DNA of 64,000 bases from positions 1-64,000 of the forward strand of contig VXMM01000055.1 of the NCBI GenBank assembly GCA_009841105.1, read 5' to 3'. Made by a program: the position numbers and the translations under genes. Positions within the stretch are counted from its first letter, which is position 1; each line of letters begins with the position of its first letter. The stretch is from Acidimicrobiia bacterium. Lineage in GTDB: Bacteria > Actinomycetota > Acidimicrobiia > Spongiisociales > Spongiisociaceae. This document shows positions 1 to 64,000 of the stretch, piece by piece. Under the pieces are notes generated by a model. It did no database searches. It saw only the letters and a program-made list of their open reading frames with translations, and was not told the origin of the DNA.

Positions 1-2
1 TC

Positions 3-143
3 TCGCGCCTCAGCGAGCGGTTGTCGCAGAGCCGGATGAGCCGGATCGCCAGCAGCCCTCTCTATCAGAGCATGACCATCCGAAACTGGAGGACAACCAC
101 CAAGCTGCTGAGTCTCCTCGACCAGCGTGTCGAGAAGGACTAA
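3..143 (+). CDS. C-terminal end of a protein of unknown function (5' partial)
   Basis: An open frame enters the window from the left and stops at TAA 141-143, giving about 46 residues that end in LLSLLDQRVEKD. The composition is rich in Ser, Arg and Leu and looks helical. I do not recognise the family from this short tail. It is followed by a promoter-like sequence and the flavin oxidoreductase gene on the same strand. It could also be a chance open frame, since only 46 codons are visible. Confidence 0.4.
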   Translation, partial: SRLSERLSQSRMSRIASSPLYQSMTIRNWRTTTKLLSLLDQRVEKD

Positions 144-168
144 GGCTGCTCGTTTGACAATCCGGCCC

Positions 169-197
169 TTGAACCGTGGCCGCATCCGAGATATACC
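169..197 (+). promoter_or_regulatory. Candidate sigma-70-type promoter for the flavin oxidoreductase gene
   Basis: TTGAAC at 169-174 and TATACC at 192-197 are separated by exactly 17 bases, upstream of the TTG start at 327. This would give a leader of roughly 125 bases. The assignment rests on hexamer similarity only. Confidence 0.35.
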
Positions 198-326
198 CTG
201 ATAGGTGATGGCTGGGGCATCCTTAAACCCTGCGATTTTGCAATGGGGCCGATCTTGAGGCTCCGGATGTGCAGGGAGCGTTCGCGAAGTGGCCCGAAGC
301 GCATCGATGCGACTAGGAGGTTTTAA

Positions 327-1724
327 TTGTCCGGCGGACAGACTGCTAGCGCTGACTTCGTGGTCCTCGGGGCCGGTCCCGCGGGGCTCGGGGCCGCTTT
401 CCGGCTCGCCTCGCGGGGATTTCGGGTGGTCGTCCTGGAGCGGCAGGACCGGGTAGGCGGGCTGGCTGGATCGTTCGAGGTCGCCGGCCAGCGGGTCGAC
501 CATGGGAGCCATCGCCTACACCCTTCCACGCCATCCGAGATCTTGGGATTGCTGCAGTCCCGGCTCGGCGACGAACTGCAGCAGCGAACCCGGTGCGGCC
601 GCATCCGGATCATGGGACGGTGGCTCCCGTTCCCTCCTGATCCGCTCACGACCGTCCGATCACTGCCACCCGGCTTCCTGGCGAGGGCGGCCTTGAGCGC
701 CGCCACGGCGACCTTGAGGCCGCGGCGCGACCGGTCGTTCGCCGAATACGTCTCGACCGGGCTGGGGCGGGTCATGGGCGAGGCGTTCTACTTCCCCTAC
801 GGGCGCAAGATATGGGGTGTCGACCCCGAGCTTCTGAGCGGTGACCAGGCCCGGCGGCGGATCAGCGCCGACACGCCGTGGAAACTGATCCGGAGAGTGA
901 CCACCGGGCGCAAGGGCGCCGGACGGTTCTTCTACTACCCAGCCGGGGGGTTCGGCCGGATCCCGGAGACGCTGGCCGAAGCCGCAGAGGAAGCGGGCGC
1001 CTACATTCGCCTGTCGACGGCGGTGACAGGAATCGAGTTCGGTGACTCATCCGTGACCGTCACCACGTCAAACGGCGATACGGTGGAGGCCTGGCAGGTC
1101 TGGTCGACGATCCCCCTGACCGGCCTTGCCAGGATCGCGGCGCCGATCAGCCGTGACCCTGTCCCCCTGGTCGACCAGCTCGAGTACCGGGCCATGATCC
1201 TGGTGTACCTGGCCGTGCCCGCCGATCGCTACACGCCCTTCGACGCCCACTACTTCCCGGAGCCGGACATCCCCATGACCAGGGTCTCGGAACCGAAGAA
1301 CTACCGCTCCGGGCCTGACCCGCCCGGCATCACCGTGCTGTGCGCGGAGCTGCCCTGCTCGCAGACCGAGCCGGTCTGGGAATGGTCGCCCAAGGACCTG
1401 TCCGATCTCGTGGCCGATTCACTGGGCCGCTGCGGGCTGGACCGCCCGCAACCTGTCGAGGTGGCGGTCCGGCGCATCGGTCACGCCTATCCCGTGTACC
1501 GGATCGGGCACGAACCGGTCCTCGATTCACTGATCGGGTGGACAGACCGGCGGTCGCGTCTGGTCACGTTCGGGCGCCAGGGGCTGTTCGCCCACGACAA
1601 CACCCATCATGCCCTGGCGATGGCATGGGCTGCCGCCGACGCCACCGATCCCGACGGGGCCCTCAGAAGGTCCGAGTGGGAAGCTTCGAGGCGGGCATTC
1701 GCGAGCCATGTGGTTGAGGACTGA
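327..1724 (+). CDS. FAD-dependent amine oxidase/protoporphyrinogen oxidase-like oxidoreductase
   Basis: This 465-residue protein opens with a dinucleotide-binding Rossmann motif, VVLGAGPAGLGAAFRLA, and the acidic strand end VVLERQDRVGGLAGS, which is the FAD site of the amine oxidase/HemY/UDP-galactopyranose mutase superfamily. HGSHRLHPS and YFPYGRKIWG are typical of the HemY-like oxidoreductases found near surface polysaccharide and lipid genes. The start is TTG at 327, chosen because AGGAGG lies at 315-320 six bases before it and the Rossmann fold begins 12 residues in. It is convergent with the flippase/glycosyltransferase fusion, which supports but does not prove an envelope role. The substrate is not readable from the sequence. 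Confidence 0.8.
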   Translation: MSGGQTASADFVVLGAGPAGLGAAFRLASRGFRVVVLERQDRVGGLAGSFEVAGQRVDHGSHRLHPSTPSEILGLLQSRLGDELQQRTRCGRIRIMGRWLPFPPDPLTTVRSLPPGFLARAALSAATATLRPRRDRSFAEYVSTGLGRVMGEAFYFPYGRKIWGVDPELLSGDQARRRISADTPWKLIRRVTTGRKGAGRFFYYPAGGFGRIPETLAEAAEEAGAYIRLSTAVTGIEFGDSSVTVTTSNGDTVEAWQVWSTIPLTGLARIAAPISRDPVPLVDQLEYRAMILVYLAVPADRYTPFDAHYFPEPDIPMTRVSEPKNYRSGPDPPGITVLCAELPCSQTEPVWEWSPKDLSDLVADSLGRCGLDRPQPVEVAVRRIGHAYPVYRIGHEPVLDSLIGWTDRRSRLVTFGRQGLFAHDNTHHALAMAWAAADATDPDGALRRSEWEASRRAFASHVVED

Positions 1725-1750
1725 CACGGGCGGACGATCGAGTTGGCTGC

Positions 1751-3463
1751 CTAGTCAGAGCCATCCCCGGCCAGGGCGGGGCGATTCAGCTGGCGGTGGA
1801 CAGCGGGTACCACTGCGCCGAGGTACCGGCCCAGCCTGACGAATGAGGTTCCGGTGGTCCGGAAGTGATAGCTGATCGGGACCTCGTGGTAGCGATAGCC
1901 CTTCGAGATCAGGTCGAGCGTGATCACCTGCGCGTAGTTGAAGTCGTGGATGATCTCTGCATCGGCCGCGGCCGCCGGCGAGAACGCCCGGTAGCCGCTC
2001 TGGCCGTCCGTGATCCTCGTGCGGGCCACGAAGGCAAGTAGGCGCGTCAGCACCAGGTTCCCCAGCCGGCGGTGGGGCAGCATGTGTTCTATGTCCCCGG
2101 CGAAGCGGGACCCCACCACGTAGTCGGCCCGACCGGCGAGGATCGGTCCGATCAGCCGTCCCATCTCCTCGGGCGCGTACTCGCCGTCGGCATCGCAGAA
2201 CACCACTGCGGCAGGATCGAGGGCGAGCGCCCGGATCAGGCCGGTCCGGACCGCCGCCCCGAGCCCGCGGTTCACCGCCGTCGAGACGACTGTGGCGCCG
2301 GCCTCGCGGGCTCGCTCGGCGGTCGAGTCGGATGATCCGTCGTCGATCACCATCGTCACGACGGGATGGTCCCCGTACCGTTTCGGAACGCGGGCGACCA
2401 CCGAGCCCACCACCGCCTCCTCGTTGTAGGCCGGCATGAAGAGCACGATCGGACCGTTCCGGGGGCCGACCAGCCCGGTCCGATCCGGTCGCACTTCTAT
2501 GGGCACGCGAAATCTGCCCAGCAGGCTCGGAGACGGCCGCAACAGCGCCGGTACCCCGACCGCCAGCGAGTACGCCGTCTTGAGAGCATGAGCTGCCAGC
2601 GCGGCCGCCAGGGCGACACCGGGGTCGTGGCCCAGAAAGACATAGGCGGCCACAGCCGCCGCCTCGTAGGTACCGAAGCCTCCGGGAGCCACCGCCACCA
2701 CCTGGGCTGCCACTGAGACGCTGGTCACCAGCACGGCTTCGGCGAGCGACAGTTCCAGACCCGCCGACCTGGCCACGACCAGCACCAGCCCGGACTCGGC
2801 CACCCAGGCCACCAGCGTTCCCACCAACTCGACTAATCCCGGCCTACGAACACGGTCGGCGTTGCGCAGTCGCAGGATCCAGATCAATCCGAGGAGCCCG
2901 ACGATGCATACCACAGCCACCACACCCCCGACGACCGGGGAACCAAGCAGTGCGATATTGCCGGCGCCCAGCACCCAGGCCAGCCCGACCACTGTGAGCA
3001 GGTCCGCGGCCCGAAGCGTGACGGTGGACGCGGATGCCTCGGCTGCTGGAATCCGGGCCCGCTTCACCACCGACACCACGCGGAGTGGCTCGCCCAGCCG
3101 GAACGGGAGCACGTGATTGCCCAGCAGAGCGGCATGGATGGCGGCCCACGCGTGGCCCAGCGTCAGACCCGGCAGCACACGCTTCCATACCAGTGCCCTG
3201 ATCAGGAAGGCGCCTGCGAAGGCTCCCAGAGCCAGGATCGTCAGGACCGGTCGGTCGACCAGCTCGCGCAGCGCCCGGGCCAGGGCGACCGTGTCGACAG
3301 TACGGGCGATCACCAGGCCTGCCGCCATGGTGACCAGGACCGCCAGGCCCACGCTCAACGACCGGGCCCGGCCCGTGTCCTTCCACGAGGCCGGCCGCAT
3401 GAAGTGTAAGGGCGACCTTATTTCACGCATTCGGGATACTTTAGAGGAACTGTCTCGACTCAT
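1751..3463 (-). CDS. Fusion of LPG-synthase/flippase-like membrane domain with family 2 glycosyltransferase
   Basis: The protein has 570 residues. Residues about 25-325 carry repeated hydrophobic segments and RLGEPLRVVSVVKRARI, typical of the lysylphosphatidylglycerol synthase transmembrane/YbhN family. Residues about 335-560 are a cytosolic GT2 domain of the DPM1 type, with FMPAYNEEAVVGSVV, the nucleotide-binding IDDGSSDST, the metal-binding FCDADGEY, and DGQSGYRAFS. A polyprenyl-phosphate sugar transferase joined to a flippase-like domain is plausible, which is inference. The start at 3463 abuts the hmuV stop and has GGAG eight bases upstream; Met codons at 3430 and 3400 lack a ribosome site. 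The gene ends the heme operon by position, but its function looks unrelated to heme. Confidence 0.8.
   Translation of the reverse strand: MSRDSSSKVSRMREIRSPLHFMRPASWKDTGRARSLSVGLAVLVTMAAGLVIARTVDTVALARALRELVDRPVLTILALGAFAGAFLIRALVWKRVLPGLTLGHAWAAIHAALLGNHVLPFRLGEPLRVVSVVKRARIPAAEASASTVTLRAADLLTVVGLAWVLGAGNIALLGSPVVGGVVAVVCIVGLLGLIWILRLRNADRVRRPGLVELVGTLVAWVAESGLVLVVARSAGLELSLAEAVLVTSVSVAAQVVAVAPGGFGTYEAAAVAAYVFLGHDPGVALAAALAAHALKTAYSLAVGVPALLRPSPSLLGRFRVPIEVRPDRTGLVGPRNGPIVLFMPAYNEEAVVGSVVARVPKRYGDHPVVTMVIDDGSSDSTAERAREAGATVVSTAVNRGLGAAVRTGLIRALALDPAAVVFCDADGEYAPEEMGRLIGPILAGRADYVVGSRFAGDIEHMLPHRRLGNLVLTRLLAFVARTRITDGQSGYRAFSPAAAADAEIIHDFNYAQVITLDLISKGYRYHEVPISYHFRTTGTSFVRLGRYLGAVVPAVHRQLNRPALAGDGSD
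3407..3420. promoter_or_regulatory. DtxR/IdeR-like palindrome near the start of the flippase/GT2 gene
   Basis: TAAGGGCGACCTTA is an inverted repeat of TAAGG around four bases. It matches the palindrome before the heme operon (8136-8149) at 13 of 14 positions. It lies inside the first codons of the flippase/GT2 fusion as annotated, or just before its third in-frame Met. It may be an internal iron-responsive operator. Binding is inferred from similarity to the DtxR consensus half-sites. Confidence 0.4.
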
Positions 3464-4273
3464 CTACGTCGCTCCACCCCGATGGGCCCCGTCGCGGCGC
3501 GTGGCAGATGTCGTTACAAGCAGACCGCTCCCGGATGGGTGATCCATTACTTCGATGGGATAGTCGTACACTTCGCTGAGCAGGGTGGGCTGCAAGACGT
3601 CGCCCGGTGGACCAAGGGTGTGGAGCCGCCCTCCAGCCATCATTCCTATACGGTCCGCATAGCGGGCAGCGAGGTTGAGATCGTGCAGGACCGCTATGAC
3701 CGCGCCGCCCTGGCGGGCTCGGTGCCGGATCAGGTTCATGACCCGGTGTTCGTGCCGTATGTCCAAGGACGCCGTGGGTTCGTCGAGTATCAACACGGGG
3801 GTGTCCTGCGCGAGGATCCTCGCGATCATGACTAGCGCCTGCTCGCCCACCGAGAGGGTCGGGAAGGACATATCGGCGAGGGATGCCACGCCCGTTGCCG
3901 ACATCGCGCTCTCCACCGCTTCCACATCACTCCGGCGCGAGATCCGGCGACCGCCGGCGTGGGCGAAGCGACCCAACTCGACCACCTGGCGCACCGAGAA
4001 GGCGAACTCGAGCCGGTTTTTTTGGGGCAGCACCGACCTGATGCGAGCCAGACGAGCGGGTTTGAGCTGTTCGATCGGGCATCCCTGTACGAGAATGCTG
4101 CCCCTCGTAGGTCGGATGTCGCCCGCCAGGATGCCTAGCAGCGTCGATTTGCCGGCCCCGTTCGGCCCCACCAGCGCGGTCAGCATCCCCGTCTCCAATT
4201 GCAGGTTGATCCCGTCGAGGATGGCGCGTCCGCCCGCCTCGTGGACAATCCCCATCGCTACGACGGGTGTCAT
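3464..4273 (-). CDS. hmuV: Heme ABC transporter ATP-binding protein HmuV
   Basis: This 269-residue ATPase would power heme or ferric-chelate import. Walker A is GPNGAGKST at residues 36-44. The signature is LSVGEQALVMIARILAQ, with Val in place of the usual Gly after LS. Walker B is PVLILDEPTASLD, followed by the switch His in AVLHDLNLA. Length and motifs match HmuV/FecE. The start is ATG 4273, whose TGA-overlap with hmuU indicates translational coupling; ATG 4279 or 4315 are alternatives that would overlap hmuU further. The neighbours HmuU and HmuT make the substrate assignment convincing. Whether heme or a siderophore is carried cannot be settled from this subunit alone. Confidence 0.88.
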   Translation of the reverse strand: MTPVVAMGIVHEAGGRAILDGINLQLETGMLTALVGPNGAGKSTLLGILAGDIRPTRGSILVQGCPIEQLKPARLARIRSVLPQKNRLEFAFSVRQVVELGRFAHAGGRRISRRSDVEAVESAMSATGVASLADMSFPTLSVGEQALVMIARILAQDTPVLILDEPTASLDIRHEHRVMNLIRHRARQGGAVIAVLHDLNLAARYADRIGMMAGGRLHTLGPPGDVLQPTLLSEVYDYPIEVMDHPSGSGLLVTTSATRRDGAHRGGAT

Positions 4274-5310
4274 ACCCATCCGCCCTGAGCGCGCCGGGTG
4301 CGGTGAAGCAGCCAAAGAAAGAGGGGTCCTCCTGCGAGGGAGGTGAGGACTCCCAGTGGAATCTCGGAAGGGGCGACAGCAGTACGTGATACGAGGTCGG
4401 CCGCCAGGAGCAGGACTGCTCCGGCGAGCATCGCTCCGGGAAGCAGGACCCGGTTGTCCGGTCCGATGATCATCCGCACCGTGTGCGGCGCCAGGACTCC
4501 CACGAAGCCGATCACGCCGGCCGCGGCCACGGAGGCGCCGGTCATCAGCGCAGCGGCTGCCACTACCTCGACGCGCAATCGCCGGACGTCCACACCCGAA
4601 TGGCGGGCTTCCTCGTCGCCGAGCGCCAGAACGTTGAGTTGACGACCCCGCCAGGCCAGCAGGACCACCCCGGGGAGCACTAGCACCAGTGTCACCGAAA
4701 CCGTCTGCCAGGTCGCCCCGCCCAGGGTTCCCAGACTCCAGAAGGAGAACGATCGCATCTGCCCGCCCTCGGCTACGTTGACGAGAAGCCCCACCGCCGC
4801 GGCGGCTATCGCGTTGATGGCGACCCCGGCGAGTATCAGGGTGACCACTTCGACGCGAGGTCCTCTACGAGCGACGCGGTAAGCCAGGAAGGTGGCGAGG
4901 AGTGCTGTGACCGATGCAGCAGCGGCCGGGGCGAAGCTGCCGGTTGCCCGGGCTCCGAGTGCCAGCGCCGCCGCAGCACCCACCGCCGCTCCCCAAGAGG
5001 TACCCACCACCTGCGACTCGGCCAGCGGGTTGCGGAACACGGCTTGCAACCCAACTCCGGCCGCTGCCAGGGCGCCGGCGGCCAGCAACCCGAGGACGAT
5101 GCGCGGAAGCCTGATCGACCAGAGCACCGACTCCTGGACACCTATCGCTCCCGACCCGACCTCCAGACCGACCCGTTCGGCCAGCAGCGACACCACGGTG
5201 GCGGGCGGGATGGTGACCGCTCCCATCCCCGTATTGAGAACCAGCATCGCCACGACCATCAACGACAGACCGGTGAACGTCATGATTCTGCGGGTTCGGA
5301 GGGATTCCAC
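4270..5310 (-). CDS. hmuU: Heme/iron ABC transporter permease HmuU (FecCD family)
   Basis: This 346-residue membrane protein belongs to the BtuC/FecCD/HmuU family. It has about ten hydrophobic segments, RLPRIVLGLLAAGALAAAG at about 65-85, FRNPLAESQVVGTSWGAA, and the coupling region GVIGFVGVLAPHTVRM. These are family hallmarks. The start is GTG 5310, two bases after the hmuT stop. It overlaps hmuV by four bases. It probably forms a homodimer with two HmuV subunits, as is known for the family. Confidence 0.9.
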   Translation of the reverse strand: MESLRTRRIMTFTGLSLMVVAMLVLNTGMGAVTIPPATVVSLLAERVGLEVGSGAIGVQESVLWSIRLPRIVLGLLAAGALAAAGVGLQAVFRNPLAESQVVGTSWGAAVGAAAALALGARATGSFAPAAAASVTALLATFLAYRVARRGPRVEVVTLILAGVAINAIAAAAVGLLVNVAEGGQMRSFSFWSLGTLGGATWQTVSVTLVLVLPGVVLLAWRGRQLNVLALGDEEARHSGVDVRRLRVEVVAAAALMTGASVAAAGVIGFVGVLAPHTVRMIIGPDNRVLLPGAMLAGAVLLLAADLVSRTAVAPSEIPLGVLTSLAGGPLFLWLLHRTRRAQGGWV

Positions 5311-5312
5311 TG

Positions 5313-6377
5313 CTAAAGGCCTTCGTAGAGACTCGCTATCAGGCTCCTCAGGACCGTTCCCACCCTGGGCGTGAGGCCCAGGAATCCCAGGTCGTCGAAG
5401 GTCAGGACCCTCCGCTCTCTCCCCGCCGCGGTCTGCGCGACTCCCGGGATGGCGAGGAGGCCCTCCAGCCCTCCGACCGACTCCAGGCCGTCCTCGGTGA
5501 GGATCAGCCAGTCAGGGTTGGCGGCGGCGAGGCCCTCGGCGGTCAACGGGGCGAAGTCCGTTACTCCTGCTTCGGCGCCGGCATCCACACCGCCGGCGGC
5601 TGTGATCAGACTCTCCGAGACGGTCTCCCGGCCAGCGAGGAACAGTATCCCGAGCCCTCGGGCGTAGATGAAGGCGATCCGCGGCATCGGCGTCCGATCC
5701 GGGATCAGCTCCCGGGCGCCGGCGATCTCGGCCCCGATCTGCTCGGCGAGTTCGGCGGCCCGGTCCCGGGCGCCCAACACCGCTCCGACCATGACGACCT
5801 TGCGAGCGGCGCCGTCGATCGAGGTCTCGTCGGCGAGGATGACCACCGGCACGCCGGCGTCTCTGACCTGCTCGAGCACTTGAGGCGGCCCGGCCTGCTC
5901 GTTGCCTATGACCAGAGTGGGGTCCAGGGACAGGATGCCTTCGGCGTTGAGCGCTCGCTGGTAACCCACCTTCGGGAGGTCGATGGTCTCCGGAGGGAAC
6001 GTGGCGCTCAGATCGTTTCCGACCACCGCCTCGCCGTAGCCCAAGACGTACACGATCTCGTTGAGATCGCCGTTGAGGGTGACGATCCGGCTCGTGTCGG
6101 AGATGGTCGTCTCGATCCCGTCGGCCCCGACGAAGGTCCATGATGTGGGATGCGCACTCGTCGCCGGAGTGGTGGATGTGGCCGGAGATGTCGAGGAACT
6201 CGATGGCGGAGCAACGGATGTCGGTGAGGAGGAATTAGCCTGGGCAGCAGTAGTCGGGACAGAAGCCTGAGCCGCTGCCTCGGTGGTCTCATTTGTCGGG
6301 GTAGGCGCTGGGGGCGCTGGACTGCAGGAGGTGAAAAGCAGCGCTGCTACCAGCGCCCACCCGACGATTTGGATCAA
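5313..6377 (-). CDS. hmuT: Heme-binding lipoprotein HmuT
   Basis: This 354-residue extracellular binding protein begins with a lipoprotein signal, MIQIVGWALVAALLFTSCS, with the lipidated Cys in FTSC. A Pro/Ser/Thr/Ala-rich linker follows to about residue 75. The type III periplasmic-binding fold starts at TISDTSRIVTLNGDLNEIV and continues through VLGYGEAVVGNDLSATFP, KVGYQRALNAEGILSLDP and GNEQAGPPQVLEQ, which are strongly HmuT-like. In HmuT proteins Tyr and His residues bind heme, and KVGYQ holds a suitable Tyr. The start is TTG 6377, overlapping the upstream stop as TTGA. Confidence 0.9.
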   Translation of the reverse strand: MIQIVGWALVAALLFTSCSPAPPAPTPTNETTEAAAQASVPTTAAQANSSSPTSVAPPSSSSTSPATSTTPATSAHPTSWTFVGADGIETTISDTSRIVTLNGDLNEIVYVLGYGEAVVGNDLSATFPPETIDLPKVGYQRALNAEGILSLDPTLVIGNEQAGPPQVLEQVRDAGVPVVILADETSIDGAARKVVMVGAVLGARDRAAELAEQIGAEIAGARELIPDRTPMPRIAFIYARGLGILFLAGRETVSESLITAAGGVDAGAEAGVTDFAPLTAEGLAAANPDWLILTEDGLESVGGLEGLLAIPGVAQTAAGRERRVLTFDDLGFLGLTPRVGTVLRSLIASLYEGL

Positions 6378-8056
6378 CTGCTAGGGCACGAGACCCGTGC
6401 GGAAGCCATGAACCCGCAGAATCTGTCGCGGGACACCATCCATACCCCGTCGACCTTCACTGCGTCCCCGGCCAGGTCGGAGTAGGTCACGCTCCCGCCG
6501 AATAGGACGTTGTAGGTAACCTCGGCACGGTCCCCGTCGATGACGACGGCTACGGGTTCGAGCGAGATGCCGCCAAAGCTCTCGGCCGCCGCCGCGTACT
6601 CCGTGTGGGTATCACGAAGGCTCTCGGCATCCTCGAGGTACGGGATCTTGTCGTCGAATTGAACCGTGCTGTCGAACACGGCCCGGTAGGCCGCGACCAC
6701 GGCGTCTACATCGGGATCCTCTCCTTCGACGATGCCGGCCGGCGCGGCCACGAACAGGTCGTCCTCGTTCAGCGTGCCGATGTCACCGGGACTGATGCCC
6801 AGGCCGGCGTAGACGGATGGGAGGGCGCCCATCACCATGGCAGCGGTTCCGGGTTGCGGGTCGCCCATGGACAGGTCGAGCCGGGAAGCCACCGCTGCTG
6901 CGACCTGGTGGTTGACGCCGGCCACCAACGGCTCGATCACCCGGTAGAACGCCCACCCTTCCGCTTGCGAGACCCGGGCCGAGCCGGTGTCTCCCTTGGC
7001 CAGAGCGCTGTCGACCTTGTTGGCGTAGCGGATCGTCGCCTGCAGGTAGGTGATGGTCATCTGGCGGACGATCTCCTCCGACGCGGCGCGGGCTGCCGCC
7101 GCATCGCCCGCTGCCAACGCTTCGACGCCGGTGGTGAATGCCATCGCCAGCGCGTCGTTGACCGCGCTTCCGGTGCCGAAGTTGTCGCCGCGTTTGTCCG
7201 CGGTCGCGAACGGGCCGCAACCGGGAGCGTCGCCGTGGTAGAAGGCCCATCCCTCATCCCAGTTGTGGGGAGCGCCCGAATCAATGTCGAAGTTGCCGTC
7301 GGCGGCATTGTTCAGGGCAACGACCAGTTCGTGGATGGCATAGGCGATCATGATCTGATTCTGGATACCCTTCTGGATGCCTTGACGGCGTACGAGATCG
7401 GGCTCGCCGGCAAAGGCTCCGGTCCCCTCGATGGCGCTCATCGCGAAGGTGTCCAGCCAGGTGGGATCGCCGTAGTAGGAGACGTAGTCGTTCCAGATCG
7501 CCTCGTCCCGTTCGGTTCGGGCAAAACCAGCGATGGTGCGGATCGAGCCGTCTCCCTTCACCGAGTTGCCGCCCTCTTCGTATATCTGCTTTACCGAGGC
7601 GTAGTCGATCGGCTCATCCTTGGGCAGCAGCGCGTTGATGTCGCAAATGTCCAGGACCACCTTGGCGTGCGACGCCACGTCCGATAGTGGCATGTAGGCG
7701 CCCATCGACCCTGACGGACCGGCGGATGCCGTGCCGGTTGGGGATCCGGAGGGCGATCCGGTCGCCGACCCGGAAGCGGAGCCCGTATGAGTATGAGTCC
7801 CAGAAGCAGAACCCGTATGAGTCCCAGAAGCGGAACCCGTATGAGTATGAGTCCCAGAAGTGGAACCCTTATGAGTATGAGTCCCGGAAGCAGAACCCGT
7901 ATGAGTCCCGGAGGCTGATCCGGTCCCGGACGCGGAGATACTCACGGACCCGCCCGGGTCGTCGATGTTCCGTACTTCGCCGCCGTCATCCGTTCCGCAC
8001 GCTCCAAGCAGCATCACAGTTGCCACAAGCGCCGCGGGCACCTTCCTGGGGTTCAT
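6374..8056 (-). CDS. FEA1-related iron-assimilation lipoprotein with His-rich repeat linker
   Basis: This is the first gene of the heme operon, 560 residues. The signal peptide ends in a lipobox, VMLLGAC, with Cys20. Residues about 42-110 are a Gly/Ser/Thr linker with SGTHTHTG-type repeats holding eight His. The main domain (about 115-400) has GGNSVKGDGSIRTIAGFA, HNWDEGWAFYHG, FATADKRGDNFGTG and QAEGWAFYRVIEPL, which resemble the algal low-iron-induced FEA1 protein and its bacterial relatives. The C-terminal 120 residues look like an NTF2/MTB12-like domain ending in WMVSRDRFCGFMA. I place the start at ATG 8056, with GGAAGGAG upstream, because the lipoprotein signal begins there; an earlier Met at 8098 would spoil the signal. 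An imelysin/EfeO-like relation is an alternative. A role in capturing ferric iron is inference. Confidence 0.75.
   Translation of the reverse strand: MNPRKVPAALVATVMLLGACGTDDGGEVRNIDDPGGSVSISASGTGSASGTHTGSASGTHTHKGSTSGTHTHTGSASGTHTGSASGTHTHTGSASGSATGSPSGSPTGTASAGPSGSMGAYMPLSDVASHAKVVLDICDINALLPKDEPIDYASVKQIYEEGGNSVKGDGSIRTIAGFARTERDEAIWNDYVSYYGDPTWLDTFAMSAIEGTGAFAGEPDLVRRQGIQKGIQNQIMIAYAIHELVVALNNAADGNFDIDSGAPHNWDEGWAFYHGDAPGCGPFATADKRGDNFGTGSAVNDALAMAFTTGVEALAAGDAAAARAASEEIVRQMTITYLQATIRYANKVDSALAKGDTGSARVSQAEGWAFYRVIEPLVAGVNHQVAAAVASRLDLSMGDPQPGTAAMVMGALPSVYAGLGISPGDIGTLNEDDLFVAAPAGIVEGEDPDVDAVVAAYRAVFDSTVQFDDKIPYLEDAESLRDTHTEYAAAAESFGGISLEPVAVVIDGDRAEVTYNVLFGGSVTYSDLAGDAVKVDGVWMVSRDRFCGFMASARVSCPSS
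7740..7930 (-). repeat. Tandem coding repeat for a Gly-Ser-Thr-His linker
   Basis: Imperfect units built on GTATGAGTCCCAGAAGC (seen on the plus strand) recur at least six times with periods of about 24 and 30 bases. They encode alternating SGTHTG and SGTHTHTG motifs. All unit lengths are multiples of three, so copy-number change would keep the frame. Confidence 0.85.
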
Positions 8057-8112
8057 CGCTGTTGCTCCTTCCACCTCCCCGCAGCCAGGACCGAACACCT
8101 GAACAACGGGAG

Positions 8113-8149
8113 TATTGGTACCCTGAGAGTATCTATAAGGGTGACCTTA
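8113..8149 (-). promoter_or_regulatory. Operator region of the heme/FEA1 operon (DtxR/IdeR-like boxes)
   Basis: TAAGGGTGACCTTA at 8136-8149 is a TAAGG/CCTTA inverted repeat with a four-base centre. It resembles the last 14 bases of the known DtxR/IdeR consensus, in which TTAGG and CCTAA flank four bases. A weaker element, TCAGGGTACCAATA on the minus strand, lies at 8113-8126. Both sit 57-93 bases upstream of the ATG at 8056, a position suited to iron-dependent repression. A TATAGATACT stretch overlapping the gap could hold the -10 element. Confidence 0.55.
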
Positions 8150-8258
8150 CAGCTAGAGGTTGTCGACTGCGAGTCGCATCGTGGGTTGCAAGGGACCCTG
8201 GCTGTGGCCGGGATCGGAGGACGGCACTCCCCCGGCCCTCGTGCCGTTCCTTCAGGGT

Positions 8259-8753
8259 TCAGGAGAAGAGGCCGTCGCCGAGGAAGCGGCCCTCCTCTGG
8301 GACCCCCGGGAGCGCGAAGAAAAAGCCCCCACCCTCCGGGAGGATGTACTCCTCTAACGGTTCGCCCGTCAGACGATCCTGAACCGCCAGGAATCCCTTG
8401 CTCATGTTCCGCTGGTAGGAGACAAATGCCAGACCCATGTCCAACCGCCCGGCCGCATCGAACCCCCTGGTGTACGAGAAGCCGCGCCGGAACAGCAGGT
8501 TCTCCTCGCTCTCGGGCGTGCGGGGATTGGCAAGTCGGATGTGAGCGTCGAGAGGCGTACGGTCGCCGTCAGGGTCGTCGTCGAATACGGGGACATCTGA
8601 TTCCTTTTCCATCCCGAGGGGAGCACCCGACGCCTTGTGGCGACCCATGATCGCCTCCTGCTCGGCCAGAGGCATACGATCCCAGAACTCGACGAACATC
8701 CGTATCACCCGCACGGCCTGGTAGGTGCCGTCGGCCGTGTGCGGATAGCCGGC
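8259..8753 (-). pseudogene. Remnant of a DyP-type heme peroxidase (EfeB-like), C-terminal part only
   Basis: The open frame reads ADGTYQAVRVIRM, then FWDRMPLAEQEAIMGRHK, DAHIRLANPRTPESEENLLF, RRGFSYTRG, LAFVSYQRNMSKGF and ends ILPEGGGFFFALPGV. These are the distal third of DyP/EfeB peroxidases, including the proximal heme His in AHIR and the Arg of the RRG segment. The frame is blocked upstream by TAG 8754-8756, and the N-terminal two thirds with the GxxDG motif is absent. A functional EfeB has about 400 residues, so this piece of roughly 165 codons cannot be a full enzyme. It lies between two iron loci, as expected for a former iron-uptake partner. Confidence 0.75.
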
Positions 8754-8784
8754 CTATCTGGAACTGGAGATCGCGCTCGATCGC

Positions 8785-8821
8785 TTGACCGGATCTGAAA
8801 CCTAGTATTAGGGTACCCGAA
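8785..8821 (+). promoter_or_regulatory. Candidate promoter with overlapping iron box before the epimerase-iron ABC unit
   Basis: TTGACC at 8785-8790 is followed after 15 bases by TATTAG. The palindrome TTAGGGTACCCGAA at 8808-8821 overlaps the -10 and keeps the TTAGG-N4-CCnAA spacing of the boxes near the heme operon. It is 59 bases before the GTG at 8880. The 15-base spacer is short, so the promoter is less sure than the palindrome. Confidence 0.4.
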
Positions 8822-8879
8822 CTTGCTATATCTGGTCAACTTTACATGATCGGTGTGGCAGCGCTACGATCTGTGACCT

Positions 8880-9806
8880 GTGAAGGCTCTCGTCACCGGC
8901 TCCGCCGGGTTCATTGGCTCTAATCTCGTCCGGCGCCTCGCGGCGCGTGGTGACGAGGTGGTGGGTATCGACCGCCTCCGCACGCGCGGGACGGCCGGTC
9001 TGCATGTCACCATGGACCTGGCCGAACGGACCAACCTGGCGGAGATCGCCCGCTGGACCGCCTGGGCGGACGTCGTCTTCCATCTCGCGGCCCGACCCGG
9101 AATCCGATCCAACTCCCCCCGGATTGATCTCCGCCGCCATCGGGACATCATCGTGGCAACCGAACACGTCATGGCGGTAACGCCGGGCAGCACTCACGTG
9201 ATCCTTGCCTCATCATCCTCCGTGTACGGGGAAGCGGCTCGGCGGAATAACTCGTATCGGCCCAGCCACGAGACCGACCGCCCGCGGCCGGTAAGCCGGT
9301 ACGGGCGTTACAAGCATCGGATGGAGCAGCTGGGTCGGCAGTATCGACGTTTCGGCGACGGCCTCGCGATCGCCCGACCCTTCACCGTGATCGGGGAGGG
9401 GCAGCGTTCCGACATGGCCATGTCGATCTGGATCGACGCCGCCCGGCGCGGCGAGCCCGTCACGGTGTTCGGCAGCCTCGACCGAGCCCGGGACGTGACC
9501 GATGTCGACAGGGTGGTGGACGGCTTGGTGGCGATTGCCGACCGGCGGCATTGCGGCTTCGTCAACCTCGGCCCCGGGAGACCGAGGACCTTGGGCGAGA
9601 TGGTGGAAGCGGTTTTCCACGCCACCGGGTTGGAAACCCCGATCCGGGTCGTGCCGGCCAGTCCCGAGGAGGTGAGGGCCACCTGTGCCGATCCCGCCCG
9701 TGCCCTTCGAGACCTGGGAGTCGATCTGACAACCGACCTCCTACAAGCTACGAGACGTCAGGTCGCGGCTCGGCATGGAATCCCCTTGGGCGCCGCATCA
9801 CCCTGA
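8880..9806 (+). CDS. NAD-dependent epimerase/dehydratase (extended SDR)
   Basis: This 308-residue protein begins with the NAD-binding TGSAGFIGSNLVRRL. The catalytic Ser lies in ILASSSSVYGEA and the YxxxK pair is in SRYGRYK, as in nucleotide-sugar 4-epimerases and dehydratases. HLAARPGIRSN is the usual substrate-loop region, and SLDRARDVTDVDRVVDGL is typical of the C-terminal part. The start is GTG 8880, placed directly before KALVTGSAG. A clear ribosome site is lacking, so the mRNA may be nearly leaderless in this region. Its place before iron transport genes is odd, because the expected job is sugar modification for the envelope. Confidence 0.82.
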   Translation: MKALVTGSAGFIGSNLVRRLAARGDEVVGIDRLRTRGTAGLHVTMDLAERTNLAEIARWTAWADVVFHLAARPGIRSNSPRIDLRRHRDIIVATEHVMAVTPGSTHVILASSSSVYGEAARRNNSYRPSHETDRPRPVSRYGRYKHRMEQLGRQYRRFGDGLAIARPFTVIGEGQRSDMAMSIWIDAARRGEPVTVFGSLDRARDVTDVDRVVDGLVAIADRRHCGFVNLGPGRPRTLGEMVEAVFHATGLETPIRVVPASPEEVRATCADPARALRDLGVDLTTDLLQATRRQVAARHGIPLGAASP

Positions 9807-9831
9807 CATACAGATGAGGAAGGAGTTCAGC

Positions 9832-10836
9832 ATGAAGAGATCGGCGATGCTGGTCCTGCTGGTCGTTCTCGGGCTGGCAGCAGGTTCATGCGGAGGCTCG
9901 GATGACGTCATCACGGTCTACTCGGGCCGAACCTCCAACCTGATCGGACCGCTCCTTGAGGACTTCGCCGATAGCACGGGCATCGACATCGAGGTCCGTT
10001 ACGGGCAGTCGGCCGACCTCGCCCTTCTCATCGACCAGGAAGGCGACCGCAGCCCGGCGGACATCTTCATCTCGCAGAGTCCCGGCGCGGTGGGGTTCCT
10101 GGCCGGCAAGGGCAAGCTCCGACCCATCGGCGACGAGGTCCTCGGATTGGTCCCCAGGGAGTTTCGCAACGCCGCCGGGCTCTGGATCGGCATCTCGGGC
10201 CGGGTGCGGGTGATCGTGTACAACCGAGACCTCGTGGACCCTTCCGAGCTGCCCGCATCCGTCTTCGAACTGACCGAAGAGCGGTTCCGCGACCGGGTCG
10301 CGGTGGCGCCGGCTAACGGTTCCTTCCAGGACTTCGTCACCGCGATGAGGGAGACCCACGGCGACGACACAACCCTTGCCTGGCTTGAGGGACTGGTGGC
10401 CAATGACGCACGCACCTACGCCAACAACACCTCCATCGTCCAGGCCGTGGGTCGCGGCGACGTACCGATGGGCCTGGTCAACCACTATTACAACTTCCGC
10501 GCCAAGGCCGAGGATCCCGGTGTCGCCTCGGAGAACTACTACTTTCCCGACCGCAACATCGGTTCTCTGATGATCGTGACAGCGATCGGGGTACTCTCCA
10601 CCAGCGATGTCCCCGAACTGGCCGATCAGCTAGTCGAGTACATGCTCGGTGAGGAGGCGCAGCGCTTCTACAGCGAGAAGACTTTCGAGTACCCCTTGGC
10701 GGCGGGCGTGGCACCGTCCTCGGTGTTGCCGGCCCTATCGAGCATCGGTGTCGCCACCTACGATTTTGATCGGCTCGGCGGCGGGCTGGAGCGGACCAAG
10801 GAACTGATCGATGAAAGCGGGCTCGAGCACTCCTGA
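9832..10836 (+). CDS. Iron(III)-type ABC transporter substrate-binding lipoprotein (FbpA/FutA family)
   Basis: This 334-residue binding protein has the lipoprotein signal MKRSAMLVLLVVLGLAAGSC, with the lipidated Cys in AGSC. The fold starts ITVYSGRTSNLIGPLLEDFA and contains GQSADLALLIDQEGDRSPAD and the paired tyrosines in NHYYNFRAK, which ligate ferric iron in FbpA proteins. The start at ATG 9832 is supported by AGGAAGGAG at 9817-9825; two in-frame ATGs upstream (9775, 9814) do not give a proper signal peptide. It overlaps the permease gene by 26 bases. Ferric iron is the most likely ligand. Confidence 0.85.
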   Translation: MKRSAMLVLLVVLGLAAGSCGGSDDVITVYSGRTSNLIGPLLEDFADSTGIDIEVRYGQSADLALLIDQEGDRSPADIFISQSPGAVGFLAGKGKLRPIGDEVLGLVPREFRNAAGLWIGISGRVRVIVYNRDLVDPSELPASVFELTEERFRDRVAVAPANGSFQDFVTAMRETHGDDTTLAWLEGLVANDARTYANNTSIVQAVGRGDVPMGLVNHYYNFRAKAEDPGVASENYYFPDRNIGSLMIVTAIGVLSTSDVPELADQLVEYMLGEEAQRFYSEKTFEYPLAAGVAPSSVLPALSSIGVATYDFDRLGGGLERTKELIDESGLEHS

Positions 10837-12418
10837 TTCAACGCCTGTACGCATAGCCCGACGTCAGGCCCACCATCCCAGGCACCGGTTGGTGGTGGCT
10901 CTACTGGGTCTGCTCTTCCTCTTCCCTATGGGCTACCTGGCGTGGGGAACGCTCAGTCTCGGAGGGGACTTCTGGGCAACGGTGGCCAGCGAGCGGACTC
11001 TGCGGCCACTAGGAAACTCGCTATTGATCGCCACCGCCACGGCGATAGCGTGCATGTTCCTCGGAACCGGCCTTGCCTGGCTCGTGGCCCGGACCGACCT
11101 GGTTGCCAGGCGGTTGTGGCGGGTGGTGCTGCCGTTGCCTCTGGTCATACCCTCGTTCGTGGGCGCCACCGCCCTGCTATCGGCCTTCGGTCGGGGCGGA
11201 CTGGTGCCTTTCCTCCCCAGGATCGAAGGGTTCTGGGGAGCATTCATCGTCCTGACAGCCCTCAGCTATCCCTACGTCTACCTCCCCGTTCTGGCAAGGC
11301 TCTCCACCACGATCCCGACGCTTGAAGAGGCCTCACGGCTCTTGGGCAGCCACCCGGTACGCACCATGACCCGCGTGGTCCTACCGAACATACGTGACAC
11401 GATTTTCGCCGGAACGCTACTGGTATTTCTCTATGGCCTGAGCGACTTCGGCGGGGTGGCGCTCATGCGATACGACACGATTACCCGAGCCATCTACTCG
11501 TCCCGGCTGTTCGACCGAGCGACCTCGCTCACGCTCGGCTTGGTGCTGGCCGTCCTGGCGCTCGCGGTGGCAGCGATCGAGCGAAGTGCCACACCGCGCC
11601 GCAGACTCGGTAGGGGAGTCGGCAGGGAGCAGGTTCGGTACCGGCTGCGTAGGTTCGCAGCGCCGGCGGTAGCTCTGGCATCCGGAGTAGTCGGTGTGGC
11701 CCTGGTGGCCCCTGTCGGAGTTTTCGCGCTCTGGGTGGTCCGGGGCTCAACCACCGTAGGGGTTGGATACTCGGGTGTCGGCGACGGTCTGGGTTTCCTG
11801 CTCCGACCCATCCTCAACTCGGCCGTCGCGTCGGTCGTAGCCGGTTTGTGCGCAGTGGCCGTCACGCTGCCCGTGGCGTACTCCGCCGCCAGGCGGCGGA
11901 ACTGGTTGTCGAATGCAGCTTCCGCGTCGGTGACATCCGTGTTCGCCCTACCCGGGCTGGTCGTGGCGCTGGCAGTGGTCTTCTGGGCGATCCAGGCACC
12001 CGGCCCGTTGGCGGCTGTCTACCAGACCTTCCCCCTCCTGGTACTGGCTTACGTACTCCACTTCGGCGCCCAGTCGATGAGAGCCTCCCAGGCGGCAATC
12101 TCCGACGTGCCTCCGCACTACGAAGACGCTGCCCGCACCCTGGGAGTAGACGCCCGCCGCCGGTTCCTCACCATCGATCTCCCGCTGGTCATGCCGGGCC
12201 TGATTACCGGAGGGGGCTTGGTCCTTCTGTCAACCCTCAAGGAATTGCCGGCCACCCTGCTTCTCGCCCCGATCGGATTCGAGACGCTGGCCACGAGGAT
12301 ATGGAACGCAGCCGAGGACGGGTTCTTCGCCGAGGTGGGAATCACTTCGCTGGTCCTCATCCTGCTGTCGGGCATCCTCACGTGGATGTTCGTGCTTCGT
12401 CGAGAGCTGCGGGTGTGA
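10811..12418 (+). CDS. Iron(III)-type ABC transporter permease (FbpB-like, fused double domain)
   Basis: This 535-residue protein contains two BPD_transp_1 permease domains of about six membrane segments each. The first EAA-type loop is EEASRLLGSHPVRTMTRVVL (about 175-195) and the second is EDAARTLGVDARRRFLTIDL (about 437-457). This duplicated layout is standard for FbpB/AfuB. The ATG at 10811 lies inside the binding-protein gene, with AAGGA at 10799-10803. No ATPase gene follows, so the transporter must borrow one from elsewhere. Confidence 0.87.
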   Translation: MKAGSSTPDSTPVRIARRQAHHPRHRLVVALLGLLFLFPMGYLAWGTLSLGGDFWATVASERTLRPLGNSLLIATATAIACMFLGTGLAWLVARTDLVARRLWRVVLPLPLVIPSFVGATALLSAFGRGGLVPFLPRIEGFWGAFIVLTALSYPYVYLPVLARLSTTIPTLEEASRLLGSHPVRTMTRVVLPNIRDTIFAGTLLVFLYGLSDFGGVALMRYDTITRAIYSSRLFDRATSLTLGLVLAVLALAVAAIERSATPRRRLGRGVGREQVRYRLRRFAAPAVALASGVVGVALVAPVGVFALWVVRGSTTVGVGYSGVGDGLGFLLRPILNSAVASVVAGLCAVAVTLPVAYSAARRRNWLSNAASASVTSVFALPGLVVALAVVFWAIQAPGPLAAVYQTFPLLVLAYVLHFGAQSMRASQAAISDVPPHYEDAARTLGVDARRRFLTIDLPLVMPGLITGGGLVLLSTLKELPATLLLAPIGFETLATRIWNAAEDGFFAEVGITSLVLILLSGILTWMFVLRRELRV

Positions 12419-13779
12419 CGACCGGCCTCAAGGGCAAGGCGGCCCTCGTGGGTCTCGGCGTCTTCATCGTGACCCTGCTGGGGATTCCGGCCCGAGCGAC
12501 CTATGGGGCGCAGGTCTCGGCGGACGAACCCCAATACCTGCTCACAGCTCTCTCGATCGCCCAGGACGGGGATCTGGACATCGCCAACCAGCGTTACTCG
12601 GGGGCCTACCGTGACTTCCACGAGGTGCTGCTGCCGATCCAGACCGAACTCCAGCCGGACGGATCGCGGATCAGCCCCCACAACCCGCTGCTCCCTCTCT
12701 ACCTGGCCGTTCCGATGCGTATAGGAGGATGGGTGGGGGCCAAGATGGCCCTCGCCGCCCTTGCCGGCGCCCTGGCAGGCCTCCTGGTCTGGCTGGGGGT
12801 GGCGCGTTTCAATGTCCCGTTCGGCGTGGCGGCGGGGGTGGCGACCGTGGTGTCCATCTCTCCCCCGCTGGCCATGTACGCGACCCAGGTCTATCCGGAG
12901 ATCGCCGCGGCTCTGATGGTGACGGTTGCCATCGCCGCACTGACAGGGAGACCCGTATGGCCCACAGCCGCGGCGCTCGCAGCCGCGGTCGTAGCCTTGC
13001 CCTGGCTCGCCACCAAGTACGTCCCGATCGCCGCGGTTCTGGCGGTGGCCGGCGCCTGGAAGGTGAGGTACCGGCCGCCGCTGATGGCCGGATTGCTGGC
13101 CACGCTGGCGGGCGCAGGCGCCGCCTACCTGCTGTTCAACCAGGCCGTATACGGAGGACTGACCCCGTACGCGGCCGGCGACTTCTTCGTCGGTGGGGAG
13201 TTCACCGCAGTGGGTCCGGCGCCCAACTTTGCGGCCCGCACCCAACGAATCCTCGGGCTCTGGGTGGATCGCGGGTTCGGAATAATCGCATGGCAACCCG
13301 CCTACTTGTTCGCTGTTCCTGCGATCGCCTGGGCCGCCAGGGTCCGCCCTCCACACGGCAGGCTCCTGCTGAGCCTGGCCGCGGTCGGCTGGCTGGTGGC
13401 GACGTTCGTGGCGCAGACCATGCACGGCTGGTGGTGGCCCGGCCGCCAAGTGGTGGTGATCCTCCCGGCCCTCGTGCTGCTGCTGATGCAGTGGATCGGA
13501 CGTGCGCCCCACCTCCGCAAACCGTTCTTGGCAATCGGGATCACCGGCATCGTGGCGTACCTGGTGCTGGCGGTCGAGGCGACCGTGGGACGGGCCACTC
13601 TCATCTTCGACTTCGCCTCGACATCCAACCCCCTGTACCAAGCATGGAGCAGGGCCCTCCCCGACTACCTAGCCCCCACAACCCTCACCTGGGTCCTGCA
13701 CGGTGTCTGGCTTGCCGTCTTCGCAGGGTTGTCTGCATACGGATGGCAGAGCAATCCTGACAGGGTCCGCAGTCGGTAG
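12415..13779 (+). CDS. Multi-pass membrane protein, GT-C/mannosyltransferase-like
   Basis: This 454-residue protein has about ten hydrophobic helices. Near the N-terminus is VSADEPQYLLTALSIAQDGD, an acidic motif in the first external loop like those of polyprenol-phosphate-dependent GT-C glycosyltransferases (ArnT/PMT/GT39 type). HGWWWPGRQVVVILP marks a later loop. The start is GTG 12415, sharing GTGTGA with the permease stop. The frame is open upstream of this, but that part is only the alternative reading of the permease gene. The sugar donor and acceptor are unknown, and the pairing with an epimerase upstream suggests envelope glycan work. Confidence 0.7.
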   Translation: MTTGLKGKAALVGLGVFIVTLLGIPARATYGAQVSADEPQYLLTALSIAQDGDLDIANQRYSGAYRDFHEVLLPIQTELQPDGSRISPHNPLLPLYLAVPMRIGGWVGAKMALAALAGALAGLLVWLGVARFNVPFGVAAGVATVVSISPPLAMYATQVYPEIAAALMVTVAIAALTGRPVWPTAAALAAAVVALPWLATKYVPIAAVLAVAGAWKVRYRPPLMAGLLATLAGAGAAYLLFNQAVYGGLTPYAAGDFFVGGEFTAVGPAPNFAARTQRILGLWVDRGFGIIAWQPAYLFAVPAIAWAARVRPPHGRLLLSLAAVGWLVATFVAQTMHGWWWPGRQVVVILPALVLLLMQWIGRAPHLRKPFLAIGITGIVAYLVLAVEATVGRATLIFDFASTSNPLYQAWSRALPDYLAPTTLTWVLHGVWLAVFAGLSAYGWQSNPDRVRSR

Positions 13780-13815
13780 TCGGGTCCGTGCCGTACCACC
13801 TGCCGCAAGCCCACC

Positions 13816-13844
13816 TTGACACGGTCTCGCACGAGTGCGAGGAT
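13816..13844 (+). promoter_or_regulatory. Promoter of the SAM riboswitch-osmC unit
   Basis: TTGACA at 13816-13821 is a perfect -35 box. GAGGAT at 13839-13844 follows after 17 bases and serves as a -10. The expected start of transcription, about 13851, falls just before the riboswitch. Confidence 0.55.
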
Positions 13845-13856
13845 TCTGGGCCAACG

Positions 13857-13939
13857 CGCTTATCAAGAGTGGTGGAGGGACAGGCCCTGTGAAGCCACGG
13901 CAACCGATCCGTTCGGTGCCAATGCCTGATCGATGAGAC
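13857..13939 (+). ncRNA. SAM-I (S-box) riboswitch
   Basis: The order of conserved S-box elements is present: CTTATCAAGAG at 13859, GGTGGAGGGACAGGCCC, TGAAGCC, CGGCAACC, GGTGCCAATGCCTG and the closing GATGAG at 13932-13937 that pairs with CTTATC to form P1. These match the SAM-I consensus closely. Downstream, CTCCGC and GCGGAG can pair just before the AAAGGAG of the leader ORF, which suggests control of translation. High SAM would be expected to lower expression. Confidence 0.9.
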
Positions 13940-14008
13940 AGCCTGCGGCGGAACTCCGCTGTCGGCGCTCACTGCGGAGCGCGTAACGACAAAGGAGAAC
14001 TGCTGACC

Positions 14009-14128
14009 ATGTCCCTTCACGGAACCCTCTTCGGCCTGACGCCAACCCGCGCCCTCACTGATTGCGTCATGCGCGCGTGTTCGTGCTCTCGGGTGAGTAG
14101 CCCGGGACAGCTCGGCCTGTCCTGCTGA
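14009..14128 (+). CDS. Cys-codon leader peptide upstream of osmC
   Basis: This 39-residue ORF begins at ATG 14009 with AAAGGAG 11 bases upstream and ends at TGA 14126. It contains MRACSCSR, with Cys codons TGT and TGC just before the 5' arm of a strong hairpin, and one more Cys as its last residue. The encoded peptide has no membrane segment or known domain. Its place between a SAM riboswitch and osmC suggests a cysteine-sensing leader. The function is inferred from layout. Confidence 0.55.
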   Translation: MSLHGTLFGLTPTRALTDCVMRACSCSRVSSPGQLGLSC

Positions 14129-14146
14129 TCGCCAACACCCGAGAGC
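14085..14146 (+). promoter_or_regulatory. Nested hairpin (possible cysteine attenuator) overlapping the leader peptide
   Basis: GCTCTCGGGTG at 14085-14095 is perfectly complementary to CACCCGAGAGC at 14136-14146. An inner stem GGACAG (14105-14110)/CTGTCC (14117-14122) sits within. The outer 5' arm begins inside the Ser-Arg codons directly after the Cys codons, so a ribosome stalled at Cys would keep the stem open. No long U-tract follows. Confidence 0.55.
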
Positions 14147-14227
14147 AAACAGCCGGCGTCACGAATCCGCCCATCCAGAGTCGCAAAACGCGCACCCGGA
14201 CGGGTACGACAACGAAAGAGGTCACCG

Positions 14228-14749
14228 ATGACTACCACAACCGAACAGCAACTCAACGACGTAGACCTACAGGCGGTCGGCGCCCTCGTCGCCGCCGTTG
14301 CGGAGGACCCGGAGCAGGGCCAGACCGAATGGCAGGCCACCGTGGAGTGGACGGGCGCTTTCCGCTCCGAGGTCTCGATCCGGGACTTCGACCCGATCCC
14401 CTCCGACGAGCCGGCTGGCCTCGGCGGCACCGACACCGCCCCCAATCCGGCGGAGCAGGTGCTCGGAGCGCTCGGCAACTGCTTGGCGGTCGGATACGCC
14501 GCCAACGCCACGGCGGCCGGAGTCGAGATCAACGATCTCAAGATCGAAGTCAGCGGCGATCTGGACCTGCATACCTTCCTGGGCCTGAAGCCCGGCCACG
14601 CCGGCTACGGCGGCCTGTCGGTGAAGGTCCACCTGGACTCCGACGCCACGGACGAGCAACTTGCCGCCCTCCACGACAAGGTCGTCAACAGCTCTCCCGT
14701 CGGGCACACGCTCAGCAACCCGGTACCGCTGAACGTAGAACTGGCCTGA
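14228..14749 (+). CDS. OsmC family protein
   Basis: This 173-residue protein has the OsmC/Ohr fold: WQATVEWTGAFRSEVSIRDF, then PNPAEQVLGALGNCLAVGYA with the first conserved Cys, and VNSSPVGHTLSNPV at the place of the second. Ser stands where the resolving Cys is usual, so it is unlikely to be a standard Ohr-type peroxidase. OsmC relatives behind sulfur regulators may handle sulfur or thiol groups, which is inference. The start is ATG 14228, with GAAAGAGG upstream. Expression should be governed by the SAM riboswitch and the leader hairpin. Confidence 0.88.
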   Translation: MTTTTEQQLNDVDLQAVGALVAAVAEDPEQGQTEWQATVEWTGAFRSEVSIRDFDPIPSDEPAGLGGTDTAPNPAEQVLGALGNCLAVGYAANATAAGVEINDLKIEVSGDLDLHTFLGLKPGHAGYGGLSVKVHLDSDATDEQLAALHDKVVNSSPVGHTLSNPVPLNVELA

Positions 14750-14767
14750 TCGACTGATCGTCGCGGC

Positions 14768-14830
14768 GGACCCGCTCCGGCTTCCCGGGCTTCCTGGCAG
14801 GTTGTGAACTGCCGGATCCGGAGCGGGTCC
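14768..14830 (+). terminator. Long hairpin terminator after osmC
   Basis: GGACCCGCTCCGG at 14768-14780 pairs perfectly with CCGGAGCGGGTCC at 14818-14830 over 13 base pairs. It lies between the convergent osmC and 123-residue genes and could end transcription from both sides. No U-tract is present. Confidence 0.6.
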
Positions 14831-14877
14831 CTGCGCCGATCGGCGGCTGGCTGGGCAGCGTCTTCTAGCGTGACGCC

Positions 14878-15249
14878 TCAGCCTCGAAACGCGGGGGCGG
14901 CTGGATAATCCTCGGGTTTCCCCGTATCTCCGGGCTGGATCACGAAGTCGCGCCGGTCGCGGTAGAGGCGGGCACGGTTCAGCACGTAGTTGACTCCCGG
15001 CTGGATAGCGTCCCAGTGGGTCATCAGCCAGTACTTGTGGTCACCGATGAACAGGTATGTGTTCTTCATGCGGAAGAAGCGGCAGGCCACACCCTCCCCC
15101 GCCCGGAACCGCTCGCGGACGGCCTCCAGTAGCTCCTGCTGCCCGTCCTTCTCGGACAATACGTACTCGTGAGGCCAGGTCTCCCGGTAGGTAACCGCCT
15201 CCCTCCAGGGCGCACGGGAGATGAGTTCGGTCAGCCGGGCAACCTTCAT
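14878..15249 (-). CDS. Small conserved-looking protein of unknown function, coupled to a macrodomain
   Basis: This 123-residue soluble protein begins MKVARLTELI and contains LLEAVRERFRAG, ACRFFRMKNTYLFIGDHKYW and NYVLNRARLYRDRRDFVIQP. It is rich in Arg, Tyr and Trp, as in nucleic-acid or nucleotide binders, but I recognise no family. The start ATG 15249 overlaps the macrodomain stop by four bases (ATGA). Although the frame stays open farther upstream to 15651, that part is the macrodomain gene read out of frame. The coupling suggests both act together, possibly in ADP-ribose biology. Confidence 0.7.
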   Translation of the reverse strand: MKVARLTELISRAPWREAVTYRETWPHEYVLSEKDGQQELLEAVRERFRAGEGVACRFFRMKNTYLFIGDHKYWLMTHWDAIQPGVNYVLNRARLYRDRRDFVIQPGDTGKPEDYPAAPAFRG

Positions 15250-15809
15250 CCTGGGCCATCCCCTACTGCCGTTCCCCCGTCGGTTGCTCTTTCCAACCCG
15301 CGCCGGAAGGCATTGGCGGTCCGGCGGTCGTAGCCCACCAACCGGATCTCTCCCAGGACGCCAGGATGTTCCCGCACCCATCGGACGCATTCGGAGGCGA
15401 TCACTTCGGTGGCGGGTTCCAGCGGATAGCCGAACACACCCGTGGAGATGGCCGGCATGGCCACAGTTCCGGCCTCGACCCGGGCCGAGGCGTCCAAGGC
15501 AGCCCGTACTGCCGCCCGCAGCTTGGCCGGATTGTCCTGGCCCTCCCGGTACCGGGGTCCGACGACATGGACAACCCAGGCGGCTTGTAGCCGACCCCCG
15601 ACCGTGACCGCCGCCTCGCCCGTCCGGACCGGGCCGTGCTCGGAAACCCATCGATCGGAGTCCGCCACGAACTCCTCACCGCCTGCCGCAGCCAGGGCGG
15701 CGGCCAGCCCGCCTCCGTGGCGGAGATACTCGTTGGCGGCGTTGACGACCACATCGACGCATGCCGCCGTGAGGTCCCCCTGGACCACCGTCACCGTCTG
15801 CCCCTTCAA
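15246..15809 (-). CDS. Macrodomain protein (ADP-ribose binding/hydrolase-like)
   Basis: This 187-residue single-domain protein has VTVVQGDLTAACVDVVVNAA, the ligand-loop Asn pair in VNAANEYLRHGGGLAAAL, and the phosphate loop PAISTGVFGYPLEPATEV. These are the diagnostic features of YmdB/Af1521-type macrodomains that bind or hydrolyse ADP-ribose. The start is TTG 15809, chosen for the GGAGGAGGAAGG run just upstream; a Met at 15884 would add a tail with no homology. It overlaps the 123-residue gene downstream. Confidence 0.85.
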   Translation of the reverse strand: MKGQTVTVVQGDLTAACVDVVVNAANEYLRHGGGLAAALAAAGGEEFVADSDRWVSEHGPVRTGEAAVTVGGRLQAAWVVHVVGPRYREGQDNPAKLRAAVRAALDASARVEAGTVAMPAISTGVFGYPLEPATEVIASECVRWVREHPGVLGEIRLVGYDRRTANAFRRGLERATDGGTAVGDGPG

Positions 15810-15993
15810 CTCCCTTCCTCCTCCACGTGTCCAACTCCTCGAAGTGATACCACTGCGATCGACCATACCGACACTGCGAGACACATTCCCGGCGCCGCCG
15901 GTCGCCCATGCAGACTGTCGGGACCCGTGTCTCCGGGTGGGGTAGTGTGACGGTCTTCATCGGTGCGCAAAGGCAGGGAGTCGGTGAGTCCGG

Positions 15994-17616
15994 ATGCCGA
16001 GACGGCTTAAGTACTGGGGATGGGGTTACGAAGAGGAAGGGCTCTCGGCGTCCGATCGGGACGCGCTGCTCACCACCCTCGCCGTCGAGTATGGCATAGT
16101 CCCATCCGGAACGGGAGCGGCGCCGCCGCTCGGCGACATTGCGCTCCCCCCGCCCCGTCTGGCGCCGCCGCCCGCGCTCGCTCCCCTATGCACGCAGGAA
16201 CCGTACGAGCGGGTGCTGCATAGCTTCGGACAATCCCAGCCCGACTCGATCCGGATCTTCGCTCGGGACTTCGCCCATGCTCCCGACCTGGTCGCATACC
16301 CGCGCAACGAGGCCGACATGGCGGCCCTGCTGGACTGGGCGGGCGAGGAGGGAGCTGCCCTGATCCCGTTCGGTGGTGGTTCGTCGGTCGTAGGCGGGGT
16401 GACACCGGACGTGGCCGACGGCTTCGCCGGAGTCGTCACCCTGGACACGAGCCTTATGAACCAGGTTCTCGAGGTGGACACGCTGTCACGCGCCGCGCGC
16501 ATCCAGGGCGGCGCGCGCGGGCCCGAACTCGAGGCCGCCCTCAAGCCACACGGGGTGACCCTCCGTCATTTCCCCCAGTCCTTCCAGCACTCCACCCTGG
16601 GAGGTTGGATCGCCACCCGGTCGGGAGGCCACTTCGCAACCCTGTACACCCACATCGACGACCTGGTGGAGAACGTGACCATGGTCACTCCTGCGGGGAG
16701 GATGGAGTCGCGGCGGCTACCGGGGTCGGGGGCCGGCCCGAGCCCCGACCGGCTGCTCATCGGATCCGAGGGGTCGCTCGGGATCATCACCGAGGCCTGG
16801 GTGAGGGTCCAGGGGCGGGTGAGGTTCAAGGCGACGGCCGGTTTCCGCTTCCCCGACTTCCTCCAAGCCGCAGGGGCGGTGCGGGCGATCGCCCAGGCCG
16901 GCCTGTTCCCCGCCAACGTGCGGATCGTGGACGGGGTGGAACTGGCGGTGAACGGGGCAGGAGACGGTTCGTTCACGCTGATGGTGGTCTCCTTCGAGTC
17001 GGCCGACCGCCCCGTGGACACGTGGATGGACATCGCGGAGGAGTGTGCCCTGGGCCAAGGCGGCGTGCCGGACGCCGATTGGCGGACCAACCCGGACGCC
17101 CACCTGATGGGAGCGGCGGGCGCCTGGCGCGAGGCCTTCATCAGGATGCCGTACAACCGGGAGGTCCTGACGCCCCTAGGCATCATCTCCGACACCTTCG
17201 AGTCGGCCATCACCTGGGACCGCTTCGAGGCGTTCTACCACGACGTCCGGAAGGCCACCCACGATGCCATCCGCGAGGCGACCGGCCGGGAGGGCGCCGT
17301 GTCGTGCCGGTTCAGCCACGCCTATCCGGACGGTCCCGCCCCCTACTTCGCGTTCCATTGCGCGGCGGATCCGGATTCGATGCTGGAGCAGTGGTGGGAG
17401 ATCAAGCGCGCCGTCTCGGAGGCGGTGCTAGACAACGGCGGCACCATCACCCACCACCACGCCATCGGCCGCGATCACCAACCGTGGTACGAGCGGCAGA
17501 GACCCCCGCTGTTCGGCGACGTGCTGGCCCATGCCAAGACACACCTGGACCCGAAGGGAATCCTCAACCCCGGAGTCCTGGTCGCCCGGGATGGCTACCG
17601 CCCGACAACGGCATAA
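15994..17616 (+). CDS. FAD-binding oxidase, alkylglycerone-phosphate synthase-like
   Basis: The protein has 540 residues. The N-terminus has LKYWGWGYEEEG, a hallmark of the alkyl-DHAP synthase group. The FAD-binding FAD_binding_4 domain holds ALIPFGGGSSVVGGV (about 123-137) and SEGSLGIITEAWVRV. Near the C-terminus, THHHAIGRDH is the His-rich active-site motif seen in AGPS. It may make ether lipids or oxidise a 2-hydroxy acid (GlcD-like), and the His motif favours the first. The start ATG 15994 is 185 bases from the divergent macrodomain gene. Confidence 0.82.
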   Translation: MPRRLKYWGWGYEEEGLSASDRDALLTTLAVEYGIVPSGTGAAPPLGDIALPPPRLAPPPALAPLCTQEPYERVLHSFGQSQPDSIRIFARDFAHAPDLVAYPRNEADMAALLDWAGEEGAALIPFGGGSSVVGGVTPDVADGFAGVVTLDTSLMNQVLEVDTLSRAARIQGGARGPELEAALKPHGVTLRHFPQSFQHSTLGGWIATRSGGHFATLYTHIDDLVENVTMVTPAGRMESRRLPGSGAGPSPDRLLIGSEGSLGIITEAWVRVQGRVRFKATAGFRFPDFLQAAGAVRAIAQAGLFPANVRIVDGVELAVNGAGDGSFTLMVVSFESADRPVDTWMDIAEECALGQGGVPDADWRTNPDAHLMGAAGAWREAFIRMPYNREVLTPLGIISDTFESAITWDRFEAFYHDVRKATHDAIREATGREGAVSCRFSHAYPDGPAPYFAFHCAADPDSMLEQWWEIKRAVSEAVLDNGGTITHHHAIGRDHQPWYERQRPPLFGDVLAHAKTHLDPKGILNPGVLVARDGYRPTTA

Positions 17617-17699
17617 GCGGTAGCGTTCGGCCAGGGGAAGGATGTGACCCCGCCGACTTGCCTGCTACCTGGGTCCCGAAGCGCTCCGCAGCCGATCCG

Positions 17700-19253
17700 T
17701 CACGCCGACGACCCGTCTCGTTCCTCCTCTTCGGACACCCCCGCCATCAGCAGACCAAGACGCTGGACGGTTGCTTCCTCCTGATCGAGCATGCCCATGA
17801 TCCGGCCCTCGAACATCACGGCTATCCGGTCCGAGAGGCCGATCACCTCGTCGAGATCCTCCGAGATGAGCAGGATGGCAATCCCCCCGGCTCGCTGATC
17901 CATGAGAACGGTGTGGATGTACTCGGCCGCCCCGATGTCGACCCCCCGGGTGGGCTGGGAAGCGATGAGGACTTCAGGTTCGCCGGATAGCTCCCGAGCG
18001 ATGATGAGCTTCTGGATGTTGCCTCCTGAGAGGTTGGCGGTGGGCGTCTCCAGTGACGGTGTCTTGACCGTGAACCGCCGGACCAGGTCGGAGCATCCGG
18101 TTTCGATCTGCTTGAAGTTGAGGAACCCGCGCCGGCTGGTCGGCGGCAGATCGTGGCTGGTGAGGATGAGGTTCTCGGCAACGCTGAACTCACCGATCGC
18201 GCCGTCCCTCATCCTCTCTTCGGGGATGTACGAGACTCCGAGCCGGCGGATCTCCTTGGGCGTCTTGGTGGTGGTGTCGACTCCGTTCATGACGATGGTC
18301 CCGGAGGCGACAGGACGCAGACCGGCCAGCGCCTCGGCCAATTCGCGCTGCCCGTTGCCGGAGACCCCAGCGATTCCGACCACCTCGCCGCTGCGCACTT
18401 CGAGGTCGAAGTCGGTCACCGCCGGAGTACCGCGGTCTCCGAGAACCTCAAGGGCGCTGATCGTGAGACGCGCATCCGCGACATCGGCCTCGCTCCGGTT
18501 CGGCGCCAGCCTCACCTCCCGGCCCACCATCATGTGGGCCAGCTGTTCCCGGCTGGTCTCCGAGGGAACCGTCCGGCCCGTCACCCGGCCACCCCTGAGC
18601 ACGGTTATACGGTCGGACAGGCTCATGACCTCGTGCAGCTTGTGGGAGATGAACACCAGCCCTCGACCACCCTCGGTCATCTGGCGTAGCGTCACGAACA
18701 GGTCCTCGACTTCGGCGGGGGTGAGCACCGAGGTCGGCTCGTCGAGGATCAGCAGCGAGACATCGCGGTAGATGGCCTTCATGATCTCCACTCGCTGGCG
18801 CTCACCGACGGCCAGCTGCCAGATGTAGGCGTCGGGATCGACCGCCAACCCGTAGACCTCCGACAGCTCCCTGATGCGTTGCTGGACCGGACTGAGATCC
18901 TGCAGCAGGCGCCGTCGGGACGGGAGCCCTAACGCGACGTTCTCCGCCACGGTGAGCGTTGGTACCAGCATGAAGTGCTGGTGGATCATCCCGATCCCTT
19001 GCTCGATGGCATCGGACGGCGACTCGATCGTGACGGGCTCGCCTCGGAGCCTTATCTCGCCCTCGTCGGCGTGATACAGCCCGTAGAGGATCTTCATCAG
19101 GGTGCTCTTGCCCGCCCCGTTCTCGCCTAGCAGCGTATGGACCTCACCAGGTCGCACGTCGAAGTAGACCCGGTCGTTGGCCACCACGCCGGGGAACCTC
19201 TTGGTGATCCCCTCCAACTCGAGAAGCGGTGCGCCGGCCGTGGTCGGTTCCAC
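17700..19253 (-). CDS. BMP-type (nucleoside-like) ABC transporter ATP-binding protein, two ATPase domains
   Basis: This 517-residue protein has tandem ABC domains like RbsA/NupO. The first has Walker [10 protein letters not shown] (about 42-50), [14 protein letters not shown] and [13 protein letters not shown]. The second has [15 protein letters not shown], a degenerate Walker A, and [16 protein letters not shown]. The start is GTG 19253, two bases past the upstream permease stop. The frame remains open upstream, but that is the permease gene read in another frame. With the two permeases and BMP protein it forms a complete importer, probably for nucleosides. Confidence 0.88.
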
Positions 19254-19255
19254 TG

Positions 19256-20188
19256 CTAATGCCCCCGCTCGAAGGGTCGGGTGAGCGCCGACGGCTGGCC
19301 GGTACGCCGGGAAACCAGGACCAGCACCAGGATGGTGAGCACCGCGGGGAACATCCCAACGATGCTGGCGGTGGTCCCCACCACGATCCCCAGCGTCTTC
19401 CACTGCAACACGGTGGCAGACACCAGGCCGAAGACGAGGGAGCCGGCCATGACTCCCGCCGGACGCCATGCTCCGAAGTACACGAGAGCGATGGCGATGA
19501 ACCCGTGTCCGTTGGTCAGGTTCTGCTGGAAAATGCCGAGCTCGAGGGCAAGGGCGGCACCGGCCAGCCCGGCGAAGGCGTTGCCGACGAAGATCGTGAT
19601 GTAGCGGGTCCGTTCCACGCTGACACCCAAGCTGTCGGCCGCTTCCGGTGTCTCCCCGACCGCGCGCACGTCCAATCCGAAGGGGGTCCGGTGAATGACG
19701 AACCACATCGCGGGAACCAGGAGGAAAGCCGCGTACACGAGCACGTTCTGATGGAAGAGGACCTCCCCCACCCACGGGAGGTCACCGAGCAGGGGTATGG
19801 CCACATCCCCCAACCCGTCGATGGGGGTGGGGGTTCCCACCTGTTTCTGGAACAGGAGGTCGCTCAGACCGAGGCCGAAGATGAATATGCCGATGCCACT
19901 GATGCCCTGCTCGGCCTTGAGGGCCAGTGTCACCACCCCGTACACGATGCCCATGACGCCTCCGACCACCAGGCCGACCACGATCCCGAGCAGGACGCTG
20001 TCGGTTCGCAGGGTCGCGTAGTAGGCCCCGTAGGCCCCCAGGAGCATGACGCCCTCGACACCGAGGTTCAGCACACCGCTGCGCTGCCCGATGGTTTCGC
20101 CCAGCGCGGCCAGCAGGAAGGGGGTGGCCAGGCGTATCCCGGAGGCGAGTGTGGCCAGCAAGACCGAGACGGTAAGGAAATCGCTCAC
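19256..20188 (-). CDS. BMP-type ABC transporter permease (NupQ-like)
   Basis: This 310-residue membrane protein of the BPD_transp_2 family has about eight to ten helices. ATPFLLAALGETIGQRSGVLNLGVEGVMLLGA at about 20-50 is the family signature region, and RAVGETPEAADSLGVSVER is the cytoplasmic coupling loop. The start is GTG 20188, overlapping the upstream permease by four bases (GTGA). It pairs with the longer permease to make a heterodimeric channel. Confidence 0.87.
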   Translation of the reverse strand: MSDFLTVSVLLATLASGIRLATPFLLAALGETIGQRSGVLNLGVEGVMLLGAYGAYYATLRTDSVLLGIVVGLVVGGVMGIVYGVVTLALKAEQGISGIGIFIFGLGLSDLLFQKQVGTPTPIDGLGDVAIPLLGDLPWVGEVLFHQNVLVYAAFLLVPAMWFVIHRTPFGLDVRAVGETPEAADSLGVSVERTRYITIFVGNAFAGLAGAALALELGIFQQNLTNGHGFIAIALVYFGAWRPAGVMAGSLVFGLVSATVLQWKTLGIVVGTTASIVGMFPAVLTILVLVLVSRRTGQPSALTRPFERGH

Positions 20189-21345
20189 GGAGGATTCCGA
20201 ATTTCAGGGTCGCCGCTCGGTCCCGAGGATCGGCTGTCGCCTCCCTCACCCTGTTCCCTCGACTCGGAAGCAGTCCTGGCCAGTCGGGCCCGAGCGTACA
20301 TGCTCCCCACCACGAAGACGACGACCAGACCGTTCAGGGCGAGTATCAGGGCGGCCGGAACCTGGACGGCTCTCTGCATGGCGTTGGCGCCGACCAGTAG
20401 GGCTCCAAACAGGAAGGATGCCGGGATCGTCCAGAGAGGATGCAAGCCCCCGAACAGAGCGGCCACGATACCGTTGAATCCGGCCGCGCCTGTGAAGGTG
20501 GTGGCGCCGCCATCGGTCGCAAGCCGGTGCCCTTCGCTTCCGAAGACCAGCGTCACCCCCGCCATGCCGCACATCGCCCCGCTGTACATGAAGGCCAGGA
20601 CGACATTCCGTTTGACCGACATCCCGGCATATCGGGACGCGAACGGATTATGGCCGACCGCCCGGAGTCGGAGGCCCTGGGTGGTTCGGAACAGGAGGAA
20701 ATAGCAGGCCACAGCCATCAGGACCGCGACAAGTACGCCAAGATGGAGTCGGGTTCCACCGGGCAGGATGGGGAGGTCGGCGTTGCCGCTCAGGCGTTCC
20801 GTGTGGGGGATCCGGGAACCCTTTTCGATCTCGCCCGGGTCCATGAGGGGGCCCCGCAACAGGAGGTTGAGAATCTGGACGGCGATGATGTTGAGCATGA
20901 TCGTGCTCAGGATCTCGTTGACGCGGGCGTAGGACTTCAAGACGCCGGCCATCCCGCCCCAGATCGCGCCTCCCAGGGCGCCGACGAGGAACGTAAGGGG
21001 CAAGAGAACAAAGCGGGGCACATCCGGGAAGCCCAGCACGAACAATGTCGAAAGAATCGCTCCGGCGATGATCTGGCCCTCTCCCCCGATGTTGATCACA
21101 CCGGCCCGGAACGCGATGGTGATGCCCACCCCGACCAGCAGGAGGGGCATGGCCTTGAGGGAGCTGTTGGCCAGGTTCTTCGCCCCTCCGAAGGCACCAT
21201 CCAGCAGAGCCGCGTATCCGGTCAGGGGATTGGCTCCCAGGACAGCCAGCATGACCGCTCCGATGAGACCCGCCGCCAGGACGGCACCGATGAGGAGGCC
21301 GGGTCCGGCGAGCCGGGCGCGGACACGTTTCCAGTTCAGCGTCAG
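20185..21345 (-). CDS. BMP-type ABC transporter permease (NupP-like), probable CTG start
   Basis: This protein has about 386 residues. Family signatures include LLVGVGITIAFRAGVINIGG and RAVGHNPFASRYAGMSVKRN. The only in-frame ATG (21252) cuts off half of the first membrane helix, and homologous proteins begin earlier with a basic segment. In-frame codons upstream encode LTLNWKRVRARLAGPG, and AGGAGG at 21351-21356 sits five bases from a CTG at 21345. I therefore place the start there. If CTG is not used, the protein would begin at 21252. The C-terminal tail is polar and charged. Confidence 0.75.
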   Translation of the reverse strand: MTLNWKRVRARLAGPGLLIGAVLAAGLIGAVMLAVLGANPLTGYAALLDGAFGGAKNLANSSLKAMPLLLVGVGITIAFRAGVINIGGEGQIIAGAILSTLFVLGFPDVPRFVLLPLTFLVGALGGAIWGGMAGVLKSYARVNEILSTIMLNIIAVQILNLLLRGPLMDPGEIEKGSRIPHTERLSGNADLPILPGGTRLHLGVLVAVLMAVACYFLLFRTTQGLRLRAVGHNPFASRYAGMSVKRNVVLAFMYSGAMCGMAGVTLVFGSEGHRLATDGGATTFTGAAGFNGIVAALFGGLHPLWTIPASFLFGALLVGANAMQRAVQVPAALILALNGLVVVFVVGSMYARARLARTASESREQGEGGDSRSSGPSGDPEIRNPP

Positions 21346-21357
21346 CAGAACCTCCTA

Positions 21358-21410
21358 CCGACGCCCTGAGCGTCGGATGTGTGCCCCGGCAGGAAAGCCA
21401 GCCGGGGCAC
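21358..21410 (-). promoter_or_regulatory. Two hairpins between the BMP binding protein and the permease genes
   Basis: CCGACGC/GCGTCGG (21358-21364 and 21370-21376) forms a seven-pair stem with a five-base loop, right beside the permease ribosome site. GTGCCCCGGC/GCCGGGGCAC (21381-21390 and 21401-21410) forms a ten-pair stem. Such elements commonly stabilise the binding-protein message and reduce read-through into permease genes. Confidence 0.5.
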
Positions 21411-21466
21411 TGATCGGGTCAGGATTCACCGACCCTGGTCGACCAGGTCCGCAGTCACCTTGATGA

Positions 21467-22474
21467 CTACTCGACCCCGGTCGAGAGCGAACCGTCCTTG
21501 AGGCCGGCCTCGACCGCATCCGCCGCAGCCTGGACGTCGTCGGCGAGGGGCAGTCCCGGGTTGTAGGCCATGGTCAGCCCACCGTTGGAGAAGGTGGCCG
21601 TTATGACCCGCCCGCTGACCGCGTCGTTCAGGAGGTCTTCGACGATCTGGCTGAGCTGGTAGTCCCATCGGTAGATCTGGGACGCGACCACTATTTCCTC
21701 ACCCAGCGGCACCTGGTCGGTCTGCGAACCGAACCAGAGGACCCCGTGCTCCCTGGCGACTCCGGTCGCTCCGACCACCATCTGGGAAACACCGGTCATC
21801 ACGTCGGCGCCGGCCTCCACGTGGGCTTGGGCCGCTTCGGCCGCCAGAGCAACGTCGCTGAAGGAGTCGATGTAGTTGACGTTCACGGTGATCGACGGGT
21901 CAACCGAGCGGACGCCGGCCACGAAACCGTCGATGTAGAGCTTGATGTCGCCGACCTCGATCGGGCCCACCACACCGATGGTCTTCGACTCGGTCATGTG
22001 CGCCGCGATGGTCCCATTGATGAAACCACCCTCATCAGACTGGACGCTGTATGAGTAAACGTTGGTGAGGCCGAACGTGTCACGGCTCGTGCCCCAGGCG
22101 AAGACGGTGTCGGGGAAGTCCGGGGCGATCTCCGACAGCGAACCCCCGAACTGGGAGCCATGGGCCAGGACGATGTCGAACCCGTCCTCCGCGTACCCGC
22201 GGATGGCAACGGCGGCATCCTCGATGACGAACGTACCGTCAGTGATGTCGACCTCGATGTTGTAGTCCTGGCCGAGACGGTCGAGAGAGTCGACCATACT
22301 CTGGGTGAAGGCCAGGTCGTTCGACGCGCTGGGTCCGACCATCGCGATCCTGATCGGATCATCGGCTGAACGGCCGGCATCCTCCTCTTCGGCGCAGGCT
22401 GCCATGACCAGGGCGAAAGCGAGCATCCCGACCAGCCAGCCGCGCCAGCCCATGAAACTCCTCAAGACGGACAT
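21467..22474 (-). CDS. BMP family ABC transporter substrate-binding lipoprotein
   Basis: This 335-residue lipoprotein has a signal ending LVMAAC. IRIAMVGPSASNDLAFTQSM opens the BMP/PnrA-type fold, and VYSYSVQSDEGGFINGTIA and SKTIGVVGPIEVGDIKLYIDG are the usual conserved segments. The start ATG 22474 has GGGAGG ten bases upstream; a GTG at 22504 is less likely. Purine nucleosides are the common ligand of this family. It is the first gene of the four-gene importer unit. Confidence 0.88.
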   Translation of the reverse strand: MSVLRSFMGWRGWLVGMLAFALVMAACAEEEDAGRSADDPIRIAMVGPSASNDLAFTQSMVDSLDRLGQDYNIEVDITDGTFVIEDAAVAIRGYAEDGFDIVLAHGSQFGGSLSEIAPDFPDTVFAWGTSRDTFGLTNVYSYSVQSDEGGFINGTIAAHMTESKTIGVVGPIEVGDIKLYIDGFVAGVRSVDPSITVNVNYIDSFSDVALAAEAAQAHVEAGADVMTGVSQMVVGATGVAREHGVLWFGSQTDQVPLGEEIVVASQIYRWDYQLSQIVEDLLNDAVSGRVITATFSNGGLTMAYNPGLPLADDVQAAADAVEAGLKDGSLSTGVE

Positions 22475-22579
22475 ATCGGTCGTTGCCTCCCGTGTAGCTT
22501 GCACACAACTCTTAGGAGGATAGGCGGCGGGAGATTAGGCGGCCCGCTCGTTTCAGCGATTCCTCGCCGAATCCGATCC

Positions 22580-23110
22580 TTACCCGCTGAAGTCCGGACC
22601 GCGTGTTGCGTCCAGCGCCAGGCGCAAAGTAGTGCCCTCGATAGAAGAGACGGGTCGCGAGGGCTGCAGGGGAGTCGGTCTACGACGAGAGGTCCTCCGC
22701 AGGTTGGAATGGGTGGCCAGCGCCTATAGAACCTCGGAGTCGTCGGGGACGTCTATGTCGTCATCCACTGCGATCACCCTCTTCAGGCATGGGTCCCCCA
22801 GCGGGCCAAGAATTACCTGGCGGGCCTCGCCCACCAGCCGCTACCGGAGCTTGACGTGGCAGTGGAAAGTGGCTGCCCGAATTTGGATAGTGGATTGCTG
22901 TGACGCCGGGGAAAGCGCTCTTCGACAGTCATCGGCACCCTGGCTGAAACGGCCAGCATGAACAGGGGATGCCCTTCCAGCAACCATCGCCGCCTGGAGG
23001 ATTCGCCACGCTCCCACGGCCTTCAACATCCGCCAGAGATCCCACGGGCGTGGAGGCTGGTGGTGAACTCGGTGGGCGAGTGGACCATGGCCCAGTGGTT
23101 GAGTGATTGC
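22580..23110 (-). pseudogene. Decayed UbiD-family decarboxylase fragment
   Basis: The minus strand encodes FHCHVKLR, a stop (22841), then RLVGEARQVILGPLG, KRVIAVDDDIDVPDDSEVL, a stop at 22724 where UbiD proteins have Trp, and ALATHSN with LRLALDATRG before TAA 22580. This reproduces the UbiD order of HChv, GEArq, VDDDIDvfD, EVlWALATR and kl.iDAT. HSPTEFTTSL and LHARGI are recognisable in another frame upstream, which implies a frameshift. The N-terminal half is gone. It accounts for most of the 700-base gap. Confidence 0.6.
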
Positions 23111-23186
23111 CGACCGTGGCCGCCGGCCGCCAGCTGTGCCTCGGCCGCCTCGACCGACTCGGGCGCCACGGCAAGGGGACGACGAC

Positions 23187-24437
23187 TCAGATTCTGATCG
23201 CGGTACGCAGCCGGGGAACGGCTAGGGCCAGAGCGAGGATGAGCAACATCGGCAGGGCCGCCGTGGCGGTCAGCCAGTTGAATCCGACGGTGCCCATCAG
23301 AACGCCCGAGCCCACGCTTCCCACCATGACCATCGTCCACGCCGCCGAGTCGGCCCATCCCTCCACCACCTGGCGGACGTCAGGAGGCGCGGAGGCGAAG
23401 AGCATCGAGCTGGCGGCTATGAAGGAGAAACTCCAACCCGATCCGAGCACGAACAACCCCGCGGCAAGGACGAAGAGGCCGTCGTAGGGTGCGGCACCGG
23501 CTAGGAGAAGGGAAACCATGGTGAGGCTCATACCCATCCCCAGCATGGGAAGGCGGCCAAGACGGTCGACCAGCTTGCCCACGAGGGGGGCGAAGGCGAA
23601 CATCCCCACCGCGTGGATCGAGAGCACCAAACCCACCGCGTCCAGGCCGTAGCCGGCGTCCTCGATGCGAAGCGGGGTTGCGGTCATCACCAGGACCATG
23701 GCGCCTTGGGCCGACAGCAGGGCCAGGATGGAGATCTGGACAGATGGGAGGCGCAGGGCAGCACCCACCGTTCCACCTCGCTCGGGAAGGGACCCGGAGG
23801 TCACCGCCACCTGGGATGGATCGGGGCGCAGCCCGACCCAGAAGATCATCCCGGACAGGAGGAAGGCCACGGTGGCCAGCAGGAAGGCCCCGCCGTACGG
23901 CGTGCCTAGCCACTCCTGCGCCAAGCGACCGACCCAGTCCACCAGGTTGGCACCCACCACCGATCCGACCGTCCCCGACCACACCACGATCCCCACCGCC
24001 TTGCCTCGCTCGGACTCCTCGGCCAGCTCGGCGGCAACGTAGCGGGCCAGATGGATGGCGCCGACGCCAGTGCCCATCAGGATCGCACCACCTACGAGCA
24101 TCCAGTACCAACCGGCTGTTACACCGATGAGCTCCAACGCCGCTCCGCAGGCAGACACCGGTGGACCCACCACCATGATGAAGCGCCGCCCGTATCGGGC
24201 GCTCAAGCGTCCCAACAAGTTGGTTCCCAGCGCTTGGCCCAAAGCGCCGGCCGCCAGTGGGATCCCCGCCAGGATGGTGGATCCGCTCAGCGAACGGGCT
24301 GCCACGGTCGCCACGGTGAGGGTGGCTACGAAAGCGAGCCAGGCCAGGACCGCCCCCGAGAACAGCACGTAGATCAGACGCCGGCGCACGGCGGAGAGTT
24401 CGGAGCGGGCGGCCCCAGGCTGCACTGACTCCGTCAT
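23187..24437 (-). CDS. Major facilitator superfamily transporter
   Basis: This 416-residue protein has twelve predicted membrane helices in two halves. The loop between helices 2 and 3 is GRLSARYGRRFIMVVG, the MFS motif, and its counterpart in the second half is GKLVDRLGRLPMLGMG. The substrate is not evident. The start ATG 24437 precedes a short polar N-terminus. It lies between a UbiD remnant and a dehydrogenase, so a role in organic or aromatic acid uptake is possible but unproven. Confidence 0.85.
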   Translation of the reverse strand: MTESVQPGAARSELSAVRRRLIYVLFSGAVLAWLAFVATLTVATVAARSLSGSTILAGIPLAAGALGQALGTNLLGRLSARYGRRFIMVVGPPVSACGAALELIGVTAGWYWMLVGGAILMGTGVGAIHLARYVAAELAEESERGKAVGIVVWSGTVGSVVGANLVDWVGRLAQEWLGTPYGGAFLLATVAFLLSGMIFWVGLRPDPSQVAVTSGSLPERGGTVGAALRLPSVQISILALLSAQGAMVLVMTATPLRIEDAGYGLDAVGLVLSIHAVGMFAFAPLVGKLVDRLGRLPMLGMGMSLTMVSLLLAGAAPYDGLFVLAAGLFVLGSGWSFSFIAASSMLFASAPPDVRQVVEGWADSAAWTMVMVGSVGSGVLMGTVGFNWLTATAALPMLLILALALAVPRLRTAIRI

Positions 24438-24482
24438 GCGTACTTCAGGGCTGCTGTCCGGCCGCTGGGCCGGAAATGCCTC

Positions 24483-25559
24483 TCACCGGATGCGGTACGC
24501 GATGGCTGCTCCGACCTCGTCGGTGCTGTTGGTACCACCCATGTCCCTGGTACCGACCTCGCCCTCGGCCAGCACCTCTGTGATCGCCGCGCCTACGGCA
24601 TCCGCCGCGTTGTGCTCGCCCAAATGGTCCAGCATCATGCGAACCGCCTCGATCGACGCGATGGGGTTCACGCGCCGCTGACCCGTGTATTTGGGCGCGG
24701 ACCCGTGGATCGGCTCGAACATCGACGGGAACCGGCGCTCGGGGTCGATGTTCCCGCCGGCGGCGAATCCCATACCCCCTTGGAGCATCGCCCCGAGGTC
24801 CGTGATGATGTCACCGAACAGGTTGGAGGCCACCACCACGTCGAACCACTCCGGGTTCTTCACCATCCACATCGACAAGGCGTCCACCAGCGCCATGTCC
24901 GTCTCGACGTCCGGATAGCCGGCTGCCACCTCGTCGAACACCGTGTCCCAGAACACCATCGAGTAGTTGAGGGCATTGGACTTGGTGCAGTTCGTCACCC
25001 GCCCCACTGGCGCCTCGGAGCCCAGCTTGGACCGCCGGCGGGCCAACTCGAACGAGTACCGCATGACCCGCTCGCATCCCTTGTGGGTGAAGACCGCCGT
25101 CTGCAACGCCACCGCGTCGGGGGTGCCGGCCTTGAACACCCCGCCCTGTGCCGCGTACTCACCCTCGGTGTTCTCCCGCACCACCACCATGTCCAGGGAC
25201 GCAGGCGTGGCGGTGCGGATCGGTGTACTGACCCCTGGGTAAAGGCGGATCGGCCGCAGGTTTACGTACTGGTCGAACCCCCGGCGTATCCCCAGTATTA
25301 ACTCCAGCGACAGATGATCCGGCACCTTGGAGACGTCGCCCACCGACCCCAAGAATATCGCGTCGAAACGCGACAAGGTGTCCAAGTAGTCGTCAGGCAT
25401 CATCGTCCCGTCGGCCAGGTAGCGGTCACAACCCCAGTCGAACCACTCCGTCTCCACGTCGAAGCTGTAGCGCTCCGCCGCCGCCCGAAGAGACCGCTCG
25501 GCCTCCTCCGACACCTCCGGACCCACACCATCTGCCGGAATCACAGCTACCCGATACAC
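24483..25559 (-). CDS. Isocitrate/isopropylmalate dehydrogenase family, tartrate dehydrogenase-like
   Basis: This 358-residue beta-decarboxylating dehydrogenase begins VYRVAVIPADGVGPEV, the family's N-terminal motif. The substrate loop is YVNLRPIRLYPG. RENTEGEYAAQGG and TNCTKSNALNYS contain catalytic Tyr and Lys. Metal-binding Asp residues are in DALSMWMVKNP and ASNLFGDIITDLG, and NAD binding is at EPIHGSAPKYTGQ. The pattern is closest to tartrate/D-malate dehydrogenase. I chose GTG 25559, with AGAGG eight bases before it; TTG 25565 and Met 25610 are alternatives. Confidence 0.85.
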   Translation of the reverse strand: MYRVAVIPADGVGPEVSEEAERSLRAAAERYSFDVETEWFDWGCDRYLADGTMMPDDYLDTLSRFDAIFLGSVGDVSKVPDHLSLELILGIRRGFDQYVNLRPIRLYPGVSTPIRTATPASLDMVVVRENTEGEYAAQGGVFKAGTPDAVALQTAVFTHKGCERVMRYSFELARRRSKLGSEAPVGRVTNCTKSNALNYSMVFWDTVFDEVAAGYPDVETDMALVDALSMWMVKNPEWFDVVVASNLFGDIITDLGAMLQGGMGFAAGGNIDPERRFPSMFEPIHGSAPKYTGQRRVNPIASIEAVRMMLDHLGEHNAADAVGAAITEVLAEGEVGTRDMGGTNSTDEVGAAIAYRIR

Positions 25560-25700
25560 ACCCAAGACCTCTTGCTCGCGATACCCGCGGCACCGTAACA
25601 CCGCTGGCACTACGGTTAAAACCGTCTACGACCAAGCAGACGGAACGGGTAGTCAGCATTCGGTATTCAGTAGTCGATATAACCTATTAACAACTAACAA

Positions 25701-26966
25701 CTAGGAACTGGCCAGATAACGCAGGGCGGCCAGAGCGTAGATGCGGGCGGCCTGGTTGACGCCGTACATGGACAGGCGTTCGTTGGGGGCGTGCGCCCGT
25801 GGCAGCAGGCCGGGACCGAAGGCGGCCACCGAGGGAATGCCGGCGATTCCCTGGAAGCTGAGCGCATCGGTCGCGCCCGGAAAGACAGCCGGCTCGACGC
25901 GCTCACCGAGCACCTGGTGGGAGGCGTGCTGGAGGGCGGTCACAACCGGATGATCAAATGGAATCTCGGTGGCTTCGCTGCAGCCCACCATCTTCAGGGT
26001 GGCGTCGAGGCGAGGATTCTCAGCCTTGGCCTGGTCAAGGAAGCCCTCCAGGTCCGCCGTGATGCTCTGGCAGGTCATTCCCGGCACCAGCCGGATGTCC
26101 GAGGAGAACCGGGCCTTGCCGGGATAGACGCCGTAGAAGACCCCTCCTTCGACCATCACCCCGATGTTCACGGTCGGATGCGTGCCACCCAGGTGATGGG
26201 GCCGGTAGGTGAGATGGTCGAGCAGTTCGCTATGCATCTTGGCTATCAACCAAGCCATCTCCACGGTGGCGTTGACCGGATCGAAGCGGTCGGACACGCT
26301 GGAATGCATCTGGGTTCCCACCACCTCGATGTCGAAGAGGGCAGACCCTCGGCAGACGACACCGATGCTCTCCCACTCCCTGATGACCCCGCACGGCTCT
26401 CCGATAATGGCGGCGTCAGCCTCCAGGTGGCCCTGCTCGGCGAGCCACTTCGAACCCAGGGTCGAACCTCCCTCCTCATCCGCGGTGAGGACCAGATCCA
26501 ACTCTCCCGCCCAGCCGCCGACTCGATCCAGCGCCGCTCCGGCATAGACCATGGCGGCGACGGCCGCCTTCATGTCTACCGATCCCAGGCCGCGGAGAAC
26601 CCCTCCGAAGACGGCCGCGTCGTACGGATGGACCCGCCAGCGGGACAGGTCACCGGGCGGCTTGGTGTCGAGATGACCGGACAGGATCAGGGTCTTGCCC
26701 GGGCCACGGCCGGGAATGCGAACTATCAGGTTGGGGCGAGAGATCTCGGCGCTGAGCACGGTGATGTCCCTGGTCCCGAGCTCCGCCAGCCTCTCCCGGA
26801 CCAGCCGGGCAACCGCGCGCTCGTCGCCGGGCGGGTTGGGGCTGGGGGTAGCGATGAGGCGGCGGGCGAAGGCCAGCTGATCGTCGGCGGTGGCCTTGAG
26901 GAAGGCGAGCACCTCCCGTTCGGCAAGCCTCGGCGCACTGCCGACATCCGGCATCGAATCCGTCAC
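25701..26966 (-). CDS. M20 family metallopeptidase (ArgE/DapE-like)
   Basis: This 421-residue protein has the co-catalytic zinc ligands in SGHLDTKPP (His, Asp), GLGSVDMKAA (bridging Asp), TADEEGGSTLG (general base Glu and ligand), IIGEPCG and, near the end, RAHAPNERLS. The dimerisation insert lies between. It would remove an N-acyl group or split a small amide. The start GTG 26966 overlaps the M81 gene stop by four bases. It is the last gene of a run with an M81 enzyme, an oxidoreductase, an MBL hydrolase and an ABC importer. Confidence 0.88.
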   Translation of the reverse strand: MTDSMPDVGSAPRLAEREVLAFLKATADDQLAFARRLIATPSPNPPGDERAVARLVRERLAELGTRDITVLSAEISRPNLIVRIPGRGPGKTLILSGHLDTKPPGDLSRWRVHPYDAAVFGGVLRGLGSVDMKAAVAAMVYAGAALDRVGGWAGELDLVLTADEEGGSTLGSKWLAEQGHLEADAAIIGEPCGVIREWESIGVVCRGSALFDIEVVGTQMHSSVSDRFDPVNATVEMAWLIAKMHSELLDHLTYRPHHLGGTHPTVNIGVMVEGGVFYGVYPGKARFSSDIRLVPGMTCQSITADLEGFLDQAKAENPRLDATLKMVGCSEATEIPFDHPVVTALQHASHQVLGERVEPAVFPGATDALSFQGIAGIPSVAAFGPGLLPRAHAPNERLSMYGVNQAARIYALAALRYLASS

Positions 26967-28441
26967 ATCGCCGCCCGGTCGTGCGGGTAAAGGGGCTTCG
27001 GCGCGTGCCGGAACTCCAGATGGTCCAGCCTGGGAGTGCTCGGACCGGGGAGGTCGAGGGTGACGGCCTCCGGCGCCGATCCGGGAAAGTTTGCCCGGTA
27101 GTCGCTGCAGGACCGCACGATCAGCACATCCGCCCGGTCAGGCTCCAGCCCGGCGTGCCGCCAGGTGGCAGGATCGGCCGTGATCGAAGGGGACGAACTG
27201 ACAAGCAGGTGATGGATACCGGTGGTGATCACCGCCCACTCGCCCATCGAGACCTCCCTACCGGTGAAGGATTCTCCGGTAAGCCGGTAGGCGCCGGAGC
27301 CGGCCGCGGTGACGACGCCTTCGACCTCGACCGGCACCGCAGAGCTCGTGAAGACGCCTCCGACCGAAAGCCGGACCGACCGTCCCACCTCGTTACGGCA
27401 CCGGCGCGATGCGTCCGGATCAAGAACCGAGTGGAGGACGACCAGATCGGGCGCGTGGCGGGCCGCCTCGGTCACCATCACGGGATCGTCTCCGGGCGCT
27501 CCGGCCGTCGGGCAATCTGCGGTATGAGCCATCACGAAGGGTCGGCAGTCCGATTCCCGGACCGCGCGGAAGGCCTCCCCCGGAGCCATCAGGCGGGGTG
27601 TGGTCATCCGGTCGCGCCTGCGCCATACCTCGTCGGCGAGTTGCTCGGCAAGGGTGCGGGCGCCCGTCAGATCGCCATCGGTGACTACCAGCACGCCCAA
27701 ACCGAGCTCGGGAACATCGAGCCACGGCTGCACCGGGAACAACGACACGTCCAGAACAGAACCCGAGGTTGAGGAGTCGGCCCCGCTGCGCACCTCGGAC
27801 ATGGGCCCGATGTCGGTTCGCATGCCCTCCGCCGGGACCAGCATGGGCCGCTTGGCCAGGGCCATGGCCGGCACCACCTCGCCCCGGACCGTCCTGACGA
27901 CCAGGCGGGCGATCCGCTCACCCGTCGAGGCCATATCGATATGCGGCTCGGTGTGGTACCCGACCATGGTGTCGGTGAGCTCGACCATCCGCTCCGTCAC
28001 GTTGGCGTGGAGGTCCAGGCAGACCCCGAGCGGAACGGACCCGATCCGGCGACGCGCCACCTCGATCAAGGCTGCGTCGGCGTCGAAGATAGACCCGGCC
28101 ACCATCGCACCGTGGAGCGACAGCACCAGCCCGTCCAGGGGTCGGGCTCGGTGCAATTCCCGGTCGAGCAGCCCGGTCAGGTACTCGAATGTCTCGTCGG
28201 TGACCCGACCGGAAGGAAGAGCCCACCCGGCCAGCAACGGGACCACCTCGGCACGCATCTCGTCCAGCTGGGCTACGGCCCCGGCGAACTCGGTGTTCGT
28301 TCCGGCCAGGGTGCCGAGCGCGTCCTCGCCCGCCAGGATGGTGTAGTCCTCCCGGACGGTCGGCTTGGGGCTGAAGGTGTTGGTCTCCTGGACCAGGGAT
28401 GCCACCCCGATGCGGGGACCCACCACGTGTCTCGAGATCAA
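26963..28441 (-). CDS. M81 family metallopeptidase (MlrC-like)
   Basis: This 492-residue protein opens RIGVASLVQETNTFSP, the N-terminal signature of the MlrC family that finishes the breakdown of linearised microcystin and related short peptides. LVLSLHGAM, VCLDLHANVT and GYHTEPHIDM hold probable zinc ligands. The C-terminal MlrC domain includes VVLHSVLDP and the late DYRANF segment. The start is TTG 28441 in a TTGA overlap with the upstream oxidoreductase. Its natural substrate here is likely a small amide or peptide. Confidence 0.87.
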   Translation of the reverse strand: MISRHVVGPRIGVASLVQETNTFSPKPTVREDYTILAGEDALGTLAGTNTEFAGAVAQLDEMRAEVVPLLAGWALPSGRVTDETFEYLTGLLDRELHRARPLDGLVLSLHGAMVAGSIFDADAALIEVARRRIGSVPLGVCLDLHANVTERMVELTDTMVGYHTEPHIDMASTGERIARLVVRTVRGEVVPAMALAKRPMLVPAEGMRTDIGPMSEVRSGADSSTSGSVLDVSLFPVQPWLDVPELGLGVLVVTDGDLTGARTLAEQLADEVWRRRDRMTTPRLMAPGEAFRAVRESDCRPFVMAHTADCPTAGAPGDDPVMVTEAARHAPDLVVLHSVLDPDASRRCRNEVGRSVRLSVGGVFTSSAVPVEVEGVVTAAGSGAYRLTGESFTGREVSMGEWAVITTGIHHLLVSSSPSITADPATWRHAGLEPDRADVLIVRSCSDYRANFPGSAPEAVTLDLPGPSTPRLDHLEFRHAPKPLYPHDRAAM

Positions 28442-29448
28442 CCCGGCTGTGTGAGCGACACCGGCCGGTTCGATTCAGCCGAGCGCTTGGCCGCGTCCAC
28501 GATGGCGTGGGCGTTACGGGCCATTCCAAGCGTCACCTCCGGAGGGCGACCATCCAGCACCGCTCGGATGAAGTGATCCAGCGAGCTTGCGAGGTCGCCG
28601 CTCACCTGATCGCGGCTCACCGGCCAATGGGTCAGGTCGGGATGCGTGAACCCCTCGCGGTCCGCGATCGCCAGGCCGTGATTCGACCCGTCCACGAACA
28701 CACCACCCCCGGTCCCGACCAGTTGGAGGGAGGCGTCCAGCAGCGCCGGGATTGTGGGCGGTAACACCCAGCTGATCTCGAGCGAACCGATAACACCGTT
28801 CTCGAACCGCACCAGTACCATCGCCGCGTCATCATGGCCGTAGGGGGCTGACCGGCGGGAGATGGTCTCCGCATACACCCTGGTAACCGGGGAATCGGCC
28901 AGCCAGGCCATCACATCCAGGTCGTGGATGCCGGTGGAGATCAGCAGGTCGGTCCAGACACCGTAGATGTCGGCGCCCAGGGAAGAACCGCGCCGGCGGG
29001 CGAAGATGGTATGGACATCACCCATGCGCCCCGAGGCCACCGCGGCCTTAGCCTCCGAGTAACGAGGATCGAAGCGTAGGATGAAGTTGACCATGGTCAG
29101 CACTCCGGTCTCCTTGAGATCCCTGATCAGGCGGTCGGCGCCGGCCAGTGAGGGCGCCAGGGGCTTCTCCAGCAGCAGGTGCTTCCCGGCCCTTGCCAGC
29201 TGCATTGCGATCGGATAGCGGTGGTGCTCCGGCACGCAGACCGAGGCGGCGTCGGATTCACATCCCTCCAGCAGGTCGGTGACATCGGTGAACCAGGGCA
29301 CACCGAGTTGCTTCCCTACCGTCCGGGCCGCCTCCGGGTTGGCGTCGACCACCCCGACCAACTCGGCCAGCGGATGCTCGGCGTAGATACGGGCGTGGAG
29401 CGAGCCGATCATCCCCGTCCCGACCACGGCAGCCCGTAACCGGTTCAC
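28438..29448 (-). CDS. Gfo/Idh/MocA family NAD(P)-dependent oxidoreductase
   Basis: This 336-residue protein has an N-terminal Rossmann motif, RAAVVGTGMIGSLHARIY, and the family's EKPLAPSLAGADRL, with the Lys that contacts cofactor and substrate. GIHDLDVMAWL contains the catalytic His and Asp region. The start GTG 29448 overlaps the MBL gene stop (GTGA). It probably oxidises a hydroxyl on a sugar or inositol-like compound brought in by the upstream importer. Confidence 0.88.
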   Translation of the reverse strand: MNRLRAAVVGTGMIGSLHARIYAEHPLAELVGVVDANPEAARTVGKQLGVPWFTDVTDLLEGCESDAASVCVPEHHRYPIAMQLARAGKHLLLEKPLAPSLAGADRLIRDLKETGVLTMVNFILRFDPRYSEAKAAVASGRMGDVHTIFARRRGSSLGADIYGVWTDLLISTGIHDLDVMAWLADSPVTRVYAETISRRSAPYGHDDAAMVLVRFENGVIGSLEISWVLPPTIPALLDASLQLVGTGGGVFVDGSNHGLAIADREGFTHPDLTHWPVSRDQVSGDLASSLDHFIRAVLDGRPPEVTLGMARNAHAIVDAAKRSAESNRPVSLTQPG

Positions 29449-30212
29449 GACAACGCCCCGACGGGAGCGAAGGCCCGGTCGTGACCGGGCATCACCCTGG
29501 TGGGCGCCAACGACTGGAGCCTGTCCAGGCTGGCGTTCAGACCCCGGAGCTGATCTTCTGTATACCAGTGCGAGAAGTTGCGCTCCGAATACTCGCGGCG
29601 GGTCATGATCGTGTCACCGGCAACGAGCACCCGCTCCCCCGAGGCCGACTCGGCCATCACGCTGACGTGGCCTGGCGTGTGGCCGGGGGTGGAGACCACC
29701 ACCAGGCCGGGCATGATCTCCAGTTCACCGCCCCGCGGCACCTCGATCAGATCCCCCATCACCGCCAGCCGCCGCTCGGTCTCCTCCGGCCCGTAGATCT
29801 CCGCGCAGAAGTCGGCCTCGCCCTCGCCCATCACCAGATCGGCGCCCGGAATCCGGAAGGCGCCGCCCATGTGGTCGTGATGGCAGTGGGTGCACACCAC
29901 GTAGTCGATCTCGGCGGGAGTAACCCCGAAGCGGGCCAGGCCGATACCGAGCTGTCCGTAGAAGGCGGTGTGGTGGTTACCCGGGTCCACCAAGACGTTC
30001 TTCGGGCCGCGGATCAGCACGGTGGTGGACACCGGCATGAAGCCCAGGTTCGAGTCGAACAGGCTGGACTCGGCCGGATCAATACCCATCATCCGCTCCA
30101 TGCGGTCCAGCACCGCGTCGGCGTCGGCAGCGAAGTGGTAGACCACCTCATCGTCCAGCAGGCTGAACCTCAGCACCACCGGCTGTATCACAACGTCTAC
30201 CTGGTTCGGCAT
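29445..30212 (-). CDS. MBL-fold metallohydrolase (lactonase-like)
   Basis: This 255-residue protein has the MBL core motif CTHCHHDHMGG (HxHxDH), a downstream STPGHTPGHVSV with another His ligand, and LVAGDTIMTRR with the bridging Asp. GHDRAF near the C-terminus supplies the last His. This arrangement is typical of AHL-lactonase-like proteins. A role as a lactonase following the Gfo/Idh/MocA oxidation step is reasonable inference. The start is ATG 30212, and the gene follows the permease by 41 bases. Confidence 0.86.
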   Translation of the reverse strand: MPNQVDVVIQPVVLRFSLLDDEVVYHFAADADAVLDRMERMMGIDPAESSLFDSNLGFMPVSTTVLIRGPKNVLVDPGNHHTAFYGQLGIGLARFGVTPAEIDYVVCTHCHHDHMGGAFRIPGADLVMGEGEADFCAEIYGPEETERRLAVMGDLIEVPRGGELEIMPGLVVVSTPGHTPGHVSVMAESASGERVLVAGDTIMTRREYSERNFSHWYTEDQLRGLNASLDRLQSLAPTRVMPGHDRAFAPVGALS

Positions 30213-30253
30213 CTACCCTGCCTCCCTTCCTTCGGACCGGCCAGACCGGCGCC

Positions 30254-31096
30254 TCATCGTTCCACTCCCGCCGTGATGACCTCGGTGATGTTGCGCTGGA
30301 AGAAGGCCGTGATCAGGATCACCGGCAGCGCGGTCATCACGGTGGCCGCTGCCAACTGGCCGATCTCTATATCCATCGTAGATCGGAACAGTCCCAGCGT
30401 GACGGTGAGCATCGACAAGTTGGAGGTGAATAGCAGCGGGGTCAGGAATTCAACCCAGGCCAGGACGAACCCCAGGAGCAACCCGGCGAAGATCCCCGGC
30501 CTGAGCAGGGGCAGGACGATGCGGAAGATCAGTTGGGGCAGGCCGGCGCCGTCGATCAGGGCCATCTCCTCCACCGAGATCGGGATCGCCCGGACGAACG
30601 ACCCCATGATCCAGACCATGAACGGGAGGGTGAAGGCTACGTAGGGCAGGACCAGGCCGACGTAGGTGTCGTAGAGACCCAGCTGTACCACCGTGATGAA
30701 GAGCGGCATGACGAACAGGAGGGTGGGCAGCACGTAGATGGCCGCGAAACCGCCCAGGATCAGGCGGCGGCCCGGCACCCTCATGCGGTTGAGGGCGTAG
30801 GCGGCGGGCACCGCGATGGCCACCGTGACCACGGCGGTCGTGATCGCCACGACCAGGCTGTTGACCATCGACTCGGCGACCGGGACGCCCGAGGAGGCGG
30901 AGAAGATCCGGGTGTAGTGCTCGGTTGTGATGTAGGTGGGTACGAACGCCACGTCGGCGGAGCGGATGTCCCGCTCGGTCTGGGTGCTGGTCAGGATGAT
31001 CCCGTAGAGCGGGAAGGCCATCACGATGAGCACCACCGCCGCTCCCACATACGTGGCGGCCCGACGTAGAGCGCGTCCCGGAGCGGTGGCGATCAT
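30254..31096 (-). CDS. Carbohydrate ABC transporter permease (MalG-like)
   Basis: This 280-residue membrane protein has six helices. The EAA loop is SVEEMALIDGAGLPQLIFRI, and VLPTLLFVMPLF and VLAWVEFLTPLLFT fit the MalG family. The start ATG 31096 is three codons after a GTG at 31102 that overlaps the previous stop; either could be used. A frame open up to 31393 is the upstream permease read out of frame. Confidence 0.87.
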   Translation of the reverse strand: MIATAPGRALRRAATYVGAAVVLIVMAFPLYGIILTSTQTERDIRSADVAFVPTYITTEHYTRIFSASSGVPVAESMVNSLVVAITTAVVTVAIAVPAAYALNRMRVPGRRLILGGFAAIYVLPTLLFVMPLFITVVQLGLYDTYVGLVLPYVAFTLPFMVWIMGSFVRAIPISVEEMALIDGAGLPQLIFRIVLPLLRPGIFAGLLLGFVLAWVEFLTPLLFTSNLSMLTVTLGLFRSTMDIEIGQLAAATVMTALPVILITAFFQRNITEVITAGVER

Positions 31097-31098
31097 GT

Positions 31099-32025
31099 TC
31101 ACGCCCCCGCCAGCCTTCGGGCCCGGACCAGCATCCAGCCCAGCCCGGCGATGGCCAGCACCGTCAGCACAGATAGGAGATAGGCCGTCGCCGCCGCGCT
31201 CCCGAAGTCGAACTGCTCGAAACCTTGACGGTAGACCAGAAAGTTGAGGGTGGTGGTGGCCCGGCTCGGGCCTCCCCTGGTGAGGACGAATATGGTGTCG
31301 AACACCTTCATCGCCCAGACGAACAGGAAGATCGTCACCGGTATCACCACCGGCAACATGAGCGGCAGAGTGACGTGTCGCAGCGTCCGCCACGACCCCG
31401 CCCCGTCGATCGCCGCCGCCTCCTTGACGGTCCGGGGAACGATCTGGAGCCCGGCCAGCAGGAAGATGGTGGCGAAGGGGATCCAGCGCCAGACTTCGGC
31501 GATCAGCACCGAATGGAGGGCAATGGTCTGCCTGCCCAGCCAGATGATGTCCCCCGCGCCCCCGAACGCCCTGATCAACCCGTTGAGGAAGCCGAACTCG
31601 GCGTGGAACATCTGCACCCAGAGCACCCCCGAGGCCACCGGCGGGACCGCCCAGGGCAGGAGTACTGTCACCCGGAGCAGGCCCCGTCCCAGGAAGGTCT
31701 TGTTGAGCAGGAGAGCGATGCCGAAAGACACGACGACCGTCACCAGGCAGAGCATCAACCCGAAGTAGAGGGTTATCCAGGTGGCCTCCCAGAACTTCCC
31801 GCTCCCGAGCTGGTTGATGAAGTTGTCGAGGCCGGCGAACCGGACGATCCGGAACCGGGGGGACAGGTCGATGTCCGACAGGCTGTAGGCGACCGTCGTG
31901 ATGGCCGGGTACGCGTACACGCCGGCCACGATCAACACCGCCGGGGCCACCAGGGCAATTGCTGCCCGGCGACCCCGGCGGCTCACTGTCCGGATTGTTT
32001 TCTCCGCCCGGACTTCTCCAGTCAT
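31099..32025 (-). CDS. Carbohydrate ABC transporter permease (MalF/UgpA-like)
   Basis: This 308-residue membrane protein has an N-terminal Arg-rich segment and six helices. The coupling loop is TVKEAAAIDGAGSWRTLRHV. PAITTVAYSLSDIDLS and NKTFLGRGLLRVTVLLPWA are typical of CUT1-family permeases. The start is ATG 32025, 24 bases after the binding-protein gene. No ATPase gene lies in this cluster; CUT1 systems often share a MsmX-type ATPase. Confidence 0.88.
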   Translation of the reverse strand: MTGEVRAEKTIRTVSRRGRRAAIALVAPAVLIVAGVYAYPAITTVAYSLSDIDLSPRFRIVRFAGLDNFINQLGSGKFWEATWITLYFGLMLCLVTVVVSFGIALLLNKTFLGRGLLRVTVLLPWAVPPVASGVLWVQMFHAEFGFLNGLIRAFGGAGDIIWLGRQTIALHSVLIAEVWRWIPFATIFLLAGLQIVPRTVKEAAAIDGAGSWRTLRHVTLPLMLPVVIPVTIFLFVWAMKVFDTIFVLTRGGPSRATTTLNFLVYRQGFEQFDFGSAAATAYLLSVLTVLAIAGLGWMLVRARRLAGA

Positions 32026-32049
32026 GTCATGAGGGGAGGCGGCGGGAGA

Positions 32050-33420
32050 TTACTCCTCGTCCTGCCTCCGGGCCTCGGTCGCAGCCGCCGCCGCGTCGTC
32101 CAGTGCCTGCTTGGGCGACTTGTTGCCCGCCAGCACCTCGTGGATCTCGTCGGCCAGCATCTGGGTCCAGCGGGGACGGTCCTCTGACCACCCGCCGTCC
32201 ACCGGATACTCGTAAGCCTTGGCGAGGGCCGGGTAGAACGGGAAGGCCTCCACGATGTCGGGCTCCTGCAGCACTCCCGAGTAGATGGATCCCCATCCGC
32301 CCATGGCCACCACCCGCTGACCTTCGCGGGAGGTGATGAACTCGAGCAGGCGCCATGCCTCGTCCTTGTTCTCGGCGTACACCGGCACACCGAAGAACTC
32401 CGATCCGTCCACCGAGCCGCTGGTGACCACCGCCGGGTTGGGGGCGAAGGCGCTGTGGCCGGCGATCTGGGAGGCCTCCGGAATGGCCGCCACTCCTGCC
32501 ACGAACGGCCAGGAGATGAACATGCCGCGGGTGCCCTCGAAAAACCCCGGAGTGGCGTCGAACACCCAGGTATAGGTGGTGACGGCCGGGTCGACCACCT
32601 GGTGGGTGTGCAGGAGGTCGTAGAGCTTCTGCAAGGCCTCCACGCCTTCCTCGGAGTTCCAGTTGGGCTGCTGCTCCTCGTCCAGGAAGCTGCCGCCGTG
32701 CATATTGAGCATGCCGCCCCACGTCCAGAGGACATGGGTACCGGCCCAGGCATCGGTATAGCCGTAGTACTGGGTGCCGTCCCGCTCGCCGGTCATGGCC
32801 TTGGCGTACTCCACGAACGTATCCCAGGAATTCGGCGTCGAGTGCCAGTTGGTCGGAGCATCCGGATCGAGACCCGCCTGCTCCATCATCTGCTTGTTCC
32901 AGTGGAGGAGTTGGCTTCCCATCGTCCAGGGCGCCGCCAGGGTATTGCCATCCAACTCGACCGCTCCGAGACCCCGGGTGAGAAGGTCGGACTCGGTCCG
33001 GACGTTCTCGTCCATGAAGATGCTGGCGTTGGTGAGCCAGCCCCGGGTACCCAGCTCGGCGCCGAGCTCGGCAGTGACGAAGACCGCGTCCCACGGGGAG
33101 CTCTGCGCCAGGAAGGAGGTGGTCAGCTTGCTCCGGAGGTCGGGGGTGGTGACCTCCTCGATGGTGGGAGCGAACCCGACCGAAGCCTGGTGCTGCTCAA
33201 GGAGGGCCTTGACTGGATCCATGTGGGTCCCGATCAGGACGCCCAGCGAGCCGGTGAAGTCGGTGCCGGGCTCGGCGCCCTCCTCGATGGGATCACCCTC
33301 GCCGCAGGCGGCCACCAGCGCGGACAGACCTCCCATGGCGGCTACGGCCATGAGTGCGGAGCCTCCACCAAGGACCTGGCGGCGGGTGAAATGATGGGGG
33401 CGGTTGGACTTCGGTACCAA
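32050..33420 (-). CDS. Carbohydrate ABC transporter substrate-binding protein (extracellular, Tat/lipoprotein)
   Basis: This 456-residue protein carries a twin-arginine signal, FTRRQVLGGGSALMAVA, and a lipobox-like LSALVAAC. Family 1 binding-protein features include LGVLIGTHMDPVKALLEQHQ, HWNKQMMEQAGLDPDAP, and AWRLLEFITSREGQ. The start is TTG 33420: AAGGAGG lies six bases upstream and the Tat motif begins about 12 residues in. A Met at 33504 would add 28 residues before the signal. It is the first gene of the sugar importer and probably sets the substrate for the downstream oxidoreductase and hydrolases. Confidence 0.87.
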   Translation of the reverse strand: MVPKSNRPHHFTRRQVLGGGSALMAVAAMGGLSALVAACGEGDPIEEGAEPGTDFTGSLGVLIGTHMDPVKALLEQHQASVGFAPTIEEVTTPDLRSKLTTSFLAQSSPWDAVFVTAELGAELGTRGWLTNASIFMDENVRTESDLLTRGLGAVELDGNTLAAPWTMGSQLLHWNKQMMEQAGLDPDAPTNWHSTPNSWDTFVEYAKAMTGERDGTQYYGYTDAWAGTHVLWTWGGMLNMHGGSFLDEEQQPNWNSEEGVEALQKLYDLLHTHQVVDPAVTTYTWVFDATPGFFEGTRGMFISWPFVAGVAAIPEASQIAGHSAFAPNPAVVTSGSVDGSEFFGVPVYAENKDEAWRLLEFITSREGQRVVAMGGWGSIYSGVLQEPDIVEAFPFYPALAKAYEYPVDGGWSEDRPRWTQMLADEIHEVLAGNKSPKQALDDAAAAATEARRQDEE

Positions 33421-33576
33421 AGGCGACCTCCTTCTATCGGTCGAAGCTTCGAGCTTATTCTGCCCGCTCCGAGAAAAATAGCCTGTAGCGGGAGAGCGCG
33501 CCAACGTATTTTCGGCTGAGGAAGCGGGAGCCGCCGCCGCTCCGGACCGGGAGACCGCCTTCGGCAGTGGACCCGG

Positions 33577-34995
33577 TCAGGACTCCGGGCCTCCGAAGCA
33601 GGCGGCGGCGATGTCGTCGGGGATCGTCACGCTGTCGGCGCTCAGGTCGAGCCCGTGTTCCTGGAGGCAGGCGATCTGGTCGTCACCGGCCTCGAAACCG
33701 GGTCCGAGCGTCTCTTCGGGAACGTCCCCGGCGCCGAAGTCGGTTTCCCCCTCCGCTGCCGCCCGCTCGGCGAGAGCCGCCGCGGCCGCGCCCAGGCGGC
33801 CGTCCGGATCGTGCTCCGCCCAGGCTGCCGCTACGAGGTCGTCGCGGTCACCGAGGGGCGCGATGCGCTGTTCCAGCAACTGAGCGGGGGTGCCACCGTC
33901 TCCGAGCCGTCCGGCAACGTCGGCACCGGCGACGCCGAGGCGCTCGAGAAGAGCGAGCACGGTGGCGCCGCTGCTGTAGAAACGTCCGAACCCGAAGAAC
34001 GACTTGACGTTGCCCAACACCGCCCCAGGGTCGTCGATGCTCTGGTCCAGGTAGCCGAGTTCGCTGGTGTGGTTGGTAGAGGTGTAGGTGTTTCCGATCG
34101 CGTCGCCCATGCGGTGCTCGATCCAGCGGGCCGACCCCTCCATCCGCTCCTGCTGCTCATCGAGGGCAACCCTGGGATCCCGTGCGTGGCGCACGGCGCG
34201 CACCGCCGCGAACTGGCGAGCCAGTCGTTCGAGATCAGAAGTGGCGTCAGCCTGGTAAGCAGCAACCAGGACGCGGTTCTCGAGCAGCACCAACTCGATG
34301 TTCTCCGCCCCGAAGTCGTATCCCTCCACGTCCTGGACGGCTGCGCCTGGAACCCAGTTATCGAACTGGTACCGATGGAACCCTTCGTGGGCAATCATTG
34401 CCACGAACCCGGGCGTATCCGGCTCTCGGCCCGGCTCTCCCCGCTGCCCTACCAACACGAACGTCTCCGTACCGCCGATGTCCGCGAAGAAGTCGAACGG
34501 CGCCATGGAGACCAGCCTCTCCGGGTCGGCGGGCTCCCCTACGACCCCCACGCTGTGGCCGTCCACATCAACACTGAGGATGGCGCTCCCCAGAGCGTTC
34601 GGATTCGGGTGGTTGAAGGCCACCACAGCCTCGACCCTCCCCCCGGCATCGACCGAGACCAACACCGTCGGGATATCTGCGAGGTCATAGCCCGGCCACG
34701 CGCCACCCGACTCCGACACCGCGGACAGCCAACTGTCAACGAGCGAGCGCGCATCCCCGGACACCTTCTCAAGACCGGCCTCCCCGACAGGGGTCGGCCG
34801 CGTCGAGGCCGCGGTCATTCCGGCCGAGGTCCCGGAGGACAGGGTCGACCCGACTGAGGCCCCCGACGTCGATGGATCATCCCCCGGGCCGCACCCCGCA
34901 GCGAAGACAGACGCCAACGCCACGCCCAACAAGCCCACACCGACTCGACCCGCCTTCACCGACCGTGTCTCTTCCCTGCTGACCGCATGATTCAT
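33577..34995 (-). CDS. Secreted lipoprotein with HExxH metallopeptidase motif
   Basis: This 472-residue protein has a lipoprotein signal ending SVFAAGC and a Ser/Thr/Gly-rich linker. Around residue 200, FVAMIAHEGFHRYQF contains HEGFH, the zinc-binding HExxH of gluzincin-like peptidases; the third ligand may be one of the Glu residues in VEGYDFGAENIELVLLE. The rest is an alpha-helical region with YLDQSIDDPGAVLGNVKSFF. I do not recognise a named family. The start at ATG 34995 (GGAG just upstream) gives a correct signal; the frame is open to 35088. It is divergent from the selenoprotein gene. Confidence 0.7.
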   Translation of the reverse strand: MNHAVSREETRSVKAGRVGVGLLGVALASVFAAGCGPGDDPSTSGASVGSTLSSGTSAGMTAASTRPTPVGEAGLEKVSGDARSLVDSWLSAVSESGGAWPGYDLADIPTVLVSVDAGGRVEAVVAFNHPNPNALGSAILSVDVDGHSVGVVGEPADPERLVSMAPFDFFADIGGTETFVLVGQRGEPGREPDTPGFVAMIAHEGFHRYQFDNWVPGAAVQDVEGYDFGAENIELVLLENRVLVAAYQADATSDLERLARQFAAVRAVRHARDPRVALDEQQERMEGSARWIEHRMGDAIGNTYTSTNHTSELGYLDQSIDDPGAVLGNVKSFFGFGRFYSSGATVLALLERLGVAGADVAGRLGDGGTPAQLLEQRIAPLGDRDDLVAAAWAEHDPDGRLGAAAAALAERAAAEGETDFGAGDVPEETLGPGFEAGDDQIACLQEHGLDLSADSVTIPDDIAAACFGGPES

Positions 34996-35290
34996 CTTCT
35001 CCACAAGAAGAACCGCTCGGCACTCCCGTGCGGGACCGCACGGTACCAACAGGAATACCCCGACCCGAATGAGCGGGCATCCGATCACCCTCGCGGCCGG
35101 ACTCGGTTCGTCCCTGGCCCACCCTGCCGTCGGGAAGCGAACGCCGCATCTCCAATCCGTAACGGTTCGTGAAGGCCGTCATGGCCCGATAGCCTTCGCC
35201 GCCGGCGAGCGCTACGGTCCGGTATCAATGGAGCCTGACGCACGGCGAAGCGCTCAACCGGCCGGGCGAATCAGCTCTCGCGGAGCAAGC

Positions 35291-36445
35291 ATGATCATCC
35301 TCGCAAACGGTAAGACGAACCAGGTCGCCCGGCGGACCGACTCCGATGGGGCGTTATGGGTGCGGATGGACGAACTCCCTAACGCCACCGGCTGGCAGAT
35401 GAAGCCGGAGGGCGCCTGCCTGGGCGATCTTTGCGTGCCGCTGCCGGCGAACAAGCGTGAGGAGTGGATTGCCGACGCCGACGACTGGGTCTGGTTCTGC
35501 TACTCGGAATTCGCGGACATGATGGGCCAGAAATACGTGCGCGACGGCGACGTGTGGAGCCTCGGCCCGGTGCCCGCTGTCCGGAGCGTCGGGCTGGAGA
35601 GCGCCATCGCCCCCGACTTCGAGGTGACCGAGCGGAACGGCGATACGTTGAGGCTCTCGGACCTGCGGGGCCGCAAGGTGGTGCTGTTCACCTGGTCATC
35701 GTGGTGAGGGTGCCGTTTCAGCCTGCCGGTCTGGCAGGAGCTATACGAGTCCATCGGCCCGGACCGGTTCGAGTTGATCAGCGTGGCGCAGGACTCGGGA
35801 GGTCCCCAAGCTGTGGGCAAGTGGTTTGACCGGGCCTCGCCGACATACCGATGCGTCATCGATCCGACCCACCAGATCAGTTCGCTGTTCGGCTGGGTAA
35901 GCGTGCCGTCCGCCGTGTGGATCGACGAGGAGGGGCGCATCGTTCGCAGCAACGAAGGGACATACCCGGCTCCGATGACCATCGGGTTCGGCCTCGGCAA
36001 GGTTCGCGTCGGCGACCATGCGTTTGCCCGGGCGACACGCGACTGGATCGAGCGGGGAGCCGAGAGCGAGCACGTCTGGTCTCGCAGCGAGCTGGCCGAG
36101 CGGCTCAAGCCCGTAGACGACGACACGCGCCTGGCAGAAGCGACGTTCAGGCTTGCGTTGCACTTCGAGGCGGTGGGCGACAGCGAGCGTGCGTGGCGCC
36201 ACTTCACTGCGACGCAGCAATTGGCACCCGACAACTGGAACTACCTGCGGCAGGGCTGGACCCACAAGGGGACTATCTACGCCTCCTTGAAGGTGCTGGC
36301 GCGAACGAGCTACCTGCGTAAGAACACCGACACGAGCTACTACGACCCCATGGGGTTGCCGGGCGAGAACAATCGCCGGTACATCGAACCCGACTGGCTG
36401 TGGACACCCGCCGTCCGCCGGATCAAGCAACTGCTCCGCCGGTAG
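35291..36445 (+). CDS. Thioredoxin-like selenoprotein with in-frame UGA (ResA-like WAxxUGC type)
   Basis: The reading frame of 385 codons runs from ATG 35291 (GGAG upstream) to TAG 36443-36445, interrupted once by TGA 35705-35707 at codon 139. The TGA falls exactly in the redox motif, giving TWSSWUGCRFSLPVWQ, where Cys-containing relatives have WCGC. Residues 1-110 are an N-terminal domain with GWQMKPEGACLGDLCVPL. Residues 115-235 are a TlpA/AhpC-like redoxin fold that continues in the same frame on both sides of the TGA. Residues 255-300 look TPR-like. A SECIS-like hairpin lies 14 bases after the UGA. The gene stands beside cation-efflux and ArsM genes, so thiol/selenol metal chemistry is plausible. 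A pseudogene is the only alternative. Confidence 0.82.
35705..35738 (+). promoter_or_regulatory. UGA selenocysteine codon and bacterial SECIS hairpin
   Basis: TGA at 35705-35707 is followed by CCTGCC (35722-35727), a loop GGTCT (35728-35732) and GGCAGG (35733-35738), a perfect six-pair stem. The loop repeats the GGUCU apical loop of the known E. coli fdhF SECIS. The UGA-to-loop distance is 20 bases, against 18 in fdhF. SelB would bind here to deliver Sec-tRNA. Confidence 0.8.
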
Positions 36446-36620
36446 ATGAGCGCTGACTTTCGGGGCTCGGGTCGAGGCCGGTGGCGTTGGGGAGGGCGTT
36501 GACGATCGTCGGCGTGGTGGACAGCGTGGGCGGCTCCCCCACCCCGTTGAGTCCGGTACTAGATGATGGGTTTGGTTGTGAATTGTGAGTTTGTTGACTC
36601 ACTGATCACTGACCGGACAC

Positions 36621-37412
36621 ATGCTTGACGTCGAAGGGCGGACGCTGTCACATGGCCCGGCCCTGCTAATCTCCGGGCTTGGTCGATCATGGAACGGGGC
36701 CGGCTTGATCTGTGAGCAGGCGGACAACTGTCGAATAACGTCGCTCCGGCGCGCGTTGCGGCTCGAGCGGTTGACCGTGGGCTGGAACGCCGTAGAGGGG
36801 GTCATCGCCGTGGCAGCAGCCCTGGCAGCCGGCAGCGTGGCGCTTCTCGGGTTCGGGATCGACAGCTTCGTCGAGACCATATCGGGCGTCGTGATCCTCT
36901 GGCGCATCGGCGCGGAGAGGCGCGCCACGAGTGCGGAGCGCATCAACCTGGTGGAGGGCCTAGCCCGAAGAGGGGTGGCCCTCAGCATGTGGCTGCTGGC
37001 CACCTACGTGGCCGTGGACGCCAGCCTTGCCCTAGTGAGCGGTGAGCGGCCCTCCGCCTCGGCAGTTGGTGTGGCCTTACTGGTGCTGTCGATAGCCGTC
37101 ATGAAGTGGTTAGCCAACGCCAAACGATCCGTGGCGCTCGCCCTGCGCAGCCATGCCATGGAGGCCGACGCCGCCCAGACCGACTTCTGCTGGAAGCTCT
37201 CGGTCGTCGCACTGGTCGGGCTGTTAGCCAACGCCGTACTCGGTTGGTGGTGGGCCGATCCCGTAGCGGCCTTGGGGGTGGCCGCCCTGATAGCCATCGA
37301 GGGCCGGCAAGTCTGGAAGATCGGCGCCTCGTGCTGCGAGATCACCGACCTGTCGTTTCAAAGCAACTGTCGGCCGCTGCGAGACTGGAGTTGCGCCACC
37401 GCGTGCTGTTGA
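36621..37412 (+). CDS. Cation efflux (CDF)-like membrane protein
   Basis: This is a protein of up to 263 residues with about five to six membrane helices. LRLERLTVGWNAVEGVIAVA begins the conserved part, and GFGIDSFVETISGVVILWR and SHAMEADAAQTDFCWKLS are where CDF proteins place metal-binding Asp and His residues. The last 35 residues are Cys-rich (GASCCEITD, then SCATACC), suggesting a soft-metal binding tail. The start is uncertain: no ribosome site precedes ATG 36621, and homology starts near residue 45. It lies between the selenoprotein and ArsM genes, suiting metal(loid) export. Confidence 0.72.
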   Translation: MLDVEGRTLSHGPALLISGLGRSWNGAGLICEQADNCRITSLRRALRLERLTVGWNAVEGVIAVAAALAAGSVALLGFGIDSFVETISGVVILWRIGAERRATSAERINLVEGLARRGVALSMWLLATYVAVDASLALVSGERPSASAVGVALLVLSIAVMKWLANAKRSVALALRSHAMEADAAQTDFCWKLSVVALVGLLANAVLGWWWADPVAALGVAALIAIEGRQVWKIGASCCEITDLSFQSNCRPLRDWSCATACC

Positions 37413-37508
37413 CTCGGGTAGCACACGGTTGCTGCAGAGTCATCGCAGGGGCAATGGTCACCAGTCATCGTTGTAGTTGTTGGCCATCGCATCACGCGAG
37501 CCTACGTT

Positions 37509-38252
37509 TCAGGGACGGCGCGCCCGGATTATGGCTGAGTGGACCCCAACCACGGCTAGGGAGTTGGTGGTGTCCGCCATCTGGTGGGTGGGAGTGATCT
37601 CAACGTCGACCAGGCCTGCCGACTCCAGACCCTGCCGGTACTCGGTGAAGGAAGGCGCCCCGGCGATGCAGCCGACCCATGAGCCCCGCTCCTTACGCTG
37701 ACCGGGAGTCAGGGCATCGTCGGCCACCACATCGGTCACCCCAACCCGCCCGCCGGGGCGGAGCACCCGGGCGATCTCCGCGAAGACGGCCCTCTTATCT
37801 TCCGACAGGTTGATCACGCAGTTGGAAATGACCACATCCACTGAGCCGTCGGGCAGCGGGATCTGCTCCATGTAACCCTTGACGAAGCTGACGTTACTCA
37901 TCCCGGCCTCGGCCGCGTTGGCCCGCGCCAACGCGAGCATCTCATCGGTCATGTCCAATCCGTAGGCGAATCCGGTCGGACCGACCCGGCGAGCCGACAG
38001 CAGCACGTCGATCCCCCCGCCCGAGCCGAGGTCCAGCACGATCTCTCCGGGGCGTAACTCGGCCACGGCAACCGGGTTACCGCAACCGAGGGATCCTTCG
38101 GCAGCGGCCGCCGGAAGCTCGTCGATCTCGGAGGGTTCGTAGAGGCTGGACGCGAGCTGGCACTCCGGCTCGGTCTCCGCCACCCGGGTCATGGTGGCCC
38201 GGGCGGCGTTGGCGTAGCTCTGCCGCACCTGCTCGCGGATGCTGTCGGTCAT
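37509..38252 (-). CDS. arsM: Arsenite methyltransferase
   Basis: This 247-residue SAM-dependent enzyme has motif I in [20 protein letters not shown]. It keeps the cysteines characteristic of ArsM in [26 protein letters not shown] and [10 protein letters not shown], which bind arsenite thiolates. An earlier Cys is in [10 protein letters not shown]. It converts As(III) to methylated forms, as is known for the family. The start is ATG 38252, with GGAGG upstream on the minus strand. It is divergent from a TetR-type regulator, which could control it. Confidence 0.9.
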
Positions 38253-38441
38253 GAGGCTCCTCCGGTGGCGGCCACCTAAGGTACCCGCTTCGGCCGACCC
38301 GTACCGTACAGGCCCACCTGCCCAGGGCAGACATCCGGCCCGGCGAGTTCCAAGTGCGGCCCGCTCGTCCCCCTCACGTTCGGATGCGCTCGCAACCGGA
38401 CACCGGACGCGGGTGGTGACCTCGCAGCTATCTTCTGACCC

Positions 38442-38996
38442 ATGGTCACCAGGGACGAAGTAGTCGACGCGGCATCCGCAGTGTCGGGCGCAGAAGGATT
38501 CGAGGCGGTGACGGTGGAACAGCTCGCCAAGGACCTGGGAGTTCCCGCGCGCGATGTTTCAGAGCACTTCTCCACGGACGAGCTGCTCCAACGGTCGATT
38601 GTCCGGGCGGGCGCCGACGTGTTCAACAAGGCAGTGACCGGCCCGGCCTCCACGGCTCCGGAGGGGATCGAACGACTGCGGGCTTTGCTGGAACTCTGGG
38701 TGGACTACGCGGAGAGCGACGCATACCGGGGCGGATTCGTCGGCGGCGCCGCCGACCTGCCCGGTCACATCAGGGACCTGATCGCCGAAATCGCCCGGTC
38801 CTGGATCGAGACACTGGCCGGACATGCGCGGCTGGCGGTGGAACAAGGCGAACTGCCGCCCGGAACGGACCCGCACCAGGTCGCCTTCGAGGTCCACGGG
38901 CTGGTTCAGGAGGCCAACTGGACCTTCGGCGTCCTAGGCGACCAGGACGCCTACAACCGTGCCAGGCGCGGCATCCGCCACCGAATCGGCAGTTGA
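38442..38996 (+). CDS. TetR family transcriptional regulator
   Basis: This 184-residue protein has an N-terminal helix-turn-helix, FEAVTVEQLAKDLGVPARDV, followed by SEHFSTDELLQRSIV, in the TetR pattern. The rest forms the helical ligand/dimer domain of the length usual for the family, with LLELWVDYAES and WIETLAGHARLAVEQGELP. It is transcribed away from arsM across a 189-base gap that could hold its operator, though I see no clear palindrome there. The ligand is unknown. Confidence 0.82.
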   Translation: MVTRDEVVDAASAVSGAEGFEAVTVEQLAKDLGVPARDVSEHFSTDELLQRSIVRAGADVFNKAVTGPASTAPEGIERLRALLELWVDYAESDAYRGGFVGGAADLPGHIRDLIAEIARSWIETLAGHARLAVEQGELPPGTDPHQVAFEVHGLVQEANWTFGVLGDQDAYNRARRGIRHRIGS

Positions 38997-39016
38997 CGTT
39001 GGGGCTGTCGAGTCGG

Positions 39017-39330
39017 CTACACGATGACCATACGGGCACCGATGCTCAGCGCCGCAAGCAAGACACTCAGATCCCGAGTGTCAGACGTGAGAAGAACAAC
39101 ATCGCTGCATGTATCTGACGCTTCTGCTACCGCGCGCAACAGATGCATCAATGACGTCGTCCGTACCGGTCTCACCGCACAGTCGCCCGGCGGCCCGCGC
39201 CGCCGATCCATCAAGCGCCGCTTCTTCGCAGCCCTTCAACATCCGCGACAGGAGGGCCTGCCGGCTCGGGTTCCGCCAGGCCTGACCGATAGCGCCGGCC
39301 GGCACGTGGACCGGGTGACCGGCCGCGAAC
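39017..39330 (-). pseudogene. Frameshifted, truncated PIN-domain (VapC-like) toxin remnant
   Basis: One minus-strand frame reads RSAFAAGHPVHVPAGAIGQAWRNPSRQ, then LLSRMLKGCEEAALDGSAAR, then AGRLCGETGTDDVIDASVAR. The other frame reads SDVVLLTSDTRDLSVLLAAL and ends near 39017. Joined by a frameshift around 39100-39150 they make a PIN domain with the DVIDAS and TSDxxDL acidic motifs. The N-terminal DTNAL-type strand is missing. It fills the 370-base gap between the TetR gene and the DUF885 gene. Confidence 0.6.
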
Positions 39331-39370
39331 GCAGAGCGGATACCCTTGATCGGCCCGCCACCGGCCGGCG

Positions 39371-41005
39371 TCAGCCGGCCTGGTCGATAACTTCGATGTC
39401 GCTCGGGTCGTCCAGCATCTCCCAGCGGAGCAGCGAGAGAGGAACATTGCCGTTGTTCCACAGATAGTCGTGGAACCATCGCAGGCTGAACTCGTCCCCC
39501 AGCTTCTTCTTAGCGTCGCCGAGCAGGCGAATCACTTCGAGCTTGCCAACCATGTACGACATCGCCAGACCGGGGTTGGACACATACATCGACGTCTCCT
39601 CGAGAGCGGTCTGAGGATCGACCGGGATCAGCTCCTCGAACATCTTCATCCCCTCCTCGAGGGTGATTGCCCCGGTGGCCAGGCTCACGTCGACCACCGT
39701 GCGCAGGCTACGGAGTCGCTTGAAGTTCTGGGTCACCAGCCTCGACCAGGGAGCGTCGTCGAACAGGCCGGCCTGGAGCATCAACGCCTCGTTGTAATGG
39801 GCCACCCCCTCGTTGGTAATCGAGTCGTAGTAGCGCCGTCGTAGTGGGCGGGGATTGGCCCAGGAAAGGGCCAACTGCTTGTAGTGGACGCCTTCGTGCA
39901 TGATGCCGAGCCGGGGGTCCCGGGCGTTGGCCTCGTAGAAGTAAGACAGGGGACGGTTGGGATCCCACACGTACGTGTACGCATCCTCATCAAGGCGCTG
40001 ATCGGACGTCAGGTCGTTGGCCACCCCCAGCCAGTTGATGGGTTGCACATACTCCGGTAAGGGCGCAGTGAGGTAGCGGCGAAGCGAGTCGGGCTGGGTC
40101 AGGAGGTTCTCGTTCTCGTAAAACTCCCGGACCGCCTGCTCATCCCTGGCCTGCTGCTCGCACTGGGCCTCGGCAGTCGGGAAGCGGTCCGGAACCGGCG
40201 TGTCGCCGTAACGGTTGCGCTCCACCTCCTCCCAGGCGTAGTTGTAATAGAGCTCCCGCTCGGCTAGCAGGACCATCTCCTCGGGCTGGAGGGGAAGGAG
40301 CGCCACGTTACGGAGGTACCACATGAAGTGGTCGCGTCCCACCGGCTCGGGCGCAGACATCCCGGCCTGATGCTCACGCAGCCACTCCCGGAACGACACC
40401 AACCGCTCGGTGGCCTCGGCCCCGGCCTCGGCCAGAGCACTCCGCCGGGCGCCATCGAAGAATCCGCTCAACTCCTCGACCGACCTGGGCAGGGCGGACT
40501 CGATGTCCCGGAGCAACCGAATGGCCGACCCGGCCAGGGCCGAGGTGCCCGCTCGGGCCAGGTTCTCCAGGGCGACTTCGGTCTGGGGCCCCACCATGTG
40601 GAGCTTGTGAAGGATGCCGTCCTGGCGATCGCCGTCGAATGGAGGCGGGCAAAGCAGCGAGTCGAAATAGGGGCCGAGCGCCTGATGTACCTGCATCACG
40701 GCATCCCGTTCCCAGTTGCGCAGGATCCTGGTCTCCCACTCCACCCGGGAGATGGCAGAACCGATCAGCCGGTAGTCGACCTGGGTGGGAACCGGCTCGC
40801 CCGACACGTCGAGTTCCTCCCATCGTTGCCGGAAATCGGCGGCCTTCTCCAGGCGGTGACGAGCGGCGTCCTCGTCGAACTGCGGGATCCAGTCGGGCAC
40901 CAGTTCCAAGCGTGGAACGTCGTCGGGGCTCCGGTAGCCGGAGACGATCCTCCAGTCCCAGAACTCGGCTCCCAGATCCTGCACCGCCTGGTTCATATCA
41001 CTCAT
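39371..41005 (-). CDS. DUF885 family metallopeptidase-like protein
   Basis: This 544-residue soluble protein has the zinc motif HEGVH in LGIMHEGVHYKQLALSW and, 25 residues on, TNEGVAHYNEALM with the probable third ligand Glu. FMWYLRNVALLPLQPEEMV and FERLxS-like helices match the DUF885 fold. It has no signal peptide, so it is likely to be cytoplasmic. The start ATG 41005 has AGAGGA upstream. The enzyme probably acts on small peptides or amides, and the substrate is not known. Confidence 0.82.
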   Translation of the reverse strand: MSDMNQAVQDLGAEFWDWRIVSGYRSPDDVPRLELVPDWIPQFDEDAARHRLEKAADFRQRWEELDVSGEPVPTQVDYRLIGSAISRVEWETRILRNWERDAVMQVHQALGPYFDSLLCPPPFDGDRQDGILHKLHMVGPQTEVALENLARAGTSALAGSAIRLLRDIESALPRSVEELSGFFDGARRSALAEAGAEATERLVSFREWLREHQAGMSAPEPVGRDHFMWYLRNVALLPLQPEEMVLLAERELYYNYAWEEVERNRYGDTPVPDRFPTAEAQCEQQARDEQAVREFYENENLLTQPDSLRRYLTAPLPEYVQPINWLGVANDLTSDQRLDEDAYTYVWDPNRPLSYFYEANARDPRLGIMHEGVHYKQLALSWANPRPLRRRYYDSITNEGVAHYNEALMLQAGLFDDAPWSRLVTQNFKRLRSLRTVVDVSLATGAITLEEGMKMFEELIPVDPQTALEETSMYVSNPGLAMSYMVGKLEVIRLLGDAKKKLGDEFSLRWFHDYLWNNGNVPLSLLRWEMLDDPSDIEVIDQAG

Positions 41006-41019
41006 GTGAAGTCCTCTCG

Positions 41020-41439
41020 TTAGTCAGACCACGGGTTGACGACGCCGACACCGCATCCCTCGAAGCCATCGGTGTTCCGGGTGGCCACCGAGGCACCTAC
41101 CGAACGTGCGATCGCGGCTATCTGGCAGTCAGCCCGGCTGATGGGACGGCCCGCGGCGCGTCTTGACGCCGCTATCAAAGCGTAGGCGCGAGCGGCATCA
41201 CTTCCGAAAGCCAGAATACGCCCTGCAAAGTCCTCTTTAAGGAGCCCGTCTACTGCAGCTCGGAGCTTCCTCCGCCGAGACCCTTCTGGGAGAACTTCAA
41301 TGCCGTACCGTAACTCGGCCTCGCTGATGCTCGACAGATAGAGACTAAGAGCGGCCTGTCGACGAACCCAGTCAACCACCGAAGCAGCAGGATGCGGGCG
41401 GATCAACTCCGAAACTACGTTGGTATCCAGGACGATCAT
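41020..41439 (-). CDS. vapC: PIN-domain toxin, VapC/FitB-like
   Basis: This 139-residue ribonuclease-type toxin begins MIVLDTNVVSELIRPHP, with the first catalytic Asp. The middle acidic residues are in SISEAELRYGIEVL, and the third cluster in ISRADCQIAAIARS and ATRNTDGFEG. These are the standard PIN acidic positions. ATG 41439 overlaps the antitoxin stop as ATGA, so both are co-translated. It probably cleaves tRNA or other RNA when free of its antitoxin. Confidence 0.9.
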   Translation of the reverse strand: MIVLDTNVVSELIRPHPAASVVDWVRRQAALSLYLSSISEAELRYGIEVLPEGSRRRKLRAAVDGLLKEDFAGRILAFGSDAARAYALIAASRRAAGRPISRADCQIAAIARSVGASVATRNTDGFEGCGVGVVNPWSD

Positions 41440-41693
41440 CGACCGCCGTCGTTGAAGTCGGGTGGCTCCCGCATGGGTTCGCGCGGCGGCAACTCCAATT
41501 CAACACCACCCAGGGGCGCAAACCGGCTACGGATGGCCCGGACAAGGTCTTCGCCCGTCGTAGGCTGCGCGTACAGGGCTGCTTTCAGAATGTCCCGAGC
41601 CTCCTGTTCCATGGATCTACCGTTCTCAGCCGCCCGGATGCGCAGACGGCGTTTCAGTCCTTCTTCCAGGTTCCGCACGGTGATACTCGCCAT
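41436..41693 (-). CDS. vapB: Ribbon-helix-helix antitoxin, FitA/VapB-like
   Basis: This 85-residue protein has an RHH DNA-binding N-terminus, MASITVRNLEEGLKRRLRIR, followed by NGRSMEQEARDILKAAL, which is characteristic of FitA-type antitoxins. The proline-rich C-terminus (ELPPREPMREPPDF) would wrap the toxin. The ribosome site AGGAGCAGG is just upstream. The pair probably represses its own promoter. Confidence 0.88.
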   Translation of the reverse strand: MASITVRNLEEGLKRRLRIRAAENGRSMEQEARDILKAALYAQPTTGEDLVRAIRSRFAPLGGVELELPPREPMREPPDFNDGGR

Positions 41694-41835
41694 GACCTGC
41701 TCCTGCTTGCAACCGCACAGGATTCTACTGTGATTTCATTGCTATCATAGTCGACTACAGCGCGCTCGTTGATCCTGGCATATCGGTTCAGCCCGGGAGT
41801 GTCCATGCACGTAATACCGGGCTTGGCACGCCGGG

Positions 41836-43428
41836 TCAGATGACCATCTCGAGGCGGCGGTCCCGTTCACGGTGCGCCTCGGTGCGGTGTGCCGGGTCTC
41901 CCCAGCCCCCTCCCCCGCCGGTCTTCACCAGCAGTCTTGTCCCGGCCTCTACCTTGAGGCCGTTGGCCTTGAGGATGCGAGCGGGGGCCTGACCGGGCCG
42001 GTAGACCCATACGTCGGGCGAGGCGCCGTCCTCACCGCCGAAGAGGCCCCAAGACGGCTGCTTTGTTCGCTCGAACCAGAGGTTGACGGTGCATGGCGCC
42101 AGGAGTTCGTACTCCCGGATGATCCCCAGGCCACCGCGCCACTTGCCGTCACCGCCCGACCCGGTCCGCAGGGCGTGACGGCGGATTATGAACGGATACC
42201 GGTTCTCCAACGACTCGATCGGTTGGTTCCTGTATTCCCCGGCCGCCGAGTGGATCAGAGCCGATTCGCCGTCCCCTCCCTCGTAGGCGCCCCATCCCCC
42301 GGTCAGCGACTCCCCCGACAGGAAGAGGCCGAAATCGTTCTCCCCCACGATGCTGACGTTCCACGAGTCGCCCACGTGTCCTGCCGCGGTCCGCTCCGGA
42401 ATCACCGGGCTCAGGGCCTTGATCATGAGGTCGATGGCCAGCATCAGATGGGGTCCGTAGTGGAGGTAGGGCGCGGTCTCGCTCGGGTTGAAGCAGGTAC
42501 CCCTCGGGGCTACTACGTCGAGGTTGCGGAAGTTGCCTCCTGACACCGGAGCGCGGGGATTGACGAGAAACTTGAAACCCTGCTCGACGGCCGAGCGGGT
42601 CTGCACCATCCCGCTGTTGATGCTGCCCACACACTGGCGGTTGGAGCCCGAAAGGTCCACCGTCATGCTGTCACCCTCCACGGTGACCGTAACCTTCACG
42701 TAGACGGGATCCTCGCTAACACCGTCATCGTCGAGGTAACCGTCGGCCTCGTACACACCATCGGGAATCTCCGCCACCGAGCGCCGATCCTCGACCTCCG
42801 CCTGCTCGAACACCAGCCGGACGGACGTCTCGACCTGATCCCACCCGAAACGGCGCACTATCGAGCGGAACCGCTCCACCCCGGTCCGGCAGGCACTGAT
42901 CTCGGCCATCAGGTCACCCTCCAGCGAGATCGGGAACCGGGAGTTGAGCGCGACCAGATCCACGATCTGGCGGTCCAGCCGGCCATCGCGGAAGATACAT
43001 GTGGGGCCTATCCGCAGGCCCTCCTGGAAGATGTCCGTGCTGTCCCCCACGTAGCCGGCCCGCTTGGCGCCCACATCGTTCCAGTGGGCCTTGGCCGCAG
43101 AGAATCCTCGCAGCGACCCGTCAACGAAGATGGGCATGAAGACCGTCACGTCGTTCAAGTGGCTTCCGGCGATGCTCGAGTCGTTGACGATCCAGACATC
43201 GCCTTCCCGGAAGACCTCGTAACCCTTGATCCCTATCACGGCCCGGAGCGTCCCGCCCAAGCTTCCCAGGAAGAACGGGAGGCCCGGCGCCTGGCCGAGC
43301 AAGCGACCCTCCGCGTCGAATATCCCCACCGAACAGTCCTTCGCCTCGTAGATCACCGGGCTGTAGGCACTCCGGTACAGGTTCCTCCGCATCTGCTCCG
43401 CCCCGGAGACGAACGCGTTCCGCACCAC
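41836..43428 (-). CDS. hyuB: Hydantoinase B/oxoprolinase subunit (second copy)
   Basis: This protein of about 530 residues spans the HyuB domain from VVRNAFVSGAEQMRRNLYRS to TGGGGGWGDPAHR. DSSIAGSHLNDVTVF, AHWNDVGAK and GGDGKWRGGLGIIREYEL are family motifs. It is very similar over its whole length to the gene next upstream. The start is unclear: only GTG codons (43428-43434) lie near the expected N-terminus, and the frame is in phase with the upstream copy, separated by its TGA. With HyuA it would open hydantoin- or oxoproline-like rings using ATP. Confidence 0.83.
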   Translation of the reverse strand: MVRNAFVSGAEQMRRNLYRSAYSPVIYEAKDCSVGIFDAEGRLLGQAPGLPFFLGSLGGTLRAVIGIKGYEVFREGDVWIVNDSSIAGSHLNDVTVFMPIFVDGSLRGFSAAKAHWNDVGAKRAGYVGDSTDIFQEGLRIGPTCIFRDGRLDRQIVDLVALNSRFPISLEGDLMAEISACRTGVERFRSIVRRFGWDQVETSVRLVFEQAEVEDRRSVAEIPDGVYEADGYLDDDGVSEDPVYVKVTVTVEGDSMTVDLSGSNRQCVGSINSGMVQTRSAVEQGFKFLVNPRAPVSGGNFRNLDVVAPRGTCFNPSETAPYLHYGPHLMLAIDLMIKALSPVIPERTAAGHVGDSWNVSIVGENDFGLFLSGESLTGGWGAYEGGDGESALIHSAAGEYRNQPIESLENRYPFIIRRHALRTGSGGDGKWRGGLGIIREYELLAPCTVNLWFERTKQPSWGLFGGEDGASPDVWVYRPGQAPARILKANGLKVEAGTRLLVKTGGGGGWGDPAHRTEAHRERDRRLEMVI

Positions 43429-43488
43429 CTCGACCGTGGCGGGCGACGGAGCGGACAGGTCAGAAGCGCTGATTTCGGTTACCCAGGA

Positions 43489-45144
43489 TCAGGTGACCAA
43501 CTGCAGGCGGCGGTCCCGCGCCCGTGCCTCCTCGGCGCGCTCGGCAGGGTCGCCCCAGCCGCCTCCACCCCCGGTCTTCGCCACCAACCTGGTACCCGCA
43601 TCAACCTTCAGATCGTTCACCTTGAGTATCATTTCGGGCTCCTCTCCGGGACGGTGCACCCATACCTCGGGCGAGGCACCGTCCTGGCCGCCGAACAGAC
43701 CCCAGGAAGGCTGCTGTACGGCCCGCTCGAACCAGAGTTGGATCGTGACCGGTGCCAGGATCTCGTACTCCCGCACGATGCCTAAGCCGCCCCGCCACTT
43801 CCCATCGCCTCCCGAACCCTCGCGCAGGCTGTGGCGCCGCATGATCAGCGGATAGCGGTTCTCCATGGTCTCGATCGGGAAGTTCTTGAAGTCGCCCGCC
43901 GCCGAGTGGATCAGGGCCGACTCACCGTCGCCCCCCTCGAAGGCGCCCCATCCGCCGGTTAGGGCCTCCCCCGCCAGGAACAGACCGAACTCGTCCTCCC
44001 CCACGATGATCACGTTCCACGAGTCGCCCACGTGCCCGGCAGCAGCCCGCTCCGGTATGACCCGGCTCAGAGCCTTGATCATCAGATCCAGCGCCAGCAT
44101 CAGATGGGGTCCGTACTTGAGGTGTGCGGCGGTCTCGCTCGGGTTGAAGCAGGTCCCCTTCGGCGCGATCACCTCGAGGTTCCGGAAGTTCCCTCCCGAC
44201 ACCGGGGAGTGCGGGTTGACAAGGAACTTGAAACCCTGTTCGATGCCCGAGCGGGTCTGCACGATGCCGCTGTTGACGCTGCCCACGTTCTGGCGGTTCG
44301 AGCCGGTGAGGTCGACGGTCATACTGTCACCCTCGACGGTGACGGTGACCTTTACGTAGACGGGATCCTCGGTCACGCCATCGTTGTCGACGTAGGCGTC
44401 CTCAACGTACACGCCATCCGGGATCTCCGCTACGGCGCGCCGATCCTCGGCCTCGGCCTGCTCGAACACGGCATGGATGGCTTTCTCGACCTGATCCCAT
44501 CCGAACCGCTGCGTGATAGACCTGAACCGCTCCGACCCGGTCCGGCAGGCACTGATCTCAGCCATCAGATCACCCACCAGCGCGGTCGGGAACCGGGAGT
44601 TCAAGGCGATCAGGTCCACGATCTGCTGATCGAGCCGGCCGTCCCGGAAGATGCAGGTCGGTCCGATACGCAGACCTTCCTGGAAGATGTCCGTGGTGTC
44701 ACCCACGAAGCCGGCTTCCTTGGCCCCGATGTCGTTCCAGTGGGCCTTGGCCGCCGTGAACCCCCGCAGGCTTCCGTCAACGAAGATCGGCGCGTATACG
44801 GTCACATCGTTCAGATGGCTTCCGGCGATGCTCGAGTCGTTGACGATCCAGACATCACCTTCCTGAAAGACCTCGTAACCCTTGATCCTGATCACCTCAC
44901 GCAGCGTCCCCCCCAGGCTTCCCAGGAAGAACGGGAGGCCCGGCGCCTGGCCGAGCAGGCGACCCTCGACGTCGAATATCCCGACCGAACAGTCCTTCGC
45001 CTCGTAGATCACCGGGCTGTGAGCACTGCGATAGAGGTTCCTCCGCATCTGCTCCGCCCCGGAGATGAACGCGTTCCGCACCACCTCGACCGTGGCCGGT
45101 GAGGGCATGTCCGGGGCGTTGCCGTTGCCGGTGGTGTCGCTCAT
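43489..45144 (-). CDS. hyuB: Hydantoinase B/oxoprolinase subunit (first copy)
   Basis: This 551-residue protein has the same motif order as its neighbour: PATVEVVRNAFISGAEQM, NDSSIAGSHLNDVTVY and SGGDGKWRGGLGIVREYE. Its N-terminus is clear: ATG 45144 overlaps the hyuA stop by four bases. As known for the family, HyuB joins HyuA to form an ATP-dependent ring-opening amidase. Confidence 0.88.
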   Translation of the reverse strand: MSDTTGNGNAPDMPSPATVEVVRNAFISGAEQMRRNLYRSAHSPVIYEAKDCSVGIFDVEGRLLGQAPGLPFFLGSLGGTLREVIRIKGYEVFQEGDVWIVNDSSIAGSHLNDVTVYAPIFVDGSLRGFTAAKAHWNDIGAKEAGFVGDTTDIFQEGLRIGPTCIFRDGRLDQQIVDLIALNSRFPTALVGDLMAEISACRTGSERFRSITQRFGWDQVEKAIHAVFEQAEAEDRRAVAEIPDGVYVEDAYVDNDGVTEDPVYVKVTVTVEGDSMTVDLTGSNRQNVGSVNSGIVQTRSGIEQGFKFLVNPHSPVSGGNFRNLEVIAPKGTCFNPSETAAHLKYGPHLMLALDLMIKALSRVIPERAAAGHVGDSWNVIIVGEDEFGLFLAGEALTGGWGAFEGGDGESALIHSAAGDFKNFPIETMENRYPLIMRRHSLREGSGGDGKWRGGLGIVREYEILAPVTIQLWFERAVQQPSWGLFGGQDGASPEVWVHRPGEEPEMILKVNDLKVDAGTRLVAKTGGGGGWGDPAERAEEARARDRRLQLVT

Positions 45145-47144
45145 TGTCGGCCTCCCCGTTCCATGATCAGATGGCCCTGAGAAGCCACGCGCAACTCCCA
45201 GCCGGGAGGAACCACTGTGGTGGTGGACGGCTCCATGACGATGGCCGGGCCCGCCAGACGACCGGACAAGTTGCCTCGGTCAACAATCGAGATATCCATC
45301 GACCGCCCGTTGAAGATGACCTCTTCGATGGTGGAGTCCGCCCCGCCGGTCTCGACATTGCCGTCACCGGACGGGCCGCGCTCGAACTCGCGGATACCCG
45401 TCAAGCGGATAGCGACCATCTCGATGGGGGCCTCCGGGTTGGCATGGCCGTAGCGCTCCTCGTACCGCGCATGGAAGCTTGCCTTGAACTCCTCGTCCGC
45501 GGCCGTGGCAGCCAGCGGGATGGGCAATGAGTACTCCTGGCCCACGTACCGCAACTCGATGTGGGTCTCGAAGCCCATCCCGGCCCGCTGCTCCTCATCC
45601 ACCTCCATCTCGCGGCACACCTTGTCCTTGAGGCGCTCGATCGGCTCGGTCAGATCGACGATGGGCTGGTCCAGCCGCCGGTAATGGGTGGTGACCGCGT
45701 CGTGACGAACGTCGCCCTGGAGCATTCCCCAGGCCGAGAAGACGCCCGGATTGGCCGGTATCAGCACCCGCTCCACCTCGAGTTCCTCGGCCAAGAAGGC
45801 GGCGTGGAGCGGACCGGCCCCGCCGAAGGCCACGATGGCGAAGTCCTTGGGATGCAACCCCCGCTCCACGGTCAGCTCGCGGATCGCCTCAGCCATGACG
45901 AAATGGGTGACGTCGAGCGCTTGCTCGGCCAGTTCGGTTGCCGTCAGGTCGAAGAACCCGGCCACGGAGTCCAGGGCATCCTCGGCGGCCTGGCGATCCA
46001 GCGTGAAGGAACCGGCCAGCTTCTGGGCCCGGGGAATGCGACCCAGCACCACGTTGGCATCCGAGACGGTGGGGCGGACGCCGCCCCGCCCGTAGCTGGC
46101 CGGGCCGGGGAAGGAACCCGCAGACTCGGGACCCACCCGGAGCCCGCCGTGGCGTTCGTAGATCAGGCTCCCCCCGCCGGCGCCGATGCTCACCAGCTCC
46201 ACAGCCGGCGCCAGTATCGGCAGGCCCTGGAGTTCGAACTCAGACTGCATGCCCACCTGGCCACCGCGCACGATCGATACATCGAAGGAGGTGCCACCCA
46301 TGTCGATGCATATGAGGTCGGGTTGGTCGGTCAACCGGCCCACCTCCCGACCTCCGATCACACCACCCACCGGTCCCGAGTAGAGGGTGAGCACCGCCCG
46401 GTCGGCCGCCGAGTCGGCAATCATGGCGCCGCCGTTGGACTGGGTTATGTGGAGTGGCACCGACAGGCCTCGGTCGCGGAGAGCCTCGGACAGCCGGGAC
46501 AGGTAGTCACGAACCCGTGGGGTGATGTACACGGAGGTGACAGTGGAGGAGGTGCGCTCGTACTCCCGCCATTCGGGCGCCACCTCGTGGCTCAGCACGA
46601 TGGGAATGTCCGGAAGACTCTTGCGGAGGATGTTCCTCGTCTCGAGCTCGTGCAAGGGATCGACATAGGAATGGATGAGGGACACCGCCACCGCCTCGTA
46701 CTCGGCCTCGGCGATGGCCTTGGCCGCTACTGCGACGGAATTGGCGTCTAGCGGGAGCAACTCCTCACCGGACGCGCTGATCCGTTCGTCGATTTCTAGG
46801 ATCGAGTCCCGCTCAACCAGCGGGGTGGGCTTCTGATACTTCAGGTCGTACATATCGGGTCGGTGGCCGCGCCCGATGATGTAGGCGTCGCGGTGACCCC
46901 TGGTGGCGACCAGCGCCACCTTGCCCCCGGAGCGCTCGAGGAAGGTGTTCAGCCCGACCGTGGTCCCATGGATGAAGAGCGACACGTCTTCTAGGTCGGC
47001 CCCCGCCCCCTTGACCGCATCCAGGACGCCTTCGACGAGATCCTCGGGCGTGCTCAGAACCTTGGAGACCCGGGTTCCGGCGTCCGACTCCATGACCAGA
47101 TCGGTGAACGTCCCACCGATGTCCACCGCGATTCTCGTTCCCAT
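45141..47144 (-). CDS. hyuA: Hydantoinase/oxoprolinase A subunit
   Basis: This 667-residue protein has the ASKHA-type nucleotide-binding N-terminus RIAVDIGGTFTDLVME, plus FIHGTTVGLNTFLERSG and the later DMGGTSFDVSIVRGGQ. ERGLHPKDFAIVAFGGAGPLHA is the C-terminal family motif. The start is ATG 47144. It is the first gene of the hyuA-hyuB-hyuB run, with a peptide importer immediately upstream in the same direction, which may bring in its substrate. Confidence 0.9.
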   Translation of the reverse strand: MGTRIAVDIGGTFTDLVMESDAGTRVSKVLSTPEDLVEGVLDAVKGAGADLEDVSLFIHGTTVGLNTFLERSGGKVALVATRGHRDAYIIGRGHRPDMYDLKYQKPTPLVERDSILEIDERISASGEELLPLDANSVAVAAKAIAEAEYEAVAVSLIHSYVDPLHELETRNILRKSLPDIPIVLSHEVAPEWREYERTSSTVTSVYITPRVRDYLSRLSEALRDRGLSVPLHITQSNGGAMIADSAADRAVLTLYSGPVGGVIGGREVGRLTDQPDLICIDMGGTSFDVSIVRGGQVGMQSEFELQGLPILAPAVELVSIGAGGGSLIYERHGGLRVGPESAGSFPGPASYGRGGVRPTVSDANVVLGRIPRAQKLAGSFTLDRQAAEDALDSVAGFFDLTATELAEQALDVTHFVMAEAIRELTVERGLHPKDFAIVAFGGAGPLHAAFLAEELEVERVLIPANPGVFSAWGMLQGDVRHDAVTTHYRRLDQPIVDLTEPIERLKDKVCREMEVDEEQRAGMGFETHIELRYVGQEYSLPIPLAATAADEEFKASFHARYEERYGHANPEAPIEMVAIRLTGIREFERGPSGDGNVETGGADSTIEEVIFNGRSMDISIVDRGNLSGRLAGPAIVMEPSTTTVVPPGWELRVASQGHLIMERGGRQ

Positions 47145-47216
47145 TCCGTATTGATCCCTTCAGGTGGAAAAACGCGACCGGCAGGGTACCAGTCGCCGGA
47201 CCCCGGCCAGTGGCCA

Positions 47217-48173
47217 CTAACCGCTGGCCACGACCTTCCAGCATCGCACCGTCCGACCGTCCGTACCGCTCGGTACCAGGTCCTGTTCGGCGGAGCAGGC
47301 CGCCTCCGCAAGGGGGCACCTCGGCATCAGGCGGCATCCGGAACTGGGGTCGGTCTCCCCCTTAGGACCCAACTCGAAACTGTCGGTCTCGAAACGGCTC
47401 GCCGCCATCAGGGCTTGCGTGTAGGGATGGGACGGTGAACCGAAGACCTGCTCCGCCGTGCCCTGCTCCACGATCTGTCCCAGGTACATGACGATCACCT
47501 CGTGCGCGCACACGCGCACCGCTTCGAGGTCGTGGGAGATGAAGACGAAGGCGACGTGAAACTCCTCCTGGAGCTCTTGCAAGAGCGACAGGATGTCCCC
47601 GCGCACGCTCAGGTCGAGCGAGGAGGTCGGCTCGTCCAGCACCACCAGTTCCGGGTCGGGCGCCAGCGCCCGGGCGATAGCTGCGCGCTGGAGCTGTCCT
47701 CCGCTCAGCGCCCTCGGCTTACGGTCCCACAACTCCTCACCAAGGCTTACGGCGGTCAATACGTGCCGAAGGCGTTCCACCTGTTCCGACTTCGACATGT
47801 CCGGCCGGAGGCGGCGCAGCGGCTGAGCGACCGAGCTGCGCACGGTATGGGTCGGGTCGAAGGATGCCTGCGGCATCTGGAACACCATCTGCATCATGCG
47901 GCGGTGAGATCGCATCTTCCGGACGCCTAGATCACCAAGTTGGGTCCCTTCCAGTAGGACCTCCCCCTCCGTGAGCGGTGTCAGGCCGAGAAGGCAACGA
48001 GCGACCGTCGACTTGCCGGATCCGCTCTCCCCGACAATCCCCAGGGTCCGGCCCCGCTCCACCGCGAACGAGACGCGCTGGGCAGCCTCGATCGTCTCGA
48101 CCAGACCGATGGAACGACGCACCCGATAGGTCTTCGACAGGTTGCGGACTTCGAGGATGGTGCGTTCAGTCAT
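47217..48173 (-). CDS. Oligopeptide-type ABC transporter ATP-binding protein (OppF/DppF)
   Basis: This 318-residue ATPase has Walker A GESGSGKSTVARCLLGL, the signature LSGGQLQRAAIARALAPDP, Walker B VVLDEPTSSLDLS and the switch FVFISHDLEAVR. The C-terminal oligo_HPY extension with Cys residues (SGCRLMPRCPLAEAAC) marks it as OppF/DppF and may bind an Fe-S cluster. ATG 48173 overlaps the OppD gene by eight bases. Confidence 0.9.
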   Translation of the reverse strand: MTERTILEVRNLSKTYRVRRSIGLVETIEAAQRVSFAVERGRTLGIVGESGSGKSTVARCLLGLTPLTEGEVLLEGTQLGDLGVRKMRSHRRMMQMVFQMPQASFDPTHTVRSSVAQPLRRLRPDMSKSEQVERLRHVLTAVSLGEELWDRKPRALSGGQLQRAAIARALAPDPELVVLDEPTSSLDLSVRGDILSLLQELQEEFHVAFVFISHDLEAVRVCAHEVIVMYLGQIVEQGTAEQVFGSPSHPYTQALMAASRFETDSFELGPKGETDPSSGCRLMPRCPLAEAACSAEQDLVPSGTDGRTVRCWKVVASG

Positions 48174-49149
48174 GGTCGGGGCCCAAGTGGCACAGCAACC
48201 GGCGGCGGCCGCCCAGATCGTGCACGGGTAGGGGTTCCTCGTCGCACACGGCCATCCGGTACGCGCACCTGTCGCGAAAGGCGCAGAATTGGTAGACCTC
48301 GGTCATCCGGGGAACCAGGCCGGGAATAGAGCGGGGGCGTTCACCGGCGCGCAGGTCCACGCAGTCGAGGAGCGCCCTGGCGTAGGGATGGGACGGCTCG
48401 GTGAGGATCCGCTCCCGAGGACCGAACTCCACCACCCGTCCGGCGTACATGATCCCGATGTTCCGGGCCACCCTCGCCACAGCCCGCAAGTCGTGGGAGA
48501 TGAAGAGCAGGGCGGCATTGCGAGCGCTGACCTGCTGCTCCAATAGGTCGAGCACCCTTACCTGGGTGGTCATGTCAAGACCGGTGGTCGGCTCGTCTGC
48601 CAGGATCAGCGAGGGGCCGCATGCCAGGGCGAGCGCGATGTTCACTCGCTGCGCCATGCCCCCGCTCAGCTGGTGCGGGTAGCGCTTCAGGATGGCGTCG
48701 GGGTTGCCGAACTCGAGGTCACGCAGGGCCTCGCGGGCGAACTCCTCCGGAGCGCCGTCCAGAACCTCGCGGTTGGCTTTGAACGCGTCCACGATCTGGC
48801 GCTCGACGCTGAGCATGGGGTCAAGGGCCGTGACCGGGTTCTGGTAGATCATGGCAACGTCCGAGCCCCGATAGGTTTGGAGCTCGTCGGTATCCAGGTC
48901 GAGCACCGAGCGGTCCTGCCACTCGACCGCACCGCCGGTGATCGCCCCGCCCGGTGGCATCAGCCGCAGTATCGAGCGCAGGGTCATCGACTTCCCGCAA
49001 CCGCTCTCCCCCACCAGCCCCACCGTCTCACCGGGGAACACTTCGAGGTCCACGCCCTGGAGAGGATGGACCGGGCCCGACAGGGTGTTGATGGTGACCT
49101 CCACCCCCGAGAGGGTCAGCAGCGCCCCGTTGGCCGGACCGGCGTTCAT
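48166..49149 (-). CDS. Oligopeptide-type ABC transporter ATP-binding protein (OppD/DppD)
   Basis: This 327-residue ATPase has Walker A GESGCGKSMTLRSILRL, with Met after the Ser, the signature LSGGMAQRVNIALALACGP, Walker B LILADEPTTGLD and the switch LLFISHDLRAVA. The C-terminal FCAFRDRCAYRMAVC Cys cluster is normal for OppD. The start is ATG 49149, overlapping the permease stop by four bases. A longer open frame upstream is the permease gene in another frame. Confidence 0.9.
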   Translation of the reverse strand: MNAGPANGALLTLSGVEVTINTLSGPVHPLQGVDLEVFPGETVGLVGESGCGKSMTLRSILRLMPPGGAITGGAVEWQDRSVLDLDTDELQTYRGSDVAMIYQNPVTALDPMLSVERQIVDAFKANREVLDGAPEEFAREALRDLEFGNPDAILKRYPHQLSGGMAQRVNIALALACGPSLILADEPTTGLDMTTQVRVLDLLEQQVSARNAALLFISHDLRAVARVARNIGIMYAGRVVEFGPRERILTEPSHPYARALLDCVDLRAGERPRSIPGLVPRMTEVYQFCAFRDRCAYRMAVCDEEPLPVHDLGGRRRLLCHLGPDHD

Positions 49150-50066
49150 GCGGACGTCCCTCCCGGACCGACCAACGTCTCCGAGCGGGCGGAGAAGCCG
49201 GTCAACGAATACACGGACAGGACGATAAAGGCGCCGGGGAAGACGGAGACCCACCAGTGGCCTTGGACGATCAGCGTGGCCCCCGTCTTGATCATGGACC
49301 CCCACTCGGGGTTCGGCGGTTCGATGCCGAGGCCGATGAAGCTGAGCCCGGCGATGATCTGGATGGCGTAGGCGCATGTCAGGGGAAACAGGGCCAGGAT
49401 CTGGCCGCGGGCGTTGGGAATGAAGTGGTGCCACACGATGCCCCATGCTCCCAGGCCGGCGCACTTGGCCGCCTGCACGAACTCCGCTTCGGTTAGCGGC
49501 AGCAACACGCTGCGTACCTGGCGCAGGTACAGCGGGAAGTTGACCATGGAGATGGCTATGACGAGGACAGCCATGCCGTTGTCCACGGGGCCGAAGATCT
49601 CGAGGGGTCCCAGCGCGGCGAACAGGGCGATCCCGAGAAGGAGGACGGGGAAGGACTGGACCACCTCGACAATCCGCAGGGCGACCACGTCCACCCACCC
49701 GCGACGGTAGGAGGCCCAGGCGCCCGCCAGGCATCCCAGGCCGCCGCCGAGCGTGACCCCGATGAGCGCCAGGGTGAAGTCGACCCGGGTGGCCACTATC
49801 ACTCTCGTGAAGATGTCGAGGCCCAGCGTGTCCGTTCCGAACCAGTGCTCCGCCGAGGGCGGGGACACCGGATTGAACGGATCGGGCCGGAGGGGGTCGT
49901 AGACGGGTATGGGTATCCACTGGCCGATCGTTTCGATCCACGGACCGATCACGGCTAGGAACAGCATCAAGAAGAACAGGGACCGCCGGACGGTGATACC
50001 GGCGGTAGGGCCGACCAAGATACGGCCCACAAGCCAGCGTTCCCTCGGGGGGACGATGGTGGTCAT
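49146..50066 (-). CDS. Peptide ABC transporter permease (DppC-like)
   Basis: This 306-residue protein has an N-terminal OppC-type segment with one helix, then six helices. HWFGTDTLGLDIFTRVIVAT is the characteristic DppC loop, and EAEFVQAAKCAGLGAWGIVW is the coupling loop. The start is ATG 50066. It forms the channel with the DppB-like protein. Confidence 0.9.
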   Translation of the reverse strand: MTTIVPPRERWLVGRILVGPTAGITVRRSLFFLMLFLAVIGPWIETIGQWIPIPVYDPLRPDPFNPVSPPSAEHWFGTDTLGLDIFTRVIVATRVDFTLALIGVTLGGGLGCLAGAWASYRRGWVDVVALRIVEVVQSFPVLLLGIALFAALGPLEIFGPVDNGMAVLVIAISMVNFPLYLRQVRSVLLPLTEAEFVQAAKCAGLGAWGIVWHHFIPNARGQILALFPLTCAYAIQIIAGLSFIGLGIEPPNPEWGSMIKTGATLIVQGHWWVSVFPGAFIVLSVYSLTGFSARSETLVGPGGTSA

Positions 50067-50072
50067 CGCTGC

Positions 50073-51083
50073 TCAGTCACGGAGCCGGGGATCCATGGCG
50101 AACTGGATCAGATCAACTATGAAGTACAGGATCACGTAGATGACCGCGGCGATGATCACCACCGCCAGCACCACGTCGTAGTCGGAGTTGTCCATGCCCC
50201 ACACCGCGTATGAGCCGATCCCGGGCCAGGAGAACACCACCTCCACCAGCACCCCACCCCCGATCAGGTAGCCGAAGGTCATGGCGGCCAAATTGAGCAC
50301 CGGCGGGGATGCGTTGCGGAGAACGTCCCTGATCAGAACCGTTCGCCGCCCCAGTCCGTAGCTGTAGGCCGCCTCGACGAATGGACTGGCCATAGCCTCG
50401 CTGACCGCGGTGCGGGTCACACGGAAGAGCGGGGGCCCGCTGGTCAGTGACAGGGTCACGGCCGGAAGAATCAGATGCCACAGGGCCTCCCATGCCAGTC
50501 GGAAATCGCCGGCGATCAGGGCATCGACCGTGTAGAAGCCGGTCACCATGGCAGGGGGATCAACGCCGCCCAGGCGGCCCAGAGGAGGGGGGAACAGTGC
50601 GGGAAGAGGGCCTAGAGGCTCTGGGAGCCTGGGGGGTAAGAAGTAGAGAAGGAAGATGAACAGAAGGCCGAGCCAGAAGGCCGGAACGCTGACCCCGAAC
50701 TGCGCCATGCCTTCCCCGAGCTTGGCCAGACGTCCACCGGGTCTGAGTCCCGCCCGTACACCGAGCGGGATGGCCCAGATGAAACTGACCATCAGCGTGA
50801 AGAAGACCATCTCGGCGGTGGCGGGAAGCTTGAGGGCAATGTCCTCGGCAACCGGTATGCGGCTGATGCGGGACACACCCAGGTCTCCCTGGAGAAGGTG
50901 AGTGAGGTAGGTCCAGAACTGCACGACGATGGGCTCGTTGAGACCCATCTCCTCGGCGCGCTGCTCGATTATCGCCTCGCTCACGGCCACTCCCAACGAG
51001 GCGTACAGGGGGGTACCCGTGGACCGGGTAATCGTGAAGCCGATCATGACCACCGCCAGGAGGACGACGGCCAGTATGACCAC
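50073..51083 (-). CDS. Peptide ABC transporter permease (DppB-like)
   Basis: This protein of 336 or more residues shows GLNEPIVVQFWTYLTHLLQ and GDLGVSRI near the N-terminus, typical of DppB, and the coupling loop SPFVEAAYSYGLGRRTVLIR. An extended cytoplasmic loop carries a proline-rich insert (LPPRLPEPLGPLPALFPPPL). The start is uncertain: GTG 51083 is used here, but in-frame codons upstream encode the basic RLSGLRRWALFLINR, which suits the start of the first helix, and no normal start codon is found there. Confidence 0.82.
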   Translation of the reverse strand: MVILAVVLLAVVMIGFTITRSTGTPLYASLGVAVSEAIIEQRAEEMGLNEPIVVQFWTYLTHLLQGDLGVSRISRIPVAEDIALKLPATAEMVFFTLMVSFIWAIPLGVRAGLRPGGRLAKLGEGMAQFGVSVPAFWLGLLFIFLLYFLPPRLPEPLGPLPALFPPPLGRLGGVDPPAMVTGFYTVDALIAGDFRLAWEALWHLILPAVTLSLTSGPPLFRVTRTAVSEAMASPFVEAAYSYGLGRRTVLIRDVLRNASPPVLNLAAMTFGYLIGGGVLVEVVFSWPGIGSYAVWGMDNSDYDVVLAVVIIAAVIYVILYFIVDLIQFAMDPRLRD

Positions 51084-51196
51084 GCGATTGATCAGGAACA
51101 GGGCCCATCGGCGAAGTCCGGAGAGCCGGTCGCCGGCCTCCTGCTCCTGACTAGTTGCCTGTATCGCTTCTATGCGTGGCTCCAGGAAGGTAGAAC

Positions 51197-51236
51197 GATC
51201 GGGAGGGCGGCCGCCCTAGGCGGCGCCCTCCCGATC
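51197..51236 (-). promoter_or_regulatory. Strong hairpin between the peptide-binding protein and permease genes
   Basis: GATCGGGAGGGCG at 51197-51209 pairs perfectly with CGCCCTCCCGATC at 51224-51236, with a 14-base loop. It follows the binding-protein stop by 22 bases and would protect its message or partly terminate transcription. It has no clear U-tract. Confidence 0.55.
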
Positions 51237-51257
51237 TGCGTAGTTACTACCGATGGA

Positions 51258-53072
51258 CTAGCCGGACCGATTCAGGGTCGCGAACCAGAGCAGCCCGTCG
51301 GGATGGAGCGTGAACCCGCCGATGTCCTCGCGCATCGCCAGCGTGTAGTTGGCATTGGCAAGCCACAGCATCGGTGCTGCGTCGACCAATCGGGTCACTG
51401 CCTCTCGGTAGGGCTCGCGCCGTCCCGGATCCGAGACGACCGAAGCCGTTTCGTCGAGGATCTCGTCAATCCGCGCGTCTGCGAAGCCGGTCCAGTTGAT
51501 CGCCGCGTCCTGCGAATCCCACCACAGGAAGAACTGGTAGTAGGGGTCATCGACATAGTCGAGGAGACCGCCCCGGAAGGCCATACCTCCGTAGGTGAGA
51601 CCGAACAGGTGATCGAACATCTCGGCCCCGGTGACGGGACGGATGCTCATGTCAATCCCGAGGTCGGCAAATTGCGCCTTGAGGTTCGTAGCGACCGCCT
51701 CATCGAGCGGGACGTTCTGGCGGATGACCATCTCGAACTCAAACCCGTCGGCATAGCCGGCTTCCGCCATGAGCTGCCGAGCCCTGTCGGGATCGTGCTC
51801 GTAGATCCACGCGTCCTCCAGGTTGTATAGGTCGAAGAACCTGGAATTCACCGAGATAGGTCCTTGGCTCGGGACTGCCTGGCCATTCAGGACGCCGTTG
51901 ACGATCGCGTTGTAGTCGACCGCGTAGGACATCGCCTTCCGCAGGGTCACGTTGTCGAACGGCGGAGCCTGGTTGTTCAGCAGGACGTTGATCCCGTTCC
52001 GGTCGGGAACCGACAGAACCTTCACACCGTCCGAAGTTGCTGCGGTAGCCAACTGCTGTACGGATAGATCGAGGGCGATGTCCACATCACCGCTCTGGAG
52101 CAGGGCGAGACGGTTGGCCGCCTCGGGCACCGTCAGCAACTCCACCGTCTCGAAATAGGGCTGGAAGCCCGTCCAGGTGGGGTTGCGCTTAAGAACCATC
52201 CGTGATCCGCGCTCCCAGCTGTCCACCACGTAGCGGCCGTTGCCGGCGTAGTTCTGCTTGAGCCAATCCCGGCCCCAAGGATCGTCCTCGGTGGAATTTG
52301 CCTGGATGGTCACGCTGTCCATGATGCCCATGGTCTGGTCTCTCATCAGCGGCAGCACGATCGTGGACGGACGAGCATCGTGGACGACGAGCGTCCGGTC
52401 ATCAACCCGCTCGATCTGGTCGATCGATGTGACGCCGATGTTGCCCCAGACCCAGGCCGGTCCGGCCGGTCCGGTGGCGAGCGCCCGGTTGATCGTGTAG
52501 ATGGCATCGTCAGCCGTAACCGGGTTTCCGCTGGTCGGGAACGTCAGATTCTGGCGGAGCTTAAGAGTGATGGTCCGGAAGTCATCGCTGAAGTCCCATG
52601 ACTCGATCCACTGACCCTCGAAGGAGGTCGTGTCGGCGTACGAGAAGCCGCCCACGTCAGGACCCGGACGGTACTGAACCGGCTGCATGTAGACGTTCTT
52701 CAGGACCAGGTTGGTCAGCTGCGCCGAGCCCAGAGCGGGGTCGAGCTGCTCAACATCATCTGCGATGGCGATACGGAGCGTCCGCGCCTCGGAGTCGTCG
52801 ACCATGACCTCCACGGTCTCGGTCACCACCACTTCCTCGGTGACCACAACTTCCACTTCCTCGGTTACGACCTCGGTTTCGGTCACGACCTCGGTTTCGG
52901 TCACGATGGATGTGACCACCACTTCCTCGGTTACGACCTCGGTTTCGGTCACGATGGATGTGACCACCACCGTCTCGGTGACGGTCTCGGTACCGCCACA
53001 AGCGACGGCGACCATCGCCAAACCGAGCACGAGCGCCATGACTGGTGGCGTCCGTTTCCAAAGCGTCTTCAT
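51258..53072 (-). CDS. Peptide ABC transporter substrate-binding lipoprotein (family 5)
   Basis: This 604-residue lipoprotein has a signal ending MVAVACGG. Residues about 28-90 are a Val/Thr/Glu low-complexity stalk with repeated VVTETEVVTEEV. The SBP_bac_5 domain begins RTLRIAIADDVEQLDPALG, with TITLKLRQNLTFPTSGNPVT and the hinge region MSYAVDYNAIVNGVLNGQAV. The start is ATG 53072, with AGGAGG six bases upstream. It leads the Opp/Dpp operon and probably the hyu genes. Confidence 0.9.
   Translation of the reverse strand: MKTLWKRTPPVMALVLGLAMVAVACGGTETVTETVVVTSIVTETEVVTEEVVVTSIVTETEVVTETEVVTEEVEVVVTEEVVVTETVEVMVDDSEARTLRIAIADDVEQLDPALGSAQLTNLVLKNVYMQPVQYRPGPDVGGFSYADTTSFEGQWIESWDFSDDFRTITLKLRQNLTFPTSGNPVTADDAIYTINRALATGPAGPAWVWGNIGVTSIDQIERVDDRTLVVHDARPSTIVLPLMRDQTMGIMDSVTIQANSTEDDPWGRDWLKQNYAGNGRYVVDSWERGSRMVLKRNPTWTGFQPYFETVELLTVPEAANRLALLQSGDVDIALDLSVQQLATAATSDGVKVLSVPDRNGINVLLNNQAPPFDNVTLRKAMSYAVDYNAIVNGVLNGQAVPSQGPISVNSRFFDLYNLEDAWIYEHDPDRARQLMAEAGYADGFEFEMVIRQNVPLDEAVATNLKAQFADLGIDMSIRPVTGAEMFDHLFGLTYGGMAFRGGLLDYVDDPYYQFFLWWDSQDAAINWTGFADARIDEILDETASVVSDPGRREPYREAVTRLVDAAPMLWLANANYTLAMREDIGGFTLHPDGLLWFATLNRSG
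52800..52990 (-). repeat. Tandem coding repeat for a Val-Thr-Glu stalk
   Basis: Units such as CCTCGGTTACGACCTCGG and GGTCACGATGGATGTGACC recur in tandem, some separated by 51 bases and all in multiples of three. They encode alternating VVTETE, VVTEEV and VVTSIV blocks of the binding-protein stalk. Confidence 0.85.
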
Positions 53073-53227
53073 ACTCGCCCTCCTGAAGGCTGGGGAACAA
53101 TCCATCATCATATTTGTCGCACCGAGCGATCCGCAACTCGATAACACCGACGACAGGGGCGAGAACGGGTGGTAGAGGCCCGGTCCGAGAGCCGGATGGC
53201 ACCCTTCCGGGTGACGGAAAACCCCTG

Positions 53228-53983
53228 CTACTCCCGGTCCGCCATATGGCTCTCCCACCACGTTACGCAGAGCTCCTCGATGTCCCCCTCTGCGGCGCGG
53301 TAGTCGTACCAGCTGTTCAGCCAGTTGAGGAATCTCGGATCCCCGGGACGGATCGAGATCTTGTTGTATCCCCGTGACAAGATCACCAGGTTGCCGTCTG
53401 GTTCCCGCAACAGTCCTAGTTCCGGATTGAGTTCGAGGTATCGCCGCGTCACCGCGTCCCCGACCACAGCATCGACGCGTCCGTCCAGCAGCAACCGGGT
53501 CGGATCAGGAGCCTCCAACACGGTAGCCGCCGGGAAGAAGCGCTCGGCGACGACCCTGTTGCTCGATCCATGCCACACCGCGATCCGGAGACCCTCCCGA
53601 TGCAGTGACTCGATCCCCTGATCGGCTCTATCGGCAGGTACCTGACAGGTGACCCTTATCTGCATGAGCCGACCCATCACGAACTCCAGCCGGAGCGCCC
53701 TCTGCGGGTAGAGGGTGTGCTTGGGAAGAAGGTCCACCCTCTCTGCGAACAGTGCCGGAATCTGGTCCGGCCAGAGAATCTCCACGATCTCGAGCTCGAC
53801 ACCGAGGTCCGACGCGATCATGGCCCCAACCCTGGGCGCCAGGCCGTCCGGTTCGCCGGTTTCCGGATCGCGGTACATCTCGGGCGGATCTCCGGTGTCG
53901 GGGTGACCGAGAAACTCGATGGGAATCCTCAGAGAGCCCCGGTGCAGAATCTCATCCAGCGTCGAATCCCACCCGACAGGCAT
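53228..53983 (-). CDS. Family 3 (amino-acid type) substrate-binding-like protein without signal peptide
   Basis: This 251-residue protein has the SBP_bac_3 pattern: LDEILHRGSLRIPIEF, LAPRVGAMIASDLGVELEIV, FAERVDLLPKHTLYP and RLLLDGRVDAVVGDAVTRRY. The first residues, MPVGWDSTLDEIL, contain no signal sequence. AGGAGG lies six bases before ATG 53983, which fixes the start. It may work inside the cell as a ligand-binding or enzymatic domain, or use an unknown export path. No transporter genes adjoin it. Confidence 0.75.
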   Translation of the reverse strand: MPVGWDSTLDEILHRGSLRIPIEFLGHPDTGDPPEMYRDPETGEPDGLAPRVGAMIASDLGVELEIVEILWPDQIPALFAERVDLLPKHTLYPQRALRLEFVMGRLMQIRVTCQVPADRADQGIESLHREGLRIAVWHGSSNRVVAERFFPAATVLEAPDPTRLLLDGRVDAVVGDAVTRRYLELNPELGLLREPDGNLVILSRGYNKISIRPGDPRFLNWLNSWYDYRAAEGDIEELCVTWWESHMADRE

Positions 53984-54036
53984 TCTGTTCCTCCTGCAAA
54001 CGCACCCGGCGGAGGTCCACCGCTCTTGACCGACAC

Positions 54037-54111
54037 CCTAGACGCCCACCCCGGCCAGGCCGGCCACGCCGGACCCGAGCCGCGAACCCGGCATTCTTGC
54101 GAGCGTCTAGG
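54037..54111. repeat. Inverted repeat in the divergent 53.98-54.33 kb intergenic region
   Basis: CCTAGACGC (54037-54045) and GCGTCTAGG (54103-54111) are perfect complements, with GC-rich self-pairing sequence (CCGGCCAGGCCGGCC) between them. The 347-base gap between the two divergent genes shows no coding remnant that I recognise. The element may be an operator or a structured leader. Confidence 0.4.
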
Positions 54112-54330
54112 CCAACCTCCCTTGCGCCGCATGTACGATCTCCAGCTAGCAACGGTGGAGGCCCGATACCTGTGATCAGCCCGGTGTGAAGGAACCGACG
54201 TGGACGACCCGCCTGAGGGCTGGGTAGGCAGCCTCCTAGGGAACGAACCTGGGCGGCGAGGCCACCCCCCTGGTCACACCCCGCCGGCGATCCCACGAGA
54301 CCAGCCGAGAGATTCAGGATCGTTCGACCG

Positions 54331-55356
54331 ATGAACCCGACCACCAAGGGAACGTTTTGGGCTCTGGCCGCGGTCACCACCAGCTCCGGCTTGCCCCTGT
54401 TGTTTGTCTATAGCGCCAGCAGCGCCGACCCCTTCGCGTGGCGTTCGTGGCTACTGGTCTTCCAGGTCCTGACCATGCTTCCGATTTTCTTCGTCGTGCC
54501 GAGCGGGAAGAAACAATGGCGAGAGAGTGCCCGCCGCCTGCTGTCCTATTGGGGAACCGGCGGAGAACCGCTCCGTGTCCGGACCCCTCTGGACCTGTTA
54601 CGAACCCCGGCCATGTGGATGGCGGTCTCCCTGGCGTTGGACCTCGCCTTCTGGGCGTGGGCAGTCACCCTGATCGACCCGCTGGTGGTGACGATCATCT
54701 TCCAGCTGATGCTTATCGGGATGGTATGGCTCGCCGCCCGGCTGGGCCGGAAGCTCTCCAACGCAGAACAAACCTCCCCTCATGTCATGGGCAGGATGCA
54801 CTGGATGCTGACGGTCCTCTCCTTCGCGGGCGCCGCCGTGGTCATCTGGTCGGAGACCGGCGCGGTTGCGACCTTGAACTGGACAGGAGTACTCGTGGCG
54901 TTGGCAGGTACCGCCGCAGCCAGCGGAGGCCTCTGGACAACGGTATCCACGGGACGCCTGATGGCTTGGCCCAGCGACGACCCGCACGATCTGGTCTGGA
55001 ACGCCACTTTCGCGGCGGTCGCCGGAAGGCTCGGTGCCCTCCCCCTGACCCTGCTGGGTAGCGCCCTGTTCTTTCCGTCAGCCGGCGGCTTCGGTCTCGC
55101 CTGGACCATCGCCGGCCTCCTAGCACTAGCCGGCGCCTTCGACGCGGTCGCCTCCCTGGCCCACCGGTACTCGCTGTACACCACATCCAGCCTGAGCGTT
55201 CAGCGAGTCATGTTCCTCTCCCCCGCCCTCCAGATGCTCTGGCTGTGGACCTTCGCCGACGTGTCGATCGCTAATCCCCAGGCCCTACTGGTCGGCACCG
55301 GGGTTGTGCTGCTCGGCAACGTCGGATGGCAGACCACCCACCCGTCGACACCCTGA
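54331..55356 (+). CDS. EamA/DMT-like multi-pass membrane transporter
   Basis: This 341-residue protein has about ten hydrophobic helices arranged in two similar halves, as in the drug/metabolite transporter superfamily. LALDLAFWAWAVTLIDPLVV and FLSPALQMLWLWTFADVSIA would be the helices that end the EamA repeats. The substrate is unknown. The start is ATG 54331 after a weak ribosome site. It is divergent from the family 3 binding-like protein. Confidence 0.7.
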   Translation: MNPTTKGTFWALAAVTTSSGLPLLFVYSASSADPFAWRSWLLVFQVLTMLPIFFVVPSGKKQWRESARRLLSYWGTGGEPLRVRTPLDLLRTPAMWMAVSLALDLAFWAWAVTLIDPLVVTIIFQLMLIGMVWLAARLGRKLSNAEQTSPHVMGRMHWMLTVLSFAGAAVVIWSETGAVATLNWTGVLVALAGTAAASGGLWTTVSTGRLMAWPSDDPHDLVWNATFAAVAGRLGALPLTLLGSALFFPSAGGFGLAWTIAGLLALAGAFDAVASLAHRYSLYTTSSLSVQRVMFLSPALQMLWLWTFADVSIANPQALLVGTGVVLLGNVGWQTTHPSTP

Positions 55357-55387
55357 CCGTCCTATACCAAGACCGCAAGCAGGGAAC

Positions 55388-56152
55388 TCAGCGCATGTAG
55401 CTGGCGCCGTTGATATCGATGGTGGCGCCGGACAGGTGGCGGCAGTCGCCTCTCGACAGGAACACCACGATACGGGCGATCTCCACCGGGGGAATCCACT
55501 CCCCCATGGCAAGCTGCGGGGCGGTGCCCTCCTCGCCGCCGAACTGCTCGGCAGCGTCGATTGACATGTCAGTGCGCACCATTCCCGGAGCGATGTTGAA
55601 AGCGACCACACCCTGTCGGGCGTAGTCGCCGGCCACCGATTTGGTGAAGGCGGTGAGAGCTCCCTTAGAGGCGCTGTAAGCGGCCGTGGCGGCCCGACCG
55701 GCGCGGTAGGCCAACCAGCTGGACAGGCTGATCACGGTGCCCTCGCCGTTCGCAACGAAATGACGCACCGCCGAGCGGGTGATGCGGACCGGTTCGATGA
55801 CGTTCACCTGCCAGGTGGCCTGCCAGATCCGGTCCCACTCGTCCTCGGGACCTCCCCAATCGAGATCGGTCAGGATGGCGGCGTTGTTGACCAGCACGTC
55901 GACCCGGCCCTTCCATCCGACTGCCCGATCCCAGACCGTGTTTCCCGCCCGGTGCTCGGCGAAGTCGGCCTGCACCAGGAGCTTGCGATCGGGTGGCAAC
56001 TCGGCGGTTGCCTCCTCGGCCCCATGCTTCGTACGGGCGTAATGGGCCACCACCGAGGCGCCGGCCCGTCCCAACTCTCGGGCGATCTCGAAACCGATGC
56101 CCCTCGAGGCACCGGTCACCAGGATCACCTTGCCCTCGAGCGGTTGTCCCAT
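55388..56152 (-). CDS. Short-chain dehydrogenase/reductase (FabG-like)
   Basis: This 254-residue NAD(P)-dependent oxidoreductase has the TGASRGIGFEIARELG cofactor motif, NNAAIL, the catalytic Ser in VISLSSWLAY and YSASKGALTAF (YxxxK). APGMVRTDM is the usual helix near the substrate. The start is ATG 56152, with GGGAGGTGAAG just upstream. The substrate is not evident. Confidence 0.88.
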   Translation of the reverse strand: MGQPLEGKVILVTGASRGIGFEIARELGRAGASVVAHYARTKHGAEEATAELPPDRKLLVQADFAEHRAGNTVWDRAVGWKGRVDVLVNNAAILTDLDWGGPEDEWDRIWQATWQVNVIEPVRITRSAVRHFVANGEGTVISLSSWLAYRAGRAATAAYSASKGALTAFTKSVAGDYARQGVVAFNIAPGMVRTDMSIDAAEQFGGEEGTAPQLAMGEWIPPVEIARIVVFLSRGDCRHLSGATIDINGASYMR

Positions 56153-56272
56153 TACTTCACCTCCCGGGGTGGTTTCATGCCGCGCCTGTTGGGGCCGAAC
56201 GATAAGATTCGAGTCCTACTGTATCCAAAGCGGGGTAATGCTCCCGCAGCCAGGCAACCTCAGGAGGCAGGA

Positions 56273-56995
56273 ATGAAGATCACCTTCATCGAACCGATAG
56301 GGATCGACATCCACGTCCCTCGTGCCGTCTCGGTGCTCGAGAAGCACGCATCGAGCGGCGTCTTCGTCGACGTGGTACACCTCGACCTGCCGCCGGAGTT
56401 GACCGGCCCGATGCTCTCCCCGGTACCGCTGTACATGAACGAACTGATCGCCACGGTTCTCCGCGCCGAGGAGGAGGGCGCTGACGCCGCCATCATCGGG
56501 TGCTGTTCGGACCCTGCCCTTATGGAGGCACAGCGGTCGGTGAAGATACCGGTAATCGGGCCTCTTCAGGCCGCCGCGGCACTGGCAGCAGGGAGAGGTC
56601 TCAACCTCGGGATCCTGTTCCCCGACGAGCACGACTGGAAGACCACCGCCAACTGGGTGACCCGCAACCTGCGAGCCTACGGACTGTCGGACGCGGTGAG
56701 CGACATCGCATTCGTGCCGATGCACGTGGAGGGCGAGGACAGCCTGATCGGCAACTTGGATGTCACGGCCGAAGTCGTCCAGGAGCGGTTCCGCCGCCAA
56801 CTCCTCGACCACGGGGTACCCGCCGCCCGGGCCATGCTGGAGCGGGGGCCCGTGGAAGCCATCCTGTTCGGCTGCACCATCTGGGGAGGCATGATCCGGG
56901 AGGTGGCCCACCTGATAGACGCGGTGTGCATAGACCCGATGGTGGCGTCGCTCCACATGGCCGAGGCCCAGGTCCGGATCACCAACCTGGCATAG
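56273..56995 (+). CDS. Aspartate/glutamate/hydantoin racemase family protein
   Basis: This 240-residue protein has the two catalytic cysteines of the family, in DAAIIGCCSDPALMEA and EAILFGCTIWGGMIREV. IPVIGPLQAAAALAAGRG and LGILFPDEHDW are typical. AGGAGG at 56262-56267 fixes the start at ATG 56273. It may interconvert amino acid or hydantoin enantiomers, which would fit the hyuAB genes 9 kb away, but the two loci are separate. Confidence 0.83.
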   Translation: MKITFIEPIGIDIHVPRAVSVLEKHASSGVFVDVVHLDLPPELTGPMLSPVPLYMNELIATVLRAEEEGADAAIIGCCSDPALMEAQRSVKIPVIGPLQAAAALAAGRGLNLGILFPDEHDWKTTANWVTRNLRAYGLSDAVSDIAFVPMHVEGEDSLIGNLDVTAEVVQERFRRQLLDHGVPAARAMLERGPVEAILFGCTIWGGMIREVAHLIDAVCIDPMVASLHMAEAQVRITNLA

Positions 56996-57055
56996 GGGCA
57001 CGAGCAGCGGCGATCCCAACCACCCGAAGGTTCGCTAGACGGAAGCCTCGAGGAG

Positions 57056-57391
57056 TCAGTCTGGCTCGACCTCATCCGACCGGCGGGCGGACAGCCCCAC
57101 TGCCAACGACTCACCGGTCCCGGGATCGGCACGGGCCGCACCAAGCGGACCAACGAGCAGTGAGACCAGGGTCTCCAGCCTGGCCAGCCTCTCGCCGTGC
57201 TTCTTCACTTCGGATCGCAACGCACCCATATCGGTGCGCAGCCCGCCCATCTCGATACGCAGCCCGCCCATCTCGGCACGCAGCCCGCCCATCTCGGCAC
57301 GGAAGCTCCTGATCAGGGCCCAGAGCAGCACGAAGAGCGCGCTGAAGAGCACCCCGACGAGCGATATCAGAAGATTGGTCATAGCATCCAT
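57056..57391 (-). CDS. Small membrane-anchored coiled-coil protein with heptad repeats
   Basis: This 111-residue protein starts with one hydrophobic helix, NLLISLVGVLFSALFVLLWA, then carries consecutive seven-residue repeats of the type RAEMGGL (RAEMGGL, RIEMGGL, RTDMGAL) leading into LRSEVKKHGERLARLETLV. This predicts a parallel coiled coil outside or below the membrane. The C-terminal 30 residues are disordered. No known family is evident. Met at 57391 or 57382 may be the start. Confidence 0.7.
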   Translation of the reverse strand: MDAMTNLLISLVGVLFSALFVLLWALIRSFRAEMGGLRAEMGGLRIEMGGLRTDMGALRSEVKKHGERLARLETLVSLLVGPLGAARADPGTGESLAVGLSARRSDEVEPD

Positions 57392-57498
57392 AGGCCCGAA
57401 CGTATCATAATCATCGCTAGATTAGAACCTCTAATTTTTCGCGTTCTCAATGTCTCATAAGACCTCGCCGCGGCAGTCAGACATACCCCGGCTACGGC

Positions 57499-58458
57499 TC
57501 AGCAATCTCCGGGCCGGTGGCTGCGGTCGGCTTGGAGTCTCATGAGCGCGCGGTCACGCCACAGCACCCGATCTTCCCGCCCCGACTCCGGAAACCTGAA
57601 CTCCAGGTCCTCCGCTACCCGTTTCACCACATCGGACTCCCAGGGGTTGTCATCTCCCCGCTCGACAGCCAGGCGAGCGTAGGCAGCTCCAACCCCCTCG
57701 GCGTGGGCGCGTATCCCGCCCCGGGTATTCAGGTCCGCAGTGGTGAAAGGGCCAATCACCGACCATCTGAGACCCAAACCCTCGGTAAGCACCAACTCGA
57801 GGTCCTCCGGAGTCACCACGCCGTCCCGGACCAGGCACAGCGCTTCCCTGAGCAGTGCGCCCTGGAGCCGGTTGAACACCAGGCAGTCAACCTCCTGGCG
57901 GACCGTGATCGGGACCATCCCGGCACGCGAGAACAGGTCACGGACCGAGTCCACCGTCTCGGGGGCGGTGAACGGCGCCGGCGCCAGCTCGACAACCCGG
58001 ATCAGGTAGGGCGGGTTGCCGGGATGGGCGAGGAGGCAGCGAGACCGGTGCGGAAGCTCGGCCGCGATCTGGGAGATGGTCATTGCCGACGAGGAGCTTC
58101 CCAGCGTGGTACCCGGATCGGCCAAACCGTCCAGGGCTCTGAACAGAGCAACCTTGACGTCCAGCCGTTCGGGGGCACACTCCTGGACGTGGACCGCGTT
58201 CCGGACGGCTTCCTCCAGATCGGATTCCATAGCGATCCGGGCTCTGATCGCGGCGGGCGGTTCTTCGAGCAGGCCGTGCTCGGCCAGATCGCCGAGACGT
58301 ATCTCTATCTCGCCGGGAGCGTCGCGGCGGCGAGAGGCTGCCGGCTCGTAGACCGCTACGTCGAATCCGGCTCGGGCGAAGACTATAGCCCAGCCTGCAC
58401 CGATCTGGCCCCCGCCCGCGACGGCGACCTTGGCGGAGCCATGACCCCCTATGCTCAC
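57499..58458 (-). CDS. 3-hydroxyacyl-CoA dehydrogenase family protein (gulonate dehydrogenase-like)
   Basis: This 319-residue protein has the NAD site KVAVAGGGQIGAGWAIVFAR. LGSSSSAMTISQIA and LLAHPGNPPYLIRVVEL (catalytic His and Asn region) belong to the 3HCDH family. TVRQEVDCLVFNRLQGALL starts the C-terminal domain, and the single short C-terminal domain resembles the CRYL1/L-gulonate 3-dehydrogenase type more than fatty acid enzymes. The start is GTG 58458. Confidence 0.83.
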   Translation of the reverse strand: MSIGGHGSAKVAVAGGGQIGAGWAIVFARAGFDVAVYEPAASRRRDAPGEIEIRLGDLAEHGLLEEPPAAIRARIAMESDLEEAVRNAVHVQECAPERLDVKVALFRALDGLADPGTTLGSSSSAMTISQIAAELPHRSRCLLAHPGNPPYLIRVVELAPAPFTAPETVDSVRDLFSRAGMVPITVRQEVDCLVFNRLQGALLREALCLVRDGVVTPEDLELVLTEGLGLRWSVIGPFTTADLNTRGGIRAHAEGVGAAYARLAVERGDDNPWESDVVKRVAEDLEFRFPESGREDRVLWRDRALMRLQADRSHRPGDC

Positions 58459-58575
58459 TTACCGCGACCTACCCAAGGGGACTGCGGAAAACGACGGGGA
58501 TCGCTTGTCCCGCTGCCCCTGACATGGGGGGTTGCTATCGCAGGGCGAGCCAACGGGACGTTTCTCAGTACCTTC

Positions 58576-59508
58576 CTAGAGACCGAAGGAGTCGGCCAGG
58601 GACTCGGCTTCCTCGACCAGCGGCATCAACCTCGCCATCCGTTCGCGTCCCTCCTCGCCCAACTCCGCGTAGGTGGTCAGAGGCGCCCTCACGTCACCCA
58701 TCGGGTGACCGACCGCGGCCGCGAGCGCCTTGGAGTAGCACTGGTGGCCGTACGTCGGGTGTCCTTCGGCGATCGTGTGCTCGATCCGGTCGATCGGGCG
58801 CCAGATAGCCCGAGCGTCTTCGATGCGGCCCGCCTCCAGCAGCTCGAAGATGCGGCCCGAAGCCCGCGGCAGGTAGTTGCCGAACGGGTTGACGTACCCG
58901 ATCGCCCCCAGCAGGTAGGAGTCGACGACCCACTCCCCGGCGTATACCTTCATCCGCCCCCCGGAGGCTTCTATCACCTCCGGCACTCGGGCGAGATGCA
59001 TGCTCGACTCCTTGACGTACTGCACCGACTCCAACTCCAAGCACAGCTTGGCCTGGAGCTTGGCCGACATGTCCACATTGGAGGTGACCGGGTTGTTGTA
59101 GAGCATGATCGGGATCGAGATGGCCGCGTCGATCGCCTCGTAGTACCTGAAGATCTCGTCGTCGGTGGGCGTGTAGTAGTAGGGCGGGATGATCATCACG
59201 CCGTCGGCGCCCAGATCCTCCGCCTGGCGGCTGTGGCGGACGGCGTTCGGGGTGTGGGCGTTCATCGTGCCGATGATCACCGGCATGCGCCCGTCGATGT
59301 GGTTGACGTAGGTCTCTACGAGTTGGCGGCGCTCCTCGTCGCTCACCGCCAGGAACTCCCCCGTGCTGCCCAGCGCGATGATTCCGGGCACTCCGACCTC
59401 CAGCTGCCAGTCCAGGAAGTTCTTCAGCGCTCCGAAGTCGACGCCCGAACCATCCTCCGTGAACGGAGTGACCGATACCGTGTAACTGCCCCGAAACTCC
59501 TTGGCCAT
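58576..59508 (-). CDS. Dihydrodipicolinate synthase family aldolase (DapA-like)
   Basis: This 310-residue TIM-barrel enzyme has the phosphate/carboxylate loop IALGSTGEFLAVSDEER. The catalytic Tyr lies in PIMLYNNPVTSNVDM and the Schiff-base Lys in VQYVKESSMHLARV. It is likely to be a catabolic pyruvate-dependent aldolase rather than the lysine enzyme, because it stands beside an oxidoreductase and glycine cleavage genes. The start is ATG 59508, preceded by GGAGGA; ATG 59511 or 59535 are alternatives. Confidence 0.87.
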   Translation of the reverse strand: MAKEFRGSYTVSVTPFTEDGSGVDFGALKNFLDWQLEVGVPGIIALGSTGEFLAVSDEERRQLVETYVNHIDGRMPVIIGTMNAHTPNAVRHSRQAEDLGADGVMIIPPYYYTPTDDEIFRYYEAIDAAISIPIMLYNNPVTSNVDMSAKLQAKLCLELESVQYVKESSMHLARVPEVIEASGGRMKVYAGEWVVDSYLLGAIGYVNPFGNYLPRASGRIFELLEAGRIEDARAIWRPIDRIEHTIAEGHPTYGHQCYSKALAAAVGHPMGDVRAPLTTYAELGEEGRERMARLMPLVEEAESLADSFGL

Positions 59509-59640
59509 CATTCCTCCAGTCGCCAGTCCTGCCACTTTAGGAGGGTACCGGAGAATCTCCAGGTTGGCCCCCTAGCCGGCAGCAAATCCCCCGGGTCGAG
59601 ACACAGCGGGCAAACTGGCCCCGTCTCTCTCAGCACCCTC

Positions 59641-61383
59641 CTAATCGGGCGCTATAGCAGTCCCGGCGACCTCACCGATGGCCACGGGGCGGATCGGGGC
59701 CTGGGGGGCGAAACCGGAGAACTCGTCGGGCGGGACTCCGGCAGCTTCGGTCGCAAGGGCCAGCACTGACGGGCTGCAGTAGCGGCCCTGGCATTTGCCC
59801 ATTCCGGCCCTGGTCAGGCGTTTGGCCGCGCCGGCCGACGTGGCCCCGCCGCCGCCGGTGAACGCCTCCCGCAGCTCACCCAGCGTCACGGACTCGCACC
59901 GGCAGACCAGGGTGGGGTCGCGGGCCAGCTGGGTGGTCAGGGGCTCGGCGCGATAGAGACTGCGGAGATGGCCTTGGAAGCGCATGTGTCGGCGGAGGAT
60001 TTGCCGCACGCGGGACACCTCCCGGCCGAGGCCGTCGGAGAACGTGGCTCCCAGGTCGGCAAGCACATCGGCCCCGGCGAGGGCGCCGAGAGCGGTGGCC
60101 ACGTAGGCGCCGTTGATCCCGCCCGCGTCTCCCACCACCCAGACGCTGGCGACCGAGGTGCGGCCTGCTGCGGTGCGGTCCACGACCAGCGTTCCGGCGT
60201 CCGGGTCGTAGCGATGATCGCATCCGAGGGCCCGGGAGATCTCGTTGGCAGGGATGAAACCGTATCCGAGGCAGACCGCATCGGCGCTGACCTCGCGCTC
60301 CGTTCCCGGTAACGGGTTCCCGGATGCGTCCAGGCGGGCCACCACTGCCGCCTCCACCCGCTGATCGCCCCGGATCTCGACCACCGAGGCACGGTCCAAC
60401 ACCGGAACACGTGCCCGGACCAGGGTGGTCCGGTAGGAGAACCCCTTGGCGACCAACTCCGGCGCCGAGGCGAGCATGCCCGCTCCGGCGCCCAGGTTGT
60501 GCCACCACCGGAGGTCCGCCTGCTCGGCCAGCGCTACCACCTCGACCCCGGCTCTGACCAGTTCGGCCGCGACCTGCATGTTGAGCGGGCCGTTGCCGGA
60601 TAGGACGACCCGCTCCCCTGGGGCGACCTGGCTGGATCTCAGCAGGGTCTGGGCGGCCCCGGTCGTCATGACGCCGGGCAGTGTCCAACCCGGGATCGGA
60701 ACGGGCCGCTCGTGTGCCCCCGTTGCCAGCACCAACCGCTCGGGGCGCAGTACCCAGTCACGGTCGTCGCTCCGGGCCGCCAGCGAGTCGGGAGCGAACG
60801 CCCCCCACAGAGTGACGTTGTTGATGATCTCCACGCCCGTGTCCTGCGCCCGGGCGATCAACTTCCGCCCGGCACGGTACTGGGAATCGATACGGGTGTC
60901 GTCGATGGCCCGCTCCGGTGGGGGTTGCTTGTAGAACTGACCGCCCAGCTTGGAGCGCTCGTCGATGACAAGCACGTCCACGCCATGCTCGGCGATGACC
61001 GAAGCCACCGAGAGACCGCCCGGCCCGCCACCCACCACCAGAACCGTCGGCGAGAGCTCGCGCCTCGGCCGGCTGCCCTGGGAAACGTCCGGAGGTCCGG
61101 GAGCGGCCGGCTGGAGCCTCACCTCCTGCCCGTCCTCCACGCCGGTCATGCAGGCCAGCGTCCCCGGCTGATCATCCACCACCACCGCGCACTCGTGGCA
61201 GGCGCCCATCCCGCAGAAGACGCCCCGCCGGCCTCCGTCCACCGCTTCGCGCAAACCCATCTCGCCGGCAGCGACCAGCGCCGACGCCACGGTATCGCCC
61301 GCCAACCCCTCCACGGGACGGCCTTCGTAGGTCAGCCGGACCGATTCGGTGGGAGGCTCGACCCCCGGTACGCCGACGCGCAC
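59641..61383 (-). CDS. FAD/NAD-linked oxidoreductase with two 2Fe-2S modules (HcnB/sarcosine oxidase alpha-like)
   Basis: This 580-residue protein joins three parts. Residues 10-100 are a ferredoxin-like domain with FCGMGACHECAVVV and LACMTG (four Cys). Residues 115-480 hold the FAD site VLVVGGGPGGLSVASVI and a second dinucleotide site, VVLSGNGPLNMQVAAELV. Residues 495-550 are a BFD-like 2Fe-2S domain with VCRCESVT and GKCQGRYC. This architecture occurs in opine, octopine/nopaline and amino acid oxidases and sarcosine oxidase alpha relatives. GTG 61383 begins eight bases after the gcvPB stop. It may feed electrons from oxidation of an N-substituted amino acid, with glycine as the product used by GcvP. 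Confidence 0.83.
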   Translation of the reverse strand: MRVGVPGVEPPTESVRLTYEGRPVEGLAGDTVASALVAAGEMGLREAVDGGRRGVFCGMGACHECAVVVDDQPGTLACMTGVEDGQEVRLQPAAPGPPDVSQGSRPRRELSPTVLVVGGGPGGLSVASVIAEHGVDVLVIDERSKLGGQFYKQPPPERAIDDTRIDSQYRAGRKLIARAQDTGVEIINNVTLWGAFAPDSLAARSDDRDWVLRPERLVLATGAHERPVPIPGWTLPGVMTTGAAQTLLRSSQVAPGERVVLSGNGPLNMQVAAELVRAGVEVVALAEQADLRWWHNLGAGAGMLASAPELVAKGFSYRTTLVRARVPVLDRASVVEIRGDQRVEAAVVARLDASGNPLPGTEREVSADAVCLGYGFIPANEISRALGCDHRYDPDAGTLVVDRTAAGRTSVASVWVVGDAGGINGAYVATALGALAGADVLADLGATFSDGLGREVSRVRQILRRHMRFQGHLRSLYRAEPLTTQLARDPTLVCRCESVTLGELREAFTGGGGATSAGAAKRLTRAGMGKCQGRYCSPSVLALATEAAGVPPDEFSGFAPQAPIRPVAIGEVAGTAIAPD

Positions 61384-61390
61384 CCTCGAA

Positions 61391-62947
61391 TCAGCCTTCG
61401 AGTCCGTTCTTGCGGCGGTACGCCCGCCAGGTGGTGGCCCACCGGTCGGGATCGTCCAGCCCGCTCCCCACCACTCGGTGGATGGGCTGGTTGTGGGGTG
61501 CGGTCTTGACCAGCTCGGGATCGGTGCGGGCCTCCTCGCAGATGGCCGCTATGACATCGATCCAGTAGTCCAGATCCTCGACCGACCACATCTCCCCCGC
61601 CTCGGGTGTGAACGGCTCTGGGATGAACCAGGGCTCGTGACTCATCCAGAAAGCGTCCACGCCGTAGTCGACCATCCGGTTGGCTACATCGACGGTGGTG
61701 ACCCCGGTCTCCTCCGTGAGCTCGCCCAGGCTGTAGCGGGTCATCTCCATCCGGTACTCGTCCAGATGGGGAAGGCCCTTGGATACTCCCGGAATCCGGA
61801 GCAGGCGGGTCTCCATGTAGTTGTTGGCCAGCAGCGACAGGTCGGCCGCCTCCTTCACTCCCGCTGCGCCCAGCGCCCGGAGCCACGAGTAGGCCTTGAC
61901 GATGACCGGGATGTTGCCCAGATACTCCCGCACCTGGGTGCTGCCGGCGTGCTCGGGAATCTTGATGGCGAACGCTCCGTCGTCTCCCTTGACCACCACC
62001 GGCGCGGTCAGGTACGGAGCCAGTACTTCCGAGCACCCGTAGGCACCGACCGCCGGTCCGCCGCCCGCCTTGGGAGCGCCGAAGGTCTTGTGGAGCATCA
62101 TCATGCAGGCGTCGAAGCCCAGCTCCCGGGCCCTGATCCGGCCCATCACGCCATTGAAGTTGGCAGTGTCGTAGAAGCAGAGCCCGCCCACGGAGTGGAC
62201 GATGTCCACCCACTCCTTGATATGGGGGTTGTAGATGCCGATGTCGTCCGGGTTGTTGACCATCAGAGCCGCCGTCCGCTCCGATGCCGCCGCCCGGAGC
62301 GCCTCCACCGACGCGTAACCCTCCTCCTCGAGGGGAAGGGTGATCACGTCGAATCCGGCCGCCGCTGCGGTGGCGGGATTGCAAGGATGGGCCTGGGCGG
62401 TGGTGATGATCTCCCGCCGCTGGGCCAGGTCCCCGCGGGCCTCGTGGTAGGCCCGGGTCACCGTGGCGTGGAGGAACGCGGCGTCGGCGCCCCCGCCCGG
62501 CTGGAACACGAACTGGTCCATCCCGGTCAGGTCCCGGAGCATCCGGTCGAGCCCGTGGATGACCTCGAGGGTGCCCTGGAGGGTTTCGACGTCCTGATCT
62601 GGGTGGGTCTCGGCCACGAACGGCTGCCGGGTGAGCGCCTCGGTGACCCTCGGGTTGTACTTCATGGTGCAGGTGCCGAACAGGCTGATGCCCATCATCC
62701 CCAGCACCTCCTGGCTGAGATGCAGGTAGTGCCGCAGCACCTCGGGCTCCGAGAGCTCGGGCAAATCGGCCGGGCGGCCCCGGCGCAGGGATTCAGGAAT
62801 CAGGTCGGAGGTGTCACCCGTCACCGCGTCGAGATCGGGTTCGTCCACGGGGAAGAGCTGCCCCCTGCGACCCGGGGCGCCCATCTCCATCACCAGCGGC
62901 TCATCCCAGACCGCGGCGTGGTACTTCCTCAATCCGTTGGTAGTCAT
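61391..62947 (-). CDS. gcvPB: Glycine dehydrogenase (decarboxylating) subunit 2
   Basis: This 518-residue PLP enzyme subunit has the cofactor Lys in MMMLHKTFGAPKAGGG, where classical GcvP has LHKTFxxPHGGGGPG, so the loop after the Lys is divergent. PELSEPEVLRHYLHLSQ and GTCTMKYNPRVTEAL are the typical N-terminal GcvPB motifs, and VFQPGGGADAAFLHA is a further one. ATG 62947 overlaps the gcvPA stop by four bases. It is coupled to gcvPA to make the P-protein. Confidence 0.88.
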   Translation of the reverse strand: MTTNGLRKYHAAVWDEPLVMEMGAPGRRGQLFPVDEPDLDAVTGDTSDLIPESLRRGRPADLPELSEPEVLRHYLHLSQEVLGMMGISLFGTCTMKYNPRVTEALTRQPFVAETHPDQDVETLQGTLEVIHGLDRMLRDLTGMDQFVFQPGGGADAAFLHATVTRAYHEARGDLAQRREIITTAQAHPCNPATAAAAGFDVITLPLEEEGYASVEALRAAASERTAALMVNNPDDIGIYNPHIKEWVDIVHSVGGLCFYDTANFNGVMGRIRARELGFDACMMMLHKTFGAPKAGGGPAVGAYGCSEVLAPYLTAPVVVKGDDGAFAIKIPEHAGSTQVREYLGNIPVIVKAYSWLRALGAAGVKEAADLSLLANNYMETRLLRIPGVSKGLPHLDEYRMEMTRYSLGELTEETGVTTVDVANRMVDYGVDAFWMSHEPWFIPEPFTPEAGEMWSVEDLDYWIDVIAAICEEARTDPELVKTAPHNQPIHRVVGSGLDDPDRWATTWRAYRRKNGLEG

Positions 62948-64000
62948 CGGGTCACCTCCTCCAGCGCGGCGGTCAGGCGGTCAATGTCGGCCCGGCTATG
63001 CACCTCGGTCACGCAGTACAGGGCGCTCTGGCCCAGATCGGGGAAGTCGCTGCTCAGATCGCGGCCGCCGAAGATGCCATGGTCCCTGAGTCGCCGGTTG
63101 ATCTCGGCCACCGGGACTCCGGTGTCGTCGAAACCGACCACGAACTCCTTGAAGAATCCCGTCGGCCATCGCAATGACACCCCGGGCACGCCTGCCAACC
63201 GCCGGGCGGCGTAGTGACTTCTCCGGAGGATCGCTCCGCCCAACTCCTCGAAACCGGCCGGTCCCAGCACCGACATGTAGGCGGCATTGGCGATCGCCCA
63301 CAGGTAGACCGAGTTCCCGGTCCAGTCCTTTCCGTCCTCCCGCGAGCCGTAGGAGCTCTGCTGGAAGAGGGCAAGCCCGAAGGCCCGCTCCCCCTCGTGG
63401 GTGGTGTCGGTGAGGCTGACCTGGAGGGTGGGGTACTCCCTGGCGTAGCGTTCCTCGTCCCGGGTGGCGATGAAACCCCCGACCCCGCCTCCGCCGTTCA
63501 TGTGGACACCGAGCGGCTGGGTGGTCCCCACCGCGATGTCGGCGCCGTAGTCGGAGGGCGGCACGATCACGCCGAGCGAGGTCGGATCGACGCCGACGAT
63601 GGTCTCGGCCCCCGCGGCTCTAGCCATCCGCGCGATCTCGGCGGCCTGGTCCTCGATCACCCCCAGGTAGCCGGGGTTCTCGAAATAGACCGCGGCCACT
63701 CCTTTGTCGAGGCGGCTGCCGAGGCCGGCCAGGTCGAGGCGTCCGGTGGCCGGGTCGTAGCCCACGTAGGCGATCTCGATGTGGCCCTCCTGCTCCGGGT
63801 ACCCGGCGTAGGTCCGGGCCACGTCCAAGCGCTGCGGATCCATCAGGGCGGGTACCAGGATCCGGTCACGGCCGGTCATGCGGGCAGCCATCCGCATCGA
63901 GTGGCCCACGGCGGCGCCCCAGCTGTAGACCGGCAGGCCCACGAACTCCATTCCCACCAACTCGCCCAGCTGGCTGGCGAACTCGAACCAGGCCTGGTTG
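62944..64000 (-). CDS. gcvPA: Glycine dehydrogenase (decarboxylating) subunit 1 (5' end outside window)
   Basis: The visible 351 codons run in from beyond the right edge, beginning NQAWFEFASQLGELVGMEFV and ending before the ATGA junction with gcvPB. VPALMDPQRLDVARTYAGYP and VGVDPTSLGVIVPPSDYGAD are typical of GcvPA. The N-terminal about 100 residues are missing. The expected YDGATA motif reads YSWGAAVGHSMRMAARM here, a divergent form. It should partner gcvPB. Confidence 0.85.
   Translation of the reverse strand, partial: NQAWFEFASQLGELVGMEFVGLPVYSWGAAVGHSMRMAARMTGRDRILVPALMDPQRLDVARTYAGYPEQEGHIEIAYVGYDPATGRLDLAGLGSRLDKGVAAVYFENPGYLGVIEDQAAEIARMARAAGAETIVGVDPTSLGVIVPPSDYGADIAVGTTQPLGVHMNGGGGVGGFIATRDEERYAREYPTLQVSLTDTTHEGERAFGLALFQQSSYGSREDGKDWTGNSVYLWAIANAAYMSVLGPAGFEELGGAILRRSHYAARRLAGVPGVSLRWPTGFFKEFVVGFDDTGVPVAEINRRLRDHGIFGGRDLSSDFPDLGQSALYCVTEVHSRADIDRLTAALEEVTR

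Follow-up and report, generated by a model that had tools for sequence, protein, structure and literature searches.

A redoxin-like gene from an acidimicrobial genome with an in-frame UGA that is probably read as selenocysteine and is followed by a SECIS-type hairpin

The window analyzed here, a stretch of 64,000 nucleotides from an Acidimicrobiia draft genome, contains on its forward strand a reading frame that opens with an ATG at 35291, closes with a TAG at 36443-36445 and is interrupted by a single TGA at 35705-35707, which corresponds to codon 139. With this codon read as selenocysteine (Sec), the coding sequence (35291-36445, + strand) specifies a protein of 384 amino acids in which Sec139 is the first residue of a UGC redox motif within WSSWUGC. 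A GGAG located 5 nt before the ATG (35282-35285, + strand) is a possible ribosome-binding site. An earlier note on this DNA had described one in-frame TGA within an otherwise continuous frame, the motif WSSWUGC, a redoxin fold that continues past the TGA and a gene split in two by automatic callers. Re-reading the frame gave the same TGA and motif, the TGA falls inside one redoxin domain at the catalytic residue, ordinary ORF listing divides the gene into 35069-35707 and 35774-36445, and all coordinates in that note hold. The TGA is shared by all 13 close relatives, which are 78-89% identical over their full length, and the start of the protein, MIILANGKT, is largely conserved within this 14-member close subfamily, with M1, I2, I3, L4, N6 and G7 invariant. 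The host of the gene is an uncultured actinobacterium that is probably marine and often sponge-associated.

The redoxin domain (AhpC-TSA/ResA-like; residues 106-224, 35606-35962, + strand) matched PF00578 with an E value of 1.3e-15, and its best Foldseek match was ResA (4nmu, TM 0.78 by target length). Within this domain lie Cys141 (35711-35713, + strand), the partner two residues past Sec, and Pro206 (35906-35908, + strand), which sits at the cis-proline position of the thioredoxin fold (VPS/NVP) and would adopt the cis form. Preceding it is an N-terminal domain (residues 1-104, 35291-35602, + strand; pLDDT 88 in the AlphaFold2 model) that contains Cys43 and Cys48, which are invariant across U and C forms. 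This domain yielded no accepted Pfam match (isolated hits, E 0.03-0.18), no PDB sequence match and no credible match among PDB folds (best E 1.4), and with its invariant C-x4-C it looks like an undescribed domain. The C-terminal portion features a helical TPR-like region (residues 277-345, 36119-36325, + strand), for which 22 of 33 relatives gave matches to TPR models and the AlphaFold2 model shows helices (overall mean pLDDT 84, pTM 0.83). Across 33 aligned members, C43, C48, U/C139, C141 and P206 are all invariant. By inspection, no hydrophobic leader or signal peptide was evident at the conserved start, which suggests that the protein is cytosolic, unlike ResA/TlpA.

No conserved operon surrounds the gene, and the upstream genes are common only to the 4-6 closest relatives. 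Because only a few close relatives share these neighbors, genomic context gives neither a substrate nor an operon-based function. Downstream lie a cation-efflux gene (36621-37412) and a methyltransferase-domain gene (37509-38252) that by eye resembles arsenite methyltransferases, and neither is conserved near the selenoprotein gene in relatives. Elsewhere, the window contains a predicted SAM (S-box) riboswitch (13857-13939, + strand, 68 bits) and, at 41020-41693, a PIN-domain gene with a small upstream ORF, which are likely a toxin-antitoxin pair.

We compared the residue at position 139 across related genes. A search of 296 genomes of the class with the NCBIfam model NF041054 returned approximately 90 long matches, most of which contain exactly one TGA. 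In the alignment of related genes, the codon for position 139 was TGA in 128 rows and Cys in 16 rows, and wherever the motif could be found in a row, this column held U or C. More than 110 homologs carry exactly the same TGA, with 117 distinct Sec sequences that come from independently assembled genomes of several phyla. When genome contigs were scanned, the Sec form turned up in Gammaproteobacteria, Acidobacteria, Planctomycetes, Hydrogenedentota, a Rhodothermaeota bin and others, and the Cys form in Saprospiraceae. In one member (L034:1501-2556, minus strand), the motif reads WASWUHC, a replacement of its Gly by His that was observed in no other. On a quick tree of 144 rows (128 U, 16 C) built with residue 139 masked, on which long-branch rows are less surely placed, U and C were exchanged at least six times on supported branches. 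When a single draft genome shows one premature stop, the cause is often a nonsense mutation or a sequencing error in a Cys gene undergoing decay, but the recurrence of this TGA across so many independently assembled sequences, together with conservation of the downstream frame, leaves that explanation next to no probability.

The source genome, a 3.05-Mb draft rated 97.5% complete, encodes the components for Sec insertion. On contig 13, selA (435 bits) directly adjoins selB (320 bits), and the selB match takes in the C-terminal part of SelB; a tRNA-Sec with anticodon UCA (77 bits) is on contig 14. The selD gene on contig 50 (L087:1490-2520) contains its own in-frame TGA, within PGGGUASKLGADEL, and is itself a predicted selenoprotein gene. 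Across the class, 75 of the 78 genomes that carry the TGA form had a detected selA, compared with 1 of the 12 that carry the Cys form alone (Fisher p 1e-10), a value that overstates independence in that the genomes are related, although the direction is consistent over many families. Three drafts with the TGA form had no detected selA (G290, which is rated 96% complete, G188 and G174), which may reflect missing contigs or real loss. The sole Cys-form genome with selA, G162, carries it on contig 418 with a score of 603 bits, far above the others, and contamination or transfer is possible.

These data also bear on whether the UGA is instead decoded by a suppressor or near-cognate tRNA that inserts Trp or Cys, or serves as a true stop between two separate genes, as the two ORFs given by ordinary callers might suggest. 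A true stop would cut a single redoxin domain at its catalytic residue, the genome has Sec machinery, which co-occurs with the TGA form from genome to genome, and a bacterial SECIS-type hairpin after the codon has been selected, all of which argue that such readings are highly improbable. The earlier note had proposed looking for selA, selB, selD and tRNA-Sec and aligning the gene with Cys homologs; all four components are present, homologs have Sec or Cys at exactly the column of codon 139, and the selenocysteine reading was thus not refuted. Its view that stop, motif and hairpin coincide beyond chance is likewise borne out by the TGA in 117 distinct homologous sequences and by the fixed distance of the hairpin.

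The candidate SECIS element (35722-35738, + strand) has the form CCTGCC-GGTCT-GGCAGG, and its six-pair stem (35722-35727/35733-35738) and loop distance of 20 bases from the UGA are as first described. The stem starts 14 nt after the TGA, and the loop, which starts 20 nt after it, contains a closing pair between G35728 and C35731, an apical GU (35729-35730) and an unpaired U35732. The 14-nt distance to the stem is the same in all Sec forms. The inner four pairs and the closing pair (loop positions 1 and 4) are present in 115 of 117 distinct Sec sequences but in only 4 of 16 Cys sequences (p 4e-12), which means that the hairpin is mostly lost in Cys forms. The outer two stem pairs are missing from many gammaproteobacterial members.

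The closing pair links two synonymous third-codon positions, such that CCC occurs with GUG/GGG, CCG with GUC/GAC and CCA with GGU/GUU. Of the 117 distinct sequences, 116 have a Watson-Crick pair here, compared with 52 expected from shuffles (maximum 70), and L027 is the one in which the pair is broken. On the tree, the type of closing pair has changed about 17 times among C-G, G-C and A-U. Codon choice was evaluated against a background of the rest of the same genes: at position +6, CTG accounts for 55 of 59 Leu codons (background 0.37) and CTC never occurs (background 0.41), and the Gly codon of the loop is GGG or GGT and never GGC (background 0.56). Compensatory changes in the stem were found in L043, L077, L083 and L119. 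When residue and stem were compared on the tree by an independent-pairs test, every informative pair pointed the same way, with too few pairs for significance. Relative to shuffles, the folding energy of the 61-nt stretch was no better (z 0.62) and that of the 23-nt core was modestly better (z -1.97); because the energy is not significant for the 61-nt region, it is not used as proof, which is instead comparative.

The lack of significance in the folding z-score would also fit a hairpin that is merely a by-product of the conserved D-L-P-x-W-Q protein sequence in a GC-rich gene, as would the W and Q codons, which supply part of the 3' arm, and the similar stem retained in some Cys forms (L072, L073). 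However, covariation at two synonymous third positions and codon usage that differs from that of the remaining gene indicate that protein constraint alone is insufficient, and the compensatory stem changes and the loss of the stem in most Cys forms further argue against a by-product, which we consider very improbable. Taken together, we conclude from these comparisons that the hairpin is under selection at the RNA level.

From the Sec genes, the aligned homologs and the selection acting on the hairpin, we infer that UGA 35705 is read as Sec139 via the SECIS hairpin, and we assign this reading a probability of roughly 0.95. In the proposed mechanism, SelA and SelD would charge tRNA-Sec(UCA), and SelB would bind the hairpin 14 nt after UGA 35705 and bring tRNA-Sec to the ribosome, which would place Sec at residue 139. 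Located at the start of the active-site helix in the ResA-type redoxin domain, Sec139 would act as a nucleophile toward a peroxide or a disulfide, after which, judging by the chemistry of comparable motifs, Cys141 would resolve Sec139 by forming a Sec-Cys bridge inside UGC. Electrons might plausibly be relayed by Cys43 and Cys48 in the N-terminal domain, a guess from the invariance of this pair and the least certain step. We regard this enzymatic part, which comprises nucleophilic Sec139, resolution by Cys141 and relay by Cys43/Cys48, as about an even proposition.

The selenoprotein might instead function as a structural or regulatory redox sensor, with its N-terminal Cys pair and partner binding through the TPR-like region, rather than as a turnover enzyme. 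The TPR-like region, the unmatched N-terminal domain and the lack of a conserved operon are consistent with such a role. However, the redoxin active site is fully conserved and retention of Sec usually marks catalysis, which makes a sensor unlikely, though not implausible, in our judgment. As for the enzyme, we tentatively suggest a three-part cytosolic selenoenzyme, in which the N-terminal C-x4-C domain would pass electrons to the UGC center and the TPR-like arm would pick the partner. This arrangement is a possibility that we consider less likely than not, and if true, it would represent a new redox relay that occurs in several phyla under partial or missing annotation.

The locus is significant as a confirmed gene that ordinary ORF calling cuts at its active site. 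The repeated exchange of Sec and Cys, which tracks selA, makes the family well suited as a natural set in which to study what Sec offers beyond Cys, and the covariation at third positions offers a clean view of a bacterial SECIS, for which a literature search found no published experimental test in the group of the host. With this gene, a selenoprotein family known from ocean metagenomes also gains a divergent branch, and the curated NF041054 model falls short of the clade to which it belongs, which spans Acidimicrobiia, Gammaproteobacteria, Acidobacteria and others.

The published model of the bacterial SECIS specifies G at the first two loop positions, an N1-N2 closing pair and a spacing of 16-37 nt (PMC13188914). 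The hairpin agrees with this model in its 6-bp stem, its G at loop positions 1-2 and its loop 20 nt from the UGA, and because the model already includes the closing pair, the element is of a known class (PMC13188914). The E. coli fdhF SECIS likewise forms a hairpin soon after its UGA and shares the GGUCU string, as the earlier note had pointed out in equating that string with the fdhF loop. However, the fdhF loop itself is GGUC and the U that follows is paired, whereas U35732 is unpaired above a six-pair stem, and GGUCU begins 18 nt after the UGA in fdhF rather than 20 nt.

ResA has a CxxC active site and is membrane-anchored outside the cytosol. The ResA/TlpA thiol-disulfide oxidoreductases share the AhpC-TSA/ResA fold and are the best structure and sequence matches for the middle domain, but the window protein has UGC, with the partner Cys at +2 rather than +3, and extra domains on both sides. 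Compared by description, the 'Prx-like (UGC-containing)' selenoproteins reported in 2008 from the Global Ocean Sampling survey also combine a PF00578/TlpA-type domain with a UGC motif (PMC2398784), and a 'UGC-containing TlpA disulfide reductase family protein' is listed in a 2026 review (PMC13188914). WAxxUGC as a text string had no match in the literature search, and plasmid records contained only generic redoxins of under 60% identity. The ResA-like WAxxUGC family that the earlier note mentioned does exist, as NF041054 (WAxxUGC_long, ResA-like WAxxUGC motif-containing protein), which resembles the window protein in its N-terminal Cys-pair region, UGC redoxin domain and C-terminal helices, with Sec at the same place and an alignment that covers model positions 8-322. 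The window protein differs in having WSSW in place of WASW; close relatives L049-L052 have WASWUGC, and WSSWUGC also occurs above the NF041054 cut-off (L025). However, the window protein scores 267.3 bits, under the cut-off of 300, as do most of the pan-phylum relatives tested, and on the tree it groups with Gammaproteobacteria, Acidobacteria and others in a clade apart from that family, which suggests a sister branch rather than a curated member. Taken together, UGC redoxin selenoproteins are already known, and by score and tree position the window protein belongs to a sister clade that lies outside the curated model.
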